A stretch of DNA of 26,602 nt from a virus: positions 1 through 26,602 of IMG/VR virus record IMGVR_UViG_3300005600_000713, one strand, 5' to 3'. The translations under genes were made by a program, and so were the position numbers. Below, piece after piece: positions 1 through 26,602 of this stretch; position 1 is the stretch's first letter, and each line of letters begins with the position of its first letter. A model generated the notes under the pieces. The model saw only the letters and a list, made by a program, of their open reading frames with translations, was not told where the DNA came from and did not search any database.

Positions 1-459
1 CCGATCATCAGTGAAGCCACCTGAACCCGACGTCCGATTCCACGAAGATGCGGCCCACATTAGATTCGAGAAAGGAACTGCGCCGTTATAATGATTTATC
101 CCAACCAGCCCGACGCCCAAAGCCATCCCATTGGGAATCGACGCTCCTGTCCCAAGCGCCACCAGATCGCTTTCACCTGCCTTTGACGCGGTAGATCGCG
201 GCTGAATGACCGAGCCTGCGTAGAGCGACGAGTCAATGGTCGCACCAGTCACAGGCGAGCCATCCACAAGCCAGTCATCCACCTGACTATCCGCGCCGCT
301 GAAAACCGCAGGCACCAGCGTCAACACACCTCCGGGCGCGCCGGTAAAAGACGGTGCGGTAAGCTGTTCAATTCCTTCAATGGACGTAATTATTTTTTTG
401 CGATGATCAGTCGCGGCGCTGAGAAAGCCTTCGCCAAAAAAATTTCCGATGAAGTCCAT
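1..459 (-). CDS. Unknown protein, possible Ig-like domain (3'-truncated by window edge)
   Basis: An uninterrupted minus-strand frame starts at the ATG at 459-457 and runs 153 codons to the left edge without a stop. Its start overlaps the stop of the preceding gene in an ATGA, which implies translational coupling. After a short N-terminus (MDFIGNFFGEGFL) comes a stretch rich in G, T, S, V and aromatic residues. The pattern APGGVLTLVPAVFSG followed by VDDWLVDG and VTGATI resembles beta-sandwich Ig-like repeats of phage surface proteins (inference). A later GVGLVGINHYNG segment is also beta-like. It could be a virion surface or decoration protein. I do not recognise a specific family. Confidence 0.75.
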   Translation of the reverse strand, partial: MDFIGNFFGEGFLSAATDHRKKIITSIEGIEQLTAPSFTGAPGGVLTLVPAVFSGADSQVDDWLVDGSPVTGATIDSSLYAGSVIQPRSTASKAGESDLVALGTGASIPNGMALGVGLVGINHYNGAVPFSNLMWAASSWNRTSGSGGFTDDR

Positions 460-770
460 CAGCTCGCCGCGATCACTGAAATTCTCTGACCTTCGCGGAC
501 AAAGCGCACTGCGCTGCGCCCATCTATCCAAAGCTGGCCGTTCGCTTCGGTCGCGACGACATCTGCGCCTATTTTGATGCGCGCATTACCGCCCAGAATT
601 GTGATTTCATACACACCGGCTTCAAGCGCATCTGTATGCGCTTCACCGCCTGTGAAATCGCGATCAATGCTGTCGCCCTCATGCGCCGCCAGCATTGGCA
701 GGGCCTGCATTCCGGTCATCCGTGGCCATTTTTGTGCCTCGCTGCTATGGCGGGTGATATAGGCTTTCAT
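459..770 (-). CDS. Hypothetical phage protein, 103 aa
   Basis: Small soluble protein without signal peptide or membrane segment. The C-terminal half (GVYEITILGGNARIKIG followed by VVATEANGQLWIDG) reads as alternating beta strands, which suggests a small beta-barrel virion or assembly protein. It lies 1 nt after Rz1 and its stop overlaps the next start (ATGA), so it is co-transcribed with the lysis cassette. I do not recognise the family. Its coupling to the following beta-rich gene suggests that the two act together, for example as accessory virion proteins, but nothing in the sequence proves this. Confidence 0.7.
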   Translation of the reverse strand: MKAYITRHSSEAQKWPRMTGMQALPMLAAHEGDSIDRDFTGGEAHTDALEAGVYEITILGGNARIKIGADVVATEANGQLWIDGRSAVRFVREGQRISVIAAS

Positions 771-771
771 A

Positions 772-1074
772 TCATTTCTCTTCCTGTTGTGAAAAAATCA
801 CCGCCCATTGCAGCGAGAGAAGCTGGCCGCGAATGTCGCCCGCCACGCTATAAAGCTCTGTCATGCTGGTCTGACATTGCGCGCCGGTCATGGCGGCCTT
901 GCCATCCGTGCCGCTTGTGCGCTGGGCCTTTGGCAGTTCAGCCGGGCGGCTGAGCAGGTGCACCGGCACTTTCGCCGTTCGCATTGGCGGCGGCGGCGTC
1001 AAGGAGCCGCAGGCCGTCATCATCAATGCAGACAGTGCGATAGACAGGACGCTCAATGATTTTGAGATTTTCAC
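772..1074 (-). CDS. Rz1: Rz1-like outer-membrane spanin lipoprotein
   Basis: The likely start is the GTG at 1074-1072, preceded by AGGGAGA with a 6-nt gap. This gives a 100-aa protein beginning VKISKSLSVLSIALSALMMTAC: a basic N-terminus, a hydrophobic core and a lipobox-like MTA-C where the cysteine would be lipidated. A proline-rich stretch (LTPPPP) follows, as is usual in Rz1. The reading frame begins inside the Rz gene in a different frame and ends beyond it, the typical overlapping arrangement of two-component spanins. The partner is Rz; together they would fuse inner and outer membranes at lysis. A longer in-frame ATG at 1173 would put charged residues before the signal and is unlikely. 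The C-terminal 60 aa are longer than in classic Rz1. Confidence 0.8.
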   Translation of the reverse strand: MKISKSLSVLSIALSALMMTACGSLTPPPPMRTAKVPVHLLSRPAELPKAQRTSGTDGKAAMTGAQCQTSMTELYSVAGDIRGQLLSLQWAVIFSQQEEK

Positions 1075-1351
1075 GGACGATCTCCCTGTGCATATTTTTC
1101 CGGCTCTGATCCGCTTCCAATTGGCGAAGCGCCGCCTGTTCCATTTTCTGTTGAGTCGCCTCGCGCGCGGCATGGGCGGCGTCTACCTGCTTCTGCATGA
1201 CAGCGCGCTGGCGCATTTTCCCAGCGTCAAGCCCATGAAAATAGCCGCCCAGCCCGGCAGCGACGGACAAAAGAAGACCGCCAGCAGCAAGATAGCCCAG
1301 CCCGATCAAGCGACAATCCCCGGCAAATACACCGTTTTCAGCCGCCCCCAT
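938..1351 (-). CDS. Rz: Rz-like inner-membrane spanin
   Basis: A 137-aa protein with one N-terminal membrane segment (about residues 15-37, LIGLGYLAAGGLLLSVAAGL), then a charged coiled-coil-like region (about 45-90, rich in Q, E, R, K and A). It ends with a C-terminal segment containing YRTVCIDDDGLRLLDAA, typical of phage Rz proteins. It sits directly after the endolysin, overlapping it by 46 nt if translation begins at the ATG at 1351. An alternative is the TTG at 1309, which overlaps the endolysin stop (TTGA) and has GGGGA 7 nt upstream; that start would give 123 aa and place the membrane segment at the very N-terminus. Rz1 overlaps its 3' part. Confidence 0.8.
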   Translation of the reverse strand: MGAAENGVFAGDCRLIGLGYLAAGGLLLSVAAGLGGYFHGLDAGKMRQRAVMQKQVDAAHAAREATQQKMEQAALRQLEADQSRKNMHREIVRENLKIIERPVYRTVCIDDDGLRLLDAAAANANGESAGAPAQPPG

Positions 1352-1770
1352 ACGCGCCGCTTCACTGCGCTCAGCTCCATGTTGCGATAGTTTGCGCGCC
1401 AGCTCACATGCACCCAGCCCGCCTCGCCAAATTCATAGATAAGCTGGTCATAATTGCGGTTTGCCTCCAGCCAACGGCACACCTTGATATTGGAGACGCC
1501 CAATACGCGGAAATCCGCCGCCTGCCCTTTGCAGTGCTGACTGTTTGACGAGCCGCCAATGGCCCGGTTCAGCGCGGCAGGGCGATAGCCTGAGCTGATG
1601 ATGACCGGCTTTTCATAATGCGCGCGCAGCGGCTCCAGTACATTGTCACACAGCGCTGCCAGATTAGAGATGACCGAAGCGGGCGCTGACATGTCTATGC
1701 CCATCCGCGCCGCTGTCTGAGACACCAGAAATTCTGACAAATGAAAATTTTGGCTCAAGCGACCGATCAT
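1306..1770 (-). CDS. Peptidoglycan peptidase, M15 family (endolysin)
   Basis: A 154-aa zinc peptidase of the M15 (D,D- or L,D-carboxypeptidase) type that would cut peptide bridges of the murein at lysis. Visible signatures are SSGYRPAALNRAIGGSSNSQH, the zinc-ligand pattern H79-x6-D86 (HCKGQAAD) and the downstream GWVHVSW with the third ligand H121. Length matches compact phage M15 endolysins. It has no signal peptide or membrane segment, so it needs a holin for export. Its start overlaps the stop of the preceding membrane-protein gene (ATGA), and it is followed by the spanins, so the context is a full lysis cassette. An alternative is a structural M15 murein hydrolase, but the neighbours favour endolysin. 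Confidence 0.9.
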   Translation of the reverse strand: MIGRLSQNFHLSEFLVSQTAARMGIDMSAPASVISNLAALCDNVLEPLRAHYEKPVIISSGYRPAALNRAIGGSSNSQHCKGQAADFRVLGVSNIKVCRWLEANRNYDQLIYEFGEAGWVHVSWRANYRNMELSAVKRRVWGRLKTVYLPGIVA

Positions 1771-2087
1771 CTCATAACCCCGCGCTGTGCCGTAGCGCGC
1801 GCCTCGCGCGCTTCACAAAAACTCTTCACGCGCGCGTGGCGCAAATGCCAATACCACAGCGCCGCGCAGACGATCAGGCACCAATGCCCCATGTCATACA
1901 TCCATGGCGGCGGTCGCTCGCCAAGTCCGCCAATAAACCGGGCCATCCCGTAGCAAGAAAGAGCAAAGCCCAGCGCCCATGATTTGAGCGCGGCTAGGCG
2001 GCTTTGCGCCTGCAATGCGGGCATCACGCGGAAAAAAAGCAGGCTGGCGAGGGTCAGTTCAAAAATGCCGATAAGAACATCATGCAT
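1767..2087 (-). CDS. Small membrane protein of the lysis cassette (second holin / antiholin candidate)
   Basis: A 106-aa protein with about three hydrophobic segments (roughly residues 3-22, 35-53 and 64-84) and a basic C-terminus (RHARVKSF and REARATAQRG). It lies between the holin candidate, 3 nt upstream, and the endolysin, overlapping by 4 nt. Position, size and topology suggest a role in timing or executing membrane permeabilisation, such as a second holin, an antiholin or a pinholin-like protein. I recognise no specific holin family signature, so the role is inferred from context. Confidence 0.6.
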   Translation of the reverse strand: MHDVLIGIFELTLASLLFFRVMPALQAQSRLAALKSWALGFALSCYGMARFIGGLGERPPPWMYDMGHWCLIVCAALWYWHLRHARVKSFCEAREARATAQRGVMR

Positions 2088-2090
2088 GTC

Positions 2091-2447
2091 TCATTTCTCC
2101 CACGGCAACCGGATGTCATGGGGCAGCTTGCGCGCGCGCTCAATGAGGCCTTTGCCAAAAGCTTCGAAAGCCAGTGGAATGATGCGCGACCCTGCGCCCG
2201 CGACGGCCATGACAAGATTAAGGTTCCAGTGCGGATAAATCGCGCTGTGGAAGTTGGCGGCCAGAACGCCGAAAAGCACCGCAAGCGCCACGGTCAATCG
2301 CTCGGAAATCCGTGTTCCCGGCTCGGAGATCGAGAGCATAGCCATGGCCGCGCCGATACAAATGACCATGCCTGCAAGAAATTCTGGCAGCGGAACGACT
2401 ATGCCAAAAGCAAACATAAACGCGCTAAGGCCCAACTTAGTTTCCAT
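2091..2447 (-). CDS. Putative holin, 118 aa
   Basis: First gene of the leftward lysis operon. Three hydrophobic segments are visible (about residues 7-38, which may be one or two helices, 50-68 and 78-95), with a charged C-terminal tail (ERARKLPHDIRLPWEK) as in many holins. A 24-residue loop between the segments contains ISEPGTRISERL. The ATG at 2447-2445 is preceded by a weak purine-rich AAAGAG. The divergent tail operon begins 155 nt away, so the region between must hold the lysis promoter. The family assignment is tentative, based on size, topology and location next to an endolysin. Confidence 0.6.
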   Translation of the reverse strand: METKLGLSAFMFAFGIVVPLPEFLAGMVICIGAAMAMLSISEPGTRISERLTVALAVLFGVLAANFHSAIYPHWNLNLVMAVAGAGSRIIPLAFEAFGKGLIERARKLPHDIRLPWEK

Positions 2448-2535
2448 CGAATGCAGCTCTTTTAGGCATGGTTGAGGGCATGTTTTTCATCAGGCCGATA
2501 AAAATCCTCGCCACCGGCGCATTCCACTGACCAGA

Positions 2536-2558
2536 GTTGTTTTGCGATGCAAAACAAC
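2536..2558. promoter_or_regulatory. Perfect palindrome upstream of gene J (candidate late-activator site)
   Basis: Ten-base arms GTTGTTTTGC and GCAAAACAAC flank a central GAT. The centre lies 56 nt before the J start codon, in the divergent region between the lysis and tail operons. A nearly identical palindrome in the opposite orientation lies 57 nt before gene V. The outer TGT...ACA layout recalls the dyad bound by P2 Ogr/P4 Delta (TGT-N12-ACA as I remember it; here the gap is 13). Binding by the Ogr homologue of this phage is inference. A hairpin or host repeat is the alternative; there is no T tract to suggest a terminator. Confidence 0.6.
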
Positions 2559-2602
2559 AGCGCGCGAGTGCGCGGTCATGGCGACCAAGCTTGTGTGGCG
2601 CC

Positions 2603-3496
2603 ATGCCCGCGACCTTCACCGCCATAGACCTGTCGCGCCTGCCCGCGCCGGATGTGATCGAGCCGCTCGATTATGAGACGATCTATGAGCAAATGCTTGC
2701 CAGACTGAAAGAGTTCATCCCAGAATTTGACGACAGCCTTGAGAGCGATCCGGCTGTGCGCATTTTGCAGGTGGCCGCTTATTTCAGGCTGCTGGACCGC
2801 CAGCGCATGAATGACGCGGCGCGCGCGGTCATGCTGGCCTATGCGCAAGGCGCTGACCTTGACAATCTGGGCGCGGTCTTTGGCGTTGAGCGCCTTATCA
2901 TCGCCGCGGCCGATGAAGAAGCCGGAACCCCTGCGGTGATGGAAGAGGATGACGCTTTTCGCTATCGCATCACGCTTGCGCCCGAAGGCTATTCGGTCGC
3001 GGGACCGCGCGGGGCCTATATCTATCATGCGCTGTCGGCTGACAGTGACGTGCTCGATATTTCGGCCACCAGCATCGCGCCTGCTGAGGTGGAAATATAT
3101 GTGCTTTCGCGGACAGGAGACGGCACCGCTCCTGCCCCGCTGATTGCGGCAGTCGATTCCGCGCTGAATGCCGAAGATGTGCGACCGATGGCCGATATGG
3201 TGACAGTGGCCAGCGCTGCCATTGTCACTTATGCTATAGAGGCCAGCGTTCATACGTTCGCCGGACCTGACAGCAGCGTTGTGCTGATTGAGGCACAAAA
3301 CCGCATAGAAAAATGGGTTGCTGAAAACCGGCGTATAGGCCGGGACATCACTCGTGCGGGCATTATCTCCGCGCTTTTTGTCGGTGGCGCGCAAAATGTG
3401 ACATTGACCCAGCCCGCCGCCGACATCGTCCTTGATGAAACGCAGGCCGCCTATTGCACCGGCATTACGCTTGTGCATGCGGGGGTGAGTGAATGA
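2603..3496 (+). CDS. J: Baseplate assembly protein J (P2 gpJ family)
   Basis: A wedge component of the contractile-tail baseplate. The 297-aa protein begins MPATFTAIDLSRLPAPDVIEP and continues YETIYEQMLARL, the usual N-terminal pattern of gpJ, including RILQVAAYFRLLDRQRMNDAARAVMLAYAQGADLD. That helical region precedes a beta-rich centre and the C-terminal INVTL-like QNVTLTQPAADI segment. The frame is open from 2537, but the extension reads through the palindrome and has no family resemblance, so the ATG at 2603 is chosen. No clear Shine-Dalgarno precedes it. It overlaps gene I by 4 nt (ATGA). It starts the tail operon, whereas in P2 V and W precede J. Confidence 0.93.
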   Translation: MPATFTAIDLSRLPAPDVIEPLDYETIYEQMLARLKEFIPEFDDSLESDPAVRILQVAAYFRLLDRQRMNDAARAVMLAYAQGADLDNLGAVFGVERLIIAAADEEAGTPAVMEEDDAFRYRITLAPEGYSVAGPRGAYIYHALSADSDVLDISATSIAPAEVEIYVLSRTGDGTAPAPLIAAVDSALNAEDVRPMADMVTVASAAIVTYAIEASVHTFAGPDSSVVLIEAQNRIEKWVAENRRIGRDITRAGIISALFVGGAQNVTLTQPAADIVLDETQAAYCTGITLVHAGVSE

Positions 3497-4026
3497 GCCT
3501 GTTGCCGCCCAATGCTTCGGCGCTGGAAAGCGCGCTGGAAGAAGCGGTTCAGATACCTGCATTACCGGTAGCAATCCGCGCGCTCTGGCACCCGGAAACC
3601 TGCCCTGAAAGCCTGTTGCCGTGGTTGGCATGGACGCTCTCTATAGATGGCTGGGATGCAAGCTGGCCGCTCGCTGTGCGCCGTGCCGTGGTCGCCAGCG
3701 CCATCGCGGTGCATCGCAGAAAAGGCACTGTCTTTGCGGTTCGCAAGGCTATTGCAGCCTTCGGAGCCAATATGTCGCTTCGCGAGTGGTATCAGATCGC
3801 GCCGCCCGATCCGGCAGGAACATTCAGTGTTATCCTCTCGGTTTCCAATCATTCAGGCGCAGCGCCGAGCGCGGAATTCGTCGATGCGGTGGTCTCCGAG
3901 ATTGACCGCGTAAAGCCGCTCTCCCGCCATTTCACCTTCACACAGGCGCTCGATGCAGAGGGTGAGATCGGGCTGATCGCTGCCGTGCGCCCTGCCACTT
4001 ATGCGCGGCTGAGCTGCGCCGCATGA
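3493..4026 (+). CDS. I: Tail protein I (P2 gpI family baseplate protein)
   Basis: A 177-aa baseplate component that with J links the wedge to the tail fibre. The N-terminus MSLLPPNASALESALEEA, then IRALWHPETCPESLLPWLAW and RRAVVASAIAVHRRKGTVFAVRKAIAAFG are characteristic of the gpI family: Leu-Pro-Pro start, a P-x-x-LLPWLAW core and a KGT helix. It is translationally coupled to J by ATGA overlap and followed 10 nt later by the fibre gene, as in P2. Length is typical for the family. Nothing is unusual in the frame. Confidence 0.93.
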   Translation: MSLLPPNASALESALEEAVQIPALPVAIRALWHPETCPESLLPWLAWTLSIDGWDASWPLAVRRAVVASAIAVHRRKGTVFAVRKAIAAFGANMSLREWYQIAPPDPAGTFSVILSVSNHSGAAPSAEFVDAVVSEIDRVKPLSRHFTFTQALDAEGEIGLIAAVRPATYARLSCAA

Positions 4027-4036
4027 GGATATTGCC

Positions 4037-5797
4037 ATGCCATTGACCATGATCGTTACAGATGCAGGCCGCGCCGCCATCGTGAATGCAGAAAACAGCG
4101 GCACAGACCCGGTCACCATCACCGAATGCGGTCTTTCTGGCTCCGTCATAACGGCTGACGCAACAATGACAGCGCTGGCTGGTGAGTTCAAGCGGATTGC
4201 CACTCTTTCCGGCGATGTGGTCGATGATGACACGATCCACATGATCGTGCGCGATGAAGGCATGGACGCCTATACGGTTCGTGCATGGGCGCTCTATCTG
4301 GCAGACGGCACGCTTTTTGGAATTTTTGGCCAGAGTGACCCGCTGATCGAGAAAACATCCTCATCGGCCATGTTGCTGGCTATTGATGTGCGCTTTGCCG
4401 ACATCAATGCCGCCTCGCTGATATTCGGTGACACGAACTTTCTCAACCCGCCCGCGACGACTGAAGCTCTGGGCGTGGTCGAACTGGCGACCGAGACCGA
4501 GGCGATTGCCGGAGCCGACGCGCAGCGCGCTGTCGTTCCTGCCGCGATGCAGGCAGCGGTGAACAACTGGCTCGATGCACGTTTTGGCGCGGGCAATAGC
4601 GGGATTTGGCATCCCGGCAATGATGGCGCGGGCAGCGCGATGGATGCGGACACAGTCGACGGGCTGCATGCGAATGCTTTTCTGCTTGCCGCCAGCTTCA
4701 CCGCCTCAGCCATCAAGGCCATGTTGCTTACGGTGGACGGCGCGGGCAGCGGCGTAGATGCTGATACGGTCGATGGTGTTCATGCGGCGAGCTTTCTCAG
4801 AGCCGACGCAGAAGACACCGCCTCTGAGCTGATCACTTTCAGCAAGGGCCTGGTCGCCACTGGCGGAATACATTCTACCGATGGCCTGATCACCAGTATT
4901 TCAGGCGGCCTTTCTGCACTATCTACATCAGAAAATGTCGATCATATCTGGCATGACGACGGCGCAAATACATGGCATTTCTGCTCAGATGCGCCGCACA
5001 AAACCGGGGGAAATTCAAAGCTGGCGACAGGCGGCGTGACGGTGAATGGCTTTAGTGTATGGCATCCCGGCAATGACGGCGCGGGCAGCACACTGGACAG
5101 CGACTTGCTCGACGGTCAGCATGGCAGCTATTATCTCAGCCTGTCAAACAGCACAGGGACTTTACCCGATGCCCGATTGAGCGGAAGCTATAGCGGGATC
5201 ACTCAGATCAGCCTGTCGAGGATACGCCTTTCCTCAACATTAGACGCAAGCCCAACAAGCACAGGCCATGCTTTCCAGATCGGTTCCGATAGTGGCGAAA
5301 ACCTCATTATCGATTCCAATGAAATTATGGCGCGCGATAATGGTGCAGGAACCTCACTCTATATTCAGTATGGAGCCAATTGCACGACAGGCGATTTTAC
5401 AAAGAACGGACTGCCTTATTGGCATCCCGGCAATGATGGTGCGGGCAGCGCGATGGATGCGGACACAGTCGACGGGCTGCATGCCAGCGCTTTTGCTAAG
5501 CTGGCCGATTATGTCTTTAACAAGGGCGGCTCTGGCCGTCATATATGGCCGGGCGGCTTCACTGTCATGTGGGGCTATGCCACCGTGAATGGCAATGCAT
5601 ACACAACGGTAGATACGCCTTACCATTTCGGAACAGCAATGTATGGCGCATTGGTGAGCGGTGGTCGCTTGGGCGAGAATGACGCTAAAGATAATGACCC
5701 TACATTTTCCAATGTGGTCGATACCAACAGCTTTCGCGTGTGGAACAGCCGCGATGAACAGACACAGATATTCTTTCTGGCCATTGGAGATAGTTGA
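4037..5797 (+). CDS. H: Tail fibre protein (P2 gene H position)
   Basis: A 586-aa host-range protein preceded by GAGGAT at a good distance. Residues about 1-150 form the conserved baseplate-attachment domain (starts MPLTMIVTDAGRAAIVNAEN). The shaft contains repeated units around WHPGNDGAGS...DADTVDGLHA at about residues 190, 342 and 461, with a shorter DGAGSGVDADTVDGVHA at about 234. The last ~100 residues (IWPGGFTVMWGYATVNG through IFFLAIGDS) resemble the Gp53-like C-terminal receptor-binding fold of phage fibres. Two shaft units are 65/66 identical at DNA level, so in-frame recombination could shorten the fibre. No dedicated fibre-assembly chaperone is recognisable unless it is the 66-aa gene that follows. 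Confidence 0.9.
   Translation: MPLTMIVTDAGRAAIVNAENSGTDPVTITECGLSGSVITADATMTALAGEFKRIATLSGDVVDDDTIHMIVRDEGMDAYTVRAWALYLADGTLFGIFGQSDPLIEKTSSSAMLLAIDVRFADINAASLIFGDTNFLNPPATTEALGVVELATETEAIAGADAQRAVVPAAMQAAVNNWLDARFGAGNSGIWHPGNDGAGSAMDADTVDGLHANAFLLAASFTASAIKAMLLTVDGAGSGVDADTVDGVHAASFLRADAEDTASELITFSKGLVATGGIHSTDGLITSISGGLSALSTSENVDHIWHDDGANTWHFCSDAPHKTGGNSKLATGGVTVNGFSVWHPGNDGAGSTLDSDLLDGQHGSYYLSLSNSTGTLPDARLSGSYSGITQISLSRIRLSSTLDASPTSTGHAFQIGSDSGENLIIDSNEIMARDNGAGTSLYIQYGANCTTGDFTKNGLPYWHPGNDGAGSAMDADTVDGLHASAFAKLADYVFNKGGSGRHIWPGGFTVMWGYATVNGNAYTTVDTPYHFGTAMYGALVSGGRLGENDAKDNDPTFSNVVDTNSFRVWNSRDEQTQIFFLAIGDS
4606..4671 (+). repeat. Tail-fibre shaft repeat, copy 1
   Basis: A 66-bp segment encoding the WHPGNDGAGSAMDADTVDG unit, identical to 5419-5484 except for one silent GGC/GGT difference. 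The first 30 bases also recur near 5060-5089. The two full copies lie 813 nt (271 codons) apart in the same frame. Confidence 0.9.
5419..5484 (+). repeat. Tail-fibre shaft repeat, copy 2
   Basis: Second copy of the 66-bp repeat at 4606-4671, in direct orientation and in frame. Such near-identity at DNA level, beyond what protein conservation demands, suggests recent duplication or gene conversion. Confidence 0.9.
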
Positions 5798-5804
5798 GGT
5801 TTTT

Positions 5805-6005
5805 ATGAAAATTATTCACGGAAAATTCGACCCTGAGACACGCACGATCGATGTCACCTTCAAGGAAGGCAAGATTGCGCACAAACGCACTGTCAATGCC
5901 GCGCTCAAGGAAGATGGGAGCTACGACCGTGAGGCGACAAAAGAGATCATCGCGCAGCAGGCGCGCGGCTTGGCCGAGAAAATCAAGGTCGGTGTGATCC
6001 GCTAG
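5805..6005 (+). CDS. Small protein following the tail fibre, 66 aa
   Basis: Starts at the ATG at 5805, preceded by TGAGG and seven bases after the fibre stop. The sequence reads MKIIHGKFDPETRTIDVTF, then EGKIAHKRTVNAAL, then a helix ending in EKIKVGVIR. The first half looks like two or three beta strands and the second like a helix; it is highly charged and soluble. It occupies the place where P2 has the fibre-assembly gene G, but is far shorter than gpG (about 175 aa) and shows no resemblance. A fibre-associated or assembly role is possible by position only. Confidence 0.75.
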   Translation: MKIIHGKFDPETRTIDVTFKEGKIAHKRTVNAALKEDGSYDREATKEIIAQQARGLAEKIKVGVIR

Positions 6006-6021
6006 AGCGTCCTCTGGCCCG

Positions 6022-6044
6022 GTTGTTTTGCATCGCAAAACACG
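6022..6044. promoter_or_regulatory. Palindrome upstream of gene V, second copy of the J-upstream element
   Basis: The core GTTTTGC-ATC-GCAAAAC, with TTGT on the left and CACG on the right, is the reverse complement of the J-upstream palindrome over its centre. It is centred about 57 nt before the V start codon, almost the same distance as for J. The 84-nt gap between the 66-aa gene and V otherwise holds a short outer repeat (AGCGT/ACGCT) and no gene. It suggests a second late transcription start dividing the tail operon; alternatives are an attenuator hairpin or a host-type intergenic repeat. Confidence 0.55.
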
Positions 6045-6089
6045 CTATCTCGCTCGCATTCGAAGTCTGACTTGCTGAAGCCTTAAATC

Positions 6090-6602
6090 ATGCAAGTCGA
6101 TGACGACATTTCCGGCCTGATTGGCGATATCCTGCGGCTCGGCAAGGTAGCGTCTGTCGATCTTGTGGCGGGAACCGCCACGGTTACCCTTGGCGATGTC
6201 ACCACGCCGCACCTGCCATGGGTAGAACGGGCTGGCGCTTTTCGCACATGGTCACCGCCCAGCGCGGGCGAGCAGGTTATCGTGCTCAGCCCCGAAGGCG
6301 ATATTGCAGGCGCGTTCATTCTGCGCGGCCTGTTCTCCAACGATTTTCCGAAGCTGGGCAACAGCAGCGATCATGAGATTGAGGGGCCGGACGGCCTGCG
6401 CATCACCCTGACCGGCGATGGTCTGGTCATCACTGCGCCGGGCGATGTCGATATCATTGGCGATGTCACCATTTCCGGCGATGTAGACGTTAACGGCACC
6501 GTCACAGCATCCACAGATGTGATTGGCGGCGGCATCAGCCTCAAAGATCATACTCATGGCGGCGTTCAGTCTGGCGGCTCTTCGACGGGAGCACCACAAT
6601 GA
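6090..6602 (+). CDS. V: Baseplate spike protein V (P2 gpV family)
   Basis: Membrane-piercing spike at the tip of the tail tube. The 170-aa protein has an N-terminal OB-fold region (VDLVAGTATVTLGDVTTPHLPWVERAG, then WSPPSAGEQVIVLSPEGD), followed by a repetitive beta-helix needle (ITAPGDVDIIGDVTISGDVDVNG). The C-terminal apex is DHTHGG, where the H154-x-H156 pair would bind the iron ion known from P2 and phi92 spikes. All key parts are present, so the spike is probably functional. The gene overlaps W by ATGA. The start is the only reasonable ATG; its Shine-Dalgarno is weak. Confidence 0.95.
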   Translation: MQVDDDISGLIGDILRLGKVASVDLVAGTATVTLGDVTTPHLPWVERAGAFRTWSPPSAGEQVIVLSPEGDIAGAFILRGLFSNDFPKLGNSSDHEIEGPDGLRITLTGDGLVITAPGDVDIIGDVTISGDVDVNGTVTASTDVIGGGISLKDHTHGGVQSGGSSTGAPQ

Positions 6603-6940
6603 CCGGTATGGCGCGTGAAACCGGCAAGACACTGGCAGACGAGTCGCATATCGTTCAGTCCGTCAACGATATATTGACCACGCCGCTCGGATCGCGCGTG
6701 ATGCGCCGCGACTATGGATCGCGCTTGTTCGAGCTGATTGACGCGCCGCTCAATGCGCTCACCCGCCTGCTCATCATCGCCGCGACTGCCGGGGCGATAC
6801 GCCGGTGGGAGCCGCGCATCATGCTTGACCGCGTGGCGCTGAGCGACCCCAGCGCCAATGGCTCTGTCAGCCTCAATTTGACCGGCCACCGCACAGACAC
6901 GCCATCGCCGCTCACATTTCAACTGCACATCGCGCTTTAG
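6599..6940 (+). CDS. W: Baseplate protein W (P2 gpW / T4 gp25-like)
   Basis: A 113-aa baseplate wedge protein of the gp25-like lysozyme-fold family, which nucleates sheath attachment at the baseplate. Signatures are SVNDILTTPLGSRVMRRDYGSRLFELID, with the conserved P-L-G-S-R-V-x-R-x-x-Y-G-S motif, and RRWEPRI followed by DRV. The length matches the P2 protein. It is coupled to V by a 4-nt overlap and is followed after 15 nt by the sheath gene. Confidence 0.95.
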   Translation: MTGMARETGKTLADESHIVQSVNDILTTPLGSRVMRRDYGSRLFELIDAPLNALTRLLIIAATAGAIRRWEPRIMLDRVALSDPSANGSVSLNLTGHRTDTPSPLTFQLHIAL

Positions 6941-6955
6941 CCAAAGGAAAGCCAC

Positions 6956-8086
6956 ATGCCTTATTATCACGGTATCAAGGTCACGGAAATCAACGAAGGC
7001 GCGCGCGCCATCACCGCTGTCGCCTCTAGCGTCATCGGCCTTGTCGCTATCGCTGCCGATGCGGACGCCGAAGCATTCCCACTCAACGAGCCTGTTCTGA
7101 TAAGCGATGTGAGCGCGGCTATTGGCGATGCGGGAAGCGACGGCACGCTGGCGAAAAGCCTCAGCGCGATCAATGACCAGTGCAGCCCCATTGTCGTGGC
7201 CGTGCGCGTCGCGGAAGGCGCGGACGCGGCGGAGACAGATGCCAACATCATCGGCACGACCACGGCGGAAGGCGAGCTTACCGGCTTGCAGGCGCTGCTC
7301 GGCGCGGAATCGAAGCTGGGTGTGCGCCCGCGCATCCTTGGCGTGCCGGGCTATGACAGCCTTGCCGTCGCAGCGGAGCTGCCTGTCATTGCGCAGAAGC
7401 TGCGCGGCTTCGCTTATGTCAGTGCTGTTGGAGATACTGTCGAGCAGGTCACGACCTATCGCGGTAATTTCGCTGCTCGCGAAATGATGCTCATCTGGCC
7501 GGAGTTTACGGATTTTACCGGCAGCGCTGTCGCGCGCGCCATGGGCCTGCGCGCCAAGATCGACAGCGAAACGGGCTGGCACAAGACGCTCTCCAATGTT
7601 CCGGTCAATGGCGTGACGGGCATCAGCAAGGCGGTGCCATTTGATATGATCGCGGGCGAGAATGCTGCATCGCTGCTCAATGATGGCGATGTTACGACGC
7701 TGATCCGTGCGAAAGGCTTTCGTTTCTGGGGCAATCGCACCTGTTCTGGCGAGCCACTTTTCGCCTTCGAGACGGCGGCGCGCACGGCGCAGATTTTGCA
7801 AGATACCATCGCGGAAGGGCTGATATGGGCTATAGACAAGCCGATCCTGCCCGCACTGATCACCGATATTCTTGAAACGGTGAACGCCGCTTTTCGCCGC
7901 ATGCAGGCGCAAGGGCGCATCATCGGCGCGCGCGCCTGGTTTAATCCTTCGGCCAACAGCGCTGTCGATCTTGCGGCAGGGCGCATCACGATTGATTATG
8001 AATATACGCCGGTCGCGCCAGCGGAAAATATCAACCTGAACCAGCGTATCACCGACAAATTCTATGCTGAGCTGCTCGCAGCTTAA
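6956..8086 (+). CDS. FI: Tail sheath protein (P2 gpFI family)
   Basis: Contractile sheath subunit, 376 aa, slightly shorter than P2 FI (about 396). It starts with YYHGIKVTEINEGARAI and contains the standard blocks SSVIGLVAIA, FPLNEPVLI, RILGVPGYDS, IWPEFTDF and the C-terminal NPSANSAVDLAAGRITIDYEYTPVAPAENI. The last block provides the extended arm that interlocks subunits. AAAGGA lies 9 nt ahead of the ATG. It is followed after 43 nt by the tube gene, the usual pairing of highly expressed tail-shaft genes. Confidence 0.96.
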   Translation: MPYYHGIKVTEINEGARAITAVASSVIGLVAIAADADAEAFPLNEPVLISDVSAAIGDAGSDGTLAKSLSAINDQCSPIVVAVRVAEGADAAETDANIIGTTTAEGELTGLQALLGAESKLGVRPRILGVPGYDSLAVAAELPVIAQKLRGFAYVSAVGDTVEQVTTYRGNFAAREMMLIWPEFTDFTGSAVARAMGLRAKIDSETGWHKTLSNVPVNGVTGISKAVPFDMIAGENAASLLNDGDVTTLIRAKGFRFWGNRTCSGEPLFAFETAARTAQILQDTIAEGLIWAIDKPILPALITDILETVNAAFRRMQAQGRIIGARAWFNPSANSAVDLAAGRITIDYEYTPVAPAENINLNQRITDKFYAELLAA

Positions 8087-8129
8087 GGCGCTGTGATCTA
8101 CTCGATTCCTATTATTTCGGAGACATGAA

Positions 8130-8639
8130 ATGGCCCTGCCCTCCAAGCTGAAAAATATGAACCTGTTCAATGATGGCCAAAGCTATCTTGGCCAGATTCC
8201 CGAAGTCACCGTTCCCAAGCTCGCACGAAAGCTGGAAGGCTATCGCGGTGGCGGCATGGACGCTGAAATCATGGTTGATCTGGGCGGGGAGGTGCTGGAA
8301 TTTGAATGGAAGCCGGGCGGCTTTATTGACACGGCTTTCACCCAATTCGGCGCGCCGACGCATGATGCCATCGGCCTGCGCTGGGTCGGGGCCTATCAGG
8401 ATGACAGCACAGCGACCATCAAGGCCGTTGAAGTCAGCGTGCGCGGGCGGCATCAGGAAATCGACCCCGGCAGCTCTAAGCCCGGCGACGATACGGAAAT
8501 GACCGTGAAAAGCGTATGCAGCTATTACAAGCTGACCGTTGATGGTCGTGTGCTGATCGAAATCGACATCATGAACATGGTGCATATCGTCAATGGCACG
8601 GACATACTCGCCGCACAGCGCGCCGCCATAGGCATCTGA
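8130..8639 (+). CDS. FII: Tail tube protein (P2 gpFII family)
   Basis: Inner tube subunit, 169 aa, a typical length. It begins MALPSKLKNMNLFNDGQSYLG and shows the family pattern PKLARKLEGYRGGGMDAE, EFEWKPGGF and a C-terminal beta segment ending VDGRVLIEIDIMNMVHIVNG. GGAGA precedes the ATG. The 86-nt region between its stop and E carries a strong predicted RNA structure (see 8655-8713). Confidence 0.96.
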   Translation: MALPSKLKNMNLFNDGQSYLGQIPEVTVPKLARKLEGYRGGGMDAEIMVDLGGEVLEFEWKPGGFIDTAFTQFGAPTHDAIGLRWVGAYQDDSTATIKAVEVSVRGRHQEIDPGSSKPGDDTEMTVKSVCSYYKLTVDGRVLIEIDIMNMVHIVNGTDILAAQRAAIGI

Positions 8640-8654
8640 GCCGTTTTCAAGAAC

Positions 8655-8713
8655 TTCGTCCCGGCCTGAAATTGAGCGTACAGGCCGGGGCGGAGACCAC
8701 GCTCAACGCTCAA
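8655..8713 (+). promoter_or_regulatory. Predicted RNA hairpin / pseudoknot in the FII-E leader
   Basis: TTCGTCCCGGCCTG (8655-8668) pairs with CAGGCCGGGGCGGA (8681-8694) over 14 bp with two G-U pairs. The 12-nt loop contains TTGAGCGT (8672-8679). Its perfect complement ACGCTCAA follows twice, at 8699-8706 and 8706-8713, the second copy abutting the Shine-Dalgarno of gene E. The loop could therefore pair with the E ribosome-binding region as a pseudoknot or as an alternative fold. There is no T tract, so it is not a standard terminator. It may set the ratio of tube to chaperone protein. Confidence 0.55.
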
Positions 8714-8725
8714 AAAGGAAACCCC

Positions 8726-9082
8726 ATGACCGATAAAAGCCCGGAACAGATGTCAGAACAGGCAGAAGAAACCCCTAAGCGCAAAATGTCCGACCCGATA
8801 CCGCTCAGCGAGCCTATTGTGCGCGGGGAGACGAAAATCACGGAAATCACGTTGCGGAAGCCTAACAGCGGCGAGCTGCGCGGGCTTTCCATTCAGGAGT
8901 TGATGAACGCGCGAGTTAGTGCCACGCTCGACCTCATTCCGCGCATAGCCTTACCCCAGATCACGCAGAATGAGGCGGATAATCTACCGCCTGAAGATTT
9001 GGCGTCATGCTCGGGAGCCATCATCGATTTTTTTCTGACGGCGACGGACCGCAAGCAGATGCAACGGATATTGAACGCCTGA
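8726..9082 (+). CDS. E: Tail assembly protein E (tape-measure chaperone, 0-frame product)
   Basis: A 118-aa protein translated from the ATG at 8726 (AAGGAA upstream). It is the counterpart of P2 gpE, which binds the tape measure during tail assembly. The N-terminus is acidic and disordered; the core ITLRKPNSGELRGLSIQEL is followed by a helix and SGAIIDFFLTATDRKQMQRILNA. The DFF codons form the slippery run used to make the E-E' extended product. An in-frame extension to 8672 lies within the leader hairpin and is not supported. Confidence 0.92.
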   Translation: MTDKSPEQMSEQAEETPKRKMSDPIPLSEPIVRGETKITEITLRKPNSGELRGLSIQELMNARVSATLDLIPRIALPQITQNEADNLPPEDLASCSGAIIDFFLTATDRKQMQRILNA

Positions 9083-9210
9083 TTGCCGATGTCGCTTTCA
9101 TCTTCCACTGGCCGCTGTCGGAATGCCAGTCCATGGAAGTTGCCGAACTGATGATGTGGCGTGAACTGGCCGTCGAGCGCTTCAACCATGCCTATGGATC
9201 GAAGGAATGA
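9007..9210 (+). CDS. E': E' extension made by -1 frameshift from gene E
   Basis: This frame, -1 relative to E, supplies the C-terminal part of the longer E-E' chaperone. A shift at the T7 run would join the first 103 codons of E to 58 codons read from 9034, giving about 161 aa. The sequence downstream, SDGDGPQADATDIERLIADVAF followed by FHWPLSECQSMEVAELMMWREL, is the conserved E' motif (WPLSE...M...EL) in P2-like phages. Its stop overlaps the tape-measure start in an ATGA. The ATG at 9007 is only the edge of the open frame and probably not used. Confidence 0.88.
   Translation: MLGSHHRFFSDGDGPQADATDIERLIADVAFIFHWPLSECQSMEVAELMMWRELAVERFNHAYGSKE
9028..9034 (+). other. -1 ribosomal frameshift site (T TTT TTT)
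   Basis: Seven consecutive T bases lie in the E frame as gaT-TTT-TTT, an ideal slippery heptamer. The downstream -1 frame encodes conserved E' sequence up to the tape-measure start. P2 and many other tailed phages use such a shift at this place, so function is very likely even without an obvious downstream stimulator. Confidence 0.88.
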
Positions 9211-11417
9211 ACAAGAAACTCCGCCTTGTCGTGAGCTTCGCTTCCTCGGACAAATTGTCCGGCCCGCTTAAGAAGATCGTCGGTCTGGGCGAGAGCGGCA
9301 GCCAGAAACTGGCCGCGATGAAGAAAGAGGCGCGGGGTCTTGAGAAAGAGCTGAGGGACGTCAGCGCCGAAATTCCGAAGACGTCCGGCAATGTCACCCA
9401 TCTTTTGAACCGCGAACGCGACTTGCGGGGACAGATCGAACGCACGAACCGAGAGATGGAAAAGCAGGTCGGGTTACTCAAGCGCCAAGCGCAGGCCAAG
9501 GCCATACAGCAGCGCGGCGAGGATCTGCGATCTTCTGGCACCGGGAACATCATAACCGGCGTAGCGATGGCCGCGCCCGGCGTGCTCGCTGCGAAACAGG
9601 CGATGACTTTCGAAGGCGCGATGGCAGATGTACGCAAAGTCGTCAATTTCGAAACGCCTCAGCAATTCCGCCAGATGGGCGACGACATTCAGGAGATGTC
9701 GACGAAAATTCCCATAGCGGCGGAAGGCTTGGCGCAGATCGTCGCCGCAGCCGGTCGAGCGGGAATCGCGCGACGTGAGTTGCTCACCTTCGCGCAGGAT
9801 GCCGCGCAGATGGGGATCGCCTTAGACACTACGGCGGAGGACGCAGGGGCAATGATGGCGAAATGGCGCACCGCCTTCGGTATGGGCCAGGACGATGTTC
9901 GCTCACTGGCCGACAAGATCAACGCACTCACTAACACCTATGGCGGAAATGTCGGCGCGGTTGCTGGTATAACCACCCGGATAGGGGCGCTCGGCAAGGT
10001 CGCTGGCCTCGCCGCGCCCGAGATCGCGGCGATGGGCCAGCTCATGAATGCGGTCGGTGTAGAGGAGGAAATAGCCGCGACCGGCATCAAGAACATGATG
10101 CTGGCTATGACAAAGGGCGAAGCAGCCACTAAGAAGCAACAGAAGGCATTCGCGGCGCTCGGCCTGGATGCTTCCAATGTAGCGGAGGCCATGCAGAAGG
10201 ACGCGGCCGGCGCGATATCGGACCTGCTGCAGCGCATACGCACTTTACCGAAAGCACGGCAGGCAAGCATGCTGACCCAGCTTTTCGGCTCCGAAAGTGT
10301 TGCAGCTATTGCGCCTTTGCTCGCCAGCTATGACAAGCTGCAGAAAAATTTCGCGCTGGTCGGCGACAAGGCCCAATATGCAGGATCGATGCAGCGGGAA
10401 TATCTGGCGCGCATCGCCACGACTGAAGGCGCGGTTGGGCTGGCGACAAATGCACTCAAGGCCGTCAACATCACGCTCGGCACTCAATTGCTGCCGACAA
10501 TCACCGCCGCATCGGAAAAGGTAGTCGTCATCGCCAATGCCGTGCGCGGATGGGCCAATGCCAATCCCAAACTCGCCAAGGGACTGCTGATGACATGGAC
10601 GGCGGTTTCCGGATTAGTTATTGGCATGGGCGCGCTGAAATTCGCCTTCGGCCTGCTGCTCGGTCCATTCGGCAAGACATTCGGGCTAGTCGTTACGCAT
10701 GGCCCGAAAATCATATCCCTGTTCATGGGCATGCGCACCGCCGCAATGTTTCTCGCGCGCAGCGTTGTTCAGGCGGGCGCGATGATGTTGGCCAACCCAG
10801 TCGTCGCCGTCATCGTCGGTATTGTCGCTGCCCTCGGCTTAGCCGGTTACATGATCTATAAGCATTGGGACACGATAAAGACCGGGTTCAGGGCGGGAAT
10901 CGCGTGGATCAAACAGACACTCACCGGCGTAGCGGGCTGGATGAAGTCGGTCGGCAAGATGATGATGGATGGGCTATTGCTGGCGCTCAATCCCATCAAG
11001 CTGGCGAAGAAACTCGTAGCGATTGCAAAAAGCGGTATTACCGCTTTTAAGAATTTTTTTGGAATACAATCGCCGTCCCGGCTGATGATGGGCATGGGCC
11101 TTTATATCACCGATGGCCTAGCAGGTGGCATAGACAGGGGCAAAGGCTCTCCCATTCGCGCTGCGCGGTCCATGGCGGCGGGCGTGGCAGGCGCTTCCAT
11201 GACCAGCGCTGCGCTGGCCATGACGCCGGTGGCCGGTGGCACCGGCTTGGGTGGAGCAAGTGGTGGAGCGCGCTTTGGCGCAGTGCATATCACCATAAAT
11301 GCTGCGCCCGGCCAAAGCGCGGTGGACATTGCGCAGGCCGTGCGCAACGAGCTGGAACGCACGGCCAATGCCGCCGCTGCCACGCGCCGCTCTTCGTTCA
11401 GGGATGATGACGCATGA
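9207..11417 (+). CDS. T: Tail tape-measure protein (P2 gpT position)
   Basis: 736 aa, setting tail length. Order: N-terminal charged coiled-coil (about 25-110), then the TP901-type core (about 130-350: MTFEGAMADVRKVVNF, FRQMGDDIQEMSTKIP, AAAGRAGI), then hydrophobic segments near 465-490 and 525-550 (AVIVGIVAALGLAGYMIY). Near residue 616 comes FFGIQSPSRLMMGMG, the standard C-terminal tape-measure motif, followed by an Ala/Gly-rich tail. It is coupled to E' by a 4-nt overlap and followed by U with the same overlap. The FF codons are again T TTT TTT, but the conserved motif continues in frame, so no shift is needed. Confidence 0.96.
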   Translation: MNKKLRLVVSFASSDKLSGPLKKIVGLGESGSQKLAAMKKEARGLEKELRDVSAEIPKTSGNVTHLLNRERDLRGQIERTNREMEKQVGLLKRQAQAKAIQQRGEDLRSSGTGNIITGVAMAAPGVLAAKQAMTFEGAMADVRKVVNFETPQQFRQMGDDIQEMSTKIPIAAEGLAQIVAAAGRAGIARRELLTFAQDAAQMGIALDTTAEDAGAMMAKWRTAFGMGQDDVRSLADKINALTNTYGGNVGAVAGITTRIGALGKVAGLAAPEIAAMGQLMNAVGVEEEIAATGIKNMMLAMTKGEAATKKQQKAFAALGLDASNVAEAMQKDAAGAISDLLQRIRTLPKARQASMLTQLFGSESVAAIAPLLASYDKLQKNFALVGDKAQYAGSMQREYLARIATTEGAVGLATNALKAVNITLGTQLLPTITAASEKVVVIANAVRGWANANPKLAKGLLMTWTAVSGLVIGMGALKFAFGLLLGPFGKTFGLVVTHGPKIISLFMGMRTAAMFLARSVVQAGAMMLANPVVAVIVGIVAALGLAGYMIYKHWDTIKTGFRAGIAWIKQTLTGVAGWMKSVGKMMMDGLLLALNPIKLAKKLVAIAKSGITAFKNFFGIQSPSRLMMGMGLYITDGLAGGIDRGKGSPIRAARSMAAGVAGASMTSAALAMTPVAGGTGLGGASGGARFGAVHITINAAPGQSAVDIAQAVRNELERTANAAAATRRSSFRDDDA

Positions 11418-11791
11418 TGCTGGCGCTGGATATGTTCGCCTTTGAGATAGGCACCCTGCCCTATCAGGAGCTGGCGCGCGACTGGTCATGGCGGCATGGC
11501 CAGTCCGAGCGCTATGGTGCGCTGCCCGCCAGCCAATATGTCGGGCCGGGGGCTGAGAAAATATCGCTGAGCGGCGCGCTGATTCCCGGCGAAGGCATAG
11601 GCCGCTACAGCGCGATAGAGACAATCCGTGAGCTGGCCGATACCGGCGATGCCTACCCGCTGGTTTCCGGCACGGGCGAAGTCTTTGGCGACTATATCAT
11701 CCGGTCATTGAAGCTCACGCAAACGCTGTTTTTCGTGGACGGTTTAGCGCGCAAGAGTGATTTTTCGCTGGAGCTGGAACGCGCGGCATGA
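11414..11791 (+). CDS. U: Tail protein U (P2 gpU family)
   Basis: A 125-aa tail-terminus protein. Signatures: MFAFEIGTLPYQELARDWSWRH, RYGALPASQYVGPGAEKISLSG and the GxYVIxSL-like GDYIIRSLKLTQTLFFVDGLARKSDFSLEL. This is the normal family length. Start and stop overlap T and D by four bases each, so the T-U-D block is translated as one coupled unit, the same order as P2. Confidence 0.95.
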   Translation: MMLALDMFAFEIGTLPYQELARDWSWRHGQSERYGALPASQYVGPGAEKISLSGALIPGEGIGRYSAIETIRELADTGDAYPLVSGTGEVFGDYIIRSLKLTQTLFFVDGLARKSDFSLELERAA

Positions 11792-12804
11792 GCGGCTATC
11801 AGCATGCGATAGCGGCATGGAAGGTGGCGCTGGATGGCAAAGATTTGACCGAGGCCATGGCCCCGCGCCTGATTTCGCTCTCGATCAGTGAAAAGCGCGG
11901 CGACGAGGCCGACCAGCTTGACATCATGTTGCATGATAGCGACGGCGGGCTGGAGATACCCGCCAGCGGCGCTGTGCTGAAAGTAGAGCTGGGCTGGAAG
12001 CAGGGCAGCGGCCTGCCCACGGGCCTTATCGACAAGGGCAGCTACAAGGTGGACGAGGCGCAGTGGCGCGGCCCGCCCGATCAGGTGACCGTGCGCGCGC
12101 GCTCAGCGGATTTGACGGATGCTTTCCGGGTCCGGCGCGAGCGCTCGTTCGTAGGCAAAACCGTGAATGAGATCGTCTCTGCCATTGCGAGCGACAATGG
12201 CCTGAAACCGAGCATCGAAGAGGCGCTGGGCGCAAAGATGGTGCCTGCGCTGGGCAGCGGCGCGAAGAGCGATGCCGCGTTGCTGCGCCTTCTGGGCAAG
12301 CGCTTTGATGCGGTGGCGACCGTGAAAGCAGGGACGCTGATTTTCGCGCCGGTCGGCTCCGGCAAGACAGCGAGCGGCAAGGCGCTGCCTGTCGAGACGA
12401 TTGACCGCAATCAGACAGTCAGCATCACCTATGAGCGCATCGAGCGGGTGAAGCATGACGGCGTTGAGGCACGTTGGCACGACACATCAACAGGCGAGCG
12501 CAAGGCATTGATTTCCGGCAAGACTGGTGACGGAAAGCCCAAAAGGCTGCGCAAGGTCTATGCCAGCGAGGCCGACGCGCGCCATGCCGCCGAGGCCGAA
12601 GCAAAACGCATAGGCCGCGCCAAAGCGAAAGCCACGATAGAGATGGCCTATGGCCGCCCGGATATATTCCCCGAACGCCCGATCAGGCTGACCGGCGTGA
12701 AAGACGAAATCGCGGCGCAGGACTGGATTGTCGCGGAATGCGAGCACCGCATGGACGCCAGTGGCGGGATGATGAGCAAGCTTATGCTGGAAGCGGCGAA
12801 GTAG
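11788..12804 (+). CDS. D: Tail hub protein D (P2 gpD family late control protein)
   Basis: A 338-aa baseplate hub component, homologous to the T4 gp27 fold, that connects tube and spike. Signatures are LISLSISEKRGDEADQLDIMLHD, LKVELGWKQG and PPDQVTVRARSADL, with the later DRNQTVSITYERIERVKHDGVEARWHD and GRPDIFPERPIRLTGVKDEI. It is the last gene of the tail operon; no clear terminator follows before the brn locus 68 nt downstream. In P2, ogr comes next; here ogr is far away in the early operon. Confidence 0.95.
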   Translation: MSGYQHAIAAWKVALDGKDLTEAMAPRLISLSISEKRGDEADQLDIMLHDSDGGLEIPASGAVLKVELGWKQGSGLPTGLIDKGSYKVDEAQWRGPPDQVTVRARSADLTDAFRVRRERSFVGKTVNEIVSAIASDNGLKPSIEEALGAKMVPALGSGAKSDAALLRLLGKRFDAVATVKAGTLIFAPVGSGKTASGKALPVETIDRNQTVSITYERIERVKHDGVEARWHDTSTGERKALISGKTGDGKPKRLRKVYASEADARHAAEAEAKRIGRAKAKATIEMAYGRPDIFPERPIRLTGVKDEIAAQDWIVAECEHRMDASGGMMSKLMLEAAK

Positions 12805-12818
12805 CGCAAATATTCTTA

Positions 12819-12866
12819 TTGTATGTACGATTTAACTTGTATTGCATCACTGAATCGTGCATACAA
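12819..12866. promoter_or_regulatory. Inverted-repeat operator upstream of brnT
   Basis: TTGTATGTACGA (12819-12830) faces TCGTGCATACAA (12855-12866), complementary at 11 of 12 positions with a 24-nt gap. A third half-site-like TTGTATTGCATC (12838-12849) lies between them in direct orientation to the first. BrnA antitoxins are known to repress their own operon, so this is the likely BrnA or BrnTA operator. A -35-like TTATTG (12816-12821) and a weak -10-like TGTATT (12839-12844), 17 nt apart, would put the promoter inside it. Confidence 0.65.
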
Positions 12867-12871
12867 TCTGC

Positions 12872-13120
12872 ATGGATATTGAGTTTGATCCCAAGAAAAA
12901 TGCGCTGAATATCGAAAAGCACGGTATCTCTCTGGCACGCGCGGTCGAGCTTGAAGACGCCATTTATATTGAAGACGAGCGCTATGATGAACCGCGCTTC
13001 CGTATATACGGCCTGATTGACGGCCTGCCCCATTGCGCGGCTGTCACGATCCGTAATGGCAAGGTGCGGGTCATCAATCTGCGCAGAGCACATAGAAAGG
13101 AGTATAAGCGACATGTCTGA
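12872..13120 (+). CDS. brnT: BrnT-family toxin (ribonuclease-like)
   Basis: An 82-aa toxin of the type II BrnT family (RelE-like fold, cleaves RNA). The family pattern is clear: MDIEFDPKKNALNIEKHGISLARAVELE, then YIEDERYDEPRFRIYGLIDG, then VTIRNGKVRVINLRRAHRKEYKR, matching the usual F-x-W/F-D-P-x-K-x-x-x-N-x-x-K-H-G-I and R-x-I-x-x-R-x-A-x-R-x-E motifs. The ATG at 12872 is preferred over the GTG at 12857, which lies inside the inverted repeat. It overlaps brnA by eight bases, toxin first, the normal order for this family. Expected to be bound and neutralised by BrnA. Confidence 0.9.
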   Translation: MDIEFDPKKNALNIEKHGISLARAVELEDAIYIEDERYDEPRFRIYGLIDGLPHCAAVTIRNGKVRVINLRRAHRKEYKRHV

Positions 13121-13367
13121 CAAACCCGTTATATTTGACGATGACAACCCGGAATGGACCGAAGAGGATTTTGCGCGCGCCAAGCCGGTTTCCGAGCATC
13201 CCCTGCTGGCGAAAGCCTTCCCCCGCTCACGAGGGCCACAAAAGCAGCCGACCAAAGAACGGATCACGATCCGTCTAGATGCGGAGCTGGTCGAAACCCT
13301 GCGCGCCACCGGCAAGGGCTGGCAGGGCCGCGTAAATGCTATATTGCGGCGGGAAATGCTGGGCTAA
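13113..13367 (+). CDS. brnA: BrnA-family antitoxin
   Basis: An 84-aa partner of BrnT. It starts at the ATG at 13113 with AAAGGAG upstream. The N-terminal half is acidic (DDDNPEWTEEDFARAKP) and wraps the toxin in known BrnTA structures; the C-terminal KERITIRLDAELVETLRATGKGWQGRVNAILRREM is a ribbon-helix-helix DNA-binding domain. Both functional halves are intact. It probably represses the operon through the inverted repeat at 12819-12866. Confidence 0.9.
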   Translation: MSDKPVIFDDDNPEWTEEDFARAKPVSEHPLLAKAFPRSRGPQKQPTKERITIRLDAELVETLRATGKGWQGRVNAILRREMLG

Positions 13368-13379
13368 GTGGAGGCGATT

Positions 13380-13712
13380 ATGCAGAAGAGCGAAGCAGAT
13401 ATAATAAGAGAGCTATGCGATCCGGCAAATAATGGCGCTGGCGGCATCGTTGATGGTTCCTATAGCGTGCTATGCGAAGGATATATCGAGCATAGCACAG
13501 GCCATAGTGGATTGGACAAACGCATGCTGATTGACGCCATCAAGGGCAGCTCGCCCAAGGTGGAACTGATTGGCAATTTTGAGCAGCGCGGTCTTGGTAC
13601 GTTCAATGGCTCGCATTGTGAATGGAATTGGCAGGATGCCAGCCTCAAAGAGCTGGATGAATGGGAACTGCGCGGCATTTATTCGATATTACGGGATGAT
13701 GGCTGGCGTTAA
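13380..13712 (+). CDS. Unknown protein downstream of brnTA, 110 aa
   Basis: Starts at the ATG at 13380 with GGAGG 6 nt upstream, 12 nt after brnA, so it is probably in the same transcript. The protein is acidic and soluble, with no membrane segment. It contains GGIVDGSYSVLCEGYIEHSTGHSG, a KVELIGNFEQRGLG stretch and a C-terminal ELDEWELRGIYSILRDDGW. I recognise no family. Its place in an accessory locus between late and lysogeny genes, where temperate phages keep morons, makes a host-benefit or superinfection role possible, but this is position-based only. Its stop lies 2 nt from the end of the convergent gene. Confidence 0.75.
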   Translation: MQKSEADIIRELCDPANNGAGGIVDGSYSVLCEGYIEHSTGHSGLDKRMLIDAIKGSSPKVELIGNFEQRGLGTFNGSHCEWNWQDASLKELDEWELRGIYSILRDDGWR

Positions 13713-13714
13713 AT

Positions 13715-14281
13715 TCACGCTACAACAGTCCAATTACTGATGCGCTCCTTGCGAAAGGTGCGTTCAGCCTGCTTTGCGATATCGAAGCCGACGATCTTGT
13801 AGCCCTTATCCTCCCAATTCGATATTTCTCGCTTAGTCGCGGTGCCATAGGCATCCACATAATCGAACCGGGCGCGCGGGCCGTCAGGAATGAATTCCAA
13901 CCCCTCCTCATAATGGCCCGCCTTCTCATCCAATTCGCGGTTCATCGCCCATTCTAACCGCCAGCGCGTGGCCTCCAATGCTTCTTCCGCTTCACTCAAT
14001 TTCATGTCGTGAAGATAGCGCGCGTCTTCGCCTGTCGGCCTGTCTGCGCGCATGATAGAGAGCATATCTCTGATGTAATAATGCTCCGATCTCACCGTTG
14101 CACGATAGGATTCAAGAGATATTTCTCCATCACGATAGCGGCGGAATTCCTTTTCGAGACCTTCCTCCAATTCGCGCAAATCGATCTTCTTGGCGCCATC
14201 AGAGAGGATGGCTCTCACTAGCACAAAGCCGACAAGGAGCAGAGCCGCCGCGATGACCAAAATAACCAGCATGGCTCTCAC
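13715..14281 (-). CDS. Membrane-anchored protein with WYL-like C-terminal domain, 188 aa
   Basis: One N-terminal membrane helix (residues 4-24, MLVILVIAAALLLVGFVLV), then a charged helical stalk (about 35-125), then a compact C-terminal domain (about 137-185). The domain contains ARFDYVDAYGTATKREI, GYKIVGFD and ERTFRKERI. That order, an aromatic-Y-x-D-x-x-G-x-x-x-x-R strand followed by R-T-F-R-x-x-R-I, looks like a small WYL-type ligand-sensing barrel; this is by eye and not certain. Its start overlaps the CI stop (ATGA), so it is co-expressed with the repressor in the lysogen. That suggests a lysogeny role such as superinfection exclusion or signal input. No TM-WYL phage protein of this layout is known to me. 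Confidence 0.75.
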   Translation of the reverse strand: MRAMLVILVIAAALLLVGFVLVRAILSDGAKKIDLRELEEGLEKEFRRYRDGEISLESYRATVRSEHYYIRDMLSIMRADRPTGEDARYLHDMKLSEAEEALEATRWRLEWAMNRELDEKAGHYEEGLEFIPDGPRARFDYVDAYGTATKREISNWEDKGYKIVGFDIAKQAERTFRKERISNWTVVA

Positions 14282-14940
14282 ATCTTCCGAACGATTCCTA
14301 CAACCCTGCCGAGAATGAACAATTCTCCATCTTTGGCTTCCTCTGGCGGAGCGACGTCTTTGTTATCCGATAAAATTTTTATGCCATCTTTTGTCGGCCT
14401 CAATCGTTTGACCTTTCCAGCTCCGTAATGTGCAACAGCCCAAATCTTATCTGATATGCGAAGATGGCGCTCCGATGTATCGATCAGCAACAGGTCGCTG
14501 TCCTTGATCGTCGGCTCCATGCTGTCGCCTATGCCTTGTGCGAAATAGAGAGATTCAGGCGATGCACGGGTATATTGGCGTAGCCAGTCGCGCGAGAAAT
14601 GGCGCACCACAGTGGTGACCGGCACTTCCAGCTCTGTTGCGCCCATACCAAACTTCAGGTCAATCTCCTGCACCGGCACAAGGTCGAGCTGCTCTGCTAC
14701 GCTATCAAGCGATGGTAGCGGCACATAATCAGCATCCGGGTCATCGGTGCCGCCAGACAGGTACTCAGGCGTCGTTTTTAATTCACGCGCAAGAGCATGA
14801 AGATATTTCGAACCCTGTGCGCCTGCTCTAATCAAATGATTGATACTAGGCTGTGTAATACCGACCCGGCGCGCCAACTCTGCTTGAGACGGAATGCCCA
14901 CCACCGTCATTCTTTCAAGAATTCGCGCGCCAAAATCCAT
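14278..14940 (-). CDS. CI-like repressor (HTH plus S24 peptidase-like domain)
   Basis: A 220-aa phage repressor. An N-terminal HTH_3 motif (MDFGARILERM, SQAELARRVGITQPSINHLIRAG) is followed by a linker and an S24/LexA-like domain with GDSMEPTI (S140) and VKRL (K178) as the Ser-Lys pair. No Ala-Gly or Cys-Gly cleavage pair is visible in the linker (about 62-110); the equivalent place reads LKFGMGATE. The ATG at 14940 is chosen because the HTH fold begins there; the frame stays open upstream only because it crosses the 12-nt operator repeats. No Shine-Dalgarno is seen, and a TATAAG box lies 10 nt before the ATG, so the mRNA may be nearly leaderless. Confidence 0.9.
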   Translation of the reverse strand: MDFGARILERMTVVGIPSQAELARRVGITQPSINHLIRAGAQGSKYLHALARELKTTPEYLSGGTDDPDADYVPLPSLDSVAEQLDLVPVQEIDLKFGMGATELEVPVTTVVRHFSRDWLRQYTRASPESLYFAQGIGDSMEPTIKDSDLLLIDTSERHLRISDKIWAVAHYGAGKVKRLRPTKDGIKILSDNKDVAPPEEAKDGELFILGRVVGIVRKM

Positions 14941-14950
14941 AGAGTCTCTG

Positions 14951-14956
14951 CTTATA
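14951..14956 (-). promoter_or_regulatory. Candidate -10 box of the CI promoter
   Basis: TATAAG on the minus strand, 10 nt before the CI ATG. No good -35 lies 16-18 nt upstream (AACTTT is the nearest), as is common for repressor-maintenance promoters that need activation. The transcript would start within a few bases of the ATG. Confidence 0.4.
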
Positions 14957-14990
14957 GAATTGGCTATTGGCCGAAAGTTAGATTTATCTA

Positions 14991-15018
14991 TTGACCGTTC
15001 TATAGATGTGTCTATAGA
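14991..15018 (+). promoter_or_regulatory. Candidate early promoter (cro / rightward operon)
   Basis: TTGACC (14991-14996) and TATAGA (15013-15018) are separated by 16 nt and are embedded in the repeat array, so bound repressor would block polymerase. Transcription would start at about 15025, next to the ATG at 15026, and no Shine-Dalgarno precedes that ATG. The cro mRNA may therefore be leaderless. Confidence 0.55.
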
Positions 15019-15025
15019 TGCTTCT

Positions 15026-15370
15026 ATGAACAACACGCTCACCCCATATGAAGCCTTGATTGAGGCTGAAAAAATCGCCGGTGGACAGTCTGCGTTAGCC
15101 CGCATTTGTGACATCACTCAGCCCACGATTTGGAAAATGATCCATTCTAGTAAAAGGCTAGGTGCCCAATATGTCTTGAAGGTGGAGGCCGCGACCGGCG
15201 TGTCGCGTCACCTGCTTCGCCCTGATATTTATCCACGCACTCTTGCTCCTGTGCCGGTTTCTGAAACCGCCGACCAGACCCCTCTCTGCAACCCGATAGT
15301 GCCGGGCCGCGATTATCCGCGAAAGGATAATCCACGCGGGCTTTTGGACAGAAAGGGAGAGGCTGCATGA
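15026..15370 (+). CDS. Cro / YdaS-like transcriptional regulator
   Basis: A 114-aa DNA-binding protein, first gene of the rightward early operon and divergent from CI. Residues 8-70 form a YdaS/Cro-type HTH: YEALIEAEKIAGGQSALARI, then DITQPTIWKMIHSSKRLGAQYVLKVEAATG and the usual RHLLRPDIYP ending. It is presumed to oppose CI at the shared operator array. The C-terminal 45 residues are Pro-rich and unstructured. Within that part the DNA has an 8-bp hairpin (15311-15332). The ATG at 15026 lies in the last operator repeat; it overlaps the next gene by ATGA. Confidence 0.87.
   Translation: MNNTLTPYEALIEAEKIAGGQSALARICDITQPTIWKMIHSSKRLGAQYVLKVEAATGVSRHLLRPDIYPRTLAPVPVSETADQTPLCNPIVPGRDYPRKDNPRGLLDRKGEAA
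15311..15332 (+). repeat. 8-bp inverted repeat in the cro 3' end
   Basis: GATTATCC and GGATAATC flank a GCGAAA loop. It lies in coding sequence of the weakly constrained C-terminus of the Cro-like protein, about 40 nt before its stop. It may act as an RNA hairpin (the GCGAAA loop is tetraloop-like) or as a protein-binding site; no T tract follows. Confidence 0.4.
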
Positions 15371-15786
15371 CCGTGCTGGAAGCATCGCTGCGCAAACTGG
15401 TCCGTGAGGAAGCGAATAGCGCCGCCGTCGAGACTATTGACCATGTTCAGGAGGAAATCCGCGACGGACTGGCGCTGATCCGGGGAGACCTGAAAGCCAT
15501 CGCAAATGAGGAATTTGCCCTGTCCATGCGACGTTTGACCACATGGTCGCGCATGAACGTGCCTAGACCAGAGGCCGTGGCCGAATATCCGGCACAGGGA
15601 GAGCCGGGTTCCTCCCTCATAGAATGGCGGCAAACCGCCCTCAATATGGCAATGGCCATAACAACCGGCGACGAACTCTTTCCCCTCGCGGAAAAATTTG
15701 CGCGCTTTCTGATCGATGGCTGCCTTGATGGCAATCCACGCCCGATAACTGAGCTACCGCCCATAGAGCAGGAGGAAACGGCATGA
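15367..15786 (+). CDS. Hypothetical early protein, 139 aa
   Basis: Soluble, mainly helical protein: VLEASLRKLVREEANSAAVE, a coiled-coil-like centre and a C-terminal helix around EWRQTALNMAMAITTGDELFPLAEKFARFLIDG. It starts inside the stop of the cro-like gene (ATGA) and its own stop overlaps the next ORF the same way, so it is part of a continuous coupled early operon. It lies where P2-like phages carry cox and small regulatory ORFs. I do not recognise a family. Confidence 0.7.
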   Translation: MTVLEASLRKLVREEANSAAVETIDHVQEEIRDGLALIRGDLKAIANEEFALSMRRLTTWSRMNVPRPEAVAEYPAQGEPGSSLIEWRQTALNMAMAITTGDELFPLAEKFARFLIDGCLDGNPRPITELPPIEQEETA

Positions 15787-15914
15787 CCCTCCACCTCCTA
15801 GCCAACATCACCACGCTGGCTATCGCCGCCAGCGCCATCGCCAGCATCGCCCATATGGCCCGCACTCAAGGCGTCAAGATGATTGCCGCCTTGCGCATGG
15901 AGCATCGGCCATGA
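15783..15914 (+). CDS. Small membrane peptide, 43 aa
   Basis: Short ORF from ATG 15783 (overlapping the preceding stop as ATGA) to a TGA that overlaps the next start. MTLHLLANITTLAIAASAIASIAHM forms one hydrophobic helix followed by a short basic tail. Perfect 4-nt overlaps on both sides support translation. Function unknown; an early membrane effector is possible. Confidence 0.6.
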   Translation: MTLHLLANITTLAIAASAIASIAHMARTQGVKMIAALRMEHRP

Positions 15915-16210
15915 ACCGGATTATCCTTCCACCGCGCCAAAAAGGTGATGGCCTCACGCGGGAGGCGATAATAGATCGGGCGGCGCTCGCCTTACTGTTT
16001 GAGGCGGGCGGCGAAATGATGTTTTCCGAATTGTGGAAATGCCTGCCCTGCAGCCGCAGAGAGTTATCGCGCGGTATGCTGCGCCAATATGCGCACGGAA
16101 ACATAAAGCGACATCTGGCGGACGAGCCGCTGACCCTGACAGCCGCAGCAATGCTCGCAATGGAAGCTGCGCGGTTCAAGATGGAATATCAGCAGGAGGA
16201 AGCCGCATGA
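15911..16210 (+). CDS. Hypothetical early protein, 99 aa
   Basis: Basic helical protein: MNRIILPPRQKGDGLTREAIIDRAALALLFEAGGEMMFSELW, then LPCSRRELSRGMLRQYAHGNIKRHL. The second part could be a helix-turn-helix in which SRRELSRGMLRQ is the recognition segment, but no known family is evident. It is linked to its neighbours by 4-nt overlaps and co-transcribed with the cro-like and CII-like genes, which fits a small regulatory or replication-accessory role. Confidence 0.65.
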   Translation: MNRIILPPRQKGDGLTREAIIDRAALALLFEAGGEMMFSELWKCLPCSRRELSRGMLRQYAHGNIKRHLADEPLTLTAAAMLAMEAARFKMEYQQEEAA

Positions 16211-16392
16211 GCAACCTGCGCCAGCCAGCAATAGAAATCAGCGCCAAAGCAGTGCGCCGCGCGCTCGGCATGGGTCAGCCAGACTATATCACTATCAGCG
16301 ATGTCGCACAGGCCAAGGCGGCGCGACGTGCTTCAAAAGCCTTGCTCGCTGCGCTCAAGCAGCACCACCCGGAGAGAATGAACCCATGCTGA
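16207..16392 (+). CDS. Small basic protein, 61 aa
   Basis: Starts at ATG 16207 (ATGA overlap, AGGAGG about 10 nt upstream) and ends at 16392, overlapping the next ORF by seven bases. The sequence SAKAVRRALGMGQPDYITISDVAQAKAARRASKALLAALKQHHPERM is helical with many Ala, Arg and Lys residues. No recognised domain. Gene-dense coupling supports expression. Confidence 0.6.
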   Translation: MSNLRQPAIEISAKAVRRALGMGQPDYITISDVAQAKAARRASKALLAALKQHHPERMNPC

Positions 16393-16586
16393 CCCGCGAT
16401 ATGGAAGAAGCGATGCGCCAGATCGCGCGCGAGGAAATTGCCGCCGATGAGATGCGCAAAATTGAGAATGAGCGCGACAGGAGAGAGCAAATTCACCCGG
16501 ACTCTCCATCTGCGGTGCCGGGGGTGCGTCCCGAAGCTCCCGGCACCGTCTTTTTGGCTGATTGCGCGGCGATGAGGGCGGTATGA
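16386..16586 (+). CDS. Hypothetical early protein, 66 aa
   Basis: Charged helical N-terminus (MLTRDMEEAMRQIAREEIAADEMRKIENERDRREQ), probably a coiled coil, followed by a Pro-rich segment (SPSAVPGVRPEAPG). It overlaps its neighbours on both sides (7 nt upstream, 4 nt downstream). No family recognised. Confidence 0.55.
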   Translation: MLTRDMEEAMRQIAREEIAADEMRKIENERDRREQIHPDSPSAVPGVRPEAPGTVFLADCAAMRAV

Positions 16587-16729
16587 TGAGAGATGGCATT
16601 TTTAGCGCGCTGATCTGCATCGCAATCTTGATGCTTCTTTATAAGATTGTCGGCGCGATTGACGCGCATATCCGCCTCGCTAATGCGATGGAGCGCATAT
16701 CGGTTGTCCTGGGAAGCGAGATGATATGA
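16583..16729 (+). CDS. Small membrane peptide, 48 aa
   Basis: ORF from ATG 16583 to TGA 16729, sharing ATGA overlaps with both neighbours. MMRDGIFSALICIAILMLLYKIVGAI makes one strongly hydrophobic helix, then a helical tail (DAHIRLANAMERISVVLG). It is the second single-helix peptide of the early operon. Function unknown. Confidence 0.6.
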   Translation: MMRDGIFSALICIAILMLLYKIVGAIDAHIRLANAMERISVVLGSEMI

Positions 16730-17187
16730 CCCTCCTGCGCCAGCCCGCCACCTTTGAACGCGCTTTGAGCAAAATCGCCAGCCTGCTTGGCTGGGATGGC
16801 TGCGCCGCCGTGTTGGAAAAATCCGAAAGCTATGTACGCAAACTCGGCGCGCCGGATACCGAGCGTGAAATCAGCCTGCGCGACGCACTGAGGTTGGACG
16901 CCGCATGGCGACGGGCGGGCGGAGACGGCGCGCCGCTGTTCGAATGCTATGCGCTGCAGCTCGATATGGACAGCGGCGGCGCCATGGCCTGCGCCAACAG
17001 GATGATCGCTGCCGCCGCGCTCGTTTCTAAAGAAAGCGGAGAGGCCGTCGCCGCCGCGCTCGCTCTGGCTTCGAACATGGATGACGCGAAGGTGCAGCGT
17101 AAGGCTGCCCGTGAAATCGAGGAAGCGATCAGCCACCTCACGCATCTTATGAAAAATGTAAAAACCATCGCAAAGCGGAACACATGA
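16726..17187 (+). CDS. CII-like phage regulatory protein
   Basis: A 153-aa protein resembling the phage regulatory CII family found early in P2/186-type and alphaproteobacterial phages. The N-terminal part (FERALSKIASLLGWDGCAAVLEKSESYVRKLGAPD, EISLRDALRLDAAWRRAGGDGAPLFECYA) has the family pattern of an HTH-like segment followed by DA-x-x-L-D-A-x-W. The C-terminal helices (AAALVSKESGEAVAAALALA, KAAREIEEAISHLTHLMKNV) look like an oligomerisation bundle. It is coupled by 4-nt overlaps to its neighbours, including Ogr downstream. A role in lysis-lysogeny timing is likely but unproven. Confidence 0.68.
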   Translation: MTLLRQPATFERALSKIASLLGWDGCAAVLEKSESYVRKLGAPDTEREISLRDALRLDAAWRRAGGDGAPLFECYALQLDMDSGGAMACANRMIAAAALVSKESGEAVAAALALASNMDDAKVQRKAAREIEEAISHLTHLMKNVKTIAKRNT

Positions 17188-17534
17188 ATATGATGGCGCC
17201 AGAGATAGAGCAGGCATCTCAAGATCGAAAGAGAAGTGGCGGGAAATGGCCTACTTGTCACAAGACACCCGGAATGCGCTGTCCGGTCTGCGATTCACGT
17301 GGCAATGTCCGATCTTCGCATGAAGTCACGCCACTGACGCGGGAAATACGCGTCCGCTGCAGCAATGATGATTGCGGAATGATCTGGAATGCGCTGATCA
17401 GCTTCAAAAGCGTGGTGACACCTAGCGCTCTAGGCGATCATTTCCGACATTCTAAGCCAGACGGGGAAGAGCCGCCCGGTCGAGAATTCGGGCAGATGCC
17501 GATGTTTGAGAAAGTCAACAAAGCCGACGACTGA
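17184..17534 (+). CDS. ogr: Ogr/Delta-type late transcription activator
   Basis: A 116-aa zinc-finger activator. Residues 31-80 carry MRCPVCDSRGNVRSSHEVTP, LTREIRVRCSNDDCGMIW and SFKSVVTPSA. The cysteines C33, C36, C59 and C64 give C-x2-C-x22-C-x4-C, the spacing of P2 Ogr and P4 Delta. Those proteins bind dyads near -55 and recruit RNA polymerase to late promoters. It is longer than Ogr (72 aa), with about 30 extra N-terminal residues; an internal start at MRCPVC is conceivable. It lies in the early operon after the CII-like gene, not behind D as in P2, so early transcription would directly trigger late genes. Its targets could be the palindromes before J and V. Confidence 0.9.
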   Translation: MNMMAPEIEQASQDRKRSGGKWPTCHKTPGMRCPVCDSRGNVRSSHEVTPLTREIRVRCSNDDCGMIWNALISFKSVVTPSALGDHFRHSKPDGEEPPGREFGQMPMFEKVNKADD

Positions 17535-17623
17535 CTGAACTCCTACCGAGAAAACAACGCCGATGGTCTCTGGGCGACCGGCGAACCGAAAACTGCACCC
17601 TGAAAACAGAGATATCGTCGCAT

Positions 17624-20380
17624 ATGAACGAGACACTGCGCAACACTATCCTCCAAAGGTTGAAGCGTGACTATAAGTTCCGCGACACGAACGGCGACTG
17701 GCTGCGGGGCGGCAAATGCCCGGCTTGCAACGCAAAAGAACTCTATATCCATGTGGAATCGCCATGGGTTTTGCGCTGTGGCAGGCTCAACAAATGCGGG
17801 CAGGAATGGTCTGTAAAAGACCTGTATGACGATCTGTTTGACAACTGGTCCGAGCGCCACAAGCAAACTGCCGAGGATCCTCACGCCGCCGCCCGTGCCT
17901 ATCTGCGCGATGCACGCGGCCTCAACATCACCAAGTTGGCGCGCTGCTACACACAAGAATGGCATCAGAATAAGAAGCTCAGCATTGGCTCAGCCACTGT
18001 GCGATTCCCAATGCCGGATGGCGGCTATTGGGAAAGGCTGATCGACCGGCCCGAGCGCTTCGGCAAGAAGAAGGCCAACCTGCCATGGGGCTATAAATAT
18101 GGCGGTCATGTCTGGCACCATCCTTCCCTCTCCCTCGATGAACTGGCCGGCGCGGGAGAGATATGGTTCGCGGAAGGGATATTCGATGCCGTCGCGCTGG
18201 GGGAAGCCTTCGAGAAGGTCCGTCCGCAAGCCCGCGCCGCCAGCACGATATCCACGAACAACTATCCTGCCAAATTCCTCAAGGCGATAGCGGAAGCCGT
18301 AGCAGCCAAGGGCACGTCAGCGCGCAGGCCGACGCTGGTCTTCGCGTTCGATGTCGGCGCGGCGGGCGTCACCTTTACTCGAAAATATGTCGAGCTGGCC
18401 ATCAAGGAAGGCTGGCATGCGCGCGCGGCGCAGGTGCAGCCCGATGGCGAGGGCGCAAAGCTGGACTGGAACGACCTGCTCCAGCGCGACAAGCTGACCG
18501 CAGACGATCTGCAGACCTATCTGGAAAATGGCGATATCACCATCGCACCGAACGCTGCTGAAAAAGCGTTTCTGCTCTTTCGGCGCACGCGGCGCCATGA
18601 ATTTCCACTCACTTTCAAAGGCAGGCAGCTTTGGGCGCGCTTTTCCGGTGAACGGATCAATGAGAAGATCATCGAATATGAGGAAAACCGAACACACACC
18701 GAGCTGACCAGTGAAGAAAAGCTCGACGCCGCCGCCCGCGAGTGCGGCGAAGTCACGGAGGTTGCGAACTGCACATTCCGGGTTCTCTATTATGAGACCG
18801 ATACGGCGCTGGGCAAGAACAGCTATTATATAAAGGTCGATTTTCCCGGAAAACAGGATCGCGTTAAAGCCAATTTTCCCGGCAATGTCATGCTAAAGGA
18901 AGGGCCGTTCGCCGATCATCTGGTTTCGGTTGCGCCGGGCGCGATATGGGACGGCAGTTCCCGCCAGCTCAAAATTCTCATGGGGCGGCAAATAGAGGAC
19001 ATCCGCACAGTCGATGGCCTCTACTTCACCGGCTATTCGATAGATCATGGCGCATGGATGTTCGAAAATCTGGCCGTCACCGATGGGCGCATCATTCACC
19101 TCAACGAAGAAGATTATTTCGAAATAGGCAAGGTCGGCGTCAAACCGCACGGGCAGCGCGGCGAATTTGCGATAGAATATGACCCCAATGCGATCAGCTT
19201 TTCATGGTGGCAAGACCTGTACATCGCTTTCGGTGCGCTGGGGCTGGTCACTCTCGCATTTTTCTTCCTCTCGCTCTTTGCAGAGCAGGTGCGCCGGTCT
19301 CAGCAGAGCCTTGGCTTTCTCGAAGTTTCCGGCGAGCCGGGTTCCGGCAAATCGACCCTGCTCATCTTCATGTGGAAGCTGGTCGGTCGACTGGCGAATT
19401 ATGAAGGCTTCGACCCGGAAAGTGCAACGGCTGCCGGTATTGCGCGCGAGCTTGTGAAATATGGCAATATCCCTGTCATCCTGCTCGAAGGTGACCGCAA
19501 TCAGGACCAGAGCCACCGGCGAAGATTTGACTGGTCAGAGCTGAAGAAAATCTACAACGGCCATTCGCCGCGCACGAGAGGCGTCGTGAACGGCGGCACG
19601 GATACATTCAGCCCTCCCTTTCGCGGCTCCATCATCATCGCGCAGAACGCGCCGATCCGCCATGCGGAAGAAGCCGTTCTGGAGCGCATCATGCCGCTCA
19701 ACATCGATCAATCGCGCTTTTCACCCGAAGGCCGCGCGGCGGGCGAGCGCCTCAAAAATGCTGAAGTCGATCAGGTGTCGCACTGGATCATCGCTATGAT
19801 CCGGCAGGAAAAAAATATCATGCAGCTCTATAAAGAGCGCTTCAAGGTGCATGAACGCGCGCTTCTGGGCCATCCGGAAGTGACGAAAGACCGCCTCGCA
19901 TTCAACCATGCGCAGCTCGCCGCCGCGCTCGATTGCATGGCCAAGGCTATGGTGCTGGACGGGCAGACGACCATCTCTCCGGTTCAACTGGCGGAGGGGC
20001 ACAACCTCATCACCCAAATGTGCCTGACGCAGCATGGGGCGTTGGGCGCGGATCATCCGATCATTCAGCAATTTTGGGAGAGCTTTGATTATCTCGATGC
20101 GAAAATGAGCGAGGGCAAGCTCGAAACGGAAGTGGCGGGCCTCAACCATCATCGAAAAAGCGCTTCTGGCCTAATCGCCTTCCGTATCGCTGAGGTGGAA
20201 AGCGCATTCAATACATATCGTCTCGAAATACCGGGCAAATCCATGCTCGAACTTAAGAAGATGCTCCCCGGCAGCAAAACCCGGAAATTCCTCGGAAACA
20301 AGAATGTGAACGGTGCGGACGGGAAGCATCGCTTTTGTTGGGTATTCCAGAAACCACAGGAACAGGTGCTTCCGATATGA
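17624..20380 (+). CDS. Primase-helicase: zinc finger, Toprim and P-loop ATPase domains
   Basis: A 918-aa replication protein. A zinc ribbon lies at about residues 31-56 (CPAC, then LRCGRLNKCG). A Toprim region follows, with WFAEGIFDAVALGE near 183 (the acidic EG motif) and VFAFDVGAAGVTF near 240. After a long middle region comes an ATPase with Walker A GEPGSGKST near 570 and Walker B-like VILLEGDRN near 620. It would prime and unwind DNA at the phage origin, comparable in plan to P4 alpha or to combined primase-helicases. The P2 gene A nickase is absent, so replication is probably theta-type or primase-driven instead of rolling-circle (inference). It stands 89 nt after ogr and is coupled to the GapR-like gene by ATGA. 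Confidence 0.85.
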   Translation: MNETLRNTILQRLKRDYKFRDTNGDWLRGGKCPACNAKELYIHVESPWVLRCGRLNKCGQEWSVKDLYDDLFDNWSERHKQTAEDPHAAARAYLRDARGLNITKLARCYTQEWHQNKKLSIGSATVRFPMPDGGYWERLIDRPERFGKKKANLPWGYKYGGHVWHHPSLSLDELAGAGEIWFAEGIFDAVALGEAFEKVRPQARAASTISTNNYPAKFLKAIAEAVAAKGTSARRPTLVFAFDVGAAGVTFTRKYVELAIKEGWHARAAQVQPDGEGAKLDWNDLLQRDKLTADDLQTYLENGDITIAPNAAEKAFLLFRRTRRHEFPLTFKGRQLWARFSGERINEKIIEYEENRTHTELTSEEKLDAAARECGEVTEVANCTFRVLYYETDTALGKNSYYIKVDFPGKQDRVKANFPGNVMLKEGPFADHLVSVAPGAIWDGSSRQLKILMGRQIEDIRTVDGLYFTGYSIDHGAWMFENLAVTDGRIIHLNEEDYFEIGKVGVKPHGQRGEFAIEYDPNAISFSWWQDLYIAFGALGLVTLAFFFLSLFAEQVRRSQQSLGFLEVSGEPGSGKSTLLIFMWKLVGRLANYEGFDPESATAAGIARELVKYGNIPVILLEGDRNQDQSHRRRFDWSELKKIYNGHSPRTRGVVNGGTDTFSPPFRGSIIIAQNAPIRHAEEAVLERIMPLNIDQSRFSPEGRAAGERLKNAEVDQVSHWIIAMIRQEKNIMQLYKERFKVHERALLGHPEVTKDRLAFNHAQLAAALDCMAKAMVLDGQTTISPVQLAEGHNLITQMCLTQHGALGADHPIIQQFWESFDYLDAKMSEGKLETEVAGLNHHRKSASGLIAFRIAEVESAFNTYRLEIPGKSMLELKKMLPGSKTRKFLGNKNVNGADGKHRFCWVFQKPQEQVLPI

Positions 20381-20766
20381 CCGAGGCCGCAACCGATGAT
20401 CAGATCATGGGATACGCCACCGTGCCAGATGGCAATGGCGGCTATCGCCTGGAGGCGCGCAGGATACCGCGACCGCAACCCAAGGCCAAGAAACGCAAGG
20501 AGCGGCATGCGCCTGACCCGATCAAGGCTAACCCGGAGACCAGCGCCCAGCAACTCAAGCAGATCATTGAGCGAAAAGAGCGGCTGATCGAAGAAAAACG
20601 CGGAATTTCTGAGGACATAAAGGATGTCGATTCCGAGGCCAAGGCCATCGGGTTCGATGTCAAAGCCATCAACGCCATTATCAAAATTCGGGAAATGGAA
20701 CCGAATACACGCCTCGAAGCAGAGGCGATCCTCGAAACCTACAAATGCTCGCTTGGCCTTGAATGA
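20377..20766 (+). CDS. GapR-like (DUF2312) DNA-binding protein
   Basis: A 129-aa protein. Residues 57-129 (AQQLKQIIERKERLIEEKRG, then DVDSEAKAIGFDVKAINAII and the acidic helical end) match the DUF2312/GapR family, whose Caulobacter member clamps overtwisted DNA and helps replication and topoisomerases. The N-terminal 50 residues (GYATVPDGNGGYRLE, RRIPRPQPKAKKRKER) are an extension with a basic patch. The gene follows the primase-helicase with 4-nt overlap, which fits a role in supporting fork progress on phage DNA. The family is largely alphaproteobacterial and supports the host assignment. Confidence 0.85.
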   Translation: MTEAATDDQIMGYATVPDGNGGYRLEARRIPRPQPKAKKRKERHAPDPIKANPETSAQQLKQIIERKERLIEEKRGISEDIKDVDSEAKAIGFDVKAINAIIKIREMEPNTRLEAEAILETYKCSLGLE

Positions 20767-20780
20767 AAGGAGCCATGACC

Positions 20781-20918
20781 ATGCACGATTCCTCAAAAAT
20801 CCAGCCATGCAACTGCGCGTTCTGCCGCGCCGCGGCGCGAAGCTCATCCATGGTCCTCACCATATTCACCGCCACCTGCATGATCGCCGCGATCATCGCT
20901 TGCGCCATTTTCTTTTGA
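20781..20918 (+). CDS. Small cysteine-rich membrane peptide, 45 aa
   Basis: ATG 20781 with AAAGGAG 8 nt upstream (in-frame ATGs at 20763 and 20775 are less well placed). N-terminal soluble part contains CNCAFC, then a hydrophobic helix (MVLTIFTATCMIAAIIACAIFF) runs to the stop. The cysteine cluster next to a membrane segment might bind metal or form disulphides. No family known to me. Confidence 0.55.
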   Translation: MHDSSKIQPCNCAFCRAAARSSSMVLTIFTATCMIAAIIACAIFF

Positions 20919-20930
20919 AAGGAACCCAAT

Positions 20931-21458
20931 ATGAATGCAGTCAAGCAACAGCCTGAATGGATTGGCTATGACCCCGGCGAACCGAGCGGCGGGGAAACAT
21001 GCTTCGCCGCGATCTGCGGAATATGCGAGCGCGTTGAGCATCTGCGAAACCGTCGCATCCCTGAAAATTGGGATTTGACGTTGGATTGCGGCGGGCGAGA
21101 AATGCTTGTCTGCCCGGATTGCAACGAACGGCACGAGCAGAAAAAAATCGCTGATCTGCAAGGCCGTATCTGCGATTATCATGAGCAAGCCGCCAGCATC
21201 ACAATGTCCGCTGATCTGGCGGAAAAATATCGCATTGCCATTGCCGAGCCAAAAGCCTTCCACATCTTTGCCGAGCTTCAGGAGGCAGGAGACTATCGTG
21301 TAGCCATATCGCCCAACGCCGCGCTCATGCGCTGGCATCCGCTCGGCTTCTTTCTCACGCCCACTGAGGCCCGCCAGACGGCAAAAGACCTGATGACCTA
21401 TGCCGACATTGCGGAGAAGCCCGGAACGCTCCCTGAAAGCGCGGGAGCCGGGAAATGA
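20931..21458 (+). CDS. Hypothetical phage protein with zinc-ribbon-like cysteines, 175 aa
   Basis: Starts at ATG 20931 with AAAGGA upstream. The N-terminal part has CGIC near residue 29 and CPDC near residue 61, which could form a four-cysteine zinc ribbon. The C-terminal domain (FHIFAELQEAGDYRVAISPN, GFFLTPTEARQTAKDLMTYADIAE) resembles small phage domains that end in an L-T-P-x-E-A-R helix. It overlaps the next gene by ATGA. Likely a replication-region accessory protein; function not identified. Confidence 0.75.
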   Translation: MNAVKQQPEWIGYDPGEPSGGETCFAAICGICERVEHLRNRRIPENWDLTLDCGGREMLVCPDCNERHEQKKIADLQGRICDYHEQAASITMSADLAEKYRIAIAEPKAFHIFAELQEAGDYRVAISPNAALMRWHPLGFFLTPTEARQTAKDLMTYADIAEKPGTLPESAGAGK

Positions 21459-21733
21459 GCACAGTCGTAATCTATGGACCGCCCGCCTCCGGTAAGACCC
21501 GTTACGCGCAGGAGTTTAGAGACCTCTATCGCTGCAAGCGCATTTTCGACGAAGGCAAAGAGCGCCCACTGTCAAGCTTTCCAGTGCAAGGCAGCTTAAT
21601 ACTCACACAATTATCACCCCAAGAAATCAAACATTGGCAGCTTAGAGCCGTGCCTGTTGGACAGGCGGATAGCCTGATCTTCATTCCTATCCATGACGCG
21701 TTGACCGATCTGCGTGAAATGACGCAACCATGA
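21455..21733 (+). CDS. Small P-loop protein, 92 aa
   Basis: Clear Walker A motif at residues 8-15 (GPPASGKT) after a hydrophobic strand (MSTVVIY). The protein then has only FRDLYRCKRIFDEG, LSSFPVQGSLILTQLSP and a C-terminal LIFIPIHDALTDLREM. Walker B could be in SLILTQ, but no acidic pair is evident. This is about half the size of typical P-loop kinases and NTPases. The frame is bounded by tidy 4-nt overlaps, so it is not an obvious fragment. Nucleotide binding is likely; the target is unknown. Its neighbours suggest a role in DNA metabolism. Confidence 0.75.
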   Translation: MSTVVIYGPPASGKTRYAQEFRDLYRCKRIFDEGKERPLSSFPVQGSLILTQLSPQEIKHWQLRAVPVGQADSLIFIPIHDALTDLREMTQP

Positions 21734-22248
21734 AAGACTGGACCCACCCCCGGCTTGAAAATGTCGAATGTCGCTTGAACGATACCGACGAAATCTATGC
21801 CGAAGCCCGCGCCGCGTTCGAACGCCGGCGCGACACCTATCCCGATCTCGTCAAGGCCCACAAGATCGCCCCCGACGAAGCCCGCGACGATATTGAGGGC
21901 TGGCGCGCCATCGCCAAGGACTGGCGCTGGATCGCCCATGGCGAAGGCGAACCGGCCACCGCCGAGACGCTGGAGCTGCGCATCCGGGCCATCGATACTG
22001 CAATAGCGCGCTGGTTCGAACGTTTCGATACCGGCTTCAAACAGGCGAGCGAGCAGGAAATGGACCAGCTCTCTCTGCTCTGCGCGATGCGATATTGGGC
22101 CGAGCGCGAAAAACCGGACTGGAGCCGCTTCGACCACATCCACACCGCCTCGCACTGGATGCACGACTGGCGACGCGAAAACAATCACCCCACACGCGGC
22201 GCCATCCTCGCCGCCCGCAAATCCCAAATCGAAAGGAATGCAGCATGA
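21730..22248 (+). CDS. Hypothetical phage protein, 172 aa
   Basis: Helical protein rich in Trp, Arg, Asp and Glu (DEIYAEARAAFERRRDTYPDLV, WRAIAKDWRWIAHGEGEP, FERFDTGFKQASEQEMDQLSLLCAMRYWAEREKPDWSRFDH reading onward). No signal peptide or membrane segment. ATGA overlaps join it to the small P-loop gene and to the cytosine methyltransferase. The base composition here is more GC-rich than in the following methyltransferase gene. No family recognised. Confidence 0.7.
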   Translation: MKDWTHPRLENVECRLNDTDEIYAEARAAFERRRDTYPDLVKAHKIAPDEARDDIEGWRAIAKDWRWIAHGEGEPATAETLELRIRAIDTAIARWFERFDTGFKQASEQEMDQLSLLCAMRYWAEREKPDWSRFDHIHTASHWMHDWRRENNHPTRGAILAARKSQIERNAA

Positions 22249-24008
22249 CCGGCCTCATCGTAGACAATTTCGCTGGCGGTGGCGGTGCATCAACAGGCAT
22301 TGAGGCCGCGCTGGGCCGTGCCGTCGATATAGCGATCAATCATGATGAAGCGGCGATCCGGATGCATGAGGTCAACCACCCCGGCACGCGCCATATCCGC
22401 AACAATATCTGGCAGATAGACCCGCGCGAAGTAACAGGCGGGCAGCATGTCGAACTCGCATGGTTCTCACCCGATTGTAAACATTTCAGCAAGGCTAAGG
22501 GTGGCAAGCCGCGCGAGAAGTCTATCCGCGATCTGGCCTGGGTTGTGGTGTTGTGGGCGCAGCGTGCCAGGCCAGATGTGATCCTATTGGAGAATGTTGA
22601 GGAATTTCGGACATGGGGGCCATTGTGCGAAGAGGGCAGGCCCATCAAGGACCGTGCCGGCGAGACATTCAACAAATGGACACGCGAACTGCGTAAGGCC
22701 GGTTACAAGATACAGTGGAAAGAGTTGCGGGCCTGCGATTATGGCGCGCCGACCATCCGTAAGCGTTTCTTTATGATCGCGCGGCGTGACGGCAAGCCTA
22801 TTGTCTGGCCCGCGCCAACGCATGGCAAGCCGGACTCTCCAGAAGTCTTGTCTGGCAAGCGTAAGCCGTGGCGCACTGCGGCGGAAATTATCGATTGGTC
22901 GATCCCATGCCCCTCAATTTTCGAGCGCAAGAAGCCATTGGCTGAAAATACACTGCGGCGCATCGCGCATGGCATCATGAAATTCGTGGTGAACAATCCA
23001 TCACCCTTCATTGTGCCGCTCACTCATCATGGCAGTGCGGAGCGCAGCTACGGGATGGATAAACCACTACCGACTGTGACGGGGGCGAACCGGGGTGAAA
23101 TGGCGCTGATTGAGACATCAGTAGCCCCCTTTGCTACTTATGCGCAGCATGGCGGGGCCAACCGCTCAATTGAAGACCCGCTCCATACTGTTACGGCATC
23201 CAAGAAAGATCAGAATTGCGTTGCTACCGCTGTTCTGAGTCCATTTTATGGCGATAAAAACGGTAAACCTCGCTCGTCTAACGACATTGACCAGCCTCTT
23301 CGTACACAAACTGTGGAAAATCGTTTCGGCCTCGTTGCGGCTTTCATGCAGAAATTCGCACAAAACGGAAAAGGGTATGATCCGGAGGAACCTCTTCATA
23401 CCGTGATGGCTGGAGCGCCACGACATGCTGTCGTTTGTGCCCATATCGAGCAAGCCAATGGTGGCCCTAATAATGAAAATCTGGCAGGGCGCGCCGCTGA
23501 TGAGCCACTATCTACTGTGACGAAGAGTGGTAGCCAGCAACGCCTTGTCACCTCAAATCTTATTAAACTGCGCGGGACCAGCGATGACCATATACGCGGA
23601 AGCGCGGTGTCAGTCGAAGAGCCTGTCAATACTATAAGCTCTGGCGGGATACACGCCGCAGAGGTGCGGGCGTTTCTGATAAAATATTATGGCACAGATC
23701 AAGACCCGCGATTTGAGGAGCCGCTGCATACAGTGACTACAAAAGACCGTTTCGGCCTTGTCACTGTCACTATCGAAGGCGAAGAATATGTCATCATCGA
23801 CATAGGCATGCGCATGCTCTCGCCGCGCGAACTGTTCAATGCTCAGGGCTTCCCGCCCGATTACATTATTGATCGAGATGCAGACGGGCAGGCCATGACC
23901 AAGACATCGCAGGTGGCGCGGTGTGGCAACAGCGTTTGCCCGCCACTGTCAGAGGCGCTTGTGCGCGCGAATTTTCAAGATGCGAAGAAAGAGCAGGTGG
24001 CAGCATGA
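22245..24008 (+). CDS. C5-cytosine DNA methyltransferase with seven-repeat central region
   Basis: A 587-aa protein. Motif I is DNFAGGGGASTGIEAA (7-22), motif IV has catalytic C78 in FSPDCKHFSKAKGG (a variant of PPCQ found in phage enzymes), motif VI is ENV (116-118), motif VIII is IRKRFFMIA, and the C-terminal motifs are SPRELFNAQGFPPDY and GNSVCPPL. Between them, residues about 270-505 hold seven copies of a unit anchored by P-L-x-T-V-T (at 273, 311, 350, 382, 420, 459 and 492). This is where the target-recognition domain should be, so the repeats may read DNA. No cognate restriction gene is nearby: probably an orphan protecting phage DNA. The central part is AT-richer than its neighbours. 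Confidence 0.92.
   Translation: MTGLIVDNFAGGGGASTGIEAALGRAVDIAINHDEAAIRMHEVNHPGTRHIRNNIWQIDPREVTGGQHVELAWFSPDCKHFSKAKGGKPREKSIRDLAWVVVLWAQRARPDVILLENVEEFRTWGPLCEEGRPIKDRAGETFNKWTRELRKAGYKIQWKELRACDYGAPTIRKRFFMIARRDGKPIVWPAPTHGKPDSPEVLSGKRKPWRTAAEIIDWSIPCPSIFERKKPLAENTLRRIAHGIMKFVVNNPSPFIVPLTHHGSAERSYGMDKPLPTVTGANRGEMALIETSVAPFATYAQHGGANRSIEDPLHTVTASKKDQNCVATAVLSPFYGDKNGKPRSSNDIDQPLRTQTVENRFGLVAAFMQKFAQNGKGYDPEEPLHTVMAGAPRHAVVCAHIEQANGGPNNENLAGRAADEPLSTVTKSGSQQRLVTSNLIKLRGTSDDHIRGSAVSVEEPVNTISSGGIHAAEVRAFLIKYYGTDQDPRFEEPLHTVTTKDRFGLVTVTIEGEEYVIIDIGMRMLSPRELFNAQGFPPDYIIDRDADGQAMTKTSQVARCGNSVCPPLSEALVRANFQDAKKEQVAA
23061..23754 (+). repeat. Seven-unit protein repeat in the cytosine methyltransferase
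   Basis: Units containing KPLPTVT, DPLHTVT, QPLRTQT, EPLHTVM, EPLSTVT, EPVNTIS and EPLHTVT are spaced by 38, 39, 32, 38, 39 and 33 residues. Several are followed by NRFGLV or DRFGLV and a KYYG or PFYG segment. The 38-39-32 spacing occurs twice, suggesting a three-unit block was duplicated. At DNA level the units are divergent. Confidence 0.8.
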
Positions 24009-24208
24009 CCAACTCACCCGCATGGGATGACATCAATCCGGCTCTCAGCAAGACGGACAAGGCCGATCAGGGCGATTTAATGAGCACCGCGCGCCAAGTG
24101 AGACAGCTCGCCGAGCATGCCTCGCAACTGGCCCATGAAGGCCAACTCAACCGCGCACGCAACGCACTTAATATTGCTAGGGAGAAAATAAATGAACATC
24201 TCAGATGA
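24005..24208 (+). CDS. Hypothetical small protein, 67 aa
   Basis: Starts at ATG 24005, overlapping the methyltransferase stop (ATGA). The sequence MTNSPAWDDINPALSKTDKAD is polar; the C-terminal half (TARQVRQLAEHASQLAHEGQLNRARNALNIAREKINEHL) is a long amphipathic helix pair, like a small coiled-coil or TPR-like hairpin. It overlaps the next ORF by 17 nt. No family recognised. Confidence 0.6.
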   Translation: MTNSPAWDDINPALSKTDKADQGDLMSTARQVRQLAEHASQLAHEGQLNRARNALNIAREKINEHLR

Positions 24209-24371
24209 AGAGCTGGTCAAGCGGGCCATTCGCACATCAGGCACACCGTCACCGCGCGCCAGAACACCGCGTTACCAGGCCGTCATGCTGACCTTCGGAC
24301 TTGGCAGCACATATGCTTATGAACTGTGCAGGCGGTTCGGATACGACCCTGATGAGATGGTGCGGCTATGA
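24192..24371 (+). CDS. Hypothetical small protein, 59 aa
   Basis: ATG 24192 with AGGGAG 8 nt upstream; ends at TGA 24371, overlapping the next gene by ATGA. MNISDEELVKRAIRTSG is followed by a basic segment (PSPRARTPRYQAVMLTFGLG) and a helical end with LCRRFGYDPDEMVRL, which might be a small HTH-like fold. No known family. Two overlapping neighbours and a good Shine-Dalgarno support translation. Confidence 0.55.
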   Translation: MNISDEELVKRAIRTSGTPSPRARTPRYQAVMLTFGLGSTYAYELCRRFGYDPDEMVRL

Positions 24372-24637
24372 CTGACAACACTCACAAAGCCTCGTTCATT
24401 CTGCAGAAGCGGGGGCTATATTATCGCCCAAAAAATAATGGTTATACCGGCATCAAAACGGAAGCAGGCCGGTATGATGAATGCGATGCGATTCCTGAAT
24501 GTGGCGTATTTGCAATCCATGAAGACAAGGCACCGTTGTTCGCTCCAGCATGCTGGCATGATCTCCAAGTCAAATTTTTACTGGAGGAAATCGGCAAACG
24601 GGATCGTGAAATCGCGCAATTGAAAGCTCAGCTATGA
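24368..24637 (+). CDS. Hypothetical phage protein, 89 aa
   Basis: Starts ASFILQKRGLYYRPKNNGYTG and continues RYDECDAIPECGVFAIHEDKAPLFAPACW, then ends in a helix (VKFLLEEIGKRDREIAQLKAQL). The LYYRP-x-x-x-GYTG opening is familiar from small phage proteins in replication or modification regions, but I cannot attach a function. It overlaps the adenine methyltransferase start by four bases and may act with it. Confidence 0.65.
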   Translation: MTDNTHKASFILQKRGLYYRPKNNGYTGIKTEAGRYDECDAIPECGVFAIHEDKAPLFAPACWHDLQVKFLLEEIGKRDREIAQLKAQL

Positions 24638-25320
24638 CCGCCGAACTCTCCAACGATAGTCCCGGCAAGGAAAAGAAACCGCGCCACCCGTGGGACTGGT
24701 ATGTCGAGCAAAAATGGGTGACGCATCGTCTGTTGGATTTCGCGCCGATAGACCTTGGCATCAATATGATCGATCCTTGCTGTGGCATGGGCAATATCAT
24801 CAATGCTTTGCGAGAGCGCAACCAGCCTGCTTTCGGCACTGATCTATTTGATCGCGGCGCGCCGCATTTTCTTGGGCTTCATGATTTTCTTGGTGATCAG
24901 CGCGCTATATTCGAGGCCATAAGCGAGCTATCGATCATCATGAACCCGCCATTCTCCTTTCAAGACGGCGCATTGGTGCGCGGCCTTGCTATGCAATTCG
25001 TTCTGCGCGCGCTCGATGTCGCCACACATCAGGTAGCGGCCCTCTTGCCGGTCAAATGGCTGGCAAGCCAAGAACGTTTCGCATTATTCTCCAGTCGCTC
25101 GACAGCGCCAATTGGTGCATGGATATTAACGGAGCGTCCCTCCATGCCGCCCGGCAACGAAATAGAGGCGCTGGGCGACAACGCATGGAAGCGTGGCAAG
25201 GTCGATTATATGTGGGTTCTGTGGGACAAGCGCCGCGAACCGCATTTTGATCAGCGCGGTGATATTTTTGTGCCGACATATTGGATACCGCCCCGCGACA
25301 AGCAGGCAAAGGCGGCATAA
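24634..25320 (+). CDS. N6-adenine-type DNA methyltransferase
   Basis: A 228-aa SAM-dependent methyltransferase. Motif I is DPCCGMGNI (47-55), an acidic second-strand end (GTDLFDRG) binds the cofactor ribose, and motif IV is NPPF (104-107), the catalytic signature of amino-methyltransferases acting on adenine (or N4-cytosine). LLPVKWL follows as motif VI-like. The C-terminus (VDYMWVLWDKRREP) is short, leaving little room for a separate target-recognition domain. No restriction gene is adjacent. With the cytosine methyltransferase it makes a two-enzyme modification set that could hide phage DNA from host restriction. Confidence 0.87.
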   Translation: MTAELSNDSPGKEKKPRHPWDWYVEQKWVTHRLLDFAPIDLGINMIDPCCGMGNIINALRERNQPAFGTDLFDRGAPHFLGLHDFLGDQRAIFEAISELSIIMNPPFSFQDGALVRGLAMQFVLRALDVATHQVAALLPVKWLASQERFALFSSRSTAPIGAWILTERPSMPPGNEIEALGDNAWKRGKVDYMWVLWDKRREPHFDQRGDIFVPTYWIPPRDKQAKAA

Positions 25321-25325
25321 CTCTC

Positions 25326-25520
25326 ATGCCCCCGCGAGCCACTTCCTACCCGACAAAGGCCGAGATTGACCGCGTTGTCAAATCGATGAAGGCTGCCGGT
25401 TTGGAAGTGGGCGGGGTCGAGATTACACGGGATGGCACGATTAGGGTGCTTTCCAAGCTAGCCAATTCTCCTGCCTCTGCCTATTATCGCTGGAAGCAAG
25501 GACAGCTCGTCGGGGAATAA
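25326..25520 (+). CDS. Small protein preceding the integrase, 64 aa (possible directionality factor)
   Basis: Starts at ATG 25326 five bases after the adenine methyltransferase. Its TAA shares one base with the integrase ATG. TSYPTKAEIDRVVKSMKAAGLEVGGVEITRDGTIRVL reads as a helix followed by a beta hairpin; the end (SPASAYYRWKQGQLVGE) is basic. Tight coupling to int suggests an excisionase-like role, but it lacks a recognisable MerR or AlpA winged-helix, so the function is inferred only from position. Confidence 0.6.
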   Translation: MPPRATSYPTKAEIDRVVKSMKAAGLEVGGVEITRDGTIRVLSKLANSPASAYYRWKQGQLVGE

Positions 25521-26602
25521 TGGCCGCTGGTATTCACATCGTGCGCAAGATCAAAACTGGCAAGCCGGTACGCTGGTATGTCTATGCGTGGCGTGGCGGG
25601 CCGCAGATCGCGCGTTTTGAAGGGACATCCCGGCCAAAGGTAACGCCGGAATTGATGACGGCGGCATCCGATGCATGGAAGAAGCGCAGAAATGCACCAT
25701 CCGATACAATATCTGGGTTAATTACCGAGTATCTGGGCAGCCCAGAATGGAAGCGTCTCTCTGATACAACAAAATCAACATGGCGCATGTGGCTGGATCG
25801 GATCGAGGCAAAGTTTGGCAAGGCCGCTCTGGCAGCATTTGAACACAGGGAGATGCGCTCAGACATCCTTGCGTGGCGTGACAAGTGGCAAGATCAACCG
25901 CGTAGCGCTGATATGGCAGTGCAGGTACTTTCTCGCCTGTTAGGCTGGGGCATGGACCGCACTCGCCTTGACATCAATCTTTGCGCTGGCATTAGCCAGC
26001 TATACGAGCACAACCGATCTGATATCATATGGGACAATCCGCATTTCTCTGCGTTCAATCCCTGCGCCTCCATTGAGGTGCAGGAAGCCGTGGCGCTAGC
26101 GGGCTGCACAGGATTGCGGCGCGGCGATCTGGTTAAGCTGCCTTGGTCGGCCGTGGGCGATCATGCGATTATCTGGAAAACCGGCAAGAGCCGGGGCAAG
26201 GCCGTTGTTGTAATCCCGCTGCTTCCAGAAACGCGAACGCTGCTTAATGCGATTCGCGCGCGCCATGCCGCCGAGATGGCAGGCAAGCGGCCAAACCGGC
26301 GCAAGCCCTTGCCGGAGACAATCCTCTCCAACAGCCGCTGGCAGGCATGGACACCCAAGGGCCTAGGTAGCCGCTTCAACGATGCGAAGCAGGAAAGCGG
26401 CATTGACGTGAACTTCCACGACCTCCGCGGCACCTTCGCCACGCGCTGCATGCTCGCCGGGCTAACAGATCAAGAGATTGCAGACATCCTCGGATGGACC
26501 ACAAAAGAGGTTTCAGTCATCCGGGTAAAATATGTCGATCAGGCCCGCGTCGTCGTCGCTATTGGCGAGCGCATAGCCGCCACCTCTGTAAACCGCCTGT
26601 AA
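25520..26602 (+). CDS. int: Tyrosine-recombinase integrase
   Basis: A 360-aa site-specific recombinase, complete; its TAA is the last base. The N-terminal arm (VRWYVYAWRGGPQIARFEG) precedes a SAM-like core-binding domain (about 60-165). The catalytic domain has R200 (CTGLRRGDL), a beta-hairpin lysine (K223, KTGKSRG), H300-x-x-R303 (HDLRGTFATR), W326 (ILGWT, in place of the second His) and nucleophile Y338 (VKYVD). All active-site positions are present. It lies at the end of the early operon instead of beside the repressor as in P2, so it is likely expressed from the early promoter or its own. An att site would be expected just past the edge. Confidence 0.95.
   Translation: MAAGIHIVRKIKTGKPVRWYVYAWRGGPQIARFEGTSRPKVTPELMTAASDAWKKRRNAPSDTISGLITEYLGSPEWKRLSDTTKSTWRMWLDRIEAKFGKAALAAFEHREMRSDILAWRDKWQDQPRSADMAVQVLSRLLGWGMDRTRLDINLCAGISQLYEHNRSDIIWDNPHFSAFNPCASIEVQEAVALAGCTGLRRGDLVKLPWSAVGDHAIIWKTGKSRGKAVVVIPLLPETRTLLNAIRARHAAEMAGKRPNRRKPLPETILSNSRWQAWTPKGLGSRFNDAKQESGIDVNFHDLRGTFATRCMLAGLTDQEIADILGWTTKEVSVIRVKYVDQARVVVAIGERIAATSVNRL

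Follow-up and report, generated by a model that had tools for sequence, protein, structure and literature searches.

The gene at 13715–14281 (minus strand) of the window, the whole 26,602-nt stretch of viral DNA, encodes a protein that joins a compact WYL domain to a predicted membrane anchor (TM-WYL) and lies directly behind the CI repressor gene of a P2-like phage. From its domain, predicted topology, repressor linkage and optional presence, all examined computationally, the best overall explanation is that TM-WYL is optional cargo expressed in the lysogen, a Rex-like exclusion protein that would act at the inner membrane as a sensor of phage nucleic acid; we assign this reading a probability of about 0.5. 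WYL domains have mainly been described as sensory parts of cytosolic transcription factors.

The TM-WYL gene overlaps the repressor gene

The phage in the window is P2-like, its tail genes matching P2-type tail sheath and baseplate genes. Its S24-type CI repressor, encoded at 14278–14940 (minus strand), has 220 aa when counted from the likely ATG, and the mechanical open reading frame (ORF) extends to 15117; it matched Peptidase_S24 in Pfam (1.1e-13) and a repressor family in PHROG (2.4e-40). A YdaS-family, Cro-like regulator (15026–15370, plus strand; PF15943, 1.1e-14) runs divergently from it, and the 85 nt separating the likely starts of the two genes (14941–15025) form a divergent control region with operator-like TCTATAGA palindromes. 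The TM-WYL gene, supported by homologues and an AlphaFold2 model, encodes 188 aa from a GTG start, with an alternative ATG at 14272, three codons further in. The stop codon of cI and this GTG share 4 nt (GTGA; cI ends at 14278), and the two genes therefore overlap in the manner of translationally coupled genes, which supports the proposal of the first-pass annotation that the membrane protein is co-translated with CI. A search of the junction for promoter or terminator consensus sequences found none, and with no promoter-like or terminator-like site in between, co-expression of the two genes is likely. Judging from the start/stop overlap, TM-WYL is very probably expressed together with CI in the lysogen.

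Behind cI the window holds this single gene and then a convergent one, so that the slot faces a convergent gene rather than an integrase. The convergent gene is a 114-aa ORF (13368–13712, plus strand) that ends 2 nt from the TM-WYL gene and for which Pfam, PHROGs and NCBIfam gave no match. It lies directly behind brnA of a BrnT/BrnA toxin–antitoxin pair (12857–13364, plus strand; Pfam 7.5e-17 and 4.5e-23), which is located in the interval from gpD, a tail gene, to the TM-WYL gene, on the strand opposite to the latter.

Searches with the single protein returned no match in phages or genome contigs, and in viral contigs nothing beyond the identical locus (L001, an identical copy of the ORF); more distant relatives were reached through domain alignments. 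A chance or non-coding ORF was ruled out by this homology, as dozens of further viral contigs show the same combination of domain, membrane anchor and adjacent repressor.

The C-terminal domain has a WYL fold

Residues 136–187 (13721–13876, minus strand) form a five-stranded Sm/SH3-like barrel that, by Pfam, a PDB profile, structure models and Foldseek, is almost certainly a compact WYL domain. On its own the window protein matched Pfam WYL (PF13280) at residues 136–186 with E=0.04 and 14.4 bits, under the 21.8-bit cut-off, and it has no literal W-Y-L residues. These features, together with Tudor-type barrels that appear further down the Foldseek lists, would suit another small SH3/Tudor-like barrel with an accidental likeness to WYL. 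Against this stand relatives of the window protein that exceed the Pfam cut-off (L033, the best, at 3.7e-7; L026 at 3.7e-6), the conservation of the WYL arginines and the first rank of WYL proteins by both profile and fold. When PDB sequences were searched with a profile built from 46 sequences, the only matches at E≤0.014 were PafBC (2e-7), the AAA ATPase 8BNV (4e-4), which we take to be a WYL-containing helicase of the Pif1 type, PafB and PafC; weaker matches (E≥0.03) were unrelated. In the AlphaFold2 model of the isolated domain (pLDDT 94.6) there are five strands, and its best 14 Foldseek matches were all WYL structures (PafBC, BrxR, CapW and DriD; TM 0.57–0.78), with E-values that are modest for so short a domain (best 6e-3) but a consistent ranking. 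Foldseek with the full-length model agreed. A Tudor/SH3 fold was rejected on this ranking, which largely refutes the accidental-likeness explanation and leaves it very improbable. The comparison with WYL folds that had been proposed as a check thus returned a fold that is not unrelated, its top matches being PafBC, BrxR, CapW and DriD, and the WYL-like assignment is upheld by Pfam relatives, PDB profile and Foldseek alike.

A predicted membrane helix and an acidic stalk replace the DNA-binding domain

The protein has one strong hydrophobic segment (residues 4–22, mean hydropathy 3.29), predicted by hydropathy, the charge rule and a model helix to be a transmembrane helix with N-out/C-in orientation (14216–14272, minus strand). 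It is followed by an acidic helical stalk (residues 27–132; 13886–14203, minus strand) with a net charge of −9. The full-length AlphaFold2 model (pLDDT 85) comprises an N-terminal helix at 2–29, stalk helices at 35–50, 56–79 and 85–120, and strands at 136–142, 148–159, 162–167, 172–177 and 181–187; the FDYVDAYG and RTFRKERI motifs occupy residues 139–146 and 174–181. Hydropathy, model and motif positions accordingly bear out the layout described earlier, that is, one transmembrane helix, a charged stalk and a C-terminal domain with both motifs.

In 44 of 48 sequences, more lysine and arginine residues follow the last hydrophobic segment than precede the first one (means of 3.5 and 0.3), a simple rule rather than a trained predictor, and this excess predicts an N-out/C-in topology with a cytosolic WYL domain. 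The protein thus very likely sits in the inner membrane and keeps its WYL domain on the cytosolic side. The helix is unlikely to be a signal peptide for secretion, with no clear cleavage motif seen by eye and the heavier positive charge after it. Pfam found no helix–turn–helix (HTH) match in the window protein, and the membrane helix and stalk occupy the place of the N-terminal winged HTH of WYL transcription regulators. The window protein belongs with WYL proteins in general and not with the WYL transcription factors.

At 41 distinct loci in viral contigs, one protein combines a WYL domain with hydrophobic segments, whose number by hydropathy is mostly one to three. Among 13 representatives the WYL domains were detectably similar in 78 of 78 pairs and the N-terminal parts in 6 of 78 (E-values relative to this tiny set). 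By sequence comparison, the WYL domain of the TM-WYL family is conserved and its membrane part is not. The first-pass annotation had called a membrane-tethered WYL protein unusual; this needs correcting, given that the architecture recurs in P2-like phages. The main texts of the open-access literature yielded no account of a membrane-anchored WYL protein, nor of a repressor-linked slot with such contents.

TM-WYL genes accompany diverse repressors

A co-directional repressor homologue lies upstream at 38 of the 41 loci, within 120 nt at 36 of them, in searches whose seeds were drawn from repressor neighbourhoods; independently, Pfam detected HTH or CI-type repressor domains in all ten upstream genes tested. 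The repressors vary in type (S24 CI, CI with Phage_CI_C, short HTH proteins) and differ in their C-terminal halves, which makes direct contact between TM-WYL and the repressor unlikely; some share HTH similarity, and the associations cannot all be counted as independent. In a Yersinia P2-like phage isolate, cI, TM-WYL and int are consecutive. Related WYL proteins fused to BRCT are often found in the same repressor-linked place, and membrane-anchored WYL proteins also occur in bacterial genomes (L068–L070, L002). Complete E. coli genomes contained no DNA-level match to two TM-WYL members from 186-like prophages.

The searches also turned up WYL proteins of other kinds. In records named Marinobacter and Ferrimonas (L073, 5761–6336; L074, 5902–6336), a WYL protein has a C-terminal (tail) hydrophobic segment, and its gene adjoins, by sequence, Entner–Doudoroff-type and gap genes. 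A P2-like phage (NC_049342.1; L009, 1486–1968) encodes a 161-aa WYL–BRCT protein annotated 'DNA ligase', a name that is probably wrong, as the protein consists only of WYL and BRCT-like parts. In Stenotrophomonas phages of the Autographiviridae (L006, 2492–2701; L011, 1489–1698), genes next to primase genes encode WYL proteins of about 69 aa that stand alone. Standalone WYL proteins thus occur in virulent phages too, where lysogen exclusion cannot be their role.

The slot behind the repressor probably holds variable cargo

Close relatives of the window CI (66–70% identity) carry other genes in the same slot. Directly behind cI, a WYL protein with TerB is encoded in L127 (4847–5584), L129 and L130 (both 4837–5571), with TerB and WYL matches just under the Pfam cut-offs, and a DUF6161 protein is encoded in L128. 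In Mae-JY29, whose CI is 33% identical to that of the window, the slot holds an unrelated membrane protein, which was rejected as a TM-WYL relative since its hydrophobic segment is accompanied by no Pfam match, WYL included. This 'Microcystis phage' (PP438421.1; L004, L005) has P2-like tail genes along with its S24 repressor related to that of the window, and its named cyanobacterial host may be doubtful.

Among 67 relatives of a 186-like CI, the integrase gene directly follows cI in 47, a TM-WYL gene occupies that position in 7, and 11 have other genes there; among 80 relatives of the xre-type repressor, the slot encodes 52 other proteins with a hydrophobic segment, some of which may be signal peptides, 18 further proteins, 5 TM-WYL proteins and 2 WYL proteins without a transmembrane segment (near-identical contigs are included in both counts). 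A zinc-ribbon-like protein beginning MALKPCKSCKH..CPSCGV and continuing into a hydrophobic segment recurs in the slot behind the xre-type repressor in many prophages (L206–L209, L216, L219, L221–L226, L228, L231 and others). The slot thus behaves like a variable cargo site that, on these comparisons, favours membrane or exported proteins in some groups.

With the slot empty or otherwise filled beside homologous repressors, the repressor does not need the TM-WYL gene, which is probably repressor-linked cargo and not part of the switch. This bears on the suggestion that the protein conveys an induction signal, in which a membrane WYL domain would sense damage-derived single-stranded DNA (ssDNA) or nucleotides and tune the CI switch through CI, its operators or RecA. 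Translational coupling with cI and the work of the ssDNA-sensing relatives PafBC and DriD in DNA-damage responses speak for such a role, but homologous CI proteins function with WYL–TerB, DUF6161 or nothing in the slot, and the WYL domain would need to act from the membrane. The induction-signal proposal is weakened by this variability of the slot and now seems improbable; the other suggestion made at the outset, superinfection exclusion, fits better as a putative role.

A candidate ligand site in the WYL domain

The RTFRKER motif (residues 174–180; 13742–13762, minus strand) contains three arginines, R174, R177 and R180, that lie opposite PafB R208, R211 and R214 in an HMMER alignment; R151 and K170 lie opposite PafB R181 and R204. 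Binding of ssDNA by PafB is abolished by R181A, R211A/R214A, R181A/R204A/R208A and Y196A (PMC11804915). The window protein has the basic residues that line the WYL ligand groove (R151, R174, R177 and R180), and these are kept in 43, 42, 44 and 46 of 46 sequences, respectively. PafB Y196 is opposite window K162, a position that is Tyr in 32 of 46 sequences; D167 stands where Cys is usual, and the eponymous W-Y-L stretch reads Y161-K162-I163. In WYL domains at large, the Cys is frequent but not constant and the W-Y-L residues show no strong conservation (PMC4012209), so neither defines the domain; given D167 and K162, the ligand of the window protein may differ. From the aligned arginines, nucleic acid is a plausible ligand of the window domain, at roughly even odds.

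The DNA-damage regulators PafB/PafC and DriD share the small barrel with the window protein, whose four arginines correspond in the alignment to PafB residues implicated in ssDNA binding. Unlike them, the window protein is phage-encoded and membrane-anchored, lacks both the winged HTH and the C-terminal WCX extension, and has changed Tyr and Cys positions. BrxR and CapW, WYL regulators of defence systems, share the domain fold and the context of phage conflict, but they are cytosolic transcription factors, whereas the window protein has no DNA-binding HTH.

TM-WYL as a proposed Rex-like exclusion protein

The genes of lambda RexAB and of a RexAB-type system of a P. putida prophage are encoded behind CI-like genes (PMC12894663), as is TM-WYL in the window, and these systems combine a nucleic-acid-binding part with a membrane part. 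RexAB consists of two proteins, whereas the window has one gene whose only Pfam match is WYL, and the likeness to RexAB is one of proposed function. We give an anti-phage role for TM-WYL about an even chance. We infer expression with CI, a ligand, an effect and a benefit, which would fit together as follows. TM-WYL would be made whenever CI is made, by virtue of the start/stop overlap, and would reside in the inner membrane with its WYL domain facing the cytosol. There the domain would bind single-stranded nucleic acid or a nucleotide-like signal arising when another phage infects; ligand binding would alter a membrane-anchored assembly, and infection would be blocked through disturbance of the membrane or of DNA entry. 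TM-WYL would thereby be a one-polypeptide counterpart of lambda RexA, the DNA-binding sensor, and RexB, the membrane effector. Counting against exclusion are the acidic stalk and the absence of the Cys and Tyr features from the window protein; in PADLOC its nearest matches are WYL models and not an established exclusion system.

Lysogenic conversion without defence would account for much the same data: a membrane protein altering host physiology or the envelope, with the WYL domain sensing a host nucleotide or stress signal. It would suit the diverse membrane or exported proteins in the slot of xre-type relatives and the membrane-anchored WYL proteins of bacterial genomes (L068–L070, L002), and WYL–TerB might serve a general stress function there. 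Both WYL domains (PMC4012209) and the slot (PMC9122126) are, however, known from defence, and with the data otherwise fitting equally we regard conversion as rather unlikely.

Published comparisons place the exclusion reading in a wider setting. WYL fusions to BRCT and TerB have been described (PMC4012209); their WYL domain is homologous to that of the window protein and both fusions occur in the same repressor-linked slot, whereas the WYL partner in the window protein is a membrane anchor with a stalk, an arrangement not listed in the main text of that paper. The same paper places WYL domains in defence contexts, and Ter genes (TerB) have been proposed to act against superinfecting phages (PMC7824862). 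The cI–int slot of K139/PhiO18P-like prophages, a defence hotspot (PMC9122126), likewise holds variable genes directly behind cI of P2-related phages; the text on it names RM, Septu, helicase+DUF2290 and PARIS but not WYL, and the window slot faces a convergent gene rather than an integrase. Tentatively, and with some doubt, P2-like phages may hold a repressor-linked slot for a family of exclusion devices made of one protein, each combining a shared WYL sensor of phage nucleic acid with an interchangeable partner such as a membrane anchor, BRCT or TerB; the membrane form would fuse RexA-like sensing to RexB-like action.

A recurrent WYL protein that is tethered to the membrane and made alongside the P2-like prophage repressor would broaden the known roles of WYL domains. 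The TM-WYL family would point to a large, hitherto unexplored group of probable exclusion genes, and it offers a direct test system, with the same sensor, swapped partner domains and clear arginines to mutate.
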